From Candidatus Eremiobacterota bacterium (lineage in GTDB: Bacteria; Vulcanimicrobiota; Vulcanimicrobiia; Vulcanimicrobiales; Vulcanimicrobiaceae): a stretch of 64,000 nt of DNA. Location of the stretch: contig JAFAKB010000020.1 in assembly GCA_019235885.1 (NCBI GenBank), positions 1 to 64,000 of the forward strand, written 5' to 3'. Within the stretch, counting starts at the first letter, position 1. Each line of letters starts with the position of its first letter. Positions 1 through 64,000 of this stretch are shown here, one piece after another. A program made the translations under genes and the position numbers. The notes below the pieces were generated by a model, which was given only the letters and a program-made list of their open reading frames with translations, searched no databases and was not told the origin of the DNA.

Positions 1-1
1 G

Positions 2-2155
2 GCGTTCGGGCGGGCCGGGTTGTGGTCGTCGCTGGTGCTGACGGTGACGATGTACTTGAACCTGGCGTACTCGCTGGCGTACCAGACGGTGATGGAGGCG
101 CACACGCCGGGGGTGAACGCGACGGACTTGTGGCCGGCGATCTCGCACCCGGCCGCGATCGCGAACGTGCTGCTGTTCTTCTGGCTCGGTTATCTGTATC
201 TGGGCGGGGCGGAGAGTGGCGCCCTTCGACAAGCTCAGGGTGACAGCGCGGTCGTTCAGGGTGGCGCGACGGATGCGTTGAGCGCTGTTGCGGCGCGCGC
301 TCGGGCCTGGTTCGACCCGCGCGAAGGGCTCGCCGCGATGACGCGGCTCGACCGGCTGCTCGCCGCCGGTTTCACGCTGGCTTCGTTCGTGCTGTGCGTG
401 CTGTGGGTCTGGCTTCCGAACGAGAAATACTTCGACGAGATCTACTACGCGCGCGCGGGCGAGGAGTATCTCAAGAACCTCAACGTGAGCGGGTGGGGAC
501 CGTTCGAGTTCACCCACCCGCCGCTCACCAAGCTGCTGATCACGCTCTCGATGCTGCTGTTCGGCGGGTTGCACGGCGCCGGCGACACCGGCCTCGGCTG
601 GCGCTTCCTCAACGTGGTCGTCGGCGCGCTGATGGTCGGGCTGATCTACGCGTTCGCGAAGCGGCTGACGTCCTCGACGCTGTTCGCCTCGCTGGCCGCC
701 GGGATGCTCGCGCTCGACGGGTTCCACTTCGCGCAGTCGCGGATCGCGACGCCGGAGATCACCGTCGCCTGCCTCTCGCTCCTCACGTTGTACGCGTTCT
801 ACCGGTTGTGGACCGCGACCCAGGTCGCGCGGCGAGCGCGGCCGCTGAGCGCGCAGCCCGCCCGGCTCGCCTTCGCCGGCACGATGGCGATCGGCGCCGT
901 CGCCGCGGTCGGCGCGTGGTTCCTCGCGCCGCACCTCGGCCCGATCATGATGGGAACCGACTGGCTCACCGCGGCCCAGGGCGTGCTCGCCGCGTGGACG
1001 CTGGTGCTGTTCTGGCTGATCGCGCGCACCGTCGTCGTGCCGCGCGTCACCGCCGCGGCCGAGGTCTCGTACGCCGACGGAACGCGCGTGATCGACGACG
1101 GTCCTGCGCGGGCCGCCGCGACGCCGGAGGGCGAAGAGCTTCCGCTCGGCGGCAGCTCGCGCAAGCCGCTCTTCAGCGTACAAAGCGACGGCCTGAAACG
1201 AACGCTCGACCGCGAGGGAACACTGACGTTCGCGACGCCGGTCGCGACCGCAACCTATCGCGCCGACGCGACGGCGACGGTAGCCGATGCGACGGCCGGC
1301 GCCGGCGGCGCGACGGTGCTGCGCGCGGACGACGCGCGGCTATGGTGGTGTATCCTGCCGCTCGCCGGCGCTCTGCTCGCCGACTCGAAATGGAACGGGC
1401 TGTTCGACTTCGCCGTAGTTTGGTTCATCGCCGCATTGGTCGGGGCGCAGCGCTGGATTCGCCGCCCGGCCGTTTTCGGGAACCCGTACGGCGCGCCGGT
1501 CGACGTGATCGCGGCCGCGATGATCGTCGCCGGCGGCATCGTGTACGTGCTCTCGTACATCCCGTACTTCTTGCAAGGCCACGGCATCGTCGACGTCGTC
1601 GCGATGCAGCACGACATGTACCGCTACCATGCCACCCTGCGTGCCACGCACCCGTACGCCTCGCAGTGGTGGCAGTGGCCGATCATGGACAAGCCGATCC
1701 TGTACTGGGCGAAGTACACGCATACGGCGGCGGCCGGACAGCCCGACTGCTGCGTCGCGACGATCCGCGCGCTGCCGAACCCGTTCGTGTGGCTGTTCGG
1801 GCTCGTCAGCGTCCCGTACGTCGGGTGGCTGGCGTGGGCGGAGCGCAACAAAGGCTACGCGCTGCTGATCGTGGCGTACCTGTTCCAGTGGCTGCCGTGG
1901 ATCGGCTCGCCGCGGCTCGCGTTCGAGTACCACTTCTTCCCGAATCTCGCGATCATCGTGCTCGCGAACGCGATCGTGCTGCAGCGCGTCTGGAACTACG
2001 CGCGCGAGCGCGACCTGCCCTACGCGCGCTACGCGGTGTTCGCGTACGCTGCGCTTGTGCTCGCCGGCTTCGTCTACTTCTATCCGATCGTCTCGGGCGC
2101 GCCGATCACCTGGGACTCGTGGGCCCAGCACATGTGGAACCCGCACTGGATCTGA
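2..2155 (+). CDS. Dolichyl-phosphate-mannose--protein mannosyltransferase-like membrane protein (GT39 family), 5' partial
   Basis: The frame is open from base 2 and hydrophobic from the first codons, so the 5' end lies outside the window; the TTG at 20 is only the first possible start inside it. About ten membrane helices are visible, with two GT39 signatures: an acidic YFDEIYYARAG motif after the first helices (the catalytic Asp-Glu of the family) and FTHPPLTKLLI in the next segment. The C-terminus resembles the PMT four-helix domain. The family transfers mannose from polyprenyl-phosphate-mannose to secreted proteins at the outer face of the membrane. Two insertions stand out: a REP-like element near 221 read as ALRQAQGD, and a hydrophilic low-complexity stretch at about 1060-1330. 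The stop lies one base before thiL, so the two are probably co-transcribed. Confidence 0.8.
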   Translation, partial: AFGRAGLWSSLVLTVTMYLNLAYSLAYQTVMEAHTPGVNATDLWPAISHPAAIANVLLFFWLGYLYLGGAESGALRQAQGDSAVVQGGATDALSAVAARARAWFDPREGLAAMTRLDRLLAAGFTLASFVLCVLWVWLPNEKYFDEIYYARAGEEYLKNLNVSGWGPFEFTHPPLTKLLITLSMLLFGGLHGAGDTGLGWRFLNVVVGALMVGLIYAFAKRLTSSTLFASLAAGMLALDGFHFAQSRIATPEITVACLSLLTLYAFYRLWTATQVARRARPLSAQPARLAFAGTMAIGAVAAVGAWFLAPHLGPIMMGTDWLTAAQGVLAAWTLVLFWLIARTVVVPRVTAAAEVSYADGTRVIDDGPARAAATPEGEELPLGGSSRKPLFSVQSDGLKRTLDREGTLTFATPVATATYRADATATVADATAGAGGATVLRADDARLWWCILPLAGALLADSKWNGLFDFAVVWFIAALVGAQRWIRRPAVFGNPYGAPVDVIAAAMIVAGGIVYVLSYIPYFLQGHGIVDVVAMQHDMYRYHATLRATHPYASQWWQWPIMDKPILYWAKYTHTAAAGQPDCCVATIRALPNPFVWLFGLVSVPYVGWLAWAERNKGYALLIVAYLFQWLPWIGSPRLAFEYHFFPNLAIIVLANAIVLQRVWNYARERDLPYARYAVFAYAALVLAGFVYFYPIVSGAPITWDSWAQHMWNPHWI
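221..247. repeat. REP-like short repeat inside a coding region
   Basis: The core is CCCTTCGACAAGCTCAGGG followed by TGACAG. This motif, with partly palindromic CCCT...AGGG ends, recurs between genes in many unrelated high-GC bacterial genomes (general knowledge; I see a single copy in this window). Here it lies in frame in the mannosyltransferase gene, where it encodes a hydrophilic loop between two membrane segments. Confidence 0.5.
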
Positions 2156-2156
2156 G

Positions 2157-3131
2157 GTGACGGAGGACGAGCTCGTCGCGCGGATCCGCGAGCGCCTGCG
2201 CGGCGTTCCGGACGAGCGCGTGCTGATCGGGATCGGGGACGACGCGGCGGTCTGGCAGCCCTCGCGCAACAACCGCAGCGTGATCACCACCGACGCGCTG
2301 GTCGAAGGGGTCCACTTCGACCGCACGCTGATGAGCGCGCACGACGCCGGTTGGCGCGCGCTCGCCTCGAACCTCTCCGACGCCGCGGCGATGGGTGCGC
2401 GCCCCGTGCTTGCCACGGTCGCGCTGGGCTTTCCGCCGGAGACCGATCCGGACTGGCTGCTCGAGGCGTACGACGGGATCGCGGAGCTCGCAACGCGCGC
2501 ACGCTGCGCCGTCGCCGGCGGCGATCTCACGCGCGCGCCGTCGGTCTCGTTTGCAATCACGGTCGTCGGCGAAGTGCGCGCGTCGAACCTCAAGACGCGC
2601 GCCGGCGCGCGGCCCGGCGACGTCGTCGCGGTCACCGGCCCGCTCGGCGCGAGCCGAGCCGGACTGTTCGTCGCCAAAGAACGTCCCGAGCTGGCGCGCG
2701 AGCCCGCCGCGGCGGACGCGCTCGCCGCGTTCCGCACCCCGCAGCCGCGCTTGCGCGACGGCCGCTGGCTCGGCGCGTCGCGCAGCGTGCGCGCGATGAT
2801 GGACCTCTCGGACGGCCTCTCGACCGATCTCGCGCGGCTCTGCGCCGCGTCGGGCTGCGGCGCGATCGTCGAGGACGTTCCCGTTCACCCCGGCGCGCAG
2901 CACCTCGCCGAGCGCGCCGGCGCGGACGCCGAGCGCTGGGCGCTCGACGGCGGCGAGGACTTCGAGCTGCTGGTCGCGGTCGAGAAGCGCGCCTTCGCGC
3001 ACCTGGCGTCACGCTTTCGCGCGCACACCGGCCGCGCGCTGCTGCGCGTCGGCCGCATAACGGAAGAAGCCGGCGTCCGTCGCGAGGACGGCACCGGCAT
3101 CATGCCTTCAGGCTGGGACCACCTGCGCTAG
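2157..3131 (+). CDS. thiL: Thiamine-monophosphate kinase ThiL
   Basis: ThiL phosphorylates thiamine monophosphate with ATP to thiamine diphosphate, the last step of cofactor synthesis in the cytosol. At 324 residues it has normal family length. Visible motifs in order: IGIGDDAAVW near the N-terminus (metal/ATP binding), TTDALVEGVHF, NLSDAAAMGARP, AGGDLTRAP, MMDLSDGLSTDLARL and LDGGEDFELLV. The GTG start at 2157 lies one base after the stop of the mannosyltransferase; earlier in-frame codons belong to that gene. No TPP riboswitch is visible upstream. It converges on rpmB with a 33-base gap. Confidence 0.93.
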   Translation: MTEDELVARIRERLRGVPDERVLIGIGDDAAVWQPSRNNRSVITTDALVEGVHFDRTLMSAHDAGWRALASNLSDAAAMGARPVLATVALGFPPETDPDWLLEAYDGIAELATRARCAVAGGDLTRAPSVSFAITVVGEVRASNLKTRAGARPGDVVAVTGPLGASRAGLFVAKERPELAREPAAADALAAFRTPQPRLRDGRWLGASRSVRAMMDLSDGLSTDLARLCAASGCGAIVEDVPVHPGAQHLAERAGADAERWALDGGEDFELLVAVEKRAFAHLASRFRAHTGRALLRVGRITEEAGVRREDGTGIMPSGWDHLR

Positions 3132-3164
3132 CAGGGGGCTGCCAAGCTCCGGGCGTGGACGAGC

Positions 3165-3362
3165 CTAGGCGGCGCCGACCCGCTTCACGCGCTTGCTGCG
3201 CAGGCAGTTCGTGCAGACGCGGGCCGTCTTGTGCGTGCCGCGGTCGTCGACCTTGACCGACTGGAGGTTCGGCAGCCACCGCCGCTTGGTCTTGTTCATC
3301 GCGTGGCTGACGTTGTTCCCGGCCATGGGACCCTTGCCGCACACATCGCATCGCTTGGCCAT
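3165..3362 (-). CDS. rpmB: 50S ribosomal protein L28
   Basis: 65-residue basic protein beginning [21 protein letters not shown] and containing [12 protein letters not shown] and [13 protein letters not shown], the standard L28 pattern. It keeps both cysteine pairs (CDVC and CTNC), so it is the zinc-binding C+ form. It is transcribed alone from a promoter immediately upstream (3372-3400) and appears leaderless. Confidence 0.95.
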
Positions 3363-3371
3363 AACGGGCGG

Positions 3372-3400
3372 ATCGTATCAGAATCCGGGCTGCCGGACAA
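3372..3400 (-). promoter_or_regulatory. Promoter of rpmB (leaderless)
   Basis: On the minus strand TTGTCC (3400-3395) and TACGAT (3377-3372) are separated by 17 bases. The rpmB ATG lies 9 bases after the -10 box, so the transcript would start at, or a few bases before, the start codon. No Shine-Dalgarno sequence fits in between. Confidence 0.6.
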
Positions 3401-3429
3401 GGACCGAAGGCGCAAGGGGGTTTCGCTGG

Positions 3430-5760
3430 CTAGACGCGCAGCAGCTCCACGCGCCGGTTCAGCGCCTTGCCCGCCGGGGTCGCGTTCGAGGCGACCGGCC
3501 GCGTGAGGCCGTAGCCTTTCGCGCTCAGGCGGCCGCGGGCGATGCGGTAGCGCGAGACGAGGTCGTCGACCACCGCCTGCGCCCGGCGCTGCGAGAGGCC
3601 TAGGTTGTATGCGGCCCCGCCGTCCGAGTCCGTGTGCCCCTCGACCACGAAGCGCAGTCCCGAGGTCGAGCGCAACGTGTCCGCGATCTCCGCGATCACC
3701 GCTTCCGAGCGCGGTTGGATGTGCGCCGAATCGACGTCGAAGTGGATGCCGTAAAGGCGGATGCGCTTCTGCGTTGCCAGCTGCTTCTTGGCCGCTTGCG
3801 GCGGCGCCGTACCGGTGAGCGAGACCGTCGCCTGCGCGGTCTTCCCGCTGCCGTTGTCGGCGAGGACGTTCACCGCGTAGGCGCCGGGCTTTTGCGATGC
3901 CGGGACGCGAATCTGGACCGCGAGGTTTTGCGTGCCGCCCGCGATGTCGAACGCGCTCGGCGTGACGGTCGCGGGGATGTCGCCCGACGTCTTCACCGTC
4001 GTGTGCCCGCTCCAGCCTTGGTTCGCGAGCAGCTGCATCGCGACGCGAACCGTCGTCGCGGTCCCGGTGGCGAACGCCGCCTCCTGGCTCGGCTCGAGCA
4101 CGAACGACTCCGTGACGTTCTCGGAGCACGGCAGATCGGCCGGCACCGGCAGCGCGACCTCGAGCTGGCGGATTTTCGCAGGCGCATTCCTCTGATCGTC
4201 ATCCATGTCGATGCCGTCGAAGACCAGGATCCCTTTGCCGTCGACCGCGTACGCTTGCACGAAGCCGTTGACGTTCGTCGGCTTCGCGACGAAGAGGTGT
4301 CCGCACCAGTGAGGGTCCGTCGTTGCGATCGCGTTCGAGGACGCGAGGTCGTGGCCGGTGATGACGTAGCTCAGCACGTCGACGAAGTGCGCCGCGTCGT
4401 TCTTGTCGTTCGTCCCGAGCGCGTTGTTCTCGACCTGGATCATGCTGGCGCGATCGGTCTCCGGTCCGGGGCTCGCCGCTTTGAAGGGGTACGGCAACCA
4501 CGTGAAGTCCGCGCCTGCGTTGCAGGTGCCCGTTCCGATGATGAGCTTGTGTCCGGCGGCGACCCATTGCAGCAACAGCGCCGTTTGCTCGGGTGAAATC
4601 AGCTCCGTCAGCTTGCAGACGCCCCGCGTGATCACCGTCTCTTTTCCCGCCAGGGCGGCAGCATCGAGGCTCCCGGCGCCGATCGCATCGAATTCGAAGC
4701 CGCCGATCGGCGCGGGTGGATTGGCCGGATAATACGGCTCGATCGGATCCTGATCGAGCACGAGCACCTTGCGCGGTCCGTTGCCGACGCGACGGTCCAT
4801 GCAGTAGCTGGGCCGCTCCGTCGTGCGCATGAAGACGACGGAGTTGTCCCCTCCCTCGTACGAGCCTGCCATGACCGAACCGTCATCGTTGAGGACCGCG
4901 CGAATCTTCGCGGGATTCTCGTCCCCGTTCCCGGTGAACGTCGAAGTCCAGGTGCGACCGTCCCAGCGCCCGACGTACGTGCCGGTCAGCCTCGTGTTCG
5001 TGCACTCGGTCATCGTTAGCGAAGGCCCGACCGCGACGAAACGCGCGCGTGAGTCGTCCTGAATCGTACCGGTGGGGGAGAACGATCCGTTCTTGTACGG
5101 ACGCGCTTGTTCGATGTAGATGCCGGTCGGATCGAGCGGGTGCGGCGGCGGCGCCAGCGTACCGGTGGCAGAGACGCCATCGAATAGCTGGTTGGCGGTG
5201 ACGCGGACCCAGCGCGCCGCTTTTCCGAAGGCGAGCGTCTTCTTGCGCGTGGTCTCGTCCGCCGTGACGGTGCCGACGTCGCTGAAGCCGTCGGTGGCCG
5301 AGGTCGTCGACGTCGCGAAGGTCACCGTCGCGAACGGATCGCTGTCCTTGTTCTTGCCGCGCATCGCGGCCTGGAACTCCGCGATCGTCGCCGTGCCGGG
5401 CAGTTCAAAGGTGAACACGAAGGGCGGCTTGGCGTCGTCCGGCAACTCGCTGCCGACCCCGTGCGCCGCGTTCCCCAAGTTGCCGTCGTTCATGCGATCG
5501 AGCGCGGCCGGCGAGTAGCTGCGCGCGATCGTACCGTTCGCCGAGCTCAACAGGTTCGGATCGGGCGTGTCGGTCGGCACGGGCGCCGGCGTAGAGCCGG
5601 TCGTCATCGAGACGGTGGTCGTCACCTCGGCCGACGGCGCCGTGGCTGCTCCGGCCGCCGGGGTCTCGGACGCCACGGCGACCGGCGTCGGGCTCGCCGA
5701 CTCCGCGGTCGTCTGGCTCTTGCCGCTGCACGCGACGGCGAGCGGCGCCGCCAGCAGCAC
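3430..5760 (-). CDS. Secreted lipoprotein with C-terminal OmpA peptidoglycan-binding domain
   Basis: The N-terminus reads VLLAAPLAVAC-SGKSQ, a lipobox with Cys as lipid attachment site, followed by a Ser/Thr/Pro/Ala-rich linker. Residues about 75-210 resemble a discoidin-like carbohydrate-binding fold (weak assignment). The middle part is unassigned. The last 110 residues are an OmpA domain: YGIHFDVDSAHIQP, VEGHTDSDGG, LSQRRAQAVVDDL and NRRVELLRV, predicted to bind peptidoglycan. The start is uncertain: the bases upstream of GTG 5760 encode GRRFILVI, exactly what the n-region of the signal peptide should look like, but between the in-frame TAA at 5826-5824 and 5760 there is no ATG, GTG or TTG. 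A non-standard start or a sequence error is possible. Confidence 0.75.
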   Translation of the reverse strand: MLLAAPLAVACSGKSQTTAESASPTPVAVASETPAAGAATAPSAEVTTTVSMTTGSTPAPVPTDTPDPNLLSSANGTIARSYSPAALDRMNDGNLGNAAHGVGSELPDDAKPPFVFTFELPGTATIAEFQAAMRGKNKDSDPFATVTFATSTTSATDGFSDVGTVTADETTRKKTLAFGKAARWVRVTANQLFDGVSATGTLAPPPHPLDPTGIYIEQARPYKNGSFSPTGTIQDDSRARFVAVGPSLTMTECTNTRLTGTYVGRWDGRTWTSTFTGNGDENPAKIRAVLNDDGSVMAGSYEGGDNSVVFMRTTERPSYCMDRRVGNGPRKVLVLDQDPIEPYYPANPPAPIGGFEFDAIGAGSLDAAALAGKETVITRGVCKLTELISPEQTALLLQWVAAGHKLIIGTGTCNAGADFTWLPYPFKAASPGPETDRASMIQVENNALGTNDKNDAAHFVDVLSYVITGHDLASSNAIATTDPHWCGHLFVAKPTNVNGFVQAYAVDGKGILVFDGIDMDDDQRNAPAKIRQLEVALPVPADLPCSENVTESFVLEPSQEAAFATGTATTVRVAMQLLANQGWSGHTTVKTSGDIPATVTPSAFDIAGGTQNLAVQIRVPASQKPGAYAVNVLADNGSGKTAQATVSLTGTAPPQAAKKQLATQKRIRLYGIHFDVDSAHIQPRSEAVIAEIADTLRSTSGLRFVVEGHTDSDGGAAYNLGLSQRRAQAVVDDLVSRYRIARGRLSAKGYGLTRPVASNATPAGKALNRRVELLRV

Positions 5761-5914
5761 GATGACGAGGATGAACCGGCGCCCGAATGGCTCTCCCTTC
5801 GGGCAACAGCGATTGCCGCTTGGTTACCACGCGCGGCTGGGAGATTCATACGAGACGCCCGCGCGGCAAGGCGCAGGGCGTGCGCCGCCTCCTCCGGAAC
5901 GCGACGACCTGCCG

Positions 5915-7507
5915 ATGGCAGTCACCCAGCTCGACGGGCGCGCGTTCGAGAAGTTCGTCGCCGCCGGGACCTACTTCTTACGGAAGTACCGGGGCGTCCT
6001 CAACGACCTCAACGTGTTCCCCGTCCCGGACGGCGACACGGGCTCGAACATGTTCCTGACCGCCAAGGCAGCCCTCAAGGAGGCGCACCAGACCCGGACC
6101 GCCCCGCTCTCAGAGGTCGCCACGGCCGCCGCGAACGGCTCGCTGCTCGGCGCCCGCGGGAACAGCGGGGTGATCCTCTCGCAGATGCTGCGCGGCTTCG
6201 CCCACTCGGTCCGCCACCGGGACGCGATCGACACCTTTCAGCTCTCGCTCGCGATGCGCGAGGCGGTCGGCGCGGCGCGGGCCGCCTTGACCAAGCCGGT
6301 CGAGGGGACGATCCTCTCGGTCGCCGCTGCGGCCGCCGACGAGGCCTACCGGCTGGCCGTGCGCGAGCCCGACTTCTACCGGCTGGGCGATGCGGTGCTG
6401 CGGGCCGCGAACGATGCGCTCGACCGCACTCCCGAACAGCTGCCGGCCCTCAAGGAAGCCGGCGTCGTCGACGCGGGCGGCGCCGGGTTCTGCTATTTCC
6501 TCGAAGGCGCGCTGCGCTTCATTCCGGAGCAGGCCGCCCGCACGACCGCGTTCCCGCGCCGGCCGGTGCGCTCGTCCGTCTTCACCCGCCGGCAGATCGT
6601 CGGCGACAACCACTGGTGCACCGAGTTCGTGCTCGAAGACGCGACGCTCGAGGCGCACCCGCTGCGCGATCAGCTCGAGCGGCACGGCGACTCGCTGCTC
6701 GTCATAGGCGCGAAGCCGACGATCAAGGTGCATATCCACTGCGCCGACCCCGACGCGGTGCAGGCGCTCGCCGCACGGCACGGTACGGTGACGCGCTGGA
6801 AGCGCGAGGACATGGCCGAGCAGCACAACGTGCTCGTCGTCGACGCGCCGGCGAAAGCGGTCGGGATCGCGAGCGTCGTCGCGGGCGCGGGCTTCGACCG
6901 CATCGCGCGCGAGCTCGGCGCCGACGTGACGATCTCCGTCCCCGAGGGCGCGAACCCGTCGGTGCGCGATCTGCTGGTCGGCGTCAACGCCTCGCTCGCG
7001 CCGACGGTCTACCTGCTCCCGAACGATCCGAACGTCGGGCTCGCCGCGCGCGAGGTCGGCGCGCTCACCGAGAAAACCGTCGTCGTCGTGCCGACGGCCG
7101 ATCCGGTCGCGGGGCTGGCGGTGCTGCTGCGGCTCGGCGGCGCGGAGGCGCCGCTTGCGCTCGAAGATGTCACGGCGGTGCTCGCGGGGGTGCGCAGCGC
7201 GGCGGTGTTCTTCGCCGGCAAGGACGCGAGCGTCGGCGGCGTCGCGGTGCGGCAGGGTGCACCGGCCGCGTCGATCGGAAAGCGGCTGCTGAGCGCGCCG
7301 TCGCTCGACGAGGTGATCGCCGCGGCGGCGGCCGAGCTCGGCGCCGCCGAGGGCGGACTCGTCACGCTGTATTACGGCGGCGCGCAGAAAGAGCGCGACG
7401 CGCAGAAGCACGCGGCGCTGCTCGGCGAGCGTTTTGCCGGGGCGGAGGTGGAATACTACTACGGTGGCCAGCCGTCGGTCGAGTACTGGATCAGTGTCGA
7501 GCAGTAG
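5915..7507 (+). CDS. fakA: Fatty acid kinase ATP-binding subunit FakA-like (DAK2/DhaL domain)
   Basis: 530 residues, the usual size of FakA. The N-terminal DhaL domain shows NVFPVPDGDTGSNM (metal/ATP site), LLGARGNSGVILSQ and GVVDAGGAGFCYFLEG. The C-terminal half is the DegV-like domain of the family and ends GGQPSVEYWISVEQ. In the Fak system this subunit phosphorylates a fatty acid carried by a FakB protein to give acyl-phosphate. The genes for PlsX and a FakB/DegV protein follow directly, so all three steps around acyl-phosphate are encoded together. The ATG at 5915 is chosen because conserved sequence begins there (TQLDGRAFEKFVAAG). Confidence 0.88.
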   Translation: MAVTQLDGRAFEKFVAAGTYFLRKYRGVLNDLNVFPVPDGDTGSNMFLTAKAALKEAHQTRTAPLSEVATAAANGSLLGARGNSGVILSQMLRGFAHSVRHRDAIDTFQLSLAMREAVGAARAALTKPVEGTILSVAAAAADEAYRLAVREPDFYRLGDAVLRAANDALDRTPEQLPALKEAGVVDAGGAGFCYFLEGALRFIPEQAARTTAFPRRPVRSSVFTRRQIVGDNHWCTEFVLEDATLEAHPLRDQLERHGDSLLVIGAKPTIKVHIHCADPDAVQALAARHGTVTRWKREDMAEQHNVLVVDAPAKAVGIASVVAGAGFDRIARELGADVTISVPEGANPSVRDLLVGVNASLAPTVYLLPNDPNVGLAAREVGALTEKTVVVVPTADPVAGLAVLLRLGGAEAPLALEDVTAVLAGVRSAAVFFAGKDASVGGVAVRQGAPAASIGKRLLSAPSLDEVIAAAAAELGAAEGGLVTLYYGGAQKERDAQKHAALLGERFAGAEVEYYYGGQPSVEYWISVEQ

Positions 7508-8507
7508 CGAGCCGGCGCGCGGGCCGGTCCCGGTCATCGCGGTCGACGCGATGGGCGGCGACAACGCGCCGCAGGCCGTCGTCCAAGGCGCGCTCGACGC
7601 GCACCGCGACGGGCTCGGCACGATCGTGCTCGTCGGCGACCGCGCGCGGATCGAGCCGCTGCTGCACGGCGAGCGCGCGATCGAGATCGTGCACTCCGCG
7701 GCGGAAGTTCCGATGGCCATGCACGCTTCGCAAGCGGTCCGCAAGTCGCAAGGGACCTCGCTCGGCGACGCGATCGACCTCGTGCGCGAAGGCCGCGCGG
7801 ACGCCGTCGTCTCGGCCGGCAACAGCGGCGCGTTTTTGGCGATCGCGCTGATCCGGCTGCGCACGATCCCCGGCATCGCGCGGCCCGCGATCGGCGCCGT
7901 GCTCCCCGGCAAAGAAGGTCCGGTCGTGCTGTGCGACGCGGGCGCCAACGTCGACTGCCGGCCGGAGTGGCTGATGCAGTTCGGCGTGATGGGCAGCGCG
8001 TACGCGCGCGCCGCGCTCGGCATCGACGAGCCGCGCGTCGGCCTCATCTCGGTCGGCGAAGAGCCGACCAAAGGCAACGCGCAAGTCCTCGAAGCGGCGG
8101 AGCTGCTGCGCGCCGCGCCGGTGCGCTTCGTCGGCAACATCGAAGGCAAGGACATCTTGCTCAACCACGCCGACGTGGTCGTTGCCGACGGGTTCGTCGG
8201 CAACGTGATCTTGAAGACCGCCGAAGGCAGCGCGACGTACATCCGCGACGTGCTGCGCGAGTCGTTCGAGTCGGCGAACGCCGTCGGGAAGCTGGGCGGA
8301 TTGCTGAGCCGGGGCGTCTTCGCGAAGATTCGCGTGCGGCTCGACTACTCGACCTACGGCGGCGCGCCGCTGCTCGGCGTGCGCGGCAACTGCGTCGTCG
8401 CGCACGGCCGTTCCGACCGCACCGCGATCCGCAACGCGATCCGCCAGGCCGCGGCGGTGGCCTCGCACGATCTGGTCGGCTCGATCGGCGCGGCGCTGGC
8501 CGCGTGA
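7494..8507 (+). CDS. plsX: Phosphate acyltransferase PlsX
   Basis: PlsX makes acyl-phosphate from acyl-ACP, the substrate of PlsY in phospholipid synthesis. AVDAMGGDNAP opens the conserved part; VSAGNSGAFLAIA and ANVDCRPEWLMQFG are further signatures. The GTG at 7494 overlaps the end of fakA by 14 bases and gives 337 residues, normal for the family; GTG 7464 is an alternative. Tight coupling to fakA and fakB suggests that acyl-phosphate is either fed from exogenous fatty acids by FakAB or interconverted with acyl-ACP by PlsX. Confidence 0.92.
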   Translation: MSSSSEPARGPVPVIAVDAMGGDNAPQAVVQGALDAHRDGLGTIVLVGDRARIEPLLHGERAIEIVHSAAEVPMAMHASQAVRKSQGTSLGDAIDLVREGRADAVVSAGNSGAFLAIALIRLRTIPGIARPAIGAVLPGKEGPVVLCDAGANVDCRPEWLMQFGVMGSAYARAALGIDEPRVGLISVGEEPTKGNAQVLEAAELLRAAPVRFVGNIEGKDILLNHADVVVADGFVGNVILKTAEGSATYIRDVLRESFESANAVGKLGGLLSRGVFAKIRVRLDYSTYGGAPLLGVRGNCVVAHGRSDRTAIRNAIRQAAAVASHDLVGSIGAALAA

Positions 8508-8509
8508 GC

Positions 8510-9385
8510 ATGAACGAAGGGACGGGAACGCGGCCGCGGGTCGCGATCGTCACCGACTCAACCGCGGATCTGGAACCCGCCGACGCGCAGGAGCGCGGCA
8601 TCTCGGTCGTCCCGCTGTTCGTCAACTTCGGCGACGCGCGCTACCGCGACCGCATCGATCTCTCGCTCGAGGAGTTCTACCGCAAGCTCGCGACCTTGAA
8701 AGTCCTGCCGACGACCGCGCAGCCGACGCCGGCGATGTTCGAAGACGCGTTTCGCCCGCACGCCGAAGCGGGCCGCGCGATCGTCTGCCTGACGATCATG
8801 GGCAGCCTCTCGGGGACGATCAACGCGGCGAACACCGCGGCGCAGGCGTTTCCGCGCGCGGAGATCCACGTCGTCGACAGTGGCAGCACCGCCGGCGGCC
8901 TCGCGCTCCTCGCGCAGCACGCGAGCGAGCTCGCGCACGACGGCGGCGAGGCGCAAGCGGTGCTGGCGGCGCTGCAGCGCGACATCGCGGTGCTGCGCGG
9001 GTTCGCGACGATCCCGGACCTCTCGCACGCCGTCCGCACCGGCCGCGTCTCGCGCGCGCAAGCCTTCGTCGGCTCGCTGGTGAAGATCGTGCCGGTGCTG
9101 CGCATCGAGCGCGGCAAGGTCGAAGAGCACGCGCGCGTGCGCACCTTCGCGAAAGCGATCGACACCATGGTCGACGCCGCCGCGGCCGAGGCGAACAAGG
9201 CCGACGGCGCGCGCGTCTGCGTGATCCATTCGCACGCCGCGGACGAAGCCGCGCGCGTCGTCGCGAAGCTGCGCGAGAAGATCACCACCAAGCCGTTCGC
9301 GTTCGAGCAGCTTGAAGCCGGCCCGGTCCTCGGCACGCACGCGGGCCAAGGCGCGGTCGGCGTCTTCGTCATCCCCGGACCGTGA
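8510..9385 (+). CDS. fakB: DegV family fatty acid-binding protein (FakB-like)
   Basis: 291 residues. VAIVTDSTADL at the N-terminus, TTAQPTPAMFEDAF and TIMGSLSGTINAA are DegV signatures; the last two line the fatty-acid pocket and the site that presents the carboxylate to FakA. GTHAGQGAVGVFV closes the protein. The adjacent fakA and plsX support a role as fatty-acid carrier for FakA rather than a generic DegV. The ATG at 8510 lies three bases after the plsX stop; GTG at 8504 is an alternative in the same frame. Confidence 0.88.
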   Translation: MNEGTGTRPRVAIVTDSTADLEPADAQERGISVVPLFVNFGDARYRDRIDLSLEEFYRKLATLKVLPTTAQPTPAMFEDAFRPHAEAGRAIVCLTIMGSLSGTINAANTAAQAFPRAEIHVVDSGSTAGGLALLAQHASELAHDGGEAQAVLAALQRDIAVLRGFATIPDLSHAVRTGRVSRAQAFVGSLVKIVPVLRIERGKVEEHARVRTFAKAIDTMVDAAAAEANKADGARVCVIHSHAADEAARVVAKLREKITTKPFAFEQLEAGPVLGTHAGQGAVGVFVIPGP

Positions 9386-10515
9386 TCGCCTCGCCCGCGG
9401 CGGGCGTCTACGCTCACCTGCCGTTCTGCCCGTATATTTGCCCGTACTGCGACTTCGCGAAGTGGGCCTGGGACGACGCGCGCGCGGCGCGCTACGCCGA
9501 AGCGCTGCGCGCGGAGATCGCCGCGGCGCCGGCGGTGCGCGCGCGCACGCTGTTCTTTGGCGGCGGGACGCCGACCACGTATGCGCCCGAGATCATCGCC
9601 TCGCTGATCGGCGCGATACGGGAGCGGTTCGATTTGCCGCAGGACGCTGAAGTGACGACCGAAGCGAATCCCGATCCCTCGCTCGCCGCGCGCATTCCGG
9701 GGTTGCGGGCGGCCGGCGTGAACCGGCTGTCGATCGGCGTGCAGTCGTTCGATCCGCACGAGCTGCGCGTGCTCGGGCGTCAACACACGGCGTCCGACGT
9801 CGTGAACGCCGTGCGCGCGGCGCGCGCGGCAGGGTTCGACAACGTCTCGCTCGACTTGATCTTCGGCGTTCCGGGACAGAGCGAGGAGAGCTGGGCCGCG
9901 ACGCTCGACGCCGCGGTCGCGCTCGGCGTCGAGCACGTCTCGTGCTACGGGTTGACGATCGAGGAGGGGACGCCGTATGCGGCGTGGTTCGCGCGCGATC
10001 CGGGCGCGTTCGCCGGCGAATCGCGCGAGGCGCGGATGTACGCGATCGCGATCGACCGGCTGCGCACGGCCGGCTTCGAGCAGTACGAGATCTCCAACTG
10101 GGCCAAGCCCGGCTTCCGCTCCCAGCACAACGCGCTGTACTGGGCGAACGAACCGTATCTCGGCCTGGGAGTCGGCGCCGCGTCCTACCTCGGCGGCGTC
10201 CGCTCGACGCACACGCGCGAGCTTGCGGTCTACTGCGAGGCGGCGCTCGCCGGGCACCGCATCCCGGGCGAGAGCGAGCGGCTCGAAGGCGATGCGCAGG
10301 CCGGCGAGGCGATCATGCTCGCGCTGCGGACCGCGGAAGGAGTCGACCTGGCGCGGTTCCGCGAACGGTACGGCATCGATGTTGGCGAGCGGTACCGAAG
10401 CGTGGTCGACGAGCTGGTCGCGGCGGGGGTCCTGGCCGCCGACGCGGCCCAGCTGCGCCTTACCGAGCGCGGCCGGTTCGTAGCGAACGATGTCTGTGGC
10501 GCGTTCCTCGCCTGA
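9382..10515 (+). CDS. hemW: Radical SAM heme chaperone HemW
   Basis: 377 residues. The radical SAM cluster motif is CPYICPYC (CxxxCxxC) at residues about 14-21, preceded by AGVYAHLPF. FFGGGTPTTY, TEANPD, GVQSFDPHELRVLGR, DLIFGVPGQ and YEISNWAKPG follow, all typical of HemW. HemW hands heme to target proteins and is often misnamed oxygen-independent coproporphyrinogen oxidase. The GTG start overlaps the fakB stop by four bases (GTGA), so it belongs to the same operon. Only context and motifs separate it from HemN. Confidence 0.85.
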   Translation: MIASPAAGVYAHLPFCPYICPYCDFAKWAWDDARAARYAEALRAEIAAAPAVRARTLFFGGGTPTTYAPEIIASLIGAIRERFDLPQDAEVTTEANPDPSLAARIPGLRAAGVNRLSIGVQSFDPHELRVLGRQHTASDVVNAVRAARAAGFDNVSLDLIFGVPGQSEESWAATLDAAVALGVEHVSCYGLTIEEGTPYAAWFARDPGAFAGESREARMYAIAIDRLRTAGFEQYEISNWAKPGFRSQHNALYWANEPYLGLGVGAASYLGGVRSTHTRELAVYCEAALAGHRIPGESERLEGDAQAGEAIMLALRTAEGVDLARFRERYGIDVGERYRSVVDELVAAGVLAADAAQLRLTERGRFVANDVCGAFLA

Positions 10516-11605
10516 GCCCGGCCGCGGCATCGCGACCGCGGTCCTGCGCCTCGTCTTCGCGGCGATCTTCGGCACGACGGGCTTCCTGCTCGGGCGCGAG
10601 GCCTATCTGCACCTCATCTCGCTGCACGTCGCCAGCCAGTTCTGGCAGCTCACGTTCCTGGTCGTCGCGCCGGTGATCGGCGCGGTGATCGGCGTGCTGG
10701 TCGTGCCCGCCGCGCAACTGTTCTTCGAGACCGAGCTGCACGCGGTCGAGCGCGCGATCGACCGGCTCGCGCCGGGCGAGCTGGTCGGCGGCGCGATCGG
10801 GCTCGTCACCGGCCTGGTCATCGCCTTTTTGGTCAAGAGCATCCTGTTCGAGTTCGTCGCCTTCGCCGGGCCGACCGGCGGTTACATCGCGATCGCGCTG
10901 TACCTCGTGCTCTCGATCTTTGCGGCGTTTCTCGGCGCGCGCGTCGGCGCGAAGCAGCGCGTCGCGCTGGGCCGGATCGCCGCTCCCACCGCAGCTGCGA
11001 GCGGCGTCGGCGGCGAACCGAAGGTCCTCGACACCTCCGTGATCATCGACGGGCGCGTGCTGGACATCGTGCGCAGCGGCTTCCTCGAAGGGCCGCTGCT
11101 GCTGCCGCGCTTCGTGCTGCGCGAGCTGCAGCTGATCGCCGACAGCGCCGACTCGCTGAAGCGCACGCGCGGGCGGCGCGGCTTGGAGCTGCTCTCGGCG
11201 CTGCAGGCGACGGTGCCGATCGAGATCGTCGAGCGCGATCCGGAAGAGATCGGCCAAGTCGACGCCAAGCTGGTCCGGCTGGCGCAGGAGCGCGGCGCGA
11301 AGCTGATCACGAACGACTACAACTTGAACCGCGTGGCCCACGTCGAGGGAGTCGCGGTGCTGAACATCAACGAGCTCGCCAACGCGGTCAAACCGGTCTT
11401 GCTGCCGGGCGAGGAGCTGCGGGTCACGGTGATCCGCGAAGGGCGCGAGCCGCACCAAGGCGTCGGCTACCTCGACGACGGCACGATGATCGTGATCGAG
11501 AACGGCCGCCGCCTGATCGGCGACACGGTCGACGTGGCAGTAACCAGCGCGCTGCAGACGAACGCCGGCCGCATGATCTTCGCCCGGCCCAAACAGAGAG
11601 CATGA
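10490..11605 (+). CDS. Membrane-anchored PIN-TRAM domain protein (YacL type)
   Basis: 371 residues. Four hydrophobic segments lie in residues 1-150, then a PIN nuclease domain starting KVLDTSVIIDGRVLDIV, where the Asp residues are the expected metal ligands, with further acidic residues in ELQLIADS and a late LITNDYNLNRVA. A C-terminal TRAM-like domain (EELRVTVIREG, VGYLDDGTMIVIENG) may bind RNA. This is the YacL architecture, and the position just before ispD-ispF is the same as in Bacillus. Start ATG overlaps hemW by 26 bases. The substrate is not known. Confidence 0.88.
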   Translation: MSVARSSPEPGRGIATAVLRLVFAAIFGTTGFLLGREAYLHLISLHVASQFWQLTFLVVAPVIGAVIGVLVVPAAQLFFETELHAVERAIDRLAPGELVGGAIGLVTGLVIAFLVKSILFEFVAFAGPTGGYIAIALYLVLSIFAAFLGARVGAKQRVALGRIAAPTAAASGVGGEPKVLDTSVIIDGRVLDIVRSGFLEGPLLLPRFVLRELQLIADSADSLKRTRGRRGLELLSALQATVPIEIVERDPEEIGQVDAKLVRLAQERGAKLITNDYNLNRVAHVEGVAVLNINELANAVKPVLLPGEELRVTVIREGREPHQGVGYLDDGTMIVIENGRRLIGDTVDVAVTSALQTNAGRMIFARPKQRA

Positions 11606-11671
11606 TGCAAGCGCGCCCCTCGGGGAATGAGGACATTATCGTAATGAAGACGGCGCGCATAGTTCGGGGGA

Positions 11672-11764
11672 CCCACGCAAAGCGTGGGGGGCGTGGGTTC
11701 CGACGAATCGTCGGAACCCACGAACGAAGTTCGTCGGCGCTTCGCGCCGGGGTGCTGCGCACCC
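11672..11764. repeat. Array of five back-to-back palindromes between yacL and ispD
   Basis: Five perfect inverted repeats follow each other almost without gaps: 11672-11678/11682-11688 (7 bp stem, loop AAA), 11692-11706/11708-11722 (15 bp arms, one base between), 11721-11725/11729-11733 (5 bp, loop GAA), 11735-11740/11744-11749 (6 bp, loop TTC) and 11750-11755/11759-11764 (6 bp, loop TGC). They fill most of the 184-base gap 11606-11789. There is no T-run and no conserved ORF across the gap. Confidence 0.75.
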
Positions 11765-11789
11765 AAGCCCGGGGCGGAGCGCCGTTAAA

Positions 11790-12749
11790 ATGATCTGGGG
11801 CGCGGTTATCGTTGCTGCCGGGCGTGGAACGCGCTTCGGCAGACCGAAGCAACTGATCGAGGTCGCCGGGAAGCCGATGATCGCGTGGTCGGTCGAAGCG
11901 TTCGCGGCGATGCCGGAGATCGCGGAGCTCGCGATCGTCACCGAGCCGGAGTTCGTCGAACGAATCGAAGCGATCGCGCACGCGCGCGTGCAGCATGCGA
12001 GCGTGCTGGTCGTGCGCGGCGGCGACGATCGCCAAGCCAGCGTGCGCCACGGGCTGGAGGCGCTCTCGAACGACGTCGCGGCGGTGCTCGTCCACGACGG
12101 TGCGCGGCCGCTGGTGCAGACCTCGGACGTGCGTAACGGGATGCGCCCCGTGCGGCCCGGCACGGCGTCGCTGCTGGCGACGCCGCTGGTCGACACGGTG
12201 AAAGTCGCCGACGCCGCGGGCAAAGTCACGCGGACGCTCGACCGCGGCGAGCTGTGGGCCGCGCAGACGCCGCAGTTCGCGACCGCGCGCGATTTGCGCC
12301 GCGCGCACGCCGAGGCGCTGCGCCACGGCGCGCAGCCCGCGACGGACGACGCCGCGCTGCTCGAGCGCGCCGGGCTGGACGTGGTGATCGTGGAAGGCTC
12401 GCCGGACAACTTCAAGGTGACGCTGCCGAACGATCTCGCGCGCGCCGAGGCCCTGCTGCGCGACCGCGGCGAGCAAGGGACGGAAGAAGAGGTTCTGCTC
12501 GTCGAGTGTTACGTCGAGCCGCGCGCCGTCGACGCGGTCCTGCTCGAGCTGGAAGCGCGCGACGCGCGCGTCGACGTGATCGACCGCGACCTGCCGAGCG
12601 CGACCGTCATCCGCGCCTACGCGACCAACGCCGCGCTGCGCGGCTTCGGCTCGCGGCTGCACGCGCTCGCCGGCGAAGACGCGGTCTACACCGCGCACCT
12701 CTCGCACACGGCGCCGCGCAGCCCGAGCCCGCTCGACCGCGAGCACTGA
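11790..12749 (+). CDS. ispD: 2-C-methyl-D-erythritol 4-phosphate cytidylyltransferase IspD with an extra EF-G domain V-like C-terminal domain
   Basis: Residues 1-225 are a normal IspD: AAGRGTRFGRPKQ (CTP binding), VRGGDDRQASVRHGL, VHDGARPL, ATPLVDTVKVAD, AAQTPQFA, ATDDAALLE and GSPDNFKVTLPNDLARAE. IspD joins CTP and methylerythritol 4-phosphate in the MEP isoprenoid pathway. Family members are about 230 residues; this one is 319. Residues about 232-305 read LLVECYVEPRAVDAVLLELE, then ATVIRAYATNAALRGFGS and RLHALAGEDAVYTAHLSH, which follows the beta-alpha-beta pattern and motif order of elongation factor G domain V (also seen in YigZ-type proteins). The stop overlaps the ispF ATG (TGATG). Confidence 0.9.
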   Translation: MIWGAVIVAAGRGTRFGRPKQLIEVAGKPMIAWSVEAFAAMPEIAELAIVTEPEFVERIEAIAHARVQHASVLVVRGGDDRQASVRHGLEALSNDVAAVLVHDGARPLVQTSDVRNGMRPVRPGTASLLATPLVDTVKVADAAGKVTRTLDRGELWAAQTPQFATARDLRRAHAEALRHGAQPATDDAALLERAGLDVVIVEGSPDNFKVTLPNDLARAEALLRDRGEQGTEEEVLLVECYVEPRAVDAVLLELEARDARVDVIDRDLPSATVIRAYATNAALRGFGSRLHALAGEDAVYTAHLSHTAPRSPSPLDREH

Positions 12750-13270
12750 TGCATCCGCCGCATTTTCGCGTGGGGCACGGGTTCGACGCGCACCGGCTCG
12801 TCGAAGGACGGAGATTCGTGCTCGGGGGGGTGCGGATCGAGCACGAGCGCGGACCGCTCGGACACAGCGACGGCGACGCGCTCACGCACGCGATCTGCGA
12901 CGCGCTGCTCGGCGCGTGCGCGCTCGGCGACCTCGGCGCGCACTTTCCGGATACCGACCCGCAGTGGAAGGACGCGGACTCGCTGCGGCTGCTCGCGGCG
13001 TGCCACGAGCTCGCGGTGCGCCACGGCTGGACGATCGCGAACGTCGACGCGACCGTCGTGGTTCAGCAGCCTAGGCTCTCACCGCAGGTCCCGCTGATGC
13101 GGGACGCGCTCGCCGACGTACTGGGTCTGGACGTCGCGCGCATCAGCGTGAAGGCGAAGACGAGCGAGGGGATGGGATACACGGGTGACGGGACGGGGCT
13201 CGCGGCGTACGCGGTCGTCCTCGTCGAGACCCTCGAACGGCGCGAACCAGATCACAGCGCTTTCACCTGA
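12749..13270 (+). CDS. ispF: 2-C-methyl-D-erythritol 2,4-cyclodiphosphate synthase
   Basis: 173 residues. VGHGFDAHRL carries the zinc ligands Asp and His, HSDGDALTHAICDALLGA the next His, HFPDTDPQWKDADS the substrate loop, and KAKTSEGMGYTG the C-terminal signature. IspF cyclises CDP-methylerythritol phosphate and sits next to IspD in the pathway and on the chromosome, with a one-base overlap of stop and start. The C-terminus extends about 12 residues past the usual end, overlapping a convergent small ORF. Confidence 0.95.
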   Translation: MHPPHFRVGHGFDAHRLVEGRRFVLGGVRIEHERGPLGHSDGDALTHAICDALLGACALGDLGAHFPDTDPQWKDADSLRLLAACHELAVRHGWTIANVDATVVVQQPRLSPQVPLMRDALADVLGLDVARISVKAKTSEGMGYTGDGTGLAAYAVVLVETLERREPDHSAFT

Positions 13271-13443
13271 AGCTCCTCGGCTTGCATGTCGCTCAGCCCC
13301 AGCACGCTCTCGCGCTGGCGGCGGCGGGCGGTCAGCTCGTCGTCCCACATCCCGGCGTCGGCGCACTCCGCGGCGATCGCCGACAGCTCGGCCAGGAACC
13401 GCAGTGCGCCGACGACACGGCGTGAATCGGACGAAGCGTTCAT
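13252..13443 (-). CDS. Small hypothetical protein
   Basis: 63 residues, begins MNASSDSRRVVGALRFLAEL, predicted helical and charged, no signal peptide or cysteines. Codon third positions are GC-rich like the neighbours. The 3' end overlaps ispF by 19 bases. It lies downstream of the LuxR-type gene on the same strand with a 75-base gap. I do not recognise a family. Confidence 0.45.
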   Translation of the reverse strand: MNASSDSRRVVGALRFLAELSAIAAECADAGMWDDELTARRRQRESVLGLSDMQAEELQVKAL

Positions 13444-13518
13444 GGGCCCAGCCTACCGAAGCCGGCCCGCGCAAACTATCCGGAGCGGTACGGAGCTTCG
13501 CGCGTCGCGGTACGGAGA

Positions 13519-16305
13519 TTACGGACTCGGGGAGGCCGCCTCGTCGAGCAGCGCCGACAGCTCCCGCCGGCTCGCGACGCCGAGCTTGCGATAGGCCGAG
13601 GCGATGTGCGTCTCGACGGTCCGCTCGGAGATCACGAGCGTGTCCGCGATCGCGCGGGTCGGGTGCCCGGCGGCGACCAGCCCGGCGATCTCGCGCTCGC
13701 GCGCCGTCAGCGTCGCCTCGCCGCGGCGGCGGGGCGCCGCGGCGGCCGTCTCCGTGAGCCGCCGAACCTTGCCCGCGGCCCCGATCTTGCGGAAGAGCGC
13801 GACGGCCTCCGCCGTGCGGCCGGCCAGCTCGAGCGCGAAGCCCTCTTCGGTCGTCCACCCGGCCGTTCGAAAGGCGTCGACCGCCTCGGACGCCAGCGCG
13901 ACGGCGTCGTCCCGGCGGCGCTTGCGCAAGGCTTCGCGCGCGTCGGCGAGCGCCAGAAACCCGCGCGCCGGCCACGCGCCCTCGCGCGCCGCCACGACCG
14001 CGAGCGCCTCGCGCGCCGCGGCGCGCTCCTCCGCCCGGCCGCAGCCGGCGGCGGCCTCGTGCAGCCAGTACGGCGGCTCGGCGTGCGGGATGATCCGCAA
14101 CGCGTCGCCGACCAAGGCCGACGCCTCGGCGGTGCGGCCGGCGTTCAGCAAGTCGAGCGCGACCGCGCCCGCCAGCAGCGCCGCCGCCGACGTGTCCGCT
14201 TCGTGAATCGCCGCCCCCGCCGCCGTCAGCGCCTGCTCTCGCAGCGCGGCGTCGTCGTTCCCGCTCAGCGTCGACCAGCGCAGCGCGATGCCGAGCGACC
14301 AGCGCAAGATCGTTCCGACGTCGTGTCGGATCGCATCGGCGCGCGCGAGGTTCTCCGCGGTAGCGGCCGCGTCGCCCGCCAGCAGCGCGCCCAGCGCGGC
14401 GTTCTGCGAGAGCCAGGCGACGAAGCGCAGGTTCTTCATCGCCTGCGCCACCGCAAGCCCTTCGGCGTAGAGCGCGCGCGCGACCGCGAGCGGGCCGTAC
14501 GCCAACTCGACGTTGGCGTGGTTGTTGAGCGCGCGCACCAGCACGTCGAAGTCCGAGCGCTCGCGTGCTTCGCGCTGCGCCTGCCCGAAGCGCTCGCGCG
14601 CTTCGGCGGCGCGGCCCAGAATGCCGAGGCAGAACGCATAGTTCCCGGCAAAGCGCGCCGCCGACGGAGCTTCGCCGCGCGCCGCGAGCCGGTCGGCGCG
14701 CTGCAGGTGAATCAGCGCCTCTTCGGCGCGGCCGCGCGCCGTCAGAAGCCCGGCGGTCATCGTTTCGGCGTCGAAGCGCATCGCCGAATCCTCGTCCTGC
14801 AGGCGCTCCACGACCCCGAGCGCCTCGCGCACGCTTTCCTCGAAACGGCCTTGGTCGAAGAGCAGGTACGCCTTGCGCAGCGAAAGGCGGTTGGCGTCGA
14901 GATCGTCACCCACCGATGCGATCGCGTCGGAAAGCCAGCGCACCGCTTCGGCCACGTCCCCGGTCGCATAGAGCGCCTCGGCGGCTTTCTCCGCCAGCAG
15001 CGCGCGCTGGAACGGTTCCCGCGCGAAGTCGCAGGCGCGCACGTAGTGGCGCGCCGCGTCGGCGTACGCGAAGAGCGAGACCGCGTGGTCGCCGGCACGC
15101 TCGTTCCAACCGATGGCGTGCTCGGTGTCGCGCGCGCGCCAGGCGTGCTCGGCGATAGCGGTGACGTCGAGCGGCTCTTCGTGCGCGAGCGCTTGGGCCA
15201 CGCGCGCATGGAGCTCGAGCGCCTCGGCGCGCAGCATCTCGCCGTAGACCGCTTCGCGCGTGAGCGCGTGCCGAAACGCGAACGAGTCGCCGCGCTCGTC
15301 GTGCGCCTCTTCGACGATCAACTGCAAATCACGGGCGCGGCGCAGCGCCGCGTAGACCTCGACGGGCGGTACGCCGGTGAGGTGGGCGACGAAGCGCGCG
15401 GAGAAGCGCTTGCCGACGACCGCCGCATGCAGCAGCACGTCGCGGTCGCGTTGCGGCAGGGAGGCGAAACGCTCGCGGACGGTGACGCGAATGCTGGCCG
15501 GAACCGCCACGCTCGAGCCGTGGCGGTCGCGCCGCTCGAGCGCGCCGCGCAGCAGCTCTTCGGCAAAGAGCGGCCGTCCCTCGGAGAGCTCGCGGATCTG
15601 CGCGAGGGCTGCGGGCGGGAGCACGCGATCGACGTCGTTCAGCGCCGCGTGGAGCAATCGGTCCACGTCGTTGTCGCCGAGCGGCTCCAGCGTTAGCGTC
15701 TCCTCCGCGTCGCGCTCGAGCGCGCTCAGCACGCGCACGCGTTCGGCTTCGGTCTGCGCGTCCTCCAGCCGGTACGTCGCAACGAAGGTGATCGGCTCGG
15801 TCGCCAGACGCCGCGTCAGAAATCGCAGCAGCTCGACGGTTCCGCTGTCGGCCCAGTGCAGGTCCTCCAGCGCGACGAGCAAGCCGTTCGGACAACTGCG
15901 CGCCAGGTCGGCGAACGTCGTCGCGACCGAGGCGAAACGGCGCGACTTCTCGTCGTTCCCGCCCTCGCTGCCCGCGCGCATTTCGCGCTCGAGGCCGGCG
16001 TCCGCGCCCAGCGCGTCGAGCGCTTCGACGATCGCGGCGTACGGCGCGTTCGCATATTCGCGCACGGTGGTGACGACGGTGCGCAGGCCGTCGCGCGACG
16101 CGGCGGCGAGGAACTCCGCCAGTAGCCGCGTCTTGCCGACGCCCGCTTCACCGCGCACGACGACGAGCGCGGAACGGCGCGACGCGCCGCGGCGCGCGCG
16201 ACCGATCAGGTGCGCAAGCTCGCTCCGGCGGCCGACCAGCTCGCGGCAAAACACCCCGGAAGAGATCACGGTGAGCGCGTTTCGACGAGCTGGCGCCCGA
16301 CGCAT
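13519..16305 (-). CDS. LuxR-family transcriptional regulator with N-terminal AAA ATPase and TPR-like repeats
   Basis: 928 residues from ATG 16305. Order of domains: FCRELVGRRSELAHL, Walker A GEAGVGKTRLL at about residue 50, Walker B LLVALEDLHWAD, a winged-helix stretch, a long Ala-rich helical repeat region (residues about 400-830), and a C-terminal LuxR helix-turn-helix (LTAREREIAGLVAAGHPTRA, ERTVETHIASAYRKLGV). This is the LAL/MalT-like STAND regulator architecture: ATP-driven oligomerisation on an inducer, then DNA binding. The frame stays open upstream to 16761, but that part is antisense to the GluRS-like gene and low-complexity Arg/Ser, so I reject it. It interrupts the conserved ispF-gltX order. 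Confidence 0.88.
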   Translation of the reverse strand: MRRAPARRNALTVISSGVFCRELVGRRSELAHLIGRARRGASRRSALVVVRGEAGVGKTRLLAEFLAAASRDGLRTVVTTVREYANAPYAAIVEALDALGADAGLEREMRAGSEGGNDEKSRRFASVATTFADLARSCPNGLLVALEDLHWADSGTVELLRFLTRRLATEPITFVATYRLEDAQTEAERVRVLSALERDAEETLTLEPLGDNDVDRLLHAALNDVDRVLPPAALAQIRELSEGRPLFAEELLRGALERRDRHGSSVAVPASIRVTVRERFASLPQRDRDVLLHAAVVGKRFSARFVAHLTGVPPVEVYAALRRARDLQLIVEEAHDERGDSFAFRHALTREAVYGEMLRAEALELHARVAQALAHEEPLDVTAIAEHAWRARDTEHAIGWNERAGDHAVSLFAYADAARHYVRACDFAREPFQRALLAEKAAEALYATGDVAEAVRWLSDAIASVGDDLDANRLSLRKAYLLFDQGRFEESVREALGVVERLQDEDSAMRFDAETMTAGLLTARGRAEEALIHLQRADRLAARGEAPSAARFAGNYAFCLGILGRAAEARERFGQAQREARERSDFDVLVRALNNHANVELAYGPLAVARALYAEGLAVAQAMKNLRFVAWLSQNAALGALLAGDAAATAENLARADAIRHDVGTILRWSLGIALRWSTLSGNDDAALREQALTAAGAAIHEADTSAAALLAGAVALDLLNAGRTAEASALVGDALRIIPHAEPPYWLHEAAAGCGRAEERAAAREALAVVAAREGAWPARGFLALADAREALRKRRRDDAVALASEAVDAFRTAGWTTEEGFALELAGRTAEAVALFRKIGAAGKVRRLTETAAAAPRRRGEATLTAREREIAGLVAAGHPTRAIADTLVISERTVETHIASAYRKLGVASRRELSALLDEAASPSP

Positions 16306-16340
16306 GGTTTGGCAGGCCTGAGCCCGAACGGCCGAGCGGT

Positions 16341-16472
16341 ATGGTGAGTGAACTCGACGACCGCTACACGATCTCGGCCAGCAACATGCCCGGCAAGCCG
16401 GGCCCCGGCGGCAGCGACGAAGAACCCGAAGACGACGAGTCCGACGAAGAAGGCGAAGAAGAGCCAGACTGA
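16341..16472 (+). CDS. 43-residue acidic ORF upstream of the GluRS-like gene
   Basis: Begins MVSELDDRYTISASNMPGKP; from residue 25 nearly every residue is Asp, Glu, Pro or Ser, 15 of them acidic. The TGA stop (16470-16472) overlaps a CTG (16469-16471) that would start the GluRS-like gene, and its purine-rich 3' end (GAAGAAGAG) could serve as that gene's Shine-Dalgarno sequence. Either a small protein or a coupling leader. No homologue recognised; no signal peptide. Confidence 0.4.
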   Translation: MVSELDDRYTISASNMPGKPGPGGSDEEPEDDESDEEGEEEPD

Positions 16473-17932
16473 AGACGGCGGACCGTCTCGACGCCGACCG
16501 CCCACTGCGCGTCCGTTTCGCCGTCGCACCGGACGGTGAGCTCGACGCAGCGGGCGCGCGGGCCGCGCTCTTCAACTGGCTGCTCGCGCGCACGACGGGC
16601 GGCGCGCTGGTGGTGCGCGTCGAGGACCGCAGCGTTTCGCCGGCCGAGACGGCGTCGAATGATCCGCAGTCGCTCGCCGACCTGCGCTGGCTCGGCCTGA
16701 CGTGGGACGAGGGACCCGGTGCGAGCGGCTCTGCCGGACCGTACCGGCAGTCGGAGCGCACCGAGGTCTACCGCGCGCACTTGGAGACGCTCGTTGCCGG
16801 CGGCAAAGCGCGCGAGCGCGACGGTGCGCTCGACTTCAGCGTTCCGCCCGGCACCACGGTGATCCACGATCTCGTGCTGGGCGACGTCTCGATCGACCAT
16901 AGTACGATTTCGCACTTTGCGCTGCGGAGCTCGAGCGGTGCGTTTTCGCGGGCGTTCCTCAGCACGGTCGACGACGCGGTGATGCGGATCGACCTGGTGC
17001 TGCAAGAGCAGCACCTCGAGGACGCGCTGCGCCAGATCGTGCTCGCGCGCGCGCTCGGCTACGAGCCGCCGCGCTTCGCCCATGTCGGGCCGCTGCTCGG
17101 TCCGGATCACCACGCGCTCGCGCACCGGCCCGGCGCGCCGACGATCGGCGCGCTGCGCCGCGCCGGCTTTCTGCCCGCGGCGGTGATCGAGCATCTCGCG
17201 CTGCTGGGCTGGTCGCCGCCGGACGGCCGCGAGCGTTTCAGCCTGGCGGAGCTGACGGCGGCGTTCTCGCTCGCGCGCGTGCACGGCTCGCCGGCCGTCT
17301 TCGACGAGGCGCGCTTGCGGGCGTTCAACGCGCGCGCGTTGCGCGCGCTTCCGCGCGAGGAGTACCGTGCGCTGATCGCCGAGCGCATGCAGCGCGCGGG
17401 ACTGCTCGAGACGCCGGTCCCGCCGGCCGCGGAGCGCTGGGTCGGCACCTTTCTCGACGCCTTCGGCGACGAGGTGCACACGCTCGGCGAGGCGCTCGCG
17501 GAGATCGCCGCGTTGCGCGCCGAGGCGGTGACGCTCCCGGCGCTTGAGCTGGAGCGATTGCGCAACCGCCAAGTGCTGTTCTTTCTCGACGCGGTCGCGC
17601 AGTACGTCGACGATCAGCCCGAGCTGCGCGGCTTGCCGCTCGCGCACGACGTTCCCGCGATCGCGGAGGAGTTCGGAATCGCGAAGGACGACGCGTTCGC
17701 CGCGCTCCGGATGGCGCTGACCGGAGCGCACGACGGGCCGCCGCTCACCCTGCTCTTCCCGCTGCTCGGCCACGAGCGGATCATGATCCGCATCGGCGCG
17801 ATCAGCTCGCACATCTTGCACGGCCGCGGGCTGGAGCCGATCAAGTACGGTCCGGGCGGCGTCCCGTTCGAGACGATCCAGCCGGTGCGGCCAGCGCGCG
17901 AAGCAACCGGGCACGATCCGAACGGGTCGTAA
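16469..17932 (+). CDS. Glutamyl-tRNA synthetase homologue with degenerate catalytic motifs
   Basis: Between ispF and cysE, the position of gltX in related gene orders. The frame holds a full-length class I GluRS (487 residues if started at CTG 16469). LRVRFAVAPDG, ALFNWLLARTTGG, SDADLRWLGLTWDEGP-like and PYRQSER segments, and GFLPAAVIEHLALLGWSP, are clearly GluRS. However the HIGH region reads GELDAAGAR, the IEDTD segment reads VEDRS, and the KLSKRHG segment reads ALAHRPG. The Arg of RFAPSP is kept but the Ser is lost. The conserved N-terminus lies upstream of the first GTG (16610), and no ATG, GTG or TTG exists in frame before it. It is probably not a normal synthetase; a regulatory or modified-substrate paralogue is possible. 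Confidence 0.75.
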   Translation: MKTADRLDADRPLRVRFAVAPDGELDAAGARAALFNWLLARTTGGALVVRVEDRSVSPAETASNDPQSLADLRWLGLTWDEGPGASGSAGPYRQSERTEVYRAHLETLVAGGKARERDGALDFSVPPGTTVIHDLVLGDVSIDHSTISHFALRSSSGAFSRAFLSTVDDAVMRIDLVLQEQHLEDALRQIVLARALGYEPPRFAHVGPLLGPDHHALAHRPGAPTIGALRRAGFLPAAVIEHLALLGWSPPDGRERFSLAELTAAFSLARVHGSPAVFDEARLRAFNARALRALPREEYRALIAERMQRAGLLETPVPPAAERWVGTFLDAFGDEVHTLGEALAEIAALRAEAVTLPALELERLRNRQVLFFLDAVAQYVDDQPELRGLPLAHDVPAIAEEFGIAKDDAFAALRMALTGAHDGPPLTLLFPLLGHERIMIRIGAISSHILHGRGLEPIKYGPGGVPFETIQPVRPAREATGHDPNGS

Positions 17933-17939
17933 GAGCGTC

Positions 17940-18597
17940 GTGCCCCTCAAAGTGTTCGAGGACTTTCTGGCCGACTGGCGCGCGCCGGTCGAACGCGACC
18001 CGGCCGCGCGCGGGTACCTCGACGTGCTCCTCTCCTATCCGAGCTTGCGCGCGCTCACCGCGCACCGGTTGAACCACGCGCTCTACACGGCGAAGGTCCC
18101 GCTGCTGCCGCGCTTCCTCTCGGCGCTCGCGCGCTTCTGGACCGGAATCGAGATCGATCCGGGCGCGACGCTCGGCAAGGGAATCTTCATCGATCACGGG
18201 ATGGGCGTGGTGATCGGCGAAACCGCCGAGGTCGGCGACGGCTGCACGATCTACCAGGGCGTCACGCTCGGCGGCACCTCGCTGCAGCGCACGAAGCGCC
18301 ATCCGACGCTCGGCAAGAACGTGACGGTCGGGTCGGGCGCGGCGATCCTCGGCGCGATCTACGTCGGCGACGGCGCGCGGATCGGCGCGAACTCCGTCGT
18401 CGTCAAGGACGTTCCTGCCGGCGCGACGGTGGTCGGGATCCCCGGCCGCGTGGTGCTGCAGGACGGCAAGCCGGTCTCCGCCGCGCCCGACCCGAGGCCG
18501 CGCGTCGACATGCCCGATCCGAACGCCGCGATCATCGCGCAACTTTCCGAGCGCATCGCAGCGCTGGAGGCGCGGCTTGCCGAAGTCGAACGGAAGA

Positions 18598-18617
<20 letters not shown>
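17940..18617 (+). CDS. cysE: Serine O-acetyltransferase
   Basis: 225 residues. N-terminal helices with a DPAARGYLDVLLSYP stretch, then a left-handed hexapeptide repeat domain: IDPGATLGKGIFIDHGMGVV, GETAEVGDGCTIYQGVTLGG, KRHPTLGKNV, GIPGRVV. The His and Asp of IDHG are catalytic in the family. It makes O-acetylserine for cysteine synthesis and is followed, as in Bacillus, by cysS. The last 30 residues form a short predicted coiled coil (LSERIAALEARLAEVERK). GTG start 7 bases after the previous stop. Confidence 0.93.
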
Positions 18618-20090
<1,473 letters not shown>

Positions 20091-20112
<22 letters not shown>

Positions 20113-20912
20113 GCGCGCAGCGCCCGCCGGCGCAGCAGCAGCGCCGCGGTCCGCGAGTCGACCTGGACGACGTGGTCTACGGCGTGCACGCCGTCGACGA
20201 GATGCTGGTCGCCGGCGAGCCGCTGCGGCACATCCACGTCGGCGACGACCGCAAGCGCGATCCGGCGCTGAAGAACCTGCTCGAGCGCGCGCGGGCGGCG
20301 AACGTGCCGGTGCGGTTCGAGAGCCGCGCATACTTCGCGACGTTTCCCTACAAGGCGCACCAGAGCGTGGTCGCGTTCGGCGAGCCGTTCCAGTACGCCG
20401 CGCTCGACGAGGTGATCGAAGCGGGAAAGCGCGCGCGTCCCGCGCTGTACGTGGTGCTCGACCACGTCACCGACCCGCACAACGTCGGCGCGATCGTGCG
20501 CTCCGCCGAGTGCGCCGGCGCGACGGCGGTGATCCTGCCCGAGCGGCGCAGCGCCGGCGTGAACCCGACCGTGCGCAAGTCCTCGGCCGGCGCAACCGCG
20601 TTCGTCCCGATCGCCCGCGTCGCGAACGTCGCGCAGGCGGTGCGGACGCTGAAGAAAGCCGGCGTGTGGGTGTACGGCGCGGCGCTCGGCGAGCGCGCGC
20701 AGCCGTACACCCACACGCCGCTCGACGGCGACGTCGCTCTGGTGATCGGCGCCGAGGGCGAAGGGATCGCGCCGCTCGTGCAGCGCGAGTGCGACGGTCT
20801 GATCTCGATCCCGGTGCTAGGCCGCGTGCAGTCGCTCAACGCCTCCGTCGCCGCCGGGATTCTCCTCTACGAGGCGGTGCGGCAACGCGGCGCCGGTCCC
20901 GAGCCCGCGTGA
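20091..20912 (+). CDS. rlmB: SpoU-family 23S rRNA (guanosine-2'-O) methyltransferase, RlmB type
   Basis: 273 residues. A basic N-terminal tail leads to DDVVYGVHAVDEML, the RlmB substrate-binding domain. The SPOUT domain shows DHVTDPHNVGAIVRSAECAG (motif 1), LVIGAEGEGIAP (motif 2) and IPVLGRVQSLNASVAAGI (motif 3), forming the SAM-binding knot. It sits after cysS as yacO does in Bacillus; mrnC, normally between them, is missing. GTG 20091 overlaps cysS by 22 bases. Confidence 0.9.
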
Positions 20913-21012
20913 CGTGGCGCGCTGGATGAGAGCTTCGGGAACGAAGCGACCCCGCGGCACGACGTCCGCGTTTCTTTGACGGAACGAAGCTTGCGGCACG
21001 GAGGGAATCGAG

Positions 21013-21951
21013 ATGAGCACGACGCGATTTGCAGCGGTCGTTACGGCGGCCGCCGTGGCATTGGCGCTGACGGTCGCGGCGAAGACGGCCGCCGAGACGC
21101 CGGCCGGCGCCGCGCAGGTTCGAACCCTGAGCTCGGGTGGGATCGCGCGGACCTATCGGGTGTTTCGGCCGAGGTCCGCCGGCGCGCATCCGGCGCTCGT
21201 CATGATGCTGCACGGCGGGTTCGGCACCGGCCAAGCAGCGGAAAACGCCGACGGCTGGGACGCGCTCGCCGCGCGTGAGGGCTTCGCGGTCGTCTATCCC
21301 GATGGGCTGGGCCACGCGTGGAACGCCGGGACGTGCTGCGGGTTGCCGCACGCGCGGAACGTCGACGACGTCGCGTTTCTGACCGCGGTGGTGCGGGACG
21401 CCGAGGCGCGCGACGGCGTCGACCCGCAGCGCGTCTACGTGACCGGACTTTCGAACGGGGCAATCATGGCGTACCGGATGGCGTGCGAGGCGCCGATTCC
21501 GATCGCAGCGATCGGCCCGGTCGCGGGGAGCCTGCTGGTTCCGTGTACCGCGCCGCGCGGCCCAGTGTCGGTGATCGCGGTTCACGGGACGGCGGATCAA
21601 AACGTGCCGATCAACGGCGGCTACGGGACCAAGGGCGTGACGCATACCGATCACCTCTCGGTGGCCGCCTCGTTGGCGCGCTGGAAGGCGGTCGACCGTT
21701 GCGCCGACCCGGTCGTGACCAAGCGCGGCACGGTGCATGTCGAGGACGCGCAGTGCGCCGGCGGCACTGAGATCGAGCTGATCACGATCGAGGGCGCCGG
21801 CCACCAATGGCCCGGTTCCAAGCCGCCGCCTGCCTGGACGGCGCGCATGCTCGATCTCGACCCGCCGAGCACGGCGCTCGACGCGACGGCGGTGCTGTGG
21901 GAGTTCTTCAGCCGCCACCCAGGGCCAACCGACCCCGTCATCCGTCCTTGA
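21013..21951 (+). CDS. Secreted PHB-depolymerase/feruloyl-esterase-like hydrolase (LpqC type)
   Basis: 312 residues with a signal peptide ending near AAKTAAETPAG. The alpha/beta-hydrolase signatures are LHGGFGTG (oxyanion hole), WNAGTCCG, the nucleophile elbow GLSNGAIMAYRMACE, VHGTADQNVPINGG (acid) and GAGHQWPG (His). Such enzymes cleave esters outside the cytoplasm; substrate cannot be read from sequence. GGAGGGA 6 bases before the ATG is a clear ribosome binding site. It interrupts the rlmB-sigH order, where yacP would be. Confidence 0.85.
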   Translation: MSTTRFAAVVTAAAVALALTVAAKTAAETPAGAAQVRTLSSGGIARTYRVFRPRSAGAHPALVMMLHGGFGTGQAAENADGWDALAAREGFAVVYPDGLGHAWNAGTCCGLPHARNVDDVAFLTAVVRDAEARDGVDPQRVYVTGLSNGAIMAYRMACEAPIPIAAIGPVAGSLLVPCTAPRGPVSVIAVHGTADQNVPINGGYGTKGVTHTDHLSVAASLARWKAVDRCADPVVTKRGTVHVEDAQCAGGTEIELITIEGAGHQWPGSKPPPAWTARMLDLDPPSTALDATAVLWEFFSRHPGPTDPVIRP

Positions 21952-21976
21952 CCTCCTAGCAGGACCCTCCTATACT
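21948..21976 (+). promoter_or_regulatory. Sigma-70 promoter of sigH
   Basis: TTGACC (21948-21953) and TATACT (21971-21976) with a 17-base spacer. The -35 box overlaps the stop codon of the esterase gene. Predicted start of transcription is near 21983, leaving about 70 bases of leader before the sigH ATG. Confidence 0.75.
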
Positions 21977-22051
21977 TAGACGGTCGTGCGCGGCCCCGAC
22001 GGGCTCCGGCCCGCGTTTTCGCGCTCGACGAGCCCCCCCAAGGTAGGTTTC

Positions 22052-22699
22052 ATGGCGATCGCGCAGCCCGCCGTCGAGCCCCTCGACTACCACGAGCGGC
22101 CCGACGAAGACCTCGTCTCCGCGGCGAAATCGGGCGACAACCTGGCGATGGAGTTCTTGCTGAACAAGTACAAGAACTTCGTCCGCATCAAGGCCAAGAG
22201 CTATTTCCTCATCGGCGCCGACCGAGAGGACATCATTCAGGAAGGCATGATCGGCCTGTACAAGGCCGTCCGCGACTTCAAGGCCGACAAGCTTTCGAGC
22301 TTCCGGGCCTTCGCGGAGCTGTGCATCACCCGTCAGATCATCACCGCGATCAAGACGGCGACGCGGCAGAAGCACATCCCGCTCAACCAGTACATCTCGC
22401 TCAACAAGCCGATCTACGACGAGGACAGCGAACGGACGCTCCTCGACGTGATGCCTTCGCAGAAGACCTCCGATCCCGAAGAGCTCGTGATCAACCAGGA
22501 AGTCTCCGAAGACATCAAGGCGCGCATTCAGGAGAACCTTTCGGACCTGGAGTCCCAGGTGCTGCTCTCGTATCTCGAAGGCAAGTCGTACCAAGAGATG
22601 GCGCGCGATCTGAACCGGCACGTCAAGTCGATCGACAACGCGCTCCAGCGCGTCAAGCGCAAGATCGAGAAGAACCTGGCCGAGATCGAGCTGCCTTGA
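22052..22699 (+). CDS. sigH: RNA polymerase sigma factor, SigH type
   Basis: 215 residues, like Bacillus SigH. Region 2: DREDIIQEGMIGLYKAVRDF and FAELCITRQIITAIKTATRQ; region 4: LSYLEGKSYQEMARDLNRHV followed by KSIDNALQRVKRKI. The ATG at 22052 follows AAGGTAGG at good spacing; the longer frame from 21986 starts at or next to the predicted transcription start and is rejected. In Bacillus sigH precedes rpmG-secE-nusG directly; here 14 kb intervene. It has its own promoter and is closed by a terminator at 22766-22790. Confidence 0.92.
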   Translation: MAIAQPAVEPLDYHERPDEDLVSAAKSGDNLAMEFLLNKYKNFVRIKAKSYFLIGADREDIIQEGMIGLYKAVRDFKADKLSSFRAFAELCITRQIITAIKTATRQKHIPLNQYISLNKPIYDEDSERTLLDVMPSQKTSDPEELVINQEVSEDIKARIQENLSDLESQVLLSYLEGKSYQEMARDLNRHVKSIDNALQRVKRKIEKNLAEIELP

Positions 22700-22765
22700 A
22701 AGGACGTAGGGACGCGTAGCTGATCCGTCAGCCGACGTCTCCGAGGAGTCCGACGGAAACGAGAG

Positions 22766-22790
22766 AGCCCCGCCCCGCGCGGGGCTTTTT
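22766..22790 (+). terminator. Intrinsic terminator after sigH
   Basis: Seven-base stem AGCCCCG (22766-22772) / CGGGGCT (22780-22786) with a 7-base loop, followed by a T-run to 22790. Confidence 0.85.
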
Positions 22791-22814
22791 CCGTTGCGCT
22801 GCGAAGCCGCGCGC

Positions 22815-24242
22815 GTGATCTCGCTGCGCTCGTTCGCGTTCGTCGTAGCGCTCGCCGCGCTGATGCTCGGCGCGATCGTCGTGCACGACCGCGTCTTCCC
22901 GAAGCCGTTGCTCCACCCGCGGAACGACTTCACCACCTTCTACTGTGCGGGGACCGTCGTGCGCGGCGGAGGCGATCCGTACCGCGTCGAGCCGCTGCGC
23001 GCGTGCGAACAGCGGCTCGGCGAGTTCGGCGCCGCCGGCGACGCGGCGTGGGAGGTCGTGCCGGCGCCGTTTCCGGGCTACGTGCTCGCGCTGTACGCGC
23101 TGATGTCGCTTCCGCCGCCCGCCGTAGCGCACGTCGCGTGGCTGGGGCTGTTGCTGTGCGGCGTCGGGGTGACGGCGCTCGTCGCGGTGCGACTGACACG
23201 GTTCCCGGCGCTGCCGGTGATCGTGCTGGTCGCGCTGGCGCTCGGCTGGAATGACATTAATCTCGCCGAACCGACGCCCATTGTTGCGGCGCTGCTGGCC
23301 TGTGCGGCGCTCGCGGCGTCGCGCGGCGCGTGGCGCACCGCCGGAGTCTGCACCGCGCTGGCGATGATCATGCCGCAGTACGCGCTCCCGGCCTGGTTGG
23401 CGCTGCTGAGCTTCGCGCCGCGCACGCGCGTCCCGGTCCTGATCGTCGCGGCTGCGCTCGGCGTAGTGTCGTTTGCAGTGCTGGGCTGGGAGAAGAATCT
23501 CGAGTACTTCACGCAAACGCTGCCGGCGCAAACGGCGGCCGAGGTATTCTTTCCGTACCAGTACAGCCTCACGCACGCGCTCGCGCTGGCCGGCGTCGGT
23601 GCGCCGGCTGCGATCCTACTGGGTCAGCTGTGCTACGTCGGGCTGGTTGCGATCGGGATCGTGGCCGGCGTGCGGTTGTGGCGCGCGAGCGGTGAGGCGG
23701 CCGCGCTGGTGCTCGTCCCGCCCGCGGTCGCGTCGGTGCTCGGCGCGTACTCGCACCAAGTGCAGATCCTCATGGGGATCACCGCCGCACTGCTGATCGC
23801 GTCGATTCGTGCCGTGCCGGCCGGCCTCGCCGTTGCGCCGCTGCTCGCGCTCGCCGTGGTGTGGACCGGCGAGGGCACCGGCAAAGGCTGGGTCGTCACC
23901 ACGCTCATCGGCGCCGCGGCCGCGATCTGGATTGCGACGACGCGCATCGCGCCGCCGCGCCGCGCCGTCTTTGCCGCCGCATCGACAGCGGTACTGCTGC
24001 TCGCGCTGACAGCCTCGCATTTGCTTCCGGCGATGGCGCGTGCATCTGACGTCGCTTCACTGTCGCCGCCCGCAATTGCGGATGACGCGCAGGCGAGCCG
24101 GGTTTTCGGTTATCTCTTCGACACGCTGCGGCTCGCCGACCCGCGGCGCGAGCTGGAGAAGGTGCCGCTGATCGCCGGAATGCTGATCCTCGCTGCAGCA
24201 AGCTTCGTTGCAAGACGCGACGGCGAGGCTCGCGCGAGCTGA
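22815..24242 (+). CDS. Multipass membrane glycosyltransferase, GT87/DUF2029-like
   Basis: 475 residues with 11-12 membrane helices. The first extracytoplasmic loop contains RNDFTTFYCAG, the acidic motif expected of GT87 polyprenyl-phosphate-mannose-dependent alpha-mannosyltransferases; GWNDINLAEPTPIVAALLAC with a helix pair is also typical. GTG 22815 begins a good signal-anchor (VISLRSFAFVVALAALM); an upstream TTG at 22794 abuts the terminator and is less likely. Together with the GT39 protein at the left edge it points to mannosylated cell-surface products. Confidence 0.75.
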   Translation: MISLRSFAFVVALAALMLGAIVVHDRVFPKPLLHPRNDFTTFYCAGTVVRGGGDPYRVEPLRACEQRLGEFGAAGDAAWEVVPAPFPGYVLALYALMSLPPPAVAHVAWLGLLLCGVGVTALVAVRLTRFPALPVIVLVALALGWNDINLAEPTPIVAALLACAALAASRGAWRTAGVCTALAMIMPQYALPAWLALLSFAPRTRVPVLIVAAALGVVSFAVLGWEKNLEYFTQTLPAQTAAEVFFPYQYSLTHALALAGVGAPAAILLGQLCYVGLVAIGIVAGVRLWRASGEAAALVLVPPAVASVLGAYSHQVQILMGITAALLIASIRAVPAGLAVAPLLALAVVWTGEGTGKGWVVTTLIGAAAAIWIATTRIAPPRRAVFAAASTAVLLLALTASHLLPAMARASDVASLSPPAIADDAQASRVFGYLFDTLRLADPRRELEKVPLIAGMLILAAASFVARRDGEARAS

Positions 24243-24250
24243 GCGAACTG

Positions 24251-24334
24251 AGCCGACGGTGGGATTCGAACCCACGGTGTGCTTGCGCAGCGGGTTTACA
24301 AAACCCGTCCCATCGACCGCTAGGGAACGTCGGC
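24251..24334 (-). tRNA. tRNA-Thr (anticodon UGU) with long variable arm
   Basis: Acceptor GCCGACG/CGTCGGC, 7 perfect pairs; 3-bp D stem CCC/GGG with GG in the loop; anticodon stem CGGGT/ACCCG with loop TTTGTAA, giving UGU; a 15-base variable region that folds as TGC-GCAA-GCA; T arm GTGGG-TTCGAAT-CCCAC. Discriminator U, no encoded CCA. The acceptor sequence and U73 (also in the Thr-GGU gene at 25220) fit threonine, but the long variable arm and D arm are class II, as in Tyr, Ser and Leu tRNAs. Opposite strand to the rest of the cluster. Confidence 0.8.
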
Positions 24335-24430
24335 GTCGCGCGGCATCTTCGGTCGGCGCGGCCCGGACCCTCGCGCGCACAGGGTAGGAACGGAATGCGG
24401 GGGGCGCGTATCAAGGCGGGTCCGCACCGT

Positions 24431-24518
24431 GGGTCGGTGGTCGAGTGGTTAATGGCACCGGACTGTAAATTCGGCTCGCGAAAGCGATACGGTGGTTCGA
24501 ATCCACCCCGGCCCACCA
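24431..24518 (+). tRNA. tRNA-Tyr (anticodon GUA)
   Basis: Acceptor GGGTCGG/CCGGCCC with one G-U pair, anticodon loop CTGTAAA, class II variable arm, T arm GGTGG-TTCGAAT-CCACC, A73 and encoded CCA (24516-24518). Confidence 0.93.
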
Positions 24519-24586
24519 GTTCAAGCAAGCGGCGTGCGCCCGACAGGACGCGCGCCGCTGCTTCCTAAACGGGTGCGAAACCGAGC

Positions 24587-24660
24587 GCGGGCGTTGCATA
24601 GTGGTAATGCCCTTGCCTTCCAAGCAAGAGTCGCGGGTTCGATTCCCGCCGCCCGCTCCA
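24587..24660 (+). tRNA. tRNA-Gly (anticodon UCC)
   Basis: Acceptor GCGGGCG/CGCCCGC, anticodon stem CTTGC/GCAAG with loop CTTCCAA, T arm GCGGG-TTCGATT-CCCGC, U73 and encoded CCA. Third in the Thr-Tyr-Gly-Thr order also found in the E. coli thrU-tyrU-glyT-thrT cluster. Confidence 0.95.
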
Positions 24661-24716
24661 ACCGTTCGCCGGCACAGTGACGCACAGGTGGCACATGCGC
24701 GGGCTATCGTGATCGC

Positions 24717-25229
24717 ATGTACGAGCGATCCACTGCGAACGGCATTCCGGGCGTGTCATTCCTGACGCAAGAAGCGTTGATCTCTCTCGGCGTCGAGCGA
24801 AACCAGACGCCGGAAACGCGCGCGCCGAAACGCAATACGAAGCTGAAAGGCGATGTCTCGGAGCTTCGCGTCGCTGCGGCGCTGATCGAAACCGGGTACG
24901 CGGTGTCGAAGCCTTTTGGCGAGAACCAACGCTACGATCTCGTCATCGACGACGGAGAGAACCTCGCCCGCGTTCAAGTGAAGACGGGACGGCTGCGAAA
25001 CGGGGTGGTGCTCTTCAACTGCTCGAGCACGCACGGCCATCGCGGTCGCCCGGCCCGGCCGTACCGCGGCGAGGTAGAGTACATTGCAGTGTACTGTCCC
25101 GACACGGGGAAGGTCTACTTCGTCCCGGAAGCGCATTTTACGAACTCGTACGGAAGCCTCCGTGTCCTCCCGACGAAGAACAACGTCGCGAAGACGGTCC
25201 GCTGGGCCTCCGCATTCGAGCTGGCGTAG
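24717..25229 (+). CDS. PD-(D/E)XK nuclease-like protein (group I intron endonuclease type) lodged between tRNA genes
   Basis: 170 residues. LKGDVSELRVAAALIETGYAV is the helix with the first Glu; RYDLVIDDGENLARVQVKTG supplies D-x(n)-(Q)VK, the active site. This arrangement matches the PF11645-type group I intron-associated endonucleases and archaeal-type Holliday junction resolvase folds. The gene lies between tRNA-Gly and tRNA-Thr(GGU), and its TAG stop falls inside the first ten bases of the tRNA-Thr. Codon use is less GC-biased than the neighbours. No intron is visible: both flanking tRNAs are complete. Acquisition by a mobile element is plausible. Confidence 0.7.
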   Translation: MYERSTANGIPGVSFLTQEALISLGVERNQTPETRAPKRNTKLKGDVSELRVAAALIETGYAVSKPFGENQRYDLVIDDGENLARVQVKTGRLRNGVVLFNCSSTHGHRGRPARPYRGEVEYIAVYCPDTGKVYFVPEAHFTNSYGSLRVLPTKNNVAKTVRWASAFELA

Positions 25230-25294
25230 CTCAGTGGTAGAGCACTTCATTGGTAATGAAGAGGTCGCGGGTTCAATCCCCGCCGCCAGCTCCA
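25220..25294 (+). tRNA. tRNA-Thr (anticodon GGU)
   Basis: Acceptor GCTGGCG/CGCCAGC, D stem GCTC/GAGC, anticodon stem CTTCA/TGAAG with loop TTGGTAA, normal 5-base variable loop, T arm GCGGG-TTCAATC-CCCGC, U73 and encoded CCA (25292-25294). Class I, unlike the Thr-UGU gene. Confidence 0.95.
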
Positions 25295-25354
25295 GAGGAA
25301 CGCGGCCCTCCCCGCCGGAGGGTCTCGTCGCTTTCCTGAGTAGTCGTGAGCGTC

Positions 25355-26314
25355 ATGGCAACTGCCGTCTCGACCGACAGCGCGAAGCGCGCGCTCCTCG
25401 AACGCCTGATCGACGACGCGGGGCTCTTCCCGCCGGCGGCGCTCGCGATGCGGCCCGCGCTGCGCGCGCATGCCCGCCACGCCGAGAGCGCGTACTGGTG
25501 GGTGAGCGGGCGCTTCGTGCTCCCTGCGTCGCGCGTCGACGAGTTCGCCGCCGCCCGCTCGCTCGAAAGTGCTCCGCTCGACCTGAGCGTCGTGCTCGAT
25601 GCAGCGGCGCTCGGCGCCAAAGGCGACACCGTCCGCGCCGACCTCGAGCGCGTCGAGCGCGCGCGCGCTCTCCCCGGCGTGACCGTCTCCTCGCTCGAAG
25701 CGCGGCTCCCGAACCTGCCGTTCGACGACGCCCTTACCGCGCGTCTCATCGCGGACGTCGTCGAACGCTATCCCAGCGACAACATCGCGTTCTGGTACGA
25801 GTCGGGCTACGATGCGGGCTGGTCCACCCCGCCCGACCAGTGGCTGGCCGTCATCGCGTCGGCACGTCACACCGCGCCGGCGAACTTGATGTTCGGCGCA
25901 AAAGTGCGGTGCGGCGGCGAGCGCCCCGGCGCGACGCCCTCGGTTGCGGATCTCGCGGCGTTCGTCGTCGCCGCGCACGCGCACGACGTTCCTTGGAAAG
26001 CGACGGCGGGCTTGCACCACCCGTTCCGCGGCGTGCGCGGCGTCGACGGCGGCGTCGTCCCGCACGGTTTCCTGAACCTGTTCATCGCCGCCGCCGCGCT
26101 GCACGCCGGCGCCTTGGAACCGGCGCAGGTAACCGACGTCCTCGCCGAACAAGACCCGCTCGCGTTCGTCGTGGATCCCGCGCACGCCGCATGGCGCGAG
26201 GTAAAAGTCGAGGCAGAACAGATCGCCGCCGCGCGCGAGCGCTGCGTCGCGTTCGGAAGCTGCAGCTTCGACGAGCCGGTGAACGACTTGCGCGAGTTCG
26301 GCATCCTTTCGTGA
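25355..26314 (+). CDS. Conserved hypothetical protein coupled to fumarylacetoacetase
   Basis: 319 residues from ATG 25355 (GTG 25346 is an alternative). LIDDAGLFPPAALAM near the N-terminus, FWYESGYDAGWSTPP in the middle and KATAGLHHPFRGVRG towards the end are strikingly regular and suggest a TIM-barrel-like enzyme. No transmembrane segment or signal peptide. The stop overlaps the fahA GTG (GTGA), so the two are translated together; a role near tyrosine or aromatic catabolism is inferred only from that. I do not know a characterised member. Confidence 0.75.
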   Translation: MATAVSTDSAKRALLERLIDDAGLFPPAALAMRPALRAHARHAESAYWWVSGRFVLPASRVDEFAAARSLESAPLDLSVVLDAAALGAKGDTVRADLERVERARALPGVTVSSLEARLPNLPFDDALTARLIADVVERYPSDNIAFWYESGYDAGWSTPPDQWLAVIASARHTAPANLMFGAKVRCGGERPGATPSVADLAAFVVAAHAHDVPWKATAGLHHPFRGVRGVDGGVVPHGFLNLFIAAAALHAGALEPAQVTDVLAEQDPLAFVVDPAHAAWREVKVEAEQIAAARERCVAFGSCSFDEPVNDLREFGILS

Positions 26315-27534
26315 TCGAGCCCCGCGGCTACGGCCTCGACAACCTTCCGTTCGGCATTTTCTCCGACCCCCACGACGGCCGCAAGCGCGCCGCAGTCGCT
26401 TTCGAAAACAGTATCGTCAACCTCGACGCGCTCGTCGCGGACAGGCTCCTCGACGGAGAGCCGCTGCGCGGCGCAAGCACGCTGAACGACTTTCTCGCCG
26501 CCGGCCTGCCGGCGTGGCGTGCGGTCCGCGCGCGCCTTCAACATCTTCTCGGCCACGGCGCAACTGCCGACGAGCGCGCGCGCGTCGCGAACGCGACGCT
26601 GCCGCGCGACGCGGTGACGATGCACCTTCCCGTGAACGTCGGCGACTACGTGGATTTCTATTCCTCGATCGAGCACGCGACGAACCTCGGTCGCATCCTA
26701 CGGCCCAACGCCGAGCCGCTGTTGCCAAACTATCGCCACATCCCGATCGGCTACCACGGCCGCTCCGGCACCGTGGTCGTGAGCGGCACGCCGGTGCGCC
26801 GCCCGCACGGCCAGCACAAACCCCCAAATGCGAGCGCGCCGTCGTTCGGTCCGTCGAAGCTGCTGGACGTCGAGCTGGAGATGGGTTGGATCGCTGGCGC
26901 ACCGAGCACGCACGGTGAGCCGGTTTCGGCGGACGCGGTTCGCGAGCACGTGTTCGGCTACGTGCTGCTCAACGACTGGAGCGCGCGCGACATCCAAGCC
27001 TGGGAATACCAGCCGCTCGGGCCCTTCCTGGGCAAGTCGTTCGCAACGTCGATCTCGCCGTGGATCGTCACGCTCGACGCGCTGGAGCCGTTCCGCACCG
27101 CCGAACCGGCGCGCGATCCCGAACCACTGCCGTATCTGCGCGCGCGCGAAAACTGGGCCTACGACGTCGAGCTGGAGATGCTGCTGCAAACGCCGCGCAT
27201 GCGTGACCGAGGCGAACCACCGCACCGCATCTCGCGCACGAACTTCCGCGGCATGTACTGGACCGCCGCCCAGCAGCTCGCCCACGTCACGTCGAACGGC
27301 GCCAGCATTCGCCCTGGCGATTTATTCGGCACGGGCACGATTTCCGGCAGCGAACAAGGTACGCAAGGTTCGTTCATCGAGTTGACCGCGCGCGGTTCCC
27401 ATCCGCTCGCGCTTCCCGACGGGGAGTCGCGTGCGTTCTTGGAGGACGGCGACACGGTAATCATGCGCGGCGCCGCCGTGCGCCGTGCAAACAGCATAGC
27501 TCTCGGCGAGGTCATCGGCACGATCGTCGCCTGA
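26311..27534 (+). CDS. fahA: Fumarylacetoacetase
   Basis: 407 residues, typical length. FYSSIEHATNLGRILRP and LLPNYRHIPIGYHGRSGTVV carry the catalytic His and Arg region; DVELEMGWI, LLNDWSARDIQAWEYQPLG and LGKSFATSISPW hold the metal ligands. It hydrolyses fumarylacetoacetate to fumarate and acetoacetate at the end of tyrosine degradation. The other genes of that route are not in the window. GTG start at 26311 overlaps the upstream stop. Confidence 0.93.
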   Translation: MIEPRGYGLDNLPFGIFSDPHDGRKRAAVAFENSIVNLDALVADRLLDGEPLRGASTLNDFLAAGLPAWRAVRARLQHLLGHGATADERARVANATLPRDAVTMHLPVNVGDYVDFYSSIEHATNLGRILRPNAEPLLPNYRHIPIGYHGRSGTVVVSGTPVRRPHGQHKPPNASAPSFGPSKLLDVELEMGWIAGAPSTHGEPVSADAVREHVFGYVLLNDWSARDIQAWEYQPLGPFLGKSFATSISPWIVTLDALEPFRTAEPARDPEPLPYLRARENWAYDVELEMLLQTPRMRDRGEPPHRISRTNFRGMYWTAAQQLAHVTSNGASIRPGDLFGTGTISGSEQGTQGSFIELTARGSHPLALPDGESRAFLEDGDTVIMRGAAVRRANSIALGEVIGTIVA

Positions 27535-27564
27535 TCTTGTCTCTTTGCGAACGATCGTGCTCGA

Positions 27565-27703
27565 GGCGGGGAGCGATGGTGCTGTGTCGGGCACTCGCGG
27601 AGTTCGCGGAGGCCTGGAGGGCCGGGAGCGGACGCAGCGGTAGCGACCGGAGCGCAGGAGGCGCGGAGGGAGCGTGCCCGGCACAGCACCGTCGCTCCCC
27701 GCC
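27565..27703. repeat. Large imperfect inverted repeat (possible MITE-like element or structured RNA)
   Basis: Arms of 30 bases at 27565-27594 and 27674-27703 match in reverse complement at 28 positions; both mismatches are T opposite G, so pairing as G-U is kept if read as RNA from the plus strand. The 79-base centre is purine-rich and GC-rich. It fills most of the 185-base gap between fahA and the small gene at 27720. No ORF with support lies across it. Confidence 0.7.
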
Positions 27704-27719
27704 CCGCCACCATCGAAAA

Positions 27720-27878
27720 TCACCCTTCGGTATGCGTCTCGATCGTAATGGTCTCGGGTTTCCGCGGCTCGGTCCGTTCCTCCACGACGGTCCGCTTCTC
27801 GACCGTCTTCGGCTCCTCGTGAACGACGTGCTTCTCGACGGTGGTTTCGCGCGTCTCGACGACTTTGTCATCACTCAT
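27720..27878 (-). CDS. Small, highly charged Thr/Glu/Val-rich protein
   Basis: 52 residues: starts MSDDKVVETRETTVEKHVV and continues with alternating Thr-Val-Glu and Lys/Arg/Glu units (KTVEKRTVVEERTEP). The spacing suggests beta-strand or short coiled repeats. No cysteines, no signal peptide. It is downstream of the SpoIIE-type regulator on the same strand with a 46-base gap. Similar low-complexity charged proteins occur beside stress genes, but I cannot name a family. Confidence 0.6.
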   Translation of the reverse strand: MSDDKVVETRETTVEKHVVHEEPKTVEKRTVVEERTEPRKPETITIETHTEG

Positions 27879-27924
27879 GGGCGCGATTTTTCCCCAAAGC
27901 CGAAAAATGCTCGGTCGCTTGCCG

Positions 27925-30300
27925 TCAGCTGCGCGTCTTCAGGACCGCGCGCGCGTGCGCGCCGCGCTGCGGCAGCCGCGTCACGCTGAAGTCGCGGGTC
28001 AGCGTTTGCACGAGATAGAGCCCCCGGCCCGACTCGCTCTCGAAGGGCGGCAGCCGGGTCTGCGGCGCGTACCCCGGTCCGTCGTCGACGACGTGCAGCA
28101 CCGGCGCCGCCGGATCGTCCCACGTCAGCTCGACGTCGACGTGCCCCGGCGCATGGCGCACCGCGTTGCCGACCAGCTCGCCCAAGACGAGCTCCGCCGC
28201 CTCCACGTCGACGTCCCGCCCGAACGACGCCAGCGCCTCCGCCATCGCTTCGCGCACGTCGTAGGTGCGCACCGCGTCGCGCGGGTCGAAGCGCCAGCGC
28301 AGCGTCCACGCACCGGACGCGCTCGGCGCGCTGGAGACGCGCACGGTCAGCACGGCAACGTCGTCGCGCACCGCGCCGCCAAGGACGCGCGCGACCAATG
28401 AGGCGGCCGGAGCGCGTCCGTCCGCGACCTGCGGGTCCCGCAACGCCGCCAGCGTGCGGCGCTCGCCGTCCACGATGTCGTGCGTCGACTCCAGGAGCCC
28501 ATCGGTGAAGAAGACGACGAGCGAAGACGGCGGCAGCACGACGGTCGTCGTGGGCGGCTGGCGCCCGTCGCGCAAACCGAGCGGCAGACCGCGGCCGGGA
28601 AGCTGCCGGATCGTGCCGTCGGGCGCGCGCACGAACGGCGTCGGATGCCCGGCGGTCGCGTACGCGAGCGTGCGCGCTGCCGGATCGATGACACCGGCCA
28701 GCGCGGTGACGATCGCGTCCGGATGCGCGCGCCGCAGCACGCTGTCGGCCGCATCGAGCAGCCGTACCGGATCGGACTCGTAGGTCGCCAGCGCTTCGAT
28801 CGCTTGCCGCATCCGCCCCATGATGACCGCCGCAGTCAACCCGCGCCCCGTCACGTCGCCGATCGACACGACGACGCGCCCGTCGGGGAGCGCGATCGCG
28901 TCGTACCAATCGCCGCCGACCTCCGCTTCGGTCGCGCCCGGATAGTAGACTGCGTCGAACGTCAGCCCGTCGACGGCGGGCAGCTCCGCCGGAAGCATCG
29001 CGCGCTGCAGCGTCGCGGCGACGCGATGCTCGCGCTCGTAGAGCTGCGCGTTCTCGATCGCGACGGCCGCGTGCCGAGCCAGCTCGTCGAGCAGCTCCAC
29101 GTCGCCGGCGCGGAACGGCGTCGCCGAGCGCACCGTCACGCTGCCCAGCTCGACCTCACGACGCCGCAACGCGACGTCGAGCCGGTGCGCGTCCGCGGCG
29201 AGCTCCCCGCTGCGCCGCACGACGGCGCGATCGGGATGCAGCGCGATCGTCACCTCGCCGGCCAGCTCTCCGGCGAGCAGGTCGGCGAAGCGCCCGAGCA
29301 GCGTGTCGAGCTCGAGCGATCCGCTCAACAGCGAGCTCGCGCGCGCGACGATCTCACGGTGCAGCTCGACCGCTTTGCGATCGGAGATGTCGGTGAACAT
29401 CCCCAGCGATCCCGCGAAGGCTCCGGCGATCCCGGTGATCGGGCTCGACGCGACCAGCACGGAGACGATGCGGCCGTCCTTGTGCCGCAGCTCCGCCTCG
29501 CAGCGATATCCTTCGCCGGCACGATGGTGCGCGAACGCGCGGAGTGCGGCCTGGGTGGACTGCGGCGCCACGAACTCGAACAGCCGCCGGTCGTACATCT
29601 CGTCGGCGGTGTAGCCGAGCATCTCGGTCATGCGCGCGTTGACGTAGCGGGTGCGCGCGTCGGCGTCGACGATCCACACGCCCTCTTGCGCGGTGTCGAT
29701 GATCCCGCGGTAGCGCGCTTCGCTGGCGGCGAGATCGCGGTAGAGCCGCGCGTTCGCGAGCGCGACCGCGGCGCGCCGCGCGACCTCCTCGGCGTCGTCC
29801 AGGTCGGCTTTCCCGAAGCTGCGGCCGGTGCCCAGCGCGGCGCCGAACGTCATCACGCCGATCCGCTCCCCGGCGGCGATCAGCGGCACGTACACGATCG
29901 ACGCCAGCGGCAGCGAGCTGACGAACGTGAAGTGCTCCTCGCTCCAGGTCGTCTCGCGCTTCCACGCGTCGGTGCAGTCGGGGACGATCTGCGTCTGCCC
30001 GGTGCGCAGCACGAGATTGATCGGGTGGCGCACCGCTTCGGGCGGCGGCGCAAACGTCCGAAACGGCGCGGGGTCGCCCGCCAGCCGGCCCGCCTCGACC
30101 GCGACGCGCTCGAGCACGCCCTCGGAACTGAAGACGTCGAGGAACGCGAAGTCGGCGAAGTCCTCGCACATCGCCGAGACGACGGAGCGCGCGGTGCGCT
30201 CGAAGTCGAGCGACTCCGTGAACGCGATCCCGAGCCGGTAGAGGATCGCGCGCCGCTGCGCCGCCCGGTGGTCGACGTCCTCCGGTTCGGTCACTCGCAC
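27925..30300 (-). CDS. GAF-PAS-GAF-SpoIIE phosphatase-HATPase (RsbU/RsbW-like) sensor-regulator
   Basis: 791 residues. Order: N-terminal GAF (residues 20-190, LRTGQTQIVPD, ASIVYVPL), PAS (200-320, EARYRGIIDTAQEGVWIVDA, RYVNARMTEMLGYTADEM), a second GAF (325-425), a PP2C/SpoIIE phosphatase (440-640: EVGGDWYDAI, VVSIGDVTGRG, ATAGHPTPFV, FFTDGLLES) and a C-terminal GHKL anti-sigma kinase-like ATPase (LVLGELVGNAVRHA, VVDDGPGY, GRGLYLVQTL). Such proteins couple a sensed signal to partner-switching control of sigma factors. Cytosolic, no membrane segment. GTG start; 20 bases separate it from aceB upstream. Confidence 0.9.
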   Translation of the reverse strand: MRVTEPEDVDHRAAQRRAILYRLGIAFTESLDFERTARSVVSAMCEDFADFAFLDVFSSEGVLERVAVEAGRLAGDPAPFRTFAPPPEAVRHPINLVLRTGQTQIVPDCTDAWKRETTWSEEHFTFVSSLPLASIVYVPLIAAGERIGVMTFGAALGTGRSFGKADLDDAEEVARRAAVALANARLYRDLAASEARYRGIIDTAQEGVWIVDADARTRYVNARMTEMLGYTADEMYDRRLFEFVAPQSTQAALRAFAHHRAGEGYRCEAELRHKDGRIVSVLVASSPITGIAGAFAGSLGMFTDISDRKAVELHREIVARASSLLSGSLELDTLLGRFADLLAGELAGEVTIALHPDRAVVRRSGELAADAHRLDVALRRREVELGSVTVRSATPFRAGDVELLDELARHAAVAIENAQLYEREHRVAATLQRAMLPAELPAVDGLTFDAVYYPGATEAEVGGDWYDAIALPDGRVVVSIGDVTGRGLTAAVIMGRMRQAIEALATYESDPVRLLDAADSVLRRAHPDAIVTALAGVIDPAARTLAYATAGHPTPFVRAPDGTIRQLPGRGLPLGLRDGRQPPTTTVVLPPSSLVVFFTDGLLESTHDIVDGERRTLAALRDPQVADGRAPAASLVARVLGGAVRDDVAVLTVRVSSAPSASGAWTLRWRFDPRDAVRTYDVREAMAEALASFGRDVDVEAAELVLGELVGNAVRHAPGHVDVELTWDDPAAPVLHVVDDGPGYAPQTRLPPFESESGRGLYLVQTLTRDFSVTRLPQRGAHARAVLKTRS

Positions 30301-30320
30301 GCCGGACGCGTCCTCAACGC

Positions 30321-31880
30321 TCAGATCGGGTCATGGAATCCACCCGTCACCATCGCCTCGCTTTGGCGCCGCGCTTCGCGGAACCGTTCCGCTTCGCCGG
30401 GCTCCTGCGCCGCCGGCTCCGCGAGCAGCTTCGCGAGCTCTTCGTCGAAGAAGCGCGTCACCTCCGCCGCGGAGTGCATCCGGAACTTCGTGCGCTGCGC
30501 GATCATCAAGCGGTAGATGCGGTCGGTCGCGAGATCTTCCATGTAGCCGTCGAGCAGCGAGGCGCCGCGCCCGCTCAGGGCGCCGTGGCGATAGCGAATG
30601 ACGGTGCGCACCGCGGCGCGCGTCCCCGCCTCGGTCCTCGCGCCGACGCCTTTGACCGAGGGCAGGAGATCCGGCGTCGCGTTCGCGCCCGGCTTGCGTT
30701 TGAAGCCTTGGTTCGGCGCGGGAAACTGCGCGACGGCGATCGCGTTCTGGTCGGGATGCCCGGTCCACGCGCCGTCGAACAGCGCGAGCGACTCGTTCTT
30801 CTTGTCTTTCTCCAGCACGTCCAGGGCGCGCGCGTTCAGCTCTGGATCGGCGCGGTCGGGGAACAGCGCCGTCATCCCGCCGATCGCCAGCAGACCGTGG
30901 CGGTGGCAGACTTCCGGGATGCGCTCGCGCAGGTTCTGGAAGAACGCGACGTCGTGCGGGATCGTGTTGCGGTCGGGCAGGACCCAGTTCGGGTCGTCGA
31001 GGTTGAAGTCGATCAGCGAGGCCATGTAGTCCCACCGGCCGAGGTTGAGGCCCAGGAGATGGTCGCGCAGCTCGTAGGCGAACTCTTCGATCTGGTACGC
31101 GAACGGAAACGCTTCGACCAGCGCCATCGCCTTGACCGCGTGCGGCTCGAGGCCTTTCGCCGCGGCGACCGCTTGGAAGACGTCGCGCCACCACCGCGCT
31201 TCGCCGGCCGACTCGGACTTGGGAATGTAGATCGCGAGCGGGTGCTTCAAGCGCGCGAAGTCCAGCTTGTAGGCGAGCAGCGCCAAATCGAACAGCGAGG
31301 CCGAGGTCGGCTCGTCGTAGATCCCGGCTTGGGAAAGATGCAGCCCGCGCACCCGCGTCCAGAGCACCGTGCTCGACGGTTTGATGCCGACCGTCGCACC
31401 GCCGCGCTTCGCGTCGGCGTACGTCAGCTCGCCGTAGTACATCGCGATCGTGTTGTCGATCCCGCGCAGCGTGTGCGCGAACGCGTTCGCCATCGAGTCT
31501 TCGAGATCGATCATCACGCCGGGCGCGCCGGAGTTCAGCATCTTCACGCCGAGCTCGTGATCGTCGGCGGGGCCGGTCATCTGATTGCGCTGATCGCGCC
31601 CCCAGTCGGGGAGCTCGATGCGCCACTCGCCCTGCGCTTCGGAGCGCGGCAGGTACTGCGGCTTACGGCCGCGCTGCGAAGCGTCCAGGACCCGCCGGCG
31701 CTCGGCGATCGCCGCTTGCTGGCGCGGCGTAAACTTCTCGTGCAGCGGCCGGTAGAACGCAGCGAAGCCCGCCGGCAGATCCCGCTCGATGGAAAATCCC
31801 GCCGGAGCGGTGCTCATCGGCGGGATGTGCTTGGGGACGATCTCACCGTGAAGCGTTCGGACGCCGATCCGGTTCTGCAT
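30321..31880 (-). CDS. aceB: Malate synthase
   Basis: 519 residues. QYLPRSEAQGEWRIELPDW, GVMIDLEDSMANAF, RGLHLSQAGIYDEPTSAS-like segments and FPDRNTIPHDVAFFQ identify malate synthase A; it condenses glyoxylate and acetyl-CoA in the glyoxylate shunt. Isocitrate lyase is not in the window. I choose ATG 31880 because AAGGGG precedes it by 7 bases; the longer frame to 31931 would overlap the divergent tRNA-Arg. Confidence 0.92.
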   Translation of the reverse strand: MQNRIGVRTLHGEIVPKHIPPMSTAPAGFSIERDLPAGFAAFYRPLHEKFTPRQQAAIAERRRVLDASQRGRKPQYLPRSEAQGEWRIELPDWGRDQRNQMTGPADDHELGVKMLNSGAPGVMIDLEDSMANAFAHTLRGIDNTIAMYYGELTYADAKRGGATVGIKPSSTVLWTRVRGLHLSQAGIYDEPTSASLFDLALLAYKLDFARLKHPLAIYIPKSESAGEARWWRDVFQAVAAAKGLEPHAVKAMALVEAFPFAYQIEEFAYELRDHLLGLNLGRWDYMASLIDFNLDDPNWVLPDRNTIPHDVAFFQNLRERIPEVCHRHGLLAIGGMTALFPDRADPELNARALDVLEKDKKNESLALFDGAWTGHPDQNAIAVAQFPAPNQGFKRKPGANATPDLLPSVKGVGARTEAGTRAAVRTVIRYRHGALSGRGASLLDGYMEDLATDRIYRLMIAQRTKFRMHSAAEVTRFFDEELAKLLAEPAAQEPGEAERFREARRQSEAMVTGGFHDPI

Positions 31881-31916
31881 GGACGGCCCCTTCGCTGCGG
31901 GAAGGTTGCGACCCGT

Positions 31917-31991
31917 GCGCCCGTAGCTCAATTTGGATAGAGCGAGGCACTCCTAAGGCCGAGGTTGGCGGTTCAAGTCCGCCCGGGCGCG
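31917..31991 (+). tRNA. tRNA-Arg (anticodon CCU) with a weak anticodon stem
   Basis: Acceptor GCGCCCG/CGGGCGC, D stem GCTC/GAGC, T arm GGCGG-TTCAAGT-CCGCC all perfect; anticodon loop CTCCTAA gives CCU. The anticodon stem AGGCA/GGCCG has only three internal pairs, with A-G mismatches at both ends. G73, no encoded CCA. Confidence 0.8.
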
Positions 31992-32029
31992 CTTCGATTT
32001 TGGCTCACGCTTCCCTGGCCAAGCGACCC

Positions 32030-32058
32030 TTGCGGCCTCGCGCTACCTGTGCAATACT
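32030..32058 (+). promoter_or_regulatory. Promoter of the beta-helix gene (leaderless)
   Basis: TTGCGG (32030-32035), 17-base spacer, AATACT (32053-32058). The ATG at 32068 is 9 bases after the -10 box, so the transcript would start practically at the start codon. Confidence 0.5.
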
Positions 32059-32067
32059 CGCGACACG

Positions 32068-33657
32068 ATGAAAACCGTCGGCGCTGCGCTCTCTTCCGTT
32101 TTGCTGATGGCGACGGAGCCGCCCTACAATTGCGACCCCACGGGAAAGCTGGACGCGACCGCGGGGCTGAACCAGCTCTTCGCCGACGCCGCGGCCACCG
32201 GCAAGACCGCCCTCCTGAACGGCACATTCCTCATCTCCTCGCCGCTGTACGTCGGCACCGCGACCACCACCACGCGCTCGAAGCCCGTTCGCGTCGCCGG
32301 CATGGGCGGGATCGTCGAATACGCCATTCCCCCGATCGAGCAGCCGACGCTGAACGCGCTGCGCGCGCCGACGACGATCATCGCGAGCCCGTCCTTCCAG
32401 GGGGCGCAAATGATGCTGGTGCAGGGCCCCGGGGACGCGTTCGTGCTCTCGGACTTCCTGCTGCAGTGCAATAGCGCCGTGCAGAACGGCCTGGTCGCCC
32501 AAGGCGCGAACAAGTCGACCTTCGAGCGGCTCATGGTCCTGGCGATGGCGGAAGGTGGGACCGGGTTCACGTTCCAGAGCAACGACGCCTACACCGGACC
32601 GATCGGCGAGGAAACGCTCGGAACGCGGGTCTCGCAGATTTTCGCGCAGTCCTATATGGACAATTGCACGGGGCTGACGTACGGCTCGGACAACACGAAC
32701 CTCCCGATCAACATGTGCTACTGGACGTTCGACACGGTCGGCATGCCGCTTGTCGACTCCACGGGCGGCGTCGGCTTGCGGCTGCGCTTCGCCGACAACA
32801 CGTCGTTCACGCAGTGCTACTTCAAGGGCGGTAAGGACGCCACGGGCGTTCAGAATGCCATCGTGATCCAGCCGCCGACGTTCACGAAGAATTTCCCTAA
32901 CGGCGTGAATGAGAACTTCCCGTCGGGCATCAACTTCTTCATGGTGACGGTCGGCGGCAACATCGCGTACCCACCCATCGAATCGTGGACGCACGCAGCT
33001 ACGATGAACGGGACGATCGGATTCTACCCGTACATGCAGGACAACGCGGAGCCGCTCCCGCCGTGGGATCCGCGGTTCGTCGTCATGACGCAAAACGGAT
33101 ATTCGTGGAGCAACCTGCGCACGAACGCGCCGACCGCCGTTGCCATCGGGACGGCACCGGTCCAAAACACCGCATCCGAAACGCCGTTCCCGATCACCGG
33201 GACGCTCTCGCTTCCGGCGGGATGTTTGAACACTCGCGGGACGATCGTGCGCATGCGCGCGAGCGGGCGCTACAGCTGTGCCGAGACGGCGGGCTTGACG
33301 ATCCAGCTGCGCTGTTATCTCGATGGCGTCACGTCCGGAAACCTGTTGTACGATTCGGGCGTGGTTGCACTCGGAACCGCGCGAACCAACGAGCCGTGGC
33401 AGGCTAACGTGCAGATGCTCGTCCTCAACACGGGAACGAGCGCCGACGTCGACGTCAGCGACGGCTTTTATATCGTCGAGAACACGTCACGATCGTTCAA
33501 CGCCGGCAAACCGGGCGGGACCGGAGACTTCGACCTCACCGTCGCCCATACGCTGCTATGGACCGTGCAGTGGTCGCAGGCCGGGGCAACGGCCTCGATC
33601 ATGCTGAACACCGTGACGGTGGACGTCGCGCCGCCCGGTGCGCAGCCCGCGCTTTAG
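32068..33657 (+). CDS. Pectate-lyase-superfamily beta-helix protein, phage tail-spike-like
   Basis: 529 residues. The N-terminal YNCDPTGKLDATAGLNQLF is the opening motif of the Pectate_lyase_3/tail-spike beta-helix family; the next 300 residues are beta-rich (strand-turn repeats with Asn, Gly, Thr). Residues about 350-529 look like a separate jelly-roll domain (FPITGTLSLPAG, LTIQLRCYLDG, ASIMLNTVTVDV). No clear cleavable signal peptide. Such proteins depolymerise or bind surface glycans, in phage tails or as secreted proteins. It stands directly behind a tRNA gene, and its codon third positions are a little less GC-rich than the neighbours, both compatible with past integration. Confidence 0.7.
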   Translation: MKTVGAALSSVLLMATEPPYNCDPTGKLDATAGLNQLFADAAATGKTALLNGTFLISSPLYVGTATTTTRSKPVRVAGMGGIVEYAIPPIEQPTLNALRAPTTIIASPSFQGAQMMLVQGPGDAFVLSDFLLQCNSAVQNGLVAQGANKSTFERLMVLAMAEGGTGFTFQSNDAYTGPIGEETLGTRVSQIFAQSYMDNCTGLTYGSDNTNLPINMCYWTFDTVGMPLVDSTGGVGLRLRFADNTSFTQCYFKGGKDATGVQNAIVIQPPTFTKNFPNGVNENFPSGINFFMVTVGGNIAYPPIESWTHAATMNGTIGFYPYMQDNAEPLPPWDPRFVVMTQNGYSWSNLRTNAPTAVAIGTAPVQNTASETPFPITGTLSLPAGCLNTRGTIVRMRASGRYSCAETAGLTIQLRCYLDGVTSGNLLYDSGVVALGTARTNEPWQANVQMLVLNTGTSADVDVSDGFYIVENTSRSFNAGKPGGTGDFDLTVAHTLLWTVQWSQAGATASIMLNTVTVDVAPPGAQPAL

Positions 33658-33830
33658 CTGGACGCCCGCCCGGGCGCGCTTTCCCGCAGCAGGCGGTCGT
33701 AGTTCATCTGGCGGCGCAGCAGCAGCTCTCCGAAGCCCAGCTTGCCGCGGTACATCAGCCGTTCGATCGCGCGTTCTCGCCGCACCCACGCGAGCAGGGC
33801 GTCGAACTGATCGTCCGTGATCCGTTCCAT
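33654..33830 (-). CDS. Small hypothetical protein
   Basis: 58 residues from ATG 33830: MERITDDQFDALLAWVRRER followed by a basic helical stretch (GFGELLLRRQMNYDRLL). Charged, helical, no signal. It converges on the beta-helix gene with a 4-base overlap. An upstream GTG at 33848 is an alternative start. Confidence 0.5.
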   Translation of the reverse strand: MERITDDQFDALLAWVRRERAIERLMYRGKLGFGELLLRRQMNYDRLLRESAPGRASS

Positions 33831-33908
33831 GTTCCTGTCTATCGGCACCGTGGAGCACGGTCCTCACGGTTCGCCAATTGACGCAGCGCACAATGTGCAG
33901 GCCATGCC

Positions 33909-33940
33909 GAAGGCCCCGGCAACGTCGGCGCGGGGCCTTC
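33909..33940. other. Hairpin in the gap before the GGDEF gene
   Basis: Nine-base stem GAAGGCCCC (33909-33917) / GGGGCCTTC (33932-33940), loop 14 bases. No T-run follows on the plus strand, so a terminator is uncertain. The rest of 33849-34095 (247 bases) shows no gene or promoter I can support. Confidence 0.45.
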
Positions 33941-34095
33941 ACGGTGGGTTTACGATCCGGCGCACTCGCACCGGTGCGCTTCCGGTACCCCGTCGTACCC
34001 GCTTCATCACGTTGCAAACGGCAGTTTAAAAGCTCGCCGGGCGAGAGACCCGTACCAAGACTGTTCGCGCCGCGCGCCGAACCCCTCGCTCCGGC

Positions 34096-35772
34096 GTGAT
34101 CGCACGACGCGTGTACCGTTTCGTCCGCGCCGCCTCGCTGGCGGCGGCGGCCGTCCTGTTCGCCGTGCGCGGGCCGGCCGCGGTGCGCGCGCTGCGGCCC
34201 GACGACGTCGTCTTTCTTGCGGGCGCGCTGGTCGTCGCGCTCGTGCTGGGTGCGCTGCGCGCGCCGGCGGCGCACTTCGAGCGGAGCGCGCGGCCAACGC
34301 CCGAGAGCGACCGCGTCGGGCTGCTCGTGCCGTTGCTGCTCGCGGTGCTGGTGACGGAAGGCTGGCTCTGGGCCGCCCTCTGCAACGCCGCCGCGTTCTT
34401 GATGCGGCGGGCCGGGCCGCGCCGGCGGTCGTGGTTCGACCTCGCGCTGACGGCCTCGCTGCGCGTCCCGGCCTGGTGGGCTGCCGCGCTCGTCCTGCGA
34501 CCGCTGCGCGTAGCGGCCTCCGCGCCGCTCTCGCTCGGGACCGTCGCCGGTTTCGTCGCAATGGGCGCGGCGTTCGCGCTGCTCGCCGACCTCCTCTGGA
34601 TCGACCCGCTCGTGGCGGCGCGGCAGTCGCGCTCGCTCGCGCGCGTCTGGCAGCGGCACCTCGCCGACCGCGGCACGATGCTGACCGCGCTCGCCGAGGC
34701 GGGCTGGGCGTACGTCGTCGTGCGCGTCGCGACGCACGAAGGGCCGGCGTTCGGGCTCGCCATGCTGTTGCCGCTGGTGGTGCTGGCGGTGGTGCTGGTG
34801 CGGCTGGCGCGGGTGAACGCGCGGCTGCACCGGCTCGCGCTCTCCCGCGAAGCCGTCGACGCGATGCTGCGCGCGAACGATCCGATGCCGCAGATGCGCT
34901 CGCTGCTCGAGAGCATCGACCCGCGAATCGTCCGCGAGGCGGTCGAGATCGCCGCGTTCGGCCGCGGCGGCGCCAACCGCTGGTCGCGGGTGGTCAGATT
35001 CGGCCCGCCGGTGCCGTCCGAGCTCGAACGGCTCGGCGGCCGGGCGCTGCTCGAGCTGCAGGTGACCGGCGAGGACGCCGGTGTCGAGAGCGGCGATGAG
35101 GGGACGGTGCGGGGCTACGCGGCGCGCGACCGCGAGGGGCGCGTGCGCGGCGCACTGCTGGTCTTTCGCCCGCCGGGGGTCGCGCCGCTGGTCGCGCACC
35201 GCGACTTCGAGCGCGCCGCTTCGGAGCTCGGCCCGCTGCTCGGCGAGTACGGCGCGATCGCCGCGACCCGCACGGCCGCGACGGTCGACACGCTGACGGG
35301 TCTGGCGAACCGGCGCGGCATCGCGCGCGCGTTCGAAGAAGCGATGTCGCACGCGCGCGGCGGCGGGCGGTGCGCGGTGCTGCTGCTCGACGTCGACCAC
35401 TTCAAGTCGATCAACGACCTGCTCGGGCACCCGGCCGGCGACCGCGTGCTGGCGCGGATCGGGCGCATCATCGCCGACAACGTGCGCGGCGTCGACCTCG
35501 CCGGCCGCTTCGGCGGCGAAGAGTTCATCGTGCTCCTGCGCGACGCGTCGCGCGAGCGCGCGCTGCAGATCGCGGAGCGCCTGCGCGGTGCGATCGAAGC
35601 GGGCGGCCTGGACTATGCCGACGGCAAGCCGGTGACCGTCTCGGTCGGCGTCGCCTACGCCCGCCCCACCGACCAGACCGGCGACGTCGTCGAACGCGCT
35701 GACCGCGCCCTCTACCGCGCCAAGAACGCCGGCCGAAACCGCGTAGTCGAGTCGCCGCTCGTCGCGGTGTAG
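34096..35772 (+). CDS. Membrane-bound diguanylate cyclase (GGDEF domain)
   Basis: 558 residues. Residues 1-240 form about six to seven membrane segments (an MASE-like sensor), 260-390 a GAF-like linker, and 395-550 the GGDEF domain: LLLDVDHFKSINDLLGHPAG, GRFGGEEFIVLL (active GGEEF), VTVSVGVAYA and ADRALYRAKNAGRNRV. An active site of this form makes cyclic di-GMP from GTP. No RxxD inhibitory site is evident before the GGEEF. GTG start; transcribed alone. Confidence 0.9.
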   Translation: MIARRVYRFVRAASLAAAAVLFAVRGPAAVRALRPDDVVFLAGALVVALVLGALRAPAAHFERSARPTPESDRVGLLVPLLLAVLVTEGWLWAALCNAAAFLMRRAGPRRRSWFDLALTASLRVPAWWAAALVLRPLRVAASAPLSLGTVAGFVAMGAAFALLADLLWIDPLVAARQSRSLARVWQRHLADRGTMLTALAEAGWAYVVVRVATHEGPAFGLAMLLPLVVLAVVLVRLARVNARLHRLALSREAVDAMLRANDPMPQMRSLLESIDPRIVREAVEIAAFGRGGANRWSRVVRFGPPVPSELERLGGRALLELQVTGEDAGVESGDEGTVRGYAARDREGRVRGALLVFRPPGVAPLVAHRDFERAASELGPLLGEYGAIAATRTAATVDTLTGLANRRGIARAFEEAMSHARGGGRCAVLLLDVDHFKSINDLLGHPAGDRVLARIGRIIADNVRGVDLAGRFGGEEFIVLLRDASRERALQIAERLRGAIEAGGLDYADGKPVTVSVGVAYARPTDQTGDVVERADRALYRAKNAGRNRVVESPLVAV

Positions 35773-36020
35773 CGGCCCGCTGTTTCGGAGGTTAGTTCAG
35801 GACCATACGAACGGCGCATTGTAGGCCAGGCCGCCGTCGCTCCAATGATCGCTCCAAGCAGTGTGTCCATAGCCATTCGACCATTCCCAGATCACGTTGA
35901 ATCAGTACCGGGAGCCGGTGATGCCTTTTTGGATTCGATCCCGCGAAAAATGAACCGCGACAGCAGTCGCGTTGCCCGTCGAGCAGAATAGCCTCTTTCC
36001 GCGGCGTCCGGGCGATTTCA
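35773..36020. other. Gap without a supported gene; possible gene remnant
   Basis: 248 bases, lower in GC than the surroundings. On the minus strand 35901-35797 a stretch bounded by a TGA just upstream reads NVIWEWSNGYGHTAWSDHW and ends AYNAPFVWS before a stop; its Trp/Gly/Asn-rich composition looks like a real C-terminus, with no 5' part in frame. It may be the end of a gene lost when the VapBC module arrived. Confidence 0.3.
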
Positions 36021-36488
36021 TCAAGAGTAATCACGGAGCATCGTAACCTGAATTCGCTCTTTGATTGGCGCGAGTCTCTTGCGCCATTGATCGTCGTTCG
36101 TAATGAGATGAGCGACCTGTGCAACAACACCGGTCGCGATGACCAGGGCATCAGGTGTTCTAAAACCATGCATAGCGCGCAGGCTCGCGGCCTCTTGCGC
36201 GACGTGAATGTCGGTCGCGAGAAGTGAGAGATTCGGCCAGCGGGTGAGGAAGCCGTGAACGTGAGCGGCGCCGCTGGGCGCGGCGCGCAGCGGACGGACC
36301 AGAACCTCCATCGCGGTGACGGGCGAGACGACCGCCGGATTCCGGCCGCTCTTGACGAGGTCATCGATAAGGACGACCGCGACCCCATTCGTGGCATCGC
36401 CGGCGTCGAAGTAAGCGATCAACACCGACGTGTCGACTAGGACCCGCTCGCCGGTGCGCAGGCGCTTTTCGAACGCGGTGCGATTCAG
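36021..36488 (-). CDS. vapC: VapC-like PIN-domain toxin
   Basis: 155 residues if started at CTG 36488. LVDTSVLIAYFDAGD contains the first catalytic Asp; PVTAMEVLVRP the conserved Glu; RTPDALVIATG and LITNDDQW the C-terminal acids. Together these form a PIN ribonuclease site. The first standard start in frame, GTG 36425, would cut off the catalytic Asp, so translation must begin earlier. The CTG at 36488-36486 overlaps the antitoxin stop (CTGA) and follows AGAGG by 7 bases. Toxin downstream of antitoxin, as usual for vapBC. Confidence 0.8.
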   Translation of the reverse strand: MNRTAFEKRLRTGERVLVDTSVLIAYFDAGDATNGVAVVLIDDLVKSGRNPAVVSPVTAMEVLVRPLRAAPSGAAHVHGFLTRWPNLSLLATDIHVAQEAASLRAMHGFRTPDALVIATGVVAQVAHLITNDDQWRKRLAPIKERIQVTMLRDYS

Positions 36489-36733
36489 GACCAGGCCTCT
36501 CGCTCGCCGCGGATGTACGCCTCGCGTTCGGCAGCATCTCTGCCGTATATCCCGGTGAGAATCCCGGCGTAGCTGTCCCGTAGCGGACGCACGATCAGTT
36601 CGTCCGGCCGGTCGTCGTCGACCAAGAACACCAAGTGCTGTCCCTTCCGCAGGCCCCGCGCTTCGGCGATTTCTTTCGGAATGGTGATCTGATTGCGCGC
36701 TCGAATTACTGTTTCGGATTGAAAGACTGCCAT
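36485..36733 (-). CDS. vapB: VapB-like antitoxin, SpoVT-AbrB/MazE DNA-binding domain
   Basis: 82 residues. VIRARNQITIPKEIAEARGL is the swapped-hairpin AbrB motif; the rest forms a toxin-binding tail ending EREAWS. It probably represses its own operon. Stop overlaps the proposed vapC start. Local GC is lower than in core genes. Confidence 0.85.
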   Translation of the reverse strand: MAVFQSETVIRARNQITIPKEIAEARGLRKGQHLVFLVDDDRPDELIVRPLRDSYAGILTGIYGRDAAEREAYIRGEREAWS

Positions 36734-36794
36734 CTGAATTAACCTCGCTAATCAGAATAGCAGAGAAAGTCCGATCTGCAAATGTTCCGAGAGC

Positions 36795-36985
36795 CTATTC
36801 GCGGTCGACGCGTTCGACCGATGGGTCGCCGTCTTGGTCGACGGTCACGGTGAAGACAAGGGGGCGGCAGCAGACCGGGCAGTCTTCGAGGACGGTCTGG
36901 CGGCGGCCGGCGGTGGGTTCGACGCCGAGGCGTTCTGCTCGCCGCAGCTTGGGCAGGTGTATAAGGCGTCCGTTTCGAGGGGCAT
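36795..36985 (-). pseudogene. CPXCG-family cysteine-rich protein, frameshifted
   Basis: From ATG 36985 frame 1 reads [17 protein letters not shown], the start of the small CPXCG family (CPYCGE...). The family's second half, ERLGVEPTAGRRQTVLEDC then PVCCRPLVFTVTVDQDG and a normal stop at 36797-36795, lies in another frame. The switch falls near the GAGCAGAACGCC run after CGEQ. Total length 191 is two over a multiple of three. Either a true frameshift mutation, or a sequencing/assembly error. Confidence 0.75.
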
Positions 36986-36988
36986 CGG

Positions 36989-37018
36989 TTTACACTGGCT
37001 CGGGGGCTGTGCTACAAT
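36989..37018 (+). promoter_or_regulatory. Promoter of rpmG-trpT-secE-nusG
   Basis: TTTACA (36989-36994), 18-base spacer, TACAAT (37013-37018). Transcription from about 37025 gives a leader of some 70 bases that contains a hairpin GCCCCC-GGC-GGGGGC at 37062-37076, without a T-run. Confidence 0.7.
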
Positions 37019-37093
37019 CTTGCGCGGAACGGACCGCGCGTCCGTTTTCTTCATGTTTTCCGCCCCCGGCGGGGGCCTTCTCGAAGAACGGCG

Positions 37094-37258
37094 ATGGCGA
37101 AGAAAGAGAACCGTGTGATGGTGACGATGGCCTGCACCGAGTGCAAGCGCCGGAACTACAACACGTTCAAGAACCGGCAAAAGACCAGCCAGCGGCTCGA
37201 GCTCAGCAAGTACTGCCGCTGGTGCCGCTGCCACCGCGCCCACCGCGAGACGAAGTAA
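37094..37258 (+). CDS. rpmG: 50S ribosomal protein L33
   Basis: 54 residues, too short for most ORF lists: [20 protein letters not shown], then NYNTFKNRQ and [20 protein letters not shown] and CRWC form the zinc site (C+ form). First gene of the rpmG-tRNA-Trp-secE-nusG unit, as in Bacillus and Thermus-type gene orders. Confidence 0.95.
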
Positions 37259-37281
37259 TCTGCCCGGTTGCCGGGCCCTCT

Positions 37282-37357
37282 AGGGCGGTAGCTCAATTGG
37301 TAGAGTTGCGGTCTCCAAAACCGTCGGTTGCAGGTTCGAGTCCTGTCCGCCCTGCCA
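37282..37357 (+). tRNA. tRNA-Trp (anticodon CCA)
   Basis: Acceptor AGGGCGG/CCGCCCT, D stem GCTC with GAGT, anticodon loop CTCCAAA, T arm GCAGG-TTCGAGT-CCTGT, G73 and encoded CCA. A short hairpin GCCCGG-TTG-CCGGGC lies just upstream. Confidence 0.96.
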
Positions 37358-37373
37358 GATTTTTGCGGTACAT

Positions 37374-37640
37374 ATGAGTATGAAGTCCACCACCACCAAA
37401 TCGCCGGCGAAGCGCCCGGCGACGACGCCCGCCCAGCGCGCGGCGAACGCGGCGCGCACGCAGGAGTTCGTCCGCGGCGTGGTCGCCGAGATGCGCCGCG
37501 TGACGTGGCCGACGCGCGAAGAGTGGATCGCCGCGACCGCGCTGACGATCGCGCTGGTCGTCGGCGTCGGGGTGTTCACCTACGCCTGCGACCTGCTGTT
37601 CGGTTGGATCTTCAGCTGGCTGACCGGAGGGGCGCGCTGA
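37374..37640 (+). CDS. secE: Preprotein translocase subunit SecE
   Basis: 88 residues: a basic Thr/Ala/Pro-rich N-terminal 28, then EFVRGVVAEMRRVTWPTREE and one membrane helix, the SecE pattern. Smallest essential subunit of SecYEG. 16 bases after the tRNA-Trp; no Shine-Dalgarno visible. Stop overlaps the nusG ATG (TGATG). Confidence 0.95.
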   Translation: MSMKSTTTKSPAKRPATTPAQRAANAARTQEFVRGVVAEMRRVTWPTREEWIAATALTIALVVGVGVFTYACDLLFGWIFSWLTGGAR

Positions 37641-38251
37641 TGGATCAAGACGCGAACGTCGCGGTCACCGAGCCGCAGGAGCAGACCGCCGCGGCGCCTG
37701 CGCAGAAGAAGCAGGACGACCGCAAGAAGTGGTACGTGATCCACACCTACTCGGGCTACGAGAACAAGGTCAAGGCGAACCTCGAGCGCCGCATCCACTC
37801 GATGAACATGCAGGACAAGATCTTCCGCGTGCTCGTCCCGATGGAAGACGAGGTCGAGTTCAAGGACGGCAAGCGCAAGATCACGCCGAAGAAAGTCTTT
37901 CCGGGCTACGTGCTGGTCGAGATGGACATGGACGACGCGTCCTGGTACGTGGTGCGCAACACCTCGGGCGTCACGGGCTTCGTCGGCTCGCCGGGATCGG
38001 GTGAGAAGCCCGTTCCGCTGCAGGACAAAGAAGTGAAGACGATCCTCAAGCAGATGGGTATCGAGACGCCCAAGCTCAAGATCGACTTCGCGAAGGGCGA
38101 CCGCATCAAGGTCACCTCGGGACCGTTCTTCGACTTCACCGGGATCGTCGACGACATCCAGCCGGAAAAAGAGAAGGTCCGCGCGCTCATCTCGATCTTC
38201 GGGCGCGAGACGCCGGTCGAGCTCGAGTTCTACCAGATCGAAAAAGTCTGA
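37640..38251 (+). CDS. nusG: Transcription termination/antitermination protein NusG
   Basis: 203 residues. After a Gln/Ala-rich 30-residue extension: KKWYVIHTYSGYENKVKANL, KVFPGYVLVEMDMDDASWY, VRNTSGVTGFVG (NGN domain) and GDRIKVTSGPFFDFTGIVDD (KOW). It binds RNA polymerase and modulates elongation. Normally followed by rplKAJL-rpoBC; here a strong terminator follows instead. Confidence 0.96.
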   Translation: MDQDANVAVTEPQEQTAAAPAQKKQDDRKKWYVIHTYSGYENKVKANLERRIHSMNMQDKIFRVLVPMEDEVEFKDGKRKITPKKVFPGYVLVEMDMDDASWYVVRNTSGVTGFVGSPGSGEKPVPLQDKEVKTILKQMGIETPKLKIDFAKGDRIKVTSGPFFDFTGIVDDIQPEKEKVRALISIFGRETPVELEFYQIEKV

Positions 38252-38260
38252 GAAGATGCA

Positions 38261-38288
38261 GAAGAGCCCGGGTCGACCCGGGCTCTTC
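38261..38288. terminator. Bidirectional terminator after nusG
   Basis: Perfect 12-base stem GAAGAGCCCGGG (38261-38272) / CCCGGGCTCTTC (38277-38288), loop TCGA, between the convergent nusG and 38306-38560 genes. A short T-rich stretch follows on the plus side. Confidence 0.85.
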
Positions 38289-38305
38289 TCGTTTCCCGGC
38301 GCCGC

Positions 38306-38560
38306 TTACGGGCAGCCGTTGTTCATCCAGGTCTGGAAGTTCGACACCCATTCCGACGACCACGCCGGTTCGCCGAGCGGCATCGCGCCGGTGCTGACCT
38401 TGTCGTAAATCTCTTGCGCCTTCGAGGCGGTGTCGGCCTGGCTCGTGAGGTCGACGTACCATGACATGCAGCTCACGTCTTTCTGCGTGAAGTAGCCGCT
38501 GATCGGGTCGGCCCAGGTCGGGCCGCCGCTGGTGGTGTCGCTCGTTTCGGAATAGCTCAT
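38306..38560 (-). CDS. Small Trp/Cys-containing conserved-looking protein
   Basis: 84 residues from ATG 38560: ISGYFTQKDVSCMSWYVDL, then AQEIYDKVSTGAMPLGEPAW, ending FQTWMNNGCP. The pattern IY-x2-V-x2-G-x-MP...W...F-x2-WM-x2-GCP recurs, as I recall, in short uncharacterised bacterial proteins and at the end of some oxidase-like proteins; function unknown. GGAGG lies 10 bases before the ATG. Two Cys, no signal peptide. It ends 18 bases from the nusG terminator. Confidence 0.7.
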   Translation of the reverse strand: MSYSETSDTTSGGPTWADPISGYFTQKDVSCMSWYVDLTSQADTASKAQEIYDKVSTGAMPLGEPAWSSEWVSNFQTWMNNGCP

Positions 38561-38597
38561 CGAGTGGTCGCCTCCATCGGGTAGAACGCGGGACGCG

Positions 38598-39443
38598 CTA
38601 CAGCGCTGCGCCGCCGCCGGTGTAGATTGCTTTCCAGCCGGTTTTCGTGCGGCTGTAGATCGCGTAGGTGTGGGCGTCGTAGCCGATCTGGCGCGTGACG
38701 ACCGAGAGCGTGCCGTCGCCGAGGTCGATCGCGTCGATGAGCTGCTCGCGCGGCTCTTCCAGCAGCGGCTCCGTGACGGTGATCTTTTGAACGTGCGCAA
38801 ACGTGGCGCGCAGCTCGCCCCCGAGCCGTTCGGCGATGAAGAACAACCGGCGGTCGGTGCGCGGAGAGCCGCTTCCGCGCAAGTTGATCGTGCCGACGAT
38901 CGCCGGCCCGCGGCCGAGATCGATCGCGGTCAGGTTCACGACGGTGAGCTTCGACGGCGCCGCGTCGCCGAGCAACTTGGAAGCGACCTGCAGCGCCGCC
39001 GCGCGTTCGGCCGGCGCCGGCGCGCGGCGCGGCGAGGCTGCGTGGCCGCCGAGCGACGGTGAGGCGAGCGCGGAGACGTTCTCGTTCAGATGCAGCGCGG
39101 GCGGAACGACGATCGTCGCGTCGCCGTTCGCGACCTTCGCCGGAACCGTCGCGACGACGCGGCCGCCGAAGATGACGTTCACGCGGTTGCCGTGCGTGGC
39201 GATCGTCGCGTTCGACTCCATGCGCAGCTTGTCGGACGGTCCGCCGTCGCTGGAGCCGGGGTCGATGAACTTGCCGTGACGCCGCACGCCGACCGGTTCG
39301 AGCGCGCCGCCTGCGTCGACCACGAAGATCGCATCGCCCTCGCCGGTCGGGACGTTGGGATTGTCGAGGCTGTTCGCGCGGATCGCGCACGGGGCGCCGA
39401 GCAGCGCGGCGAACGCGAATAGAGTGGCGGCGCGGGACGGCAA
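38598..39443 (-). CDS. Secreted hypothetical protein
   Basis: 281 residues. TTG 39443 is preceded by GAGGAGA at 5 bases, the best site; the protein opens LPSRAATLFAFAALLGAPCA, a signal peptide with cleavage near AIRA-NSLDNP. The remainder is beta-rich (NATIATHGNRVNVIFGG, VTEPLLEEPREQLIDAIDLG, YAIYSRTKTGWKAIYTGGG). No recognised domain. The open frame runs far upstream to 40382, but that part is antisense-like low complexity opposite a membrane gene. Confidence 0.65.
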   Translation of the reverse strand: MPSRAATLFAFAALLGAPCAIRANSLDNPNVPTGEGDAIFVVDAGGALEPVGVRRHGKFIDPGSSDGGPSDKLRMESNATIATHGNRVNVIFGGRVVATVPAKVANGDATIVVPPALHLNENVSALASPSLGGHAASPRRAPAPAERAAALQVASKLLGDAAPSKLTVVNLTAIDLGRGPAIVGTINLRGSGSPRTDRRLFFIAERLGGELRATFAHVQKITVTEPLLEEPREQLIDAIDLGDGTLSVVTRQIGYDAHTYAIYSRTKTGWKAIYTGGGAAL

Positions 39444-39511
39444 GCGATTCTCCTCACGTCCGAACGAGCGGGAACGAGCGGGACCGAATCCGCCTCTTTG
39501 TCGACGCTGTG

Positions 39512-40789
39512 CTAGCCGCCTCCGCCGGTGAGGGTTTGACCGAGATAGATGACGGTTGCGGCGGTGACGACGGCGGTCACCGACCAGCCGGCAGCGGCCA
39601 GCCAGCTCGGGACCGGCTTGTCGCGCATTACCTTGCGATTGCGGCCGATGAGCAACATCAGCGCGAGCGTCAGCGGGGTCGCGATCCCGCCGGCGATCCC
39701 GCTGAAGAAGAGCAGCTTGATCGGTGGAACGCCGGCCATGCCGATCAGCACGGCGATCAGCACGCAGCCCGAAAGCGTGAGATAGAACGCGCGGGCGCGG
39801 TCGAACTTCCGGTCGAGACTGCGGCGCCAGCCGAACATCTCGGCGGCGACGTACGCCGACGTTCCGGCGATCACCGGGATCGCGACGAGCGCAGAACCGA
39901 GGAGTCCGACGGCGAAGATGATCGCCGCGTATTTGCCGGCGAGCGGCACGAGCGCTTGCGCGGCGTCTTGCGCGGTTTGCACGGCGTGGTGATGAACCCC
40001 CAGCGTCGCGCCGGTCGCGACGAGGATGAACCAGAACGTCAACCCCGCGACGACGATCCCCAGCGCGGCGTCGGCCTGCACCAAGCCCAGCCGTTGCAGC
40101 GGCGGTTTCTCCTCGCTCAGCTCGATCGTTTCCCACACGTACGCGTACGCGGTGAGCGTCGTGCCGAGCAGCGCCAGCGCGCCGGCGACCGTTTCCGGCC
40201 GGAGGTCGAAGTGCGGGACGAACGAGCCGCGCAGCACGTCGCTCCAGTTCGGACGGGCCAGGAACGCGGCGCCGACGTACGTGAGGAAAAGCAGCGCGAC
40301 GTAGCGCAGGTACCGTTCGATCGCGCGGTAGCTGCCGAAGATCAGGAGCGCGACGGTCAGCGCGCCGAGCGGCAGGATCCACCAGCGATAGTCGGCGCCG
40401 GTGAGCAGCTGCATCGCGGCGCCGCCGCCTTCGAGGTCGGCGGCCAGGGTGAGGACGTTGACGATCAGCAGCGCGGCGAGCGCGAGCAGCGCCCAGAAGC
40501 GACCGTAGGCGTGGCGAACGTCGTCTTCCAAACCTTTCTTCGTGACCGCGCCGACTTGCGCCGCGACGGCTTGCACGACCGCGAGCATCGGGATCACCAG
40601 CAGCGTGAGCCAGCCCAGCTCGTACGTCGTCGTCGAGCCGATGACGGCCAGCGTTGCGACGGTCGTCGGATCGTTGTCGGAGGCGCCCGCGACGATCCCG
40701 GCACCGAAGGTCGTGGTGGGCGGCGTCTTCCCGCCCTGCTCTTCCGCATCGGACGGGTTCGGGTGTGGAAGTCCTTTCCTGCGGCGCAT
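39512..40789 (-). CDS. Nramp-family metal ion transporter, divergent
   Basis: 425 residues with 11 membrane helices. TM1 reads GAGIVAGASDNDPTTVAT where classical Nramp proteins have DPGN, and TM6 reads LGTTLTAYAYVWE where they have MPH(N). The helical arrangement and the FFSGIAGGIATPLTLALML end fit the family. Loss of the Asn, Met and His ligands argues against Mn2+/Fe2+ as substrate and resembles the Nramp-related Mg2+ transporters; that is inference. 54 bases downstream of the serine hydrolase gene. Confidence 0.8.
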   Translation of the reverse strand: MRRRKGLPHPNPSDAEEQGGKTPPTTTFGAGIVAGASDNDPTTVATLAVIGSTTTYELGWLTLLVIPMLAVVQAVAAQVGAVTKKGLEDDVRHAYGRFWALLALAALLIVNVLTLAADLEGGGAAMQLLTGADYRWWILPLGALTVALLIFGSYRAIERYLRYVALLFLTYVGAAFLARPNWSDVLRGSFVPHFDLRPETVAGALALLGTTLTAYAYVWETIELSEEKPPLQRLGLVQADAALGIVVAGLTFWFILVATGATLGVHHHAVQTAQDAAQALVPLAGKYAAIIFAVGLLGSALVAIPVIAGTSAYVAAEMFGWRRSLDRKFDRARAFYLTLSGCVLIAVLIGMAGVPPIKLLFFSGIAGGIATPLTLALMLLIGRNRKVMRDKPVPSWLAAAGWSVTAVVTAATVIYLGQTLTGGGG

Positions 40790-40843
40790 CTCGAGCTTCG
40801 TTCCCCGGTAGCGCGCGCGCTCACACCCGAGGACGAAGCGGAT

Positions 40844-42097
40844 TCACCGTTTTCGCGGATGCCGCCCGGTTGATTGCGCGGTACCGTTCGAGAGCGCGAT
40901 GGCGAACAGCGGCGGGATGACCGAGTACGGCAAAATTCCGGTGCCTTCGTTGGTCAGCACGATGATCTCGATGCCGTCGTCGGGGAAGGTCGCGTTCATC
41001 GTTTGAAAACCGCCGAACGCGCCGTCGTGCCAGATGTAGCGATGGCCGTTGAGCGTGGCGACGAACCAGCCGTCGGCATAGGTTCCGTACGACTGCGGGA
41101 ACGGGCTGGGCGCGAACATCTGCTGCAGCGAGGCCGCGCTGAAGATGCCGGGCTGGCGCACGGCGCGATCCCACTTCTCGATGTCGCCGACCGTGGAGGT
41201 CAGCCCGCCCGGGCCGGCGAGCCAGCTCAAGTTCCACTGCGAGGCGCGGCCGATCACGCCGTTGTACGTCTCGTAGCCGAGCGCGACGTCGGTTTGCGGC
41301 GGCGGCGGAAAGCCTTGCTGCGTCTGCGTCATCCCGAGCGGCGTGAAGATGCGCTGCTGCAGAAACGTTCCGAACGGCTCGCCGCTCACCTGCGCGACGA
41401 TCATCCCGAGCAGCACGTAGTTCGAGTTGCTGTAGTCGTACGCTGACCCGGGTGCGAACTGCAGCGGAAAGCTCGCGAGCCGGTCCGCGATCGGCTGATA
41501 GTTCGTCTGGCCGCTCGCCATGAATGCGTCGTACGCAGCCGTGAAGTCGGGATAGTCGCCGAAGTTGTTGTAGTCCACGATTCCGCTGCGGTGCTGCAGC
41601 AGGTAGAGCAGCGGGATCGCGTTTCCGTTCGGAAACGCGGGAAAGTATTTCGAGAGCGGATCGTTGACCGAGAGCTTTCCGTCTTGCTGCAGCAGCAGAA
41701 TCGCGCCGGCGGTGAACTCCTTGCTGACCGAGGCCAGCTCGAAGAGCGTGTTCGCGTCCGGCGCGAGCTGCCCGCGCGGCAGGTTGTAGATCGTCTCCGC
41801 GGCGGGTACGCGCCAGAAGTCGCCGTGGCCGTACACGTCGGGAAGGCCGCGGTCGCGCAGCCCGTAGCCGTGCACGTACAGCGGGCTGCCGTTCTTGTAG
41901 ACGCCGAGCTCGACGCCCCAGCCGCCGGCGTAGTTCTGCTGGATGACGGCGTCGTACGGAGATCCTCCGGTCGGCGGAGCCGTCGGCACGGCCGTCGCCT
42001 GGGGCGGCGAAACGCCGGCGGACGAGCCGCCGCCTCCGCACGCCGCCAACGCCGCGCACGCGACGACGAGTCCGGCCACCCTGAGCGAACGACGCAT
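40844..42097 (-). CDS. Serine hydrolase lipoprotein, class C beta-lactamase/DD-peptidase fold
   Basis: 417 residues from ATG 42097. Lipoprotein signal peptide MRRSLRVAGLVVACAALAAC with a Gly/Ser/Pro-rich linker. Active-site motifs: SVSK (SxxK nucleophile) at about residue 145, YSNSNY (YxN) and HDGAFGG in place of KTG/HxG. Penicillin-binding-protein-like or esterase; substrate open. Longer frame to 42199 contains no better site. Divergent from the S1-domain gene with a 100-base gap. Confidence 0.85.
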   Translation of the reverse strand: MRRSLRVAGLVVACAALAACGGGGSSAGVSPPQATAVPTAPPTGGSPYDAVIQQNYAGGWGVELGVYKNGSPLYVHGYGLRDRGLPDVYGHGDFWRVPAAETIYNLPRGQLAPDANTLFELASVSKEFTAGAILLLQQDGKLSVNDPLSKYFPAFPNGNAIPLLYLLQHRSGIVDYNNFGDYPDFTAAYDAFMASGQTNYQPIADRLASFPLQFAPGSAYDYSNSNYVLLGMIVAQVSGEPFGTFLQQRIFTPLGMTQTQQGFPPPPQTDVALGYETYNGVIGRASQWNLSWLAGPGGLTSTVGDIEKWDRAVRQPGIFSAASLQQMFAPSPFPQSYGTYADGWFVATLNGHRYIWHDGAFGGFQTMNATFPDDGIEIIVLTNEGTGILPYSVIPPLFAIALSNGTAQSTGRHPRKR

Positions 42098-42197
42098 CGG
42101 CGAAAACCTCGTCCGATACATCCGAGGCCGGTTCGCGGGCTCCTTGCTTGTGTCGAGAGTCTTTGGCGGGCCGGCGCGCGAAGCCAGGCCGAACCAC

Positions 42198-43550
42198 ATG
42201 GAGCATCCCGAACAGACCGCCGAAGCCGCGGACGACCAGCAGCCGGATCGCGCTCCGCTCGCGGACTCCGCCGGCGAGCAGCGTCCGGCCGAGTCCGGCC
42301 GGCCGACCGAGGCCGAAGAGGCGCCGGTCCCTGCGGCGGCAGATACGGCGGAAGCCGGGGCGCACGTGCCGGAGACCGCGGAGCCCGGCCGAGCGGCGGA
42401 CGATGGCTCGGACGCCGAAGCCGCTCACGAGACGCCGACGCACGAAGGGGTGATCGAAGCGAACGCGGCCGCGTTCGGCGCCTCCGCAGCCTTACCGGCC
42501 GCGGAAGAAGCCCAGCCGATCGTGGAGCAGCCCGTTCACGCGGAGCAGCCCGTCCATCCGGAGCAAACGCAAGCGGACGCGCCGCCTCCTGCGAGCGAAG
42601 CTGCGCCGGCTGCCGACAGTGAAACCGCGTCGGCTTCCGAAGCACCCGCGCCTTCCGAAGCGCCTGCAGCTGGCGAAGCTCCGGCGCCGCAGCCCAAGCC
42701 GCCGGACGAGCGGCGGATTCGCGCGCAGCAGGCGTGGGAGCGGGTCGTCACCGCGCGCGAGAGCGGCGAGACGCTGAACGGGACGGTGACCGCCGCGGTC
42801 AAGGGCGGATTGCTCGTCGACGTCGGCGGGATTCGGGGATTCTTGCCGGCGTCGCAGACGCGGGTCGAGTCCGGCACGCCGATCGAAGCGATGGTCAAAG
42901 CGAAGCTGCCGCTGAAGGTGATCGACGTCGACACCGGGCGGCGGCGCATCGTCGTCTCGCACCGCCGCGCGCTGCAAGACGAACGCCGAACGAAACGCAA
43001 CGAGCTGCTGCGCTCGCTGGCGATCGGTCAGGTTCGCGAAGGCGTCGTCGTGCGGATCGCCGAGTTCGGCGCGTTCGTCGATCTCGGCGGCATCGACGGT
43101 TTGATTCCCATGCGCGAGCTCGCGTTCGAGCGGATCGAGAAGGCGTCGGACGTGGTCAAGATCGGCGAAAAGCTGCCGGTCGAGGTCATTCGCATCGAGG
43201 ACAACGGCAAGAAGATCGCGCTCTCGCGCAAGAACGCGCTCCCGGATCCCTGGCGCGACCACGCCGCGGTGCTCAAGCAAGGCGCGACGGTTGAAGGAAA
43301 AGTCGTCGCGAAGGAACCGCGGCTGCAGGTGGAGCTCGCCCCGGGCGTCGTCGGCAGCATCCGCGAGAACGACGCGAACCCGGCCGACTACGAGATCGGT
43401 GAAGCGATCGAGGTCACCGTGCGGCGCGTCGACCGCGCCACCCGGCGGATCACGCTCTCAACCGCCCATGCGATGCCCGAGCCGCAGCCGCAGCAGCAGA
43501 CGAGCAGCGGGTTCGCGCCGCTCGGGATCGAGCTGGGCCGGCGCCGCTAG
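42198..43550 (+). CDS. S1 RNA-binding domain protein with long acidic disordered N-terminus
   Basis: 450 residues. The first 165 are Ala/Glu/Pro/Gln-rich, with short repeats (PVHAEQPVHPEQ). Three S1 domains follow: GETLNGTVTAAVKGGLLVDV, then GQVREGVVVRIAEFGAFVDL and GATVEGKVVAKEPRLQVELA. It looks like a shortened ribosomal protein S1 (usually 4-6 domains); it might be the S1 of this lineage or an additional RNA-binding factor. ATG 42198 after CCGAACCAC has no strong Shine-Dalgarno sequence. Confidence 0.82.
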   Translation: MEHPEQTAEAADDQQPDRAPLADSAGEQRPAESGRPTEAEEAPVPAAADTAEAGAHVPETAEPGRAADDGSDAEAAHETPTHEGVIEANAAAFGASAALPAAEEAQPIVEQPVHAEQPVHPEQTQADAPPPASEAAPAADSETASASEAPAPSEAPAAGEAPAPQPKPPDERRIRAQQAWERVVTARESGETLNGTVTAAVKGGLLVDVGGIRGFLPASQTRVESGTPIEAMVKAKLPLKVIDVDTGRRRIVVSHRRALQDERRTKRNELLRSLAIGQVREGVVVRIAEFGAFVDLGGIDGLIPMRELAFERIEKASDVVKIGEKLPVEVIRIEDNGKKIALSRKNALPDPWRDHAAVLKQGATVEGKVVAKEPRLQVELAPGVVGSIRENDANPADYEIGEAIEVTVRRVDRATRRITLSTAHAMPEPQPQQQTSSGFAPLGIELGRRR

Positions 43551-43559
43551 CCGCGCGGC

Positions 43560-43865
43560 GTGAGCGTTCGCTTCGTCAGTGAGCCGCTGCTCGCCGCCGG
43601 CGCGGAGTACGTCACCTCGCCGGCGCTGAGCCAAGGCGAGCCGCTTTTGCCGCGCCGCTTTCGCTGGCGGAACGAGGAGCTCACGATCGCCGAGGTCACG
43701 AGCACGCGCCGCTCGACGAAGGACGACCGCGGCGATGAGTACCTGGCGAAACACTGGTACGAGGTCCGCCTCGCCGACGGCCGCGACGCGCTGATCTACT
43801 TCGATCGCAAGGTGAAGCGCGGGGTCCCGCGCTGGTGGCTTTACAGCATCCGCAGCGCCGATTGA
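43560..43865 (+). CDS. Small conserved protein, DUF6504-like
   Basis: 101 residues, GTG start. FRWRNEELTIAEVTSTRRST, HWYEVRLADGRDALIYFDRK and KRGVPRWWLYSI: the pattern of a compact beta-rich domain usually found beside DNA-repair polymerases in actinobacteria (from memory). Here the next gene is the Ogt repair methyltransferase, so a link to DNA repair is possible. Nine bases after the S1 gene. Confidence 0.7.
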   Translation: MSVRFVSEPLLAAGAEYVTSPALSQGEPLLPRRFRWRNEELTIAEVTSTRRSTKDDRGDEYLAKHWYEVRLADGRDALIYFDRKVKRGVPRWWLYSIRSAD

Positions 43866-43942
43866 CGACCGGACCGCACGGCAGACCGGACTCGAATCTC
43901 CGGCGCAACGCCGGCGCAGTTGTTGGTGTTTCCGGCAATGTC

Positions 43943-44485
43943 ATGACGCGCAACGAGTTCGCGGTGTTCGAGACGCCGATCGGCGACTGCGGCATCGCGT
44001 GGGGCCCGCGTGGCGTCGTCGGCATCGGTCTGCCCGAGTCTTCCGCGTCCGCGTTGCGCGCGCGGATGCGGCAGCGCTTTCCGGGCGTCGCCGAGTCGGC
44101 GCCGCCGGCGAAAATCGCGCGCGCGATCGAATCGATCCGCTCGCTGCTGCGCGGCGAGCCGGCAGACCTGACGGGCGTCGAGCTCGACCTGAGCGGCGTG
44201 ACCGATTTCAACCGCGCGGTTTACGAGGTCGCGCGCACGATCGCGCCGGGCCGCACGCTCACGTACGGCGAGATCGCCGCCCGTCTCGGCACGCCGAACG
44301 ACGCGCGCGCGGTCGGCCAGGCTTTGGGCCGAAATCCGTTCCCGATCGTCGTCCCGTGCCATCGCGTCGTCGCCGCGAACGGCCGCATGCATGGCTTCTC
44401 CGCTCCGGGCGGCGTCAACACGAAGCTGCGTCTGCTCGAGATCGAAGGCTACGAGGCCGTTCCCGGCCCGTCGCTCTTCGGATAA
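43943..44485 (+). CDS. ogt: Methylated-DNA--protein-cysteine methyltransferase
   Basis: 180 residues. Active site PCHRVV within FPIVVPCHRVVAANGRMHGF; YGEIAARLGTPNDARAVGQA is the recognition helix, with the Arg finger following. It removes O6-alkyl groups from guanine by irreversible transfer to the Cys. ATG 43943 is chosen over the upstream GTG 43835, which lies in the end of the previous gene. Confidence 0.92.
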   Translation: MTRNEFAVFETPIGDCGIAWGPRGVVGIGLPESSASALRARMRQRFPGVAESAPPAKIARAIESIRSLLRGEPADLTGVELDLSGVTDFNRAVYEVARTIAPGRTLTYGEIAARLGTPNDARAVGQALGRNPFPIVVPCHRVVAANGRMHGFSAPGGVNTKLRLLEIEGYEAVPGPSLFG

Positions 44486-44489
44486 GGAA

Positions 44490-44515
44490 AACCCGGCGAC
44501 CGGAGCCGCCGGGTT
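44490..44515 (+). terminator. Terminator-like hairpin after ogt
   Basis: Nine-base stem AACCCGGCG (44490-44498) / CGCCGGGTT (44507-44515), loop 8 bases, followed by TGCTTGT. Located between two convergent genes; it could serve both. Confidence 0.7.
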
Positions 44516-44556
44516 TGCTTGTCGATGTGCACGCCTTTGGCTCGGCTGTGCCGCGT

Positions 44557-45021
44557 TTACCCGTGCAGAACGACGCGGTTGGCGATGAACGTGCCGTTGC
44601 TCCAATAGCCGAACACGGCGGCGCGCTGGCCGGCGGTCGGGGTGCCGCCGGTCGGCAGGATCACGGTACCTTCCTTGAGGTCGATGACGTCGGTGTCGCC
44701 GGCCCCGTTCTGAAGCGTCAGACGGCTCTTCGCGTACTTGGCCACAGTGCCGACCATGACGTGGTTGCGGTCGTACATGCCGGTGTCCCACGTGTTCTGC
44801 CACGACGAGACGTTGGCGTACGCCGGATCGAACGTCGTCCACGTCGTCGGACCGTACGGCGTGTTGACCGTCGTGGTCGTCATCGTGCCGGGCGTCGTGG
44901 TCGTCGACGTAGTCGAGCAGGGATTGGTTGCTTGCGCCGCGCCGATGGCCGCGGTCGCGCCGAAGATTCCGAGTCCGACGGCAACCGGGCGCACGACGTC
45001 GAGTACAGTGGTCTTGCTCAT
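44557..45021 (-). CDS. Secreted Thr-rich hypothetical protein
   Basis: 154 residues. MSKTTVLDVVRPVAVGLGIF begins a signal peptide ending near IGAAQA; a Thr-rich stretch (PCSTTSTTTTPGTMTTTT) follows, then a 90-residue beta-rich domain (KSRLTLQNGAGDTDVIDLKE, GTVILPTGGTP) resembling small extracytoplasmic beta-barrel domains. One Cys. No family recognised. Confidence 0.65.
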   Translation of the reverse strand: MSKTTVLDVVRPVAVGLGIFGATAAIGAAQATNPCSTTSTTTTPGTMTTTTVNTPYGPTTWTTFDPAYANVSSWQNTWDTGMYDRNHVMVGTVAKYAKSRLTLQNGAGDTDVIDLKEGTVILPTGGTPTAGQRAAVFGYWSNGTFIANRVVLHG

Positions 45022-45137
45022 ACGAGGTTAAACGTACCCGCGATCCACCGCATTTCGACCGAAGCAGCGCCAACCAAAAAGTCGAGCGTAGCAACATAGC
45101 GTACGGCTCATCCGAGCATCGGTGAAGTCGGGTTGCA

Positions 45138-46280
45138 TCAGCGCAGCCACTTGTCGAACCAGGCGGTGATTCGGCGGGCGACGTCGAGCTGGTCCGCAGG
45201 CTTGTAGAAGAGATGGCCTTCGCCGGGATAGATCACGAGCTGCGTCGGGACGCCGAGGTCGCGCAGCGCGTGCCAGTACTCGTACGACTGCGTCACGGGA
45301 ACTTCGGCGTCGCGGTCGCCGGCGACCATCAGCGCCGGCGTCTTCACCGCTTTGACGTAGTTGATCGGCGAGCTCTTCGCATACACCGACGGGTCGTCGT
45401 ACACGCTGGCGCCGAAGTACGGGATCATCCACGTGTCGATGTCGTTCGTGCCGTAGTAGCTGAGCCAGTCCGAGAGCCCCGCGCCGCTCACCGCGGCTTT
45501 GAAGCGGTTCGTCTGCGTCAGCGCCCACATCGTCATGTAGCCGCCGTAGCTCCAGCCGAAGATTCCGACCCGCTTCGGATCCACCGGGATCGTCTGCCCG
45601 ACCGCGTCGAGCCCGACCAGGATGTCGCGCAGATCGCCGTAGCCGAAGTCTTTCACGTTGGCGCGCGTGAACGCTTCGCCTTGGCCGTAGCTGCCGCGCG
45701 GGTTCGGCTCGAAGACGATGTAGCCGCGCGCCGCCAGCGAGGCCTGGAACGCGAACGGCCCGCTCGGATAGAGCGGGTAGTGCGCGAACGCCGGGCCGCC
45801 GTGCACGTACGTCACGATCGGATAGCGCGCGCCGGGCTTCGCGTCGGGTGGAAAGATCAGCCAGCCTTGCACCGTTTGTCCTTCGCTGATCCAGGTCAGG
45901 CTGCGCGCCGGGCCGGTCAGCCGGCGCAGGTGCGCGTTCGCCGCGGTCACGTCGTGCATCGCGCCGAGCGGACCGAGCGCGATCTCGGGCGGCGCGGTGA
46001 TCGACTGCCGGATCGTCGCCGCGAGCTTGCCGTCGCGTGAGACCGACACGCCGGCGTCGCCCGGTGCAAGCCCGGCGAAACCGCTGGCGTAGATCGTCTC
46101 CTGACCGCTCCAGAGCTGCCGCTGCGCCTTCGCGGCGGGATCGAACGTCGCGATCACCATCCGGTCACCGGCCAGTTCGGTCGCCAGAATCTTTTTCGAG
46201 GAGCCGTTCCAGGCGATCGTCGTCACCGACGCTTTGAGGTTCGGCGTGACGTCGACCGCTTCGCCGCCCGACGCCGGCAC
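45138..46280 (-). CDS. S9 family prolyl oligopeptidase-like peptidase, N-terminally truncated
   Basis: 380 residues from GTG 46280. The catalytic alpha/beta-hydrolase domain is complete: YVHGGPAFAHYP, the nucleophile GWSYGGYMTMWAL, AGDRDAEVPV (Asp) and PGEGHLFYK (His). Family members have 600-700 residues with a full beta-propeller in front; here only about 110 residues of propeller are present (VVPASGGEAVDVTP onwards), and no signal peptide. The 5' 116 bases overlap the end of an ECF sigma gene in another frame. A deletion that joined the two genes explains both. Probably inactive or altered; could also be an assembly misjoin. Confidence 0.8.
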   Translation of the reverse strand: MPASGGEAVDVTPNLKASVTTIAWNGSSKKILATELAGDRMVIATFDPAAKAQRQLWSGQETIYASGFAGLAPGDAGVSVSRDGKLAATIRQSITAPPEIALGPLGAMHDVTAANAHLRRLTGPARSLTWISEGQTVQGWLIFPPDAKPGARYPIVTYVHGGPAFAHYPLYPSGPFAFQASLAARGYIVFEPNPRGSYGQGEAFTRANVKDFGYGDLRDILVGLDAVGQTIPVDPKRVGIFGWSYGGYMTMWALTQTNRFKAAVSGAGLSDWLSYYGTNDIDTWMIPYFGASVYDDPSVYAKSSPINYVKAVKTPALMVAGDRDAEVPVTQSYEYWHALRDLGVPTQLVIYPGEGHLFYKPADQLDVARRITAWFDKWLR

Positions 46281-46776
46281 GACGTAGACGTCGCGCGCGG
46301 TGCACGTGGATGCGAGCCGTGCTCGCCGGTATCGCGAGCACGCCGGCGATCGCCTTGTAGTCGAGCCCGTGCACGCCGCGCAGGACGAGCGCGGCGCGAT
46401 GATCCTTCGGCAGCGCCCGCACCGCGCGCAGCACGTCGTTCGCGCGCTCGCGCGCGACGACGACGTCGGCCGGCGAGGGTTCTACCCCGCGCGGCTCGCT
46501 CGCGAGGGGCGCCACGCGCGCGCGCCGCTGCAGCTCGTTGACGGCCGTGTTGCGAACGATGCGCAGGAACCACGGGCGGAACGGACGCGTGCCGTCGAAG
46601 CGCGGCGCCGCGCGCCAGGCCCGGTACGCCGCCTCCTGAACGGCCTCTTCGGCGGCGTCGAAGTCGTGCAGCACACCGCGCGCGACGGCGAACGCGCAGC
46701 GCGTGCAGCGAACGAGCTCCTCGGAGAAGACCTCTTCAGCGCTGCGCTGCGCCGAAGCATAGGAAAGTACAAGCAA
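46165..46776 (-). CDS. ECF-type RNA polymerase sigma factor with an aberrant C-terminus
   Basis: 203 residues from TTG 46776, which follows GAGGAGG. Region 2: FDAAEEAVQEAAYRAWRAAP and RPWFLRIVRNTAVNELQRRA; region 4: LPKDHRAALVLRGVHGLDYK then AIAGVLAIPASTARIHVHRA. Normal members end a few residues later; here translation continues for about 40 residues that are out-of-frame S9 peptidase sequence. It has a very good promoter of its own. Regions 2 and 4 are intact, so activity is possible. An anti-sigma gene is not seen next to it. Confidence 0.8.
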   Translation of the reverse strand: MLVLSYASAQRSAEEVFSEELVRCTRCAFAVARGVLHDFDAAEEAVQEAAYRAWRAAPRFDGTRPFRPWFLRIVRNTAVNELQRRARVAPLASEPRGVEPSPADVVVARERANDVLRAVRALPKDHRAALVLRGVHGLDYKAIAGVLAIPASTARIHVHRARRLRRAGVGRRSGRRHAEPQSVGDDDRLERLLEKDSGDRTGR

Positions 46777-46809
46777 GGCTGGACGCCTCCTCGGAAATCG
46801 GATGCCGAT

Positions 46810-46839
46810 AGTGTAAGGTACACCTGACGCAGATGTCAA
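46810..46839 (-). promoter_or_regulatory. Promoter of the ECF sigma gene
   Basis: On the minus strand TTGACA (46839-46834), 18-base spacer, TACACT (46815-46810): close to the sigma-70 consensus. About 26 bases of leader, with the GGAGG site, precede the TTG start. Confidence 0.75.
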
Positions 46840-46914
46840 GTAAACCTTACTTCAGGGAACCGCCCGCCTGCGCATGGAAGCCGCCCACGTCCGCCGCCGA
46901 AAGGAGCCCTCCGG

Positions 46915-47334
46915 ATGCGCGTTCACCTGGCCGCCGTTCTCGCCGTTGTTCTCACTGCCGGCGCGCTTATGATTCCGGCTTCGGCGCGTGCGAGCGGTGA
47001 AGGGCAGTTCCGCACCCCGTCGGGCAACATCGGCTGCGCGTATTACGAACGCGTGCTGCGCTGCGACGTGCGCGACGGCGTCAGACCGCTTCCGCCGCAG
47101 CCGGCGAGCTGCCAGCTCGACTGGGGGCAAGGATTCTGGCTGCACGAGCACGGCGCCGCGCACATCGTCTGCGCCGGCGACACCGCACTGAACCCGACCG
47201 CCTCGGTCGTCCGCTACGGAACGACCTGGCAGGGCGGCCGAATCAGCTGCACCTCGAGCCCGAGCGGCCTGCGCTGCACGAACGCCGACCGCCACGGTTT
47301 CTTCCTATCCCGAGGCGAAGCGTACAGGTTCTGA
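46915..47334 (+). CDS. Secreted cysteine-rich protein, DUF6636-like
   Basis: 139 residues with a signal peptide ending near ASARA-SGEG. QFRTPSGNIGCAYYERVLRC, HIVCAGDT, YGTTWQGGRISCTSSPSG and LRCTNADRHGFFLSR match a small secreted domain known from actinobacteria with conserved Cys pairs; function unknown. AAAGGAG 7 bases before the ATG. Confidence 0.75.
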   Translation: MRVHLAAVLAVVLTAGALMIPASARASGEGQFRTPSGNIGCAYYERVLRCDVRDGVRPLPPQPASCQLDWGQGFWLHEHGAAHIVCAGDTALNPTASVVRYGTTWQGGRISCTSSPSGLRCTNADRHGFFLSRGEAYRF

Positions 47335-47470
47335 CCGGTCCTCCGCACCAGCCTGAAATGTCCGCGAGTCTCCATGTGTTCAGTAAGATTAGCCCGCCGC
47401 CCGTTCTGAAGCCTCCGTCAAGAGGGCTACGACTCGCGCGACGATCGCTCTAACGCTCTCCTTGTAGGAA

Positions 47471-47815
47471 TCAAGCCAACTCACGCACTCGCAGGGTACC
47501 GACGCCGCCGCGCACACGCCGATGGAAGCGAATTTCAACATCGAGACCAAGGTGACAGAGAACGTCGAGCAAGCGCTCTTGCGAGTAGCGCTCGCTCTTG
47601 CCTCGGGCGATGTTAGAGATATCGGATTGGCTCATCCCAACATGCTCCGCCGCTTGCCGTTGCGTCAACTGCTGGCGCTGAATCTCGCGATTGATCGTAT
47701 GCATGAGATCGGCCTTGACGAGCAGTTCGTCGGCGTTCCCTAAGCCGAGATCGGCGAAAACGTTCCCGCTGCTCGCCTCGAATCCGCTTCTGGGTATGCT
47801 ACGTTTGCGTGTCAT
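47471..47815 (-). CDS. higA: HigA-like antitoxin, XRE helix-turn-helix
   Basis: 114 residues. SSGNVFADLGLGNADELLVK is the HigA-type N-terminal arm; LTQRQAAEHVGMSQSDISNI is the helix-turn-helix. The start lies inside the end of the toxin gene (17-base overlap). It probably represses its promoter through the palindrome at 48169-48184. Confidence 0.85.
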   Translation of the reverse strand: MTRKRSIPRSGFEASSGNVFADLGLGNADELLVKADLMHTINREIQRQQLTQRQAAEHVGMSQSDISNIARGKSERYSQERLLDVLCHLGLDVEIRFHRRVRGGVGTLRVRELA

Positions 47816-48161
47816 GGTGCTCCCGAGCGGACTTGAGGCGGTTTCGAATGCGGTTCAGATCGGAACGAGGCGTCGCGATTCCCGTCTTCGACTTTTTCTG
47901 AATTGCGTCGAGGACGTAGACTGCTTCGCCGACGGCGGTCGTATAGAACACTCGAAACGTACTCCGCCCCGTGTCGTCGTCAGCGGTGATCTCGAAGACG
48001 TCCCGAAGGTCGCCGCTCATCCGAGAAGCGTCCTGCGCGCAGCCGCCTTCCTGCGCCACGCGAAGCGCGTATCCAACGGTTCGCCGAACCTCGGGCGGCA
48101 TGTGTTGTAGGTCCTTTCGCGACGAGGCCCACCAGATGAGGCCCCTGTCTGACGAGCTCAT
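47799..48161 (-). CDS. higB: HigB-like toxin (Gp49/RelE superfamily)
   Basis: 120 residues. LIWWASSRKDLQHMPPEVRR, GYALRVAQEGGCAQDASRMS and FRVFYTTAVGEAVYVLDAIQ with KKSKTG follow the phage-derived Gp49-like HigB pattern, ribosome-dependent mRNA interferases. Toxin-before-antitoxin order is characteristic of higBA. The ATG at 48161 is 4 bases after the -10 box; a longer frame to 48341 crosses the promoter and is rejected. Confidence 0.85.
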   Translation of the reverse strand: MSSSDRGLIWWASSRKDLQHMPPEVRRTVGYALRVAQEGGCAQDASRMSGDLRDVFEITADDDTGRSTFRVFYTTAVGEAVYVLDAIQKKSKTGIATPRSDLNRIRNRLKSAREHHDTQT

Positions 48162-48165
48162 CCCG

Positions 48166-48193
48166 AGTATAGCAGTTCTGCTATGTTTGTAAA
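48166..48193 (-). promoter_or_regulatory. higBA promoter with palindromic operator
   Basis: On the minus strand TTTACA (48193-48188), 16-base spacer, TATACT (48171-48166). A perfect 16-base palindrome ATAGCAGTTCTGCTAT (48169-48184) fills the spacer and covers half of the -10 box, as expected for autorepression. The higB start is 5 bases from the -10 end, so the mRNA would be leaderless. The rest of 48194-48373 shows no gene; GCCCGGTTGCT occurs twice (near 48200 and 48238). Confidence 0.75.
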
Positions 48194-48373
48194 TGCCGGC
48201 CCGGTTGCTCGGCTCACGGGTTCCATGCCCGAAGCGGTGCCCGGTTGCTGGATCGCTTAGGGATCGCGCCGCAGCGGCGGCGTGCCGGAGGCGCCGGAGC
48301 TTTACATTCAGAAGGGGAACCGGTCCATGTCGCGGGCCCATTCCCTTCCATCGTTTTATGAGGCGGACTCCCG

Positions 48374-49222
48374 GTGAGCACCCAGACCGACGCCGCGAGC
48401 GGCGTCCATCCCGGTCCGACCTGTGGCCCCGTCGCCGGTTCCAGGGAAGCCGACGCCCGCTGGTCCCCCTACCGCCGCCGGCCGGGGAATGCGTTCGACG
48501 ACCTGTACGCTCGCCTGACCCCTGAGATAGCCCGGACGATCGGTCAGTACGAGCAGAAGCGCTCCGCGCTGATCCCGCTCGCTCAGCTCTTCCAAGACCA
48601 TGAAGGGTTCGTCTCGGCCGACGCCATCGCGGCGATCGCCTACCACGTCGGCGAGACGCTCGCGACCGTCGAGTCGACGATCTCGTTCTACACGCTGCTG
48701 TACCGGAAGCCGGTCGGCAAGTACATCGTGCAGATCTGCCGGAATCTTTCGTGCATCCTGAACGGCGCGGAAGACATCATGGCGTACGCGCGCGAGCAGC
48801 TGGGCGTCGACCATCTTGAAACTACCACCGACGGCCTGATCTCGTACGAAGAAGTCGAGTGTCTGGCGGCGTGCGACCGCGCGCCGTGCGCGCAGGTGAA
48901 CCTGGAGTTCGTCTACGATCTGACCCGCGAGTCGGTCGACGCGATGATCGCCGCGATCCGCGCCGGCAACTATCCGGTCAAGCCGCTCGCGCAGACGGTC
49001 GCTCCCGGCCGCACGTGGAAGGTCGAGCAGGACACGGGCCGCAAAGCGCCCGGCGCGACAAACGTCAGCAGCCCGAACAACGCCGGCGGGATCGGCGACC
49101 CGAGCGGGATCGCGATGTTCGACCTGATCGTCGGCCGGCCGAAGTACGAAGCGCGCTCGAACGAGCGGCTGGTGCGCGAGACGAACCTGCGCCCCGAGCT
49201 CTCCGAAAACGGGCATCACTGA
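48374..49222 (+). CDS. nuoE: NADH-quinone oxidoreductase subunit E
   Basis: 282 residues, GTG start. Thioredoxin-like [2Fe-2S] protein: ICRNLSC gives the first two ligands and ECLAACDRAPC the others; VESTISFYTLLYRKPVGKY precedes them. N-terminal 40 residues and a C-terminal 90-residue extension are longer than in E. coli NuoE. First gene of the cluster: nuoABCD are not upstream. Confidence 0.93.
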   Translation: MSTQTDAASGVHPGPTCGPVAGSREADARWSPYRRRPGNAFDDLYARLTPEIARTIGQYEQKRSALIPLAQLFQDHEGFVSADAIAAIAYHVGETLATVESTISFYTLLYRKPVGKYIVQICRNLSCILNGAEDIMAYAREQLGVDHLETTTDGLISYEEVECLAACDRAPCAQVNLEFVYDLTRESVDAMIAAIRAGNYPVKPLAQTVAPGRTWKVEQDTGRKAPGATNVSSPNNAGGIGDPSGIAMFDLIVGRPKYEARSNERLVRETNLRPELSENGHH

Positions 49223-49223
49223 G

Positions 49224-50503
<1,280 letters not shown>

Positions 50504-50504
<1 letters not shown>

Positions 50505-52723
50505 TGTCGGCCACCGTTCCGCAGACCGATCTCGTCACGCTGAGCATCGACGGCGTCGAGGTGCGCGTCCCGAAGGGCACGCTCCTCGTCGAAGCGGCGA
50601 AGACGATCCACACCGACATCCCCGTTTACTGCTATCACGAGAAGCTCGGACCGGCCGGCTTGTGCCGCATCTGCCTGGTCGAGATCGACGGGATGCCGAA
50701 GCTGCAGATCGCGTGCAACACGCCGGTCGCCGAAGGGATGAAGGTCGCCACCCGCGGCCCGCGCGTCGACGAGGGACGGCGCGCGATCCTCGAGTTCTTC
50801 TTGCTGAACCACCCGCTGGACTGCCCGATCTGCGACAAGGGCGGCGAGTGCGATCTCCAGGACTACGCGATGGCGTGGGGCCCCGGCAGCTCGCGCATGC
50901 TCGAGCCGAAAACGCCGAAGCCGAAGGCCGTCGACCTCGGCCCGACGATCGTGCTCGACGAGGAGCGCTGCATCGTCTGCCAGCGCTGCGTGCGCTTCGA
51001 CCAGATCATCAGCCGCGAGGACCAGCTGCGCACCGACGACCGCGGCGCGCACACGATCATCGCGACCGCGACCGGCAAGCCGTACGCCGGTGACTTCACC
51101 GGGAACGTCACCGAGCTATGCCCGGTCGGCGCGCTGACCTCGAAGACGTACCGCTTCAAGTCGCGCCCGTGGGACAATCACCGCACGACGACCACCTGCA
51201 CGCAGTGCAGCGTCGGCTGTCAGATGCACGTCGACGAGCGCGGCGACGAGCTGCTGCGCACGATGAGCGTCACCGAGGACGACGCGATCTCCGACGCCTG
51301 GCTGTGCGACCGCGGCCGCTACAACATCGGCTTCGTGGGCGACGACCGGCGGCTCACGATGCCGCTGCTCAAGCAGGATGGCGCCTGGGTACAGATCGGC
51401 TGGGACGACGCGATCGAGCTGTGGGCCGGCGAGCTGAAGAAGGCCGGCGCGAACGCCGGCGTGCTCGGCGGCGGCCGGCTGCTCAACGAAGAGGCGTACC
51501 TCGCTGCGCACCTCTTCCGCGCGCTCGGGATCGAGCACGTCGACCACCGCGCCGGCGCGCAGACCGTCGTGCACCACGAGAGCTTCGCCAACCACGCCGA
51601 CCTCGAGACCGCAGACACGATCGTCACGCTGGGGCGCCCGCCCTCGCAGCTCGCGCCCGTGCTCGACCTGCGCATCCGCAAAGCGGTCTCACGCCGCGGC
51701 GCGCGCTTGATCTCGGTCGGCGACCACGCGGCGAACAGCTTCGTCCCCGAGACGCGCGTAACAACGGCCGACGAGCTCCGCGCGGCGCTCGGCGCGAATC
51801 CCGGCAAGGTTGCAATCGTTTGGGACGGCGTCATGATACCGGACGGTCCAACGCTGACCGCGCCGCTGCACGACCACCCCGACGCGCTTCGCTACGTCTT
51901 GCCCGAAGAGCCGAACGGCCGCGGCGCCGACGCGCTCGGACTCCGCCCGCGCAGCGGCGGGATGAACGCGCGCGCGATGCTGGAAGCGGCGCGCGACGGC
52001 AAGCTCGGCGTGCTGACGATCCTGGGCGTGAACCCGGTGCTGCGCTTCCCCGACCGGGCGCTGGTCGAAGCGGCGCTGCGCGCGACACCGTTCGTGGTCG
52101 TCACCGATCTCTTCCTCACCGAGACCGCGGAATTCGCGAACCTCGTCCTGCCGGTGTGCAGCGCGTTCGAGAAGACCGGCACGACGACCGACCTCGCCGG
52201 CGACGTGCTGCCGGTGGTCGGCTTGGTGCGCGCGCCCGAAGGCGTCTTCGCCGACGGCGACGCGCTCGTGCTGCTCGCGGAAGCGCTCGAGATCGAGCTC
52301 CCGCCGGTCGCCGAGATCGAGCGGCGCGTGCGCGAGCTCGTGCGCACGCCGCCGGCGTTCGCGCCCGACGCGAGCGCGCCGCCCGCGTCCCCGCCTGCCG
52401 GCGAAGGCGAGCTGCGCGTGATCCGCGAGACGACGATCTTCACCGGCGGCGGAACGCTCGCGTTCGACGCGCGGCTTGCCGCGCTGCGCACGCAGCCGCG
52501 CGCGAAGCTCCACCCCGAGACGGCGCGCGCGCTCGGCCTTGCGCCGGGCGATCTGGTGAATGCGGGCGCGAACGGCGCCGAGCTGCGCGATCTCGCCGTC
52601 ATCGTCGACGAGAAGGTTCCGGCCGGCGCGGTCGCGCTGGTCGACGGGATCCCCGCGGCGCCGCTGAACGCGCTCGGCGGCGCGCACTTCGTTCGGCTCG
52701 AAAAGGCGCTGGTGAACGCGTGA
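50504..52723 (+). CDS. nuoG: NADH-quinone oxidoreductase subunit G
   Basis: 739 residues. [2Fe-2S] ligands in PVYCYHEKLGPAGLCRICLV, the His-ligated cluster in HPLDCPICDKGGECDLQDY, [4Fe-4S] in CIVCQRCVRF with CPVGALTSK. CTQCSVGCQ followed later by WLCDRGRY supplies four Cys for the extra N7 cluster, as in E. coli and Thermus. The C-terminal molybdopterin-fold half is present but degenerate. Confidence 0.95.
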
Positions 52724-53727
52724 GCTCCGTCCCGATCTGGCTGATCGTGCTGATCAAAGCCGTCATCGTGCTGTTCGTCGTCATCACGACGTTCGCGTAC
52801 GCGATGCTGTTCGAGCGCAAGGTGATGGGCTGGATGCAGCTCCGCCCCGGCCCCAACCGCGTCGGGCCGTGGGGGCTGCTGCAGCCGGCCGCCGACGCGG
52901 TCAAGATGATGTTCAAGGAAGACCTCACCCCCGAGACGGCCGACCCGCTGATCTACCGCATCGCGCCGTTCATCTCGCTGATCTGCGCGATGGGCGTGTT
53001 CGCGATCATCCCGTTCTCCGCCAACCCGGACGGCACGCTGTGGTCGGTCGGGAACGTCAACGCCGGGATCCTGTTCGTCTTCGCGCTCTCTTCGATCGGC
53101 GTCTACGGCATCTCGCTCGCGGGCTGGTCGTCGGGCTCGAAGTTCCCGCTGCTCGGCTCGGTCCGCTCGACCGCGCAGATGATCTCCTACGAGCTTTCGA
53201 TGTCGATGTCGGTGATCGGCGTGCTGATCCTGGCCGGCTCGACCGCGCTCGGCGACATTGTCAACGCGCAGCTGCGGCTGTGGTTCGTCATCCCGCAGAT
53301 CGTCGGTTTCTGCATCTATTTGATCACGGCGGTCGCCGAGACGAACCGCGCGCCGTTCGACCTGGTCGAAGCCGAGACCGAGCTGGTCGGCGGCTTCCAC
53401 ACCGAGTACTCGGGCTTGCGCTTCGGACTGTTCTTCATCGCCGAGTACCTCAACATGATCACGGTCTCGTGCCTGGCGACGCTGCTGTTCCTGGGCGGCT
53501 GGAACTCGCCGATTCCGGGACTTCCCTCGGGCGGCTTGATCGGTCTCTTGTGGTTCCTCATCAAAGCCGCGCTGTTCTTGTTCTTCTACATCTGGTTGCG
53601 CTCGACGCTGCCGCGCTTCCGCTACGACCGCCTGATGGACTTCGGCTGGAAGGTGCTGCTCCCGGTCTCGACCCTCAACTTGATTCTGACGGCGGTCGCC
53701 GTCGCGGTGTGGCCAAACCATGCGTAA
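52720..53727 (+). CDS. nuoH: NADH-quinone oxidoreductase subunit H
   Basis: 335 residues, 8 membrane helices. FERKVMGWMQLRPGPNRVGP, AETNRAPFDLVEAETELVGG and FHTEYSGLRFGLFFIAEY line the quinone site and E-channel. GTG start overlaps nuoG by 4 bases. Confidence 0.96.
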   Translation: MSSVPIWLIVLIKAVIVLFVVITTFAYAMLFERKVMGWMQLRPGPNRVGPWGLLQPAADAVKMMFKEDLTPETADPLIYRIAPFISLICAMGVFAIIPFSANPDGTLWSVGNVNAGILFVFALSSIGVYGISLAGWSSGSKFPLLGSVRSTAQMISYELSMSMSVIGVLILAGSTALGDIVNAQLRLWFVIPQIVGFCIYLITAVAETNRAPFDLVEAETELVGGFHTEYSGLRFGLFFIAEYLNMITVSCLATLLFLGGWNSPIPGLPSGGLIGLLWFLIKAALFLFFYIWLRSTLPRFRYDRLMDFGWKVLLPVSTLNLILTAVAVAVWPNHA

Positions 53728-54340
53728 GAACCTCTTCAACGTCGGCGCGCTGGTGCGCGGCTTCACCACCACGTTCAGCTACATGTTCAAGCGGATGCCG
53801 ACGGTGCAGTACCCGTCGGTGAAGAAGCAGCACGCGCCGCGCTTCCACGGCTTGCACGAGCTGCGCCGCTACGGCGACGGAAAGGAGCGCTGCATCGGCT
53901 GCGAGCTGTGCGCGATCGCCTGCCCGGCGAACGCGATCACCGTGATCGGCGCCGAGAACTCGCCCGCAGACCGCCGTTCGCCCGGCGAGCGCTTCGCATC
54001 GCGCTACGAGATCGACGAATTGCGCTGCATCTTCTGCGGGCTGTGCGAAGAGGCGTGCCCGACCGACGCGATCGTGCTGACGCCGCGCTTCGAGATGGCC
54101 GACTACCGCCGCGGCGCCTTCGTGTACGCCAAGGACCGGCTGCTGGTTCCGCCCGAGGCCGGCGCCGGCACGCCGCCCGACGAGCGCCCCAACGGAATTC
54201 CCGCCGACCTCGGCAGCGTGTTCCGCACGAAGGACACGGTCGACATCGCGGAGGGCTACGAAGCGACGCATCGCGGGCAGGTGCTGAAAACGCAGCGCCA
54301 GGGCCTGACCCTGCGCGAAGGCCGAGGTGACGGCGCGTGA
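53720..54340 (+). CDS. nuoI: NADH-quinone oxidoreductase subunit I
   Basis: 206 residues. Two ferredoxin-type [4Fe-4S] motifs, CIGCELCAIACP and CIFCGLCEEACP, the N6a/N6b clusters. A 50-residue hydrophilic C-terminal tail is longer than in E. coli. Overlaps nuoH by 8 bases. Confidence 0.95.
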   Translation: MRKNLFNVGALVRGFTTTFSYMFKRMPTVQYPSVKKQHAPRFHGLHELRRYGDGKERCIGCELCAIACPANAITVIGAENSPADRRSPGERFASRYEIDELRCIFCGLCEEACPTDAIVLTPRFEMADYRRGAFVYAKDRLLVPPEAGAGTPPDERPNGIPADLGSVFRTKDTVDIAEGYEATHRGQVLKTQRQGLTLREGRGDGA

Positions 54341-54930
54341 TCGCGTTCTGGATTCTGGCGGTCGTCTTGATCGCGAGCGCGGTCTTCACCGTGAGCGCCA
54401 AGAAGCCGGTCTACTCGGTGCTCGGGCTGCTGGTGAACTTCGTCGCGCTCGCCGCGACGTATCTCATCCTGCAAGCCGAGTTTCTGGCCGTGATGCAGAT
54501 CGTCGTCTACAGCGGCGCGATCCTGATCTTGTTCGTCTTCGTCATCGCGCTGCTCTCCAGCGGCGTGCGGCCGTTCTCGGTGGGTCCGAACCGGGCGCCG
54601 CGCATCGTGATCCCGGCGATCGTCTTCGCGCTGGTCGCGCTGGCGGCGATCACGGTCACCGCGCTGCGCGTTCCGATCGCCCAGCACGCCGCGGCGGTGA
54701 CCGGGACGACCGGTGAGCCGGCCGCGTTCGGCAGCGTCGCCGACTTCGGCGCCGCGCTGTTCACCACGAACCTGCTGCCGTTCGAGGTCACCGCCTTCAT
54801 CCTGATGGTCGCGGTCATCGGCGTCGTCCTGATCGCCGGCGACGAAGGTCCGGCCGGTACCCCGCGCCGCAAGAAGCGCCGCGCCGGCACCCGCGAGCCG
54901 ATCGTCAAACCGGAGCCGCAGGCGCGATGA
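54337..54930 (+). CDS. nuoJ: NADH-quinone oxidoreductase subunit J
   Basis: 197 residues, 5 membrane helices. KKPVYSVLGLLVNFVALAAT and AVMQIVVYSGAILILFVFVI are the family signatures of the third and surrounding helices. Charged C-terminal tail. GTG start, 4-base overlap with nuoI. Confidence 0.94.
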   Translation: MIAFWILAVVLIASAVFTVSAKKPVYSVLGLLVNFVALAATYLILQAEFLAVMQIVVYSGAILILFVFVIALLSSGVRPFSVGPNRAPRIVIPAIVFALVALAAITVTALRVPIAQHAAAVTGTTGEPAAFGSVADFGAALFTTNLLPFEVTAFILMVAVIGVVLIAGDEGPAGTPRRKKRRAGTREPIVKPEPQAR

Positions 54931-55232
54931 CCGTCTCGCCCGAGAGCTATGTGGCGCTCAGCGCGGTGCTGTTCTTCATCGGCGTCGTCGGCGTGATCGC
55001 GCGGCGGAACCCCTTGATCATGCTGATGTCGATCGAGCTCTTGTTCAACGCCGCGAACCTCACGCTGGTGACGTACGCGCGCGCCTGGGCCAACAACGCC
55101 GGCCACGTCTTCGCCTTCCTCGTCATCACCGTCGCCGCCGCCGAAGCCGCGATCGGCCTCGCGATCGTCATGATGACCTTCCGCCGCTCGCCGCACGTCG
55201 ACGTCGACGAAGTCGCGGCGCTCAAAGGCTGA
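54927..55232 (+). CDS. nuoK: NADH-quinone oxidoreductase subunit K
   Basis: 101 residues, 3 helices: GVIARRNPLIMLMSIELLFN holds the first conserved membrane Glu and AAAEAAIGLAIV the second, both part of the proton path. ATG start, 4-base overlap with nuoJ. Confidence 0.96.
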   Translation: MTVSPESYVALSAVLFFIGVVGVIARRNPLIMLMSIELLFNAANLTLVTYARAWANNAGHVFAFLVITVAAAEAAIGLAIVMMTFRRSPHVDVDEVAALKG

Positions 55233-55240
55233 CGCTCGCG

Positions 55241-57190
55241 ATGCTGCTCTATCTCGTCTGGCTCTTACCGCTCTTCGGCGCGGTGGTGCTGTGGGCGTTC
55301 GGGCCGCAGTTGAAGTCGTGGGGCGGGCCGATCGGCTCGGCGCTGATCGGCGTCGCGTTCGTCGCGACGCTCGTGCTCTGGCCCGACGGGACGGCACAAG
55401 GCGGATTGCACGTCCCGCTCGCCACCTGGCTCCCCGGCTGGGCGTTCGGGCTGCAGCTCGACCGGCTCTCGCTGATCTGGTCGCTGATCATCACCGGGGT
55501 CGGCTTCCTGATCCACGTCTACTCGATCGGCTACATGGACGGCGACCGCGCCTTCGCGCGCTTCTTCGCCTACATGAACTTCTTCGTCTTCGCGATGCTC
55601 ACGCTGGTGCTCAGCGACAACGTGATCGGACTGCTCGTCGGCTGGGGCTTGGTCGGGCTCGCGTCCTACTTCCTGATCGGGTTCTGGTTCGAGCGGCCGT
55701 CGGCGGTCTCGGCGGCGCGCAAGGCGTTCGTGATGAACGTCGTCGGCGACGTCGGGATCATGTTCGCGATCTTCCTGATCGTCGCCAAGATCGGCTCGAT
55801 CGGGTACGCGGACCTGTTCACCCGCTTCGGCGCGGCGTTCACGCCGCACGAGCTGTTCCTGGTGTGCCTGGGGCTGTTCATCGGCTGCGCGGCGAAGTCG
55901 GCGCAGATTCCGCTCCACACCTGGCTCCCCGACGCGATGGAAGGCCCGACCCCCGTCTCGGCACTGATCCACGCGGCGACGATGGTGACCGCCGGCGTCT
56001 ACCTGATCGCGCGCTTCGCGCCGCTGTGGTCGGCCTCGCCCGACGCACAGGAGCTGGTCGGCGTGATCGGCGGCTTGACCGCGCTCGCCGGGGCGATCCT
56101 CGGCTGCGCGCAGTGGGACATCAAACGGATTCTGGCCTACTCGACGATGTCGCAGATCGGCTACATGATCATGGGCGTCGGGATCGGCGCGTACGACGCC
56201 GGCGTGCTGCACTTTTTCACCCACGCGTTCTTCAAGGCGCAGCTGTTCCTGGGCGCCGGGATCGTGATCCACGCGCTCGCCGACGAGCAGGACGTGCGCC
56301 GCATGGGCGGGCTGCGCAAACAGCTGCCGTTCGCGTTCGCCGCGATGCTGGTCGGCGTGCTGGCGATCTGCGGCGTTCCCGGTTTTAGCGGGTTCTTCTC
56401 GAAGGACGCCGTCGTCTACGGCGCGCTGGCGAGCGGGCATCCGTGGCTCTATGCGGTCGGCGTGATCACCGCGGGGATCACCGCGTACTACATGTTCCGG
56501 CTGCTGTTCGTCACGTTCTTCGGGCAGTACCGCGGCGAGGTCGATCCCTCGGACCTCGGCCTGCGCCATCCGGAGCTGGCCGGAACGGCGGCGAGCTCGG
56601 GACACCATGCGGAAGAAGAAGAGCCGCACCACCACGCGCCGTCGTGGCTCATGTCGATCCCGGTCGGGATCCTGATCGTGCCGTCGGTGCTGATCGGCTG
56701 GCTCGACTACGGACCGAACGCGCCGTGGAAGCAGTTCTTCGCCGGCTTCTTCCCGCGCGTCCCGGAGGCGGCGAACGTTCCGCTCTCGGAGATCGTCTCG
56801 ACGGCGCTCGTGTTCGTCGTCGTCGTGATCGGGTTCGCGGTCGCGTACTGGCGCTACGGCGCGCCGGCCGCGCTGCGCGAATCGGTCGCGCGGCTGCGCG
56901 CGGAGACGGTGCGCATGCCGGGCGTCTTGGTGAACGCGTACTACTTCGACGCGGCGTACGAGATGCTGCTCGTCCGTCCGGCGTACGCGCTCGGCCGGCT
57001 GATCGGCACCGTGCTCGACCCGCACGTCCTCGATGCGGGCGTGCGCGAAGCCGGCTGGACGGCGCAGTGGCTCGGCCACCTGTTCCGCAGCTTCCAGACC
57101 GGGCTGGTGCGCGTCTACGCGCTCTCGCTCGCGCTCGGGGTCGCGTGCTTCGTCGTCTACTACGCGCTCGCGTTCGGAGCCGGCCGATGA
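55241..57190 (+). CDS. nuoL: NADH-quinone oxidoreductase subunit L
   Basis: 649 residues, antiporter-like with about 16 helices and a lateral helix. GLASYFLIGFWFERPSAVSA, KSAQIPLHTWLPDAMEGPTP and YSTMSQIGYMIMGVGIGAYD are conserved. A His-rich loop (HHAEEEEPHHHAPS) near residue 450 is unusual and could bind a metal, but nothing else supports that. Confidence 0.95.
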   Translation: MLLYLVWLLPLFGAVVLWAFGPQLKSWGGPIGSALIGVAFVATLVLWPDGTAQGGLHVPLATWLPGWAFGLQLDRLSLIWSLIITGVGFLIHVYSIGYMDGDRAFARFFAYMNFFVFAMLTLVLSDNVIGLLVGWGLVGLASYFLIGFWFERPSAVSAARKAFVMNVVGDVGIMFAIFLIVAKIGSIGYADLFTRFGAAFTPHELFLVCLGLFIGCAAKSAQIPLHTWLPDAMEGPTPVSALIHAATMVTAGVYLIARFAPLWSASPDAQELVGVIGGLTALAGAILGCAQWDIKRILAYSTMSQIGYMIMGVGIGAYDAGVLHFFTHAFFKAQLFLGAGIVIHALADEQDVRRMGGLRKQLPFAFAAMLVGVLAICGVPGFSGFFSKDAVVYGALASGHPWLYAVGVITAGITAYYMFRLLFVTFFGQYRGEVDPSDLGLRHPELAGTAASSGHHAEEEEPHHHAPSWLMSIPVGILIVPSVLIGWLDYGPNAPWKQFFAGFFPRVPEAANVPLSEIVSTALVFVVVVIGFAVAYWRYGAPAALRESVARLRAETVRMPGVLVNAYYFDAAYEMLLVRPAYALGRLIGTVLDPHVLDAGVREAGWTAQWLGHLFRSFQTGLVRVYALSLALGVACFVVYYALAFGAGR

Positions 57191-58656
57191 CGGTCACCGC
57201 CCTCGTCCTCGGTCCGGTCGTCGTCGGCTTTCTGCTGTACGCGATCCCGCGCGCGAACGGCAACGCGGCGCGCCTCGCAGCGGCCGCGGTCGCCGCGCTG
57301 AGCTTCGTGCTCGCGCTCGCCGACGCGCACGCTCCGGATGCCTCGCTGCGCTGGCTCTCGCGCCCGTTCGAAGCGTATTTCCACCTCGGCTTCGGCCCGG
57401 TATCGTACTGGATCGTGCTGCTGCTCTCGCTGTGCACGTTCGGCGGCGCGCTGGCGCTCGAAGGCCCGCGCGCGCGCGACCTCGCCGCGCAGCTGCTGAT
57501 CCTGCAAGGCGCGATGAACGGCGTCTTCCTCACCAAAGACCTGCTGCTGTTCGCGCTGTTCTGGGATCTGATGCTGATCCCGGTCTTTCTGGTCTTGATC
57601 GAGAGCGGGCCGTACGCGCGCGCCGCATGGAAGTACCTGATCTACAACCTCGCCGGCGGGCTCGCGCTCTTGCTCGCGACCGCGGCGTTCGGCGTGCTGG
57701 CCGGCACGACCGACGTGATCGGCAACCCGAGCGCGCACGTCGCGATCGGCATCTCGTGGGGGCTGTGGATCTTCGCCGGGTTCGCGCTCGCGTTTCTGAT
57801 CAAGACGCCGGTCTTTCCGTTCCACACCTGGATGCCGGACACGTACGCCGACTTACCGGCGCCGTTCGCCGCGGTCGTCTCGGCGGTGCAGTCGAAGGCG
57901 GGGCTGTACGGTTTCCTGGTGATCGGGATCCCGTTTCTCGCGCCCGAAATGGCGCGCGCGCAGCCGATCATGATGGTGCTGGGCTCGATCGCGCTCATCT
58001 ACGGCGCGCTGGCCGCGCTCTCCGAGCGCGACGCGAAGCGGATCGTCGCCTACAGCTCGCTCTCGCACCTCGGCTTGATCCTGCTCGCCGTGTTCAGCGG
58101 CTCCTCGCTCGCGTTCGCGGGCGCGGTCGTCTACATCGTCGCGCACGGGCTGTTCAGCGCCGCGCTCTTCCTCACGCTCGGCGCGGTCGAGCTGCGCGAG
58201 GAGACGCGCGACCTGGCCCGGCTGGGCGGGCTCGGCGCGCGCAACCCGAAGCTCGCCGGCGCGCTGACGCTCGGCGCGCTCGCCGCGCTCGGACTCCCCG
58301 GGCTGGCCGGCTTCAGCGGCGAGATCCTCATCCTCACCGGTTTGTTCAAAGCCGGCTTCACCTGGCCGGCGATCGTGGCGCTGGTCGCGATCGTGCTCGC
58401 GTCGGCGTACATGCTGCGCATGTTCCAGGCGATCATGCACGGCCCGGACGTCCCCGATCTGCCGGAACGGCGTGACCTGACGTGGATCGAAGGGCTCGCG
58501 CTCGCGCCGCTCGTCGCCGCGTTCGTCTACCTCGGCGTCTACCCGGCGCAGGTGATCGCGCTCGCCGCCGACGCGGCGCGCGCGGCCGCGCCGGCCGCCG
58601 TCACCTCGAGCACCAACACCACCGCGGAGCAGTCGCGTGCCGTCGTCGTTCGCTAG
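57187..58656 (+). CDS. nuoM: NADH-quinone oxidoreductase subunit M
   Basis: 489 residues, antiporter-like. FALFWDLMLIPVFLVLIES has the conserved Glu area, KTPVFPFHTWMPDTYADLPA and YSSLSHLGLILLAVFSG the core Lys/His region. ATG overlaps nuoL by 4 bases. Confidence 0.95.
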   Translation: MTVTALVLGPVVVGFLLYAIPRANGNAARLAAAAVAALSFVLALADAHAPDASLRWLSRPFEAYFHLGFGPVSYWIVLLLSLCTFGGALALEGPRARDLAAQLLILQGAMNGVFLTKDLLLFALFWDLMLIPVFLVLIESGPYARAAWKYLIYNLAGGLALLLATAAFGVLAGTTDVIGNPSAHVAIGISWGLWIFAGFALAFLIKTPVFPFHTWMPDTYADLPAPFAAVVSAVQSKAGLYGFLVIGIPFLAPEMARAQPIMMVLGSIALIYGALAALSERDAKRIVAYSSLSHLGLILLAVFSGSSLAFAGAVVYIVAHGLFSAALFLTLGAVELREETRDLARLGGLGARNPKLAGALTLGALAALGLPGLAGFSGEILILTGLFKAGFTWPAIVALVAIVLASAYMLRMFQAIMHGPDVPDLPERRDLTWIEGLALAPLVAAFVYLGVYPAQVIALAADAARAAAPAAVTSSTNTTAEQSRAVVVR

Positions 58657-60079
58657 CTATCCCACCGGCGCGGACTACGGCGCGCTGCTCCCCGCGTTCG
58701 TCGTCGCGCTCGCACCGCTGCTGATCCTGTTCGTCGACTTGTTCTACCGCGAGCGCGGGCCGTGGCGCCGCACCGTCGCGGTCGGGATCGCGATCGTGTG
58801 GCTGATCGTCGCCGGCGCGCTCGAAGCCTCGCAGTACCCGCACGACTACGCCGCGTTCGGCGGCGCGTTCGTGCAGGGCGGCTTCTCGATCGTGTTCAGC
58901 GAGATCGTCATCTTGGCGACCGTCGTCACGCTGCTGCTCTCGCTCGGCGTCGGCCGCGACGATCAGGTCGCCGGCACGACCGCGCTGGTGCTGTGGAGCG
59001 CGTGCGGCGCGCTGCTGATGGCCGGCGCGTCGAACCTGATGATCGTGTTCCTCGGCCTGGAGCTGCTCTCGCTCGCGCTGTACTGCCTGTGCGCGATGTC
59101 GCCGCGGCAAACCGCGCGCGAGTCGGCGCTGAAGTACCTGATCCTCTCGTCGATGGCGTCGGGCTTTTTGCTGTACGGCTCGGCGCTGCTGTTCGGCGCC
59201 ACCGGCTCGGTCGCGTTCGCCGCGCTGGCGTCGGCGCAGCTGTCTCCGCTGCTCGCGCTCGGTGCGGGATTGTTCCTGGTCGGGCTCGCGTTCAAGCTCA
59301 GCCTCGTTCCGTTCCACGTCTGGACGCCGGACGTCTACGAAGGCGCGCCGCTCCCCGTCACCGCGTTCATGTCGGTCGTCACCAAGGCCGGCACGCTGGC
59401 CGTGTTGGCGCGCTTCGCGTACGCCGCGCTGCCGAGCGGGCACGCCGCCGCGATCCTGTGGCCGCTGTGGGTGCTCGCCGCGCTCTCGATGCTGATCGGA
59501 AACCTCGCCGCGCTCGCGCAGACCGACATGAAGCGGCTGCTCGCGTACTCCGGGATCGCGCAGGTCGGCTACATCGTCACCGCGTTCGCGGGAACGAGCA
59601 CGCTGGGCTTGCGCTACGCGCTGCTCTACCTCGCCGGCTACACGTTCATGAACTTGGGCGCGTTCGCGGTCGTCGCGCTGATGGCGCGCGAGGGCGACGC
59701 GGTCGTCGGCTTGCCGCGCTTCGCCGGGCTCGCGCACCGCCGCCCGTGGCTCGCCGCCGCGATGACGTTGTTCCTGATCGGTCTGGCCGGCTTGCCGCCG
59801 ACGATCGGCTTCACCGGAAAAATCTTGATCCTCGCCGCGAGCGTCGGTGCGGGCTATGCCTGGCTCGGCGGCGTGCTGATCGTCGGCACCGCGATCTCGG
59901 CGTACGTCTACTTCAAGATCGTGCGCGCGATGTTCGTGCGGGTCGATGCGGCCCACGTGCGCGACGAGCGTTCGCGCAACCCGCTCCCGTGGGTCGTCGT
60001 CGGCGTCTGCGCCGTGGCGACGTTCGCGCTCGGCCTCGTCCCGCTCACGCCCTCGAACGTTCTTCCGCTCGTCAAGTGA
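58637..60079 (+). CDS. nuoN: NADH-quinone oxidoreductase subunit N
   Basis: 480 residues, third antiporter-like subunit. FLGLELLSLALYCLCAMS, KLSLVPFHVWTPDVYEGAPL and YSGIAQVGYIVTAFAGTST are typical. GTG start overlaps nuoM by 20 bases. Last complex I gene of the cluster. Confidence 0.95.
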   Translation: MPSSFASYPTGADYGALLPAFVVALAPLLILFVDLFYRERGPWRRTVAVGIAIVWLIVAGALEASQYPHDYAAFGGAFVQGGFSIVFSEIVILATVVTLLLSLGVGRDDQVAGTTALVLWSACGALLMAGASNLMIVFLGLELLSLALYCLCAMSPRQTARESALKYLILSSMASGFLLYGSALLFGATGSVAFAALASAQLSPLLALGAGLFLVGLAFKLSLVPFHVWTPDVYEGAPLPVTAFMSVVTKAGTLAVLARFAYAALPSGHAAAILWPLWVLAALSMLIGNLAALAQTDMKRLLAYSGIAQVGYIVTAFAGTSTLGLRYALLYLAGYTFMNLGAFAVVALMAREGDAVVGLPRFAGLAHRRPWLAAAMTLFLIGLAGLPPTIGFTGKILILAASVGAGYAWLGGVLIVGTAISAYVYFKIVRAMFVRVDAAHVRDERSRNPLPWVVVGVCAVATFALGLVPLTPSNVLPLVK

Positions 60080-60528
60080 GCGTGCGCGAAGCGCGCGCCG
60101 CGGACGAGGAGTTCGTCCTCGGCTTGGTGCCGCGCTTCGTCGAGCACGGCGCCGCCGACGGGCATGCGCCGCAGACGGTGATCGAAGGAACCTCGCGCGT
60201 GTTGCGGACTGCGCTGCAGGAGCAGCGGCCGGACGAGTTGTTCCTGATCGCCGAGGACGAGCGCGGGGAGCGCACCGGATTCGTCTATGCGGTGACGGCG
60301 CGCGACTTCTTCACCGGCGAGGAGTACGCGCACGTCTCCGAGATCGCGGTCGCCCGCAGCGGCGGCGGGACGGGCGCCGCGCTGATGGACGCCGTCGACC
60401 GCTGGGCGCGCGAGCGCGGCTACCGGATGCTGAGCCTCAACGTCGTCGGCGGCAACGAGGCCGCGCGGAGATTTTACGAGCGCCGCGGCTACGCGCTCGG
60501 CCACCAGCACTTCGTGAAACGCTTGTAG
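60076..60528 (+). CDS. GNAT family N-acetyltransferase
   Basis: 150 residues. VREARAADEEFVLGLVPRF opens the fold; EIAVARSGGGTGAALMDAV is the acetyl-CoA pyrophosphate loop (a Gly-rich variant of RGxGxG) and LNVVGGNEAARRFYERRGYA the C-terminal motif. Substrate unknown. GTG overlaps the nuoN stop by 4 bases, so it is translated with the complex I genes, though a functional link is unproven. Confidence 0.88.
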   Translation: MSVREARAADEEFVLGLVPRFVEHGAADGHAPQTVIEGTSRVLRTALQEQRPDELFLIAEDERGERTGFVYAVTARDFFTGEEYAHVSEIAVARSGGGTGAALMDAVDRWARERGYRMLSLNVVGGNEAARRFYERRGYALGHQHFVKRL

Positions 60529-60541
60529 CGTTGACTTCGCG

Positions 60542-61360
60542 TCAGACGCCGACGGGGCGGGGACGGCGGTTGGCCAGGGCGAGCTCGGCGGCGGCGATGG
60601 TGAGGGGGTCGTTCGGGTCGAGAAACCGCCCGATGACGGTGAAGTGGTTGTCGTCGGGCGTGTCTTCGTACGAGGTGGCGCAGCGCAGCGCGCGCCACGC
60701 CTCGGCGAAGTCGAGGCCCTGTTCCTTGAACGCCTGCGGCTCGCGCGCGCCGGCGCGCGCGACGACCGCCGTCGGCGCGGCGGGCCGGAGCAGCGTCGGG
60801 CTCAGCGCGGCGGCGCGCGCGTGGTCCATCCGCAGCCACTCCTTCGCATACGTCAGCGCGACGGTGCGCAGGTCGTGCAGCCCGCTCACGGTCACCACCC
60901 CGGCGACCGGCGCGTCGACCGCGCACATCGCGGCCAGGTGCCCGCCGGCGGAGTGGCCGCCGACCACGATGCGCGAGGGATCGGCGCCGTGCTGCTTCGC
61001 GTTCGCGCGCAGCCAGCTCAGCGCGCGCTGGGCCTGCGCGACGATCTCTTCGAGGGTGAGCTTCGGCGCGAGGCCGTAGTTCACGATCGCCGTCGCGATC
61101 CCGTGCGGTGCGAGGCCCCGCGCGACGAACGTGTTGTCGTCCTTGTGCAAGCCGCGCCAGTAGCCGCCGTGAAACCACACGAACAGCGGCGCGCCGGTGT
61201 GCGGCACGACGAGGTCGAGCGTCTCGTCGTCCGAGGGCCCGTAGCGCAGGTCGCGCGCGTGCAGCCGCGTCGCCCGCAGCTCGTCGCTCCACTCCCGCCA
61301 GCGCCGGAAGTAGAAGCCGGGATCCGGGACCGTCGCGAGCGCGTCGTACGGATCGCTCAT
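60542..61360 (-). CDS. Alpha/beta hydrolase, kynurenine-formamidase/BD-FAE-like
   Basis: 272 residues. LFVWFHGGYWRGLHKDDNTF (oxyanion HGG) and IVVGGHSAGGHLAAMC (nucleophile) are the arylformamidase/esterase type; the catalytic His is in DNHFTVIG. Cytosolic. The rest of a kynurenine pathway is not visible. Start overlaps the end of the secreted gene upstream by 4 bases, in one operon with the two genes at 61357-64000. Confidence 0.85.
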   Translation of the reverse strand: MSDPYDALATVPDPGFYFRRWREWSDELRATRLHARDLRYGPSDDETLDLVVPHTGAPLFVWFHGGYWRGLHKDDNTFVARGLAPHGIATAIVNYGLAPKLTLEEIVAQAQRALSWLRANAKQHGADPSRIVVGGHSAGGHLAAMCAVDAPVAGVVTVSGLHDLRTVALTYAKEWLRMDHARAAALSPTLLRPAAPTAVVARAGAREPQAFKEQGLDFAEAWRALRCATSYEDTPDDNHFTVIGRFLDPNDPLTIAAAELALANRRPRPVGV

Positions 61361-61890
61361 TGCGGCACCGCTCCGAACTGCAAAAAGCGAACTTGTCCCG
61401 CCTCGTTCCAGCCGACGACCTGCTCGATCACCGGCGCCTTGGCGAGCTCGATGCGAAAGACGTACAGCGTGATCGGCCCCTGCGTGATCTTCCGGACCTG
61501 GGTGAAGCTCTTCACCTCGCCCAGGCTGCGCAGCTCGACCGACGCGCGCGCCAGCTCGGCGTCGGTGATCCGGCCGTTCATGTCGGCGGTGTACTGGGTG
61601 CGGTCGATCTTCCCGGCGCGGTTCGCCTCGAAGACGGCGCGCGCGCGGGCAGTGATCTCAGGCGTCGGGCCGGTGGCGAGCGGCGGCGGCGCCTGCGGCT
61701 CGTCGGTCGCCGCCGGCGCGGGCGAGGCCTGGTCGCGCGCGGCCGGCTCGGCGCGCGCGAACACGCGCGCCCCCGGCAGGAACGGCAGAACGTCGTGCGC
61801 GCGCGGCGCGCTGGGGTGCGGCGCGGCCGCGAGCAGAGGGACGGCGAGCCCGCTCAGGAGCGCGCCGCCGAGGAGACGCCGCACGATCAT
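61357..61890 (-). CDS. Secreted hypothetical protein
   Basis: 177 residues from ATG 61890, which overlaps the previous stop as ATGA. MIVRRLLGGALLSGLAVPLL is a signal peptide; a Pro/Ala-rich linker follows, then a 100-residue domain: ARARAVFEANRAGKIDRTQY, LRSLGEVKSFTQVRKITQGP, PVIEQVVGWNEAGQVRFLQF. The pattern resembles small NTF2-like or DUF3887-type domains. Not identified further. Confidence 0.7.
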   Translation of the reverse strand: MIVRRLLGGALLSGLAVPLLAAAPHPSAPRAHDVLPFLPGARVFARAEPAARDQASPAPAATDEPQAPPPLATGPTPEITARARAVFEANRAGKIDRTQYTADMNGRITDAELARASVELRSLGEVKSFTQVRKITQGPITLYVFRIELAKAPVIEQVVGWNEAGQVRFLQFGAVPQ

Positions 61891-64000
61891 GCGCCCGCCC
61901 ATTCCACCTCGGCCGGCTGAAGCCCCCCGTTGCGTGAAAGCGCGATCAACAGGCGGCCTTCGAGTTCGCAGTCCATCGTCTCGAACGCGCCATCCGTTGC
62001 GCCCGGATCATGAAGCCACGAGACACCGGCCACCGCCGCGGCGGATGCATTCCGTGCTTCTATCAAGACGCGCGAGACCGAGCGGTTCGCGTGGACGTCG
62101 TGGGCCAACAAGGCTCGGTCGCTCGTGAGCCATAGCATGAGCTCCGCAGCCGTGCGCGCGCGGGCGACGATTTCCGCCTCGCGCAAATTCTGTTTCCGCA
62201 AGCTTCGCAGCAAGCGCTTCGACCGGCGGTCGCGCTGGTCGCGCTGCCCGCTCCTGAGTCCGTTGACGGTTGTCACGGCCGCCTCAACGATACCGTACAC
62301 GCAAAGGAAAAAAATTATCGCCGCTGCGACGTCGCGGAGCCCCGCTGCCAAGAGCGTCTTTGTTCCGAGCTTTATTGTGATTGAGACCAAACCAAGCAGC
62401 AGAGTCAGGATGCCGATGATAAAATAGACCGCCTTGCGCGGTACTTGGATCATGCGTCGATACGAGGTGAATGCACTGCGGAACGGCTGGCGTCCGAACT
62501 GTCGAACGAAAAAGAGGGAGAGTATTACCGCGGCGAATGCCGTATAGGCGGCAATCACGGCAAGGCCGACGATGAGTTCGACCGGAATCTCGCGAATCGT
62601 AATCCAAATGTACCCGGCCGGAATTCGCTGCGTGATACCTGATCCGAGACTGAACAGCATACAATTTATGAAGATCGCGGTCCCGACTGAGCTTTCAAGC
62701 GCTACGCGGCTGTGGGCATTGCTGAACAACTCCCGAGGAATCGGTAGCACGCGTGCGAGCCGGGCTAATGCGGCGGTGAAGGGACGAAACGGTGTGAGCA
62801 GTGCGCGCAGGATCAAGCTACGGCGGACGGCGTGATCCCCTTCGAGCCAGGCGGGAAGCCGTGCCGCGAGCGCTTCGATTCGCAGAATGTCCAAGCGGCT
62901 GCGCGCGACGAGGATTGCGTCGGCGAAGCCGCCTCGGATGCGGAGCGCCATGGCGGGCGGGACGTTTACCAAGAACGTCGCCTGCTCGGTGGCCACCTGC
63001 TGCATCAGCGGCGTTTGGCTGGCGAATGCGCTCACCAAGCGCTCGCGCAGGCGCGCCTGTGGCAACAGGCCGCCGACGCGCACGACGTTGATCCGGTCAT
63101 AGTGGTCGCCGCCGTCCCAGCGTGGATCGAGAAACCGTTGCACGGCTTCGGCCAACCACGACGGGACATCGGCCATGTGCCGAGCAAGGCCGTCCTGCAG
63201 GAGCTCCAAGAGCGGTACGGCGGGCTCATCGTCCCACTGAAAGTAGCCGAGCGGGAAATCGACTCCGAGCTCCGGGCTGATCGGGTGTGATTTTTGCGCG
63301 GCTGCGCGCTCGTCGAGCAGGTCGCGGGCCGCGCGCAGAAACGGTTCGGTGACGGCAAGCTTCTGCGACTGCAGGAGAGTCGCCGCGTACTCACGCCACA
63401 CTGATCGGCCCATCAACTCGCGGGGAACCACATATCGCGGATGGTCCACGATATGCTGGACGAGGAGCGTTTCCTGATAACGACGATGCGCGAACGCGAA
63501 CCGTTCGGTGCTCCGCGTTTCGGCGTTTGTGTCCAACGTCAATATCTTGACGCCGACGAGCGCAGTAAGGATACTCTCCGCGCGCTGTTCCGGAATGCCG
63601 GCAGCGTCAAGCGCCCTGACGAGGGCCTCGCGAGTCATCACGAGCGGCGCACTGCCGAACGCCACTGCGACTTTCACCGCGTCGTCGAGCAATAGTTCGG
63701 GAGGTAGGCTGAGGCGTTCGGGTTCGTCTTTGCCGCGTTTCGCCAACTCGGCGAGGTGCTCAGCGACGAGACTGAAATCGTCGTCCAGCGCTTTTTCGTG
63801 CTTGTCGACGTAGTCGCACAGCAGCGAGAGCAAGAACGGGTTCGAGCCGATCGACTTCTCGCCGCGAACAAAGCTCGCACGTAAGGCGAGGTACCGCCGC
63901 ACGGTGTCCCGTTTCGTCGAGTTCAGGCCTGATTTTGCGATCAGCTTATCTTGTCGCCGTGGGCTCAGTTCCTTGATGGCGAGCTTCAACCACGGAAGTC
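61887..64000 (-). CDS. C-terminal part of a membrane NACHT/STAND-like NTPase, partial
   Basis: The open frame runs off the right edge, so the N-terminus (and any P-loop) is outside. The visible 703 residues start with LKLAIKELSPRRQDKLIAKS and SIGSNPFLLSLLCDYVDKHE, the helical segment that follows NACHT NTPase cores. A long helical part follows, then four to five membrane helices at residues about 435-580 (WITIREIPVELIVGLAVIAA, AVYFIIGILTLLLGLVSITI) and a soluble C-terminal domain. AT content rises in 62300-62700. Membrane-bound STAND proteins often serve in signalling or conflict systems; without the front half this is only a suggestion. Confidence 0.6.
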   Translation of the reverse strand, partial: LPWLKLAIKELSPRRQDKLIAKSGLNSTKRDTVRRYLALRASFVRGEKSIGSNPFLLSLLCDYVDKHEKALDDDFSLVAEHLAELAKRGKDEPERLSLPPELLLDDAVKVAVAFGSAPLVMTREALVRALDAAGIPEQRAESILTALVGVKILTLDTNAETRSTERFAFAHRRYQETLLVQHIVDHPRYVVPRELMGRSVWREYAATLLQSQKLAVTEPFLRAARDLLDERAAAQKSHPISPELGVDFPLGYFQWDDEPAVPLLELLQDGLARHMADVPSWLAEAVQRFLDPRWDGGDHYDRINVVRVGGLLPQARLRERLVSAFASQTPLMQQVATEQATFLVNVPPAMALRIRGGFADAILVARSRLDILRIEALAARLPAWLEGDHAVRRSLILRALLTPFRPFTAALARLARVLPIPRELFSNAHSRVALESSVGTAIFINCMLFSLGSGITQRIPAGYIWITIREIPVELIVGLAVIAAYTAFAAVILSLFFVRQFGRQPFRSAFTSYRRMIQVPRKAVYFIIGILTLLLGLVSITIKLGTKTLLAAGLRDVAAAIIFFLCVYGIVEAAVTTVNGLRSGQRDQRDRRSKRLLRSLRKQNLREAEIVARARTAAELMLWLTSDRALLAHDVHANRSVSRVLIEARNASAAAVAGVSWLHDPGATDGAFETMDCELEGRLLIALSRNGGLQPAEVEWAGA

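Follow-up and report, generated by a model that had tools for sequence, protein, structure and literature searches.

Human ISPD (CRPPA) is an enzyme of the IspD fold that carries an extra C-terminal domain of a different fold, and the C-terminal domain of YigZ/IMPACT (DUF1949) places a fold like that of elongation factor G (EF-G) domain V on a non-translation protein. Fusions of IspD with IspF also occur (PMC5821942), and in these bifunctional IspDF proteins the C-terminal extension of IspD is IspF itself. The literature characterizes IspD as evolutionarily rigid (PMC10663253), which makes an accessory domain on this enzyme unexpected, and our literature search found nothing relevant on a fusion of IspD with EF-G or on the IspD of Eremiobacterota.

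In the window (the whole 64,000-nt stretch of Vulcanimicrobiaceae DNA that we analyzed), we examined a 319-aa open reading frame with an ATG start, located exactly where the sequence-only reading had placed it. Like known IspDs (PF01128/TIGR00453), its product has a complete catalytic domain with invariant active-site residues and its gene lies beside ispF; however, it has approximately 90 additional residues, whereas the matched bacterial and plant IspDs in the PDB comprise 203–236 residues and align with its catalytic domain. The extension resembles EF-G domain V (EFG_C, PF00679) in sequence profile, in a gapless 76-column alignment and in a fold match of 0.9–1.0 Å, but unlike EF-G domain V it sits on a metabolic enzyme, without a GTPase domain or domains II–IV, is acidic and has lost most signature residues. 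In contrast to IspDF, IspF is here a separate, overlapping gene. Human ISPD (4cvh) was among the matches, although this match spans approximately 243 of its 391 residues, and in contrast to YigZ/IMPACT, the tails gave no DUF1949 match in Pfam at E-values up to 10. The features of the locus are as follows:

10490–11605, + strand: PIN-TRAM protein gene upstream of ispD (PF01850 and PF01938)
11790–12749, + strand: ispD open reading frame
11790–12473, + strand: IspD catalytic domain, residues 1–228, ending in the C-terminal helix 213–228
12285–12323, + strand: IspD helix 166–178, candidate tail-docking surface (R167, E175, R178; the top three columns of a tree-controlled scan, suggestive)
12474–12482, + strand: linker, residues 229–231, which in the full-length model is the sole stretch outside helix and strand separating the final helix of IspD from the first strand of the tail
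12483–12716, + strand: EF-G domain V-like tail, residues 232–309, in the order beta-alpha-beta-beta-alpha-beta
12573–12617, + strand: tail-specific motif, residues 262–276, D-x-[IV]-[DE]-R-[DE]-L-P-x5-RA, not in EF-G
12717–12746, + strand: C-terminal end, residues 310–319, variable, with a pLDDT of 61 in the last block and a length that differs among relatives
12749–13270, + strand: ispF (YgbB; PF02542, E = 9.9e-64), sharing one base of its ATG with the ispD stop codon (TGATG)

Residues 5–224 matched PF01128 with an E-value of 8.5e-63 (212.5 bits against a cut-off of 27), and the TIGR00453 score of 218.3 bits lay above the curated equivalog cut-off of 181.3. R15, K20, D103, R106, T136, R152, and K209, which we take to have catalytic roles, were among the IspD residues invariant across 60 sequences, and the full-length model matched Bacillus subtilis IspD (5ddt) with an E-value of 5e-23. 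By its sequence the protein is a complete IspD, with predicted conversion of CTP and MEP to CDP-ME.

The sequence-only reading had proposed that this complete IspD is followed by some 90 residues forming a ferredoxin-like module related to EF-G domain V, and both parts of that proposal were borne out. Past residue ~228 the extra sequence is real, since the same tail was present in 10 other genomes of the genus; the domain itself comprises approximately 80 residues after a linker of about 3 residues. EFG_C was matched in all 17 tails tested (best E = 6.7e-11) and was the only family common to all of them, although the window's tail by itself is a weak member (E = 0.0027, 18.1 bits against a gathering score of 27.9). 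A profile built from the tails returned EF-G or its mitochondrial relatives as each of its best 30 PDB sequence matches, and its next genomic matches after IspD were the C-termini of EF-G open reading frames of approximately 700 aa (E = 6e-8 in the window's genome). Alignment of the tails with Eremiobacterota EF-G domain V by hhalign was gapless across 76 columns (E = 1.1e-9). When AlphaFold was given the tail only, it predicted a beta-alpha-beta-beta-alpha-beta fold with a mean pLDDT of 87.9 (approximately 95 in the core), and Foldseek matched this model best to EF-G and EF-2 in the PDB, at 0.9–1.0 Å over 73–74 residues; the best 50 matches comprised EF-G, EF-2, and related translation GTPases together with two spliceosome entries, which are presumably explained by an EF-2-like component. 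In a tree that included 19 domain V sequences of EF-G, LepA, and TypA, all of the tails formed one clade with 100/100 support. Chance similarity to EF-G is ruled out by the profile, fold and clade evidence. The tailed protein contained only IspD-type folds and EFG_C, with no GTPase domain and none of domains II–IV of EF-G, and the window's genome encodes its true EF-G as a separate 711-aa open reading frame, along with three further EFG_C proteins, all on other contigs. We conclude that this is a new domain architecture on a known enzyme and that its identification is secure.

We then considered how widely the tail occurs. Every one of the 11 Vulcanimicrobium genomes examined, the window's included, encodes it, and in the 10 others the same tailed gene has 76–85% identity and, where its open reading frame is complete, a length of 314–320 aa. 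Among 99 genomes sampled from the family Vulcanimicrobiaceae (97 with an IspD match), 35 had the tail, distributed over 15 genera. A survey of 149 Eremiobacterota genomes with a profile of 17 tails gave 35 matches that scored 92 bits or more, every one within this family, the next being a 40-bit match to an EF-G-sized open reading frame; no tail was found outside the family among these 149 genomes. Beyond the phylum, coverage consisted of one pattern-based scan with a reach of close relatives. The sequence-only reading had named absence of the tail from close relatives as grounds for refutation, and the proposal passed this check, since every genome of the genus examined has the tail; it is nevertheless lacking in the majority of the family's other genera and elsewhere in the phylum. 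A frameshift or read-through artefact was ruled out, given that the tail is in frame and that 35 genomes conserve it.

In the tail-less relatives examined, IspD stops at approximately residues 223–238 and is directly followed by ispF, so that ispD-ispF adjacency is independent of tail presence. The tail was not found as a free-standing gene in tail-less species; the other matches to its profile (at E-values up to 1e-4) were EF-G-sized open reading frames or fragments of such. One tail-less relative (L028, G032:C79:6282-6962) has a single internal TAG stop in its ispD frame, which is either an assembly error or a broken gene.

When a tree was built from IspF together with the IspD catalytic domain, tail state had to change eight times along it, and strongly supported branches forced at least five of these changes. 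The main groups of the tail tree agreed with this IspD and IspF tree. Tail-less species sit within three otherwise tailed genera (g18, g50, and g52) as well as between genera. Since the tails form one clade, repeated independent fusion was rejected. The simplest account, and the one that best fits these trees, would be one fusion early in the history of the family and several clean losses thereafter; ispD may also have been transferred from one lineage to another. On the phylogenetic evidence, the tail is inherited together with IspD. The tail-less IspDs in g18, g50, and g52 (L141, L139, and L140, from genomes G117, G100, and G104) represent clean losses and provide natural controls.

With respect to the position of the tail on the enzyme, the full-length model had a pTM of 0.90 and a mean pLDDT of 94.7, and tail strand 4 extended to residue 309 in this model, compared with approximately residue 304 in the tail-only model. 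A chain with a quarter of its length moving freely would be expected to score lower overall, and this, together with the ~3-residue linker, suggests that the tail probably packs on IspD in a fixed position. A tree-controlled scan of IspD and IspF for columns that track tail presence (466 column/class tests) ranked three positions of helix 166–178 highest: along with the tail, position 167 loses an acidic residue and takes on a basic one, position 175 acquires an acidic residue, and position 178 a basic one. This helix ranked 2 of 64 in a side-flip test. Column 167 by itself did not reach significance in the tree-controlled test, as no single column can with only about five strongly supported independent pairs, and we regard this helix as a suggestive lead for the docking surface rather than as a result. 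Contact through helix 166–178 cannot be universal, because in genus g18 helix 166–183 is approximately five residues shorter and the tail is retained. The tailed IspDs of g18 (L019, L137, L138, L142, L143, and L144) also lack the SH-x-AP-R end of tail strand 4, and this paired change could mark a contact between tail and enzyme.

The reading that we favor, at a probability of roughly 0.55, is that the tail is an EF-G domain V which has been exapted and, docked on the IspD that carries it, serves as a stabilizing or tuning module. A copy of EF-G domain V became attached to the C-terminus of IspD in an ancestor within one Eremiobacterota family. Joined by a short and rigid linker, it would now pack on its own IspD, with the face of helix 166–178 as the probable contact. 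From there it would act on stability, dimer geometry or active-site dynamics, would be sufficiently dispensable to explain its several losses, and would have no remaining role in translation.

It is possible, if rather doubtful, that the tail is instead an allosteric sensor whose ligand, a small molecule or a downstream isoprenoid, alters IspD activity on binding, in the manner of ACT domains. Ferredoxin-like domains are frequent C-terminal ligand sensors on biosynthetic enzymes, and repeated loss of the tail fits a regulatory add-on. A new motif, D-x-[IV]-[DE]-R-[DE]-L-P-x5-RA, has moreover arisen and is invariant or nearly so: D262, R266, L268, P269, R275, and A276 were invariant in 17 aligned tails, and with the exception of A276 the corresponding EF-G columns hold other residues. 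Against a sensor, no ligand-binding family was detected, EFG_C being the sole family found across the tails. We know of no bacterium in which the third MEP-pathway step has a regulatory domain, and we consider it somewhat improbable that a translation-factor domain has here been turned into an allosteric regulator of IspD that places flux through this step under ligand control.

An unlikely reading is that the module serves as a docking site for another protein, such as IspF, IspE or an isoprenoid-pathway client. The overlapping stop and start codons of ispD and ispF, together with the IspD-IspF fusions known from other organisms (PMC5821942), would suit a partnership of this kind, but ispD and ispF adjoin with or without the tail, and none of the ten strongest tail-tracking tests in the 466-test scan fell in IspF. 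Complexes of IspD, IspE, and IspF have also not been detected in Escherichia coli or B. subtilis (PMC5821942).

The sequence-only reading had further suggested that the tail might bind RNA or link isoprenoid synthesis to translation. Genuine homology to EF-G domain V and the shared fold would be in keeping with retained binding to the ribosome or RNA, but of the 48 signature residues (those invariant in Eremiobacterota EF-G domain V), only 5 were kept in at least 80% of tails, the remaining 43 not being kept in most. The RRG, MFGYATD, and TQGR motifs were mostly not retained in most tails, so that the conserved surface signature of EF-G is mostly lost, and all 32 tails carried a net charge of −4 to −11 (mean −6.7), compared with −1 to −4 for EF-G. 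The loss of the signature and the acidity of the tail argue against ribosome or RNA binding; both suggestions are thereby disfavored, and we consider any surviving coupling to translation very improbable. Dimerization of IspD, the third function suggested by the sequence-only reading, may still apply as a structural role. The tail is homologous to EF-G domain V, yet it is not a working EF-G domain V.

Equally improbable is that the tail does nothing itself and is carried as a tolerated passenger. Several losses without trace would suit this reading, but it is opposed by 11 invariant residues among tails only 41–84% identical to the window's tail, and by the pN/pS values: in each of three separate groups, the tail core equaled the catalytic domain (0.312 vs. 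0.330, 0.307 vs. 0.302, and 0.299 vs. 0.274). Where the tail is present, it is, as estimated from these ratios, under purifying selection equal to that on the catalytic domain. In terms somewhat broader than the favored reading of a stabilizing or tuning module, the tail, which selection has maintained in roughly one in three of the species sampled, probably serves the enzyme structurally or as a regulator rather than connecting it to protein synthesis.

The locus provides a clear, single-origin case of a core translation-factor domain reused on a metabolic enzyme with loss of its ribosome-facing signature, and the related species with and without the tail constitute a natural experiment. A tailed IspD (L008) is also encoded by the cultured Vulcanimicrobium alpinum (alpinus) WC8-2, for which a chromosome has been published (PMC9758169), and the function of the tail is therefore directly testable. 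Two photosynthetic reaction-centre genes were present in this genome (G006), as expected of a phototroph.

Two further features of the window lie downstream of ispF. Judged by eye, a long frame at 13519–16761 (− strand), between ispF and a GluRS-like gene, resembles a large ATPase regulator whose C-terminus is of the LuxR type. The GluRS-like open frame itself (16505–17932, + strand) has both signature motifs apparently degraded when read by eye, with DGELDAAGAR in place of the usual TGHLHVGGAR and ALAHRPGA in place of the usual KLSKRHGA. Approximately 60 profile positions are missing from the middle of its sequence, and the degraded first motif precedes its listed start, a GTG at 16610. This frame looks like a degenerate or inactive synthetase paralogue, and another synthetase of the same family is encoded on contig C18.
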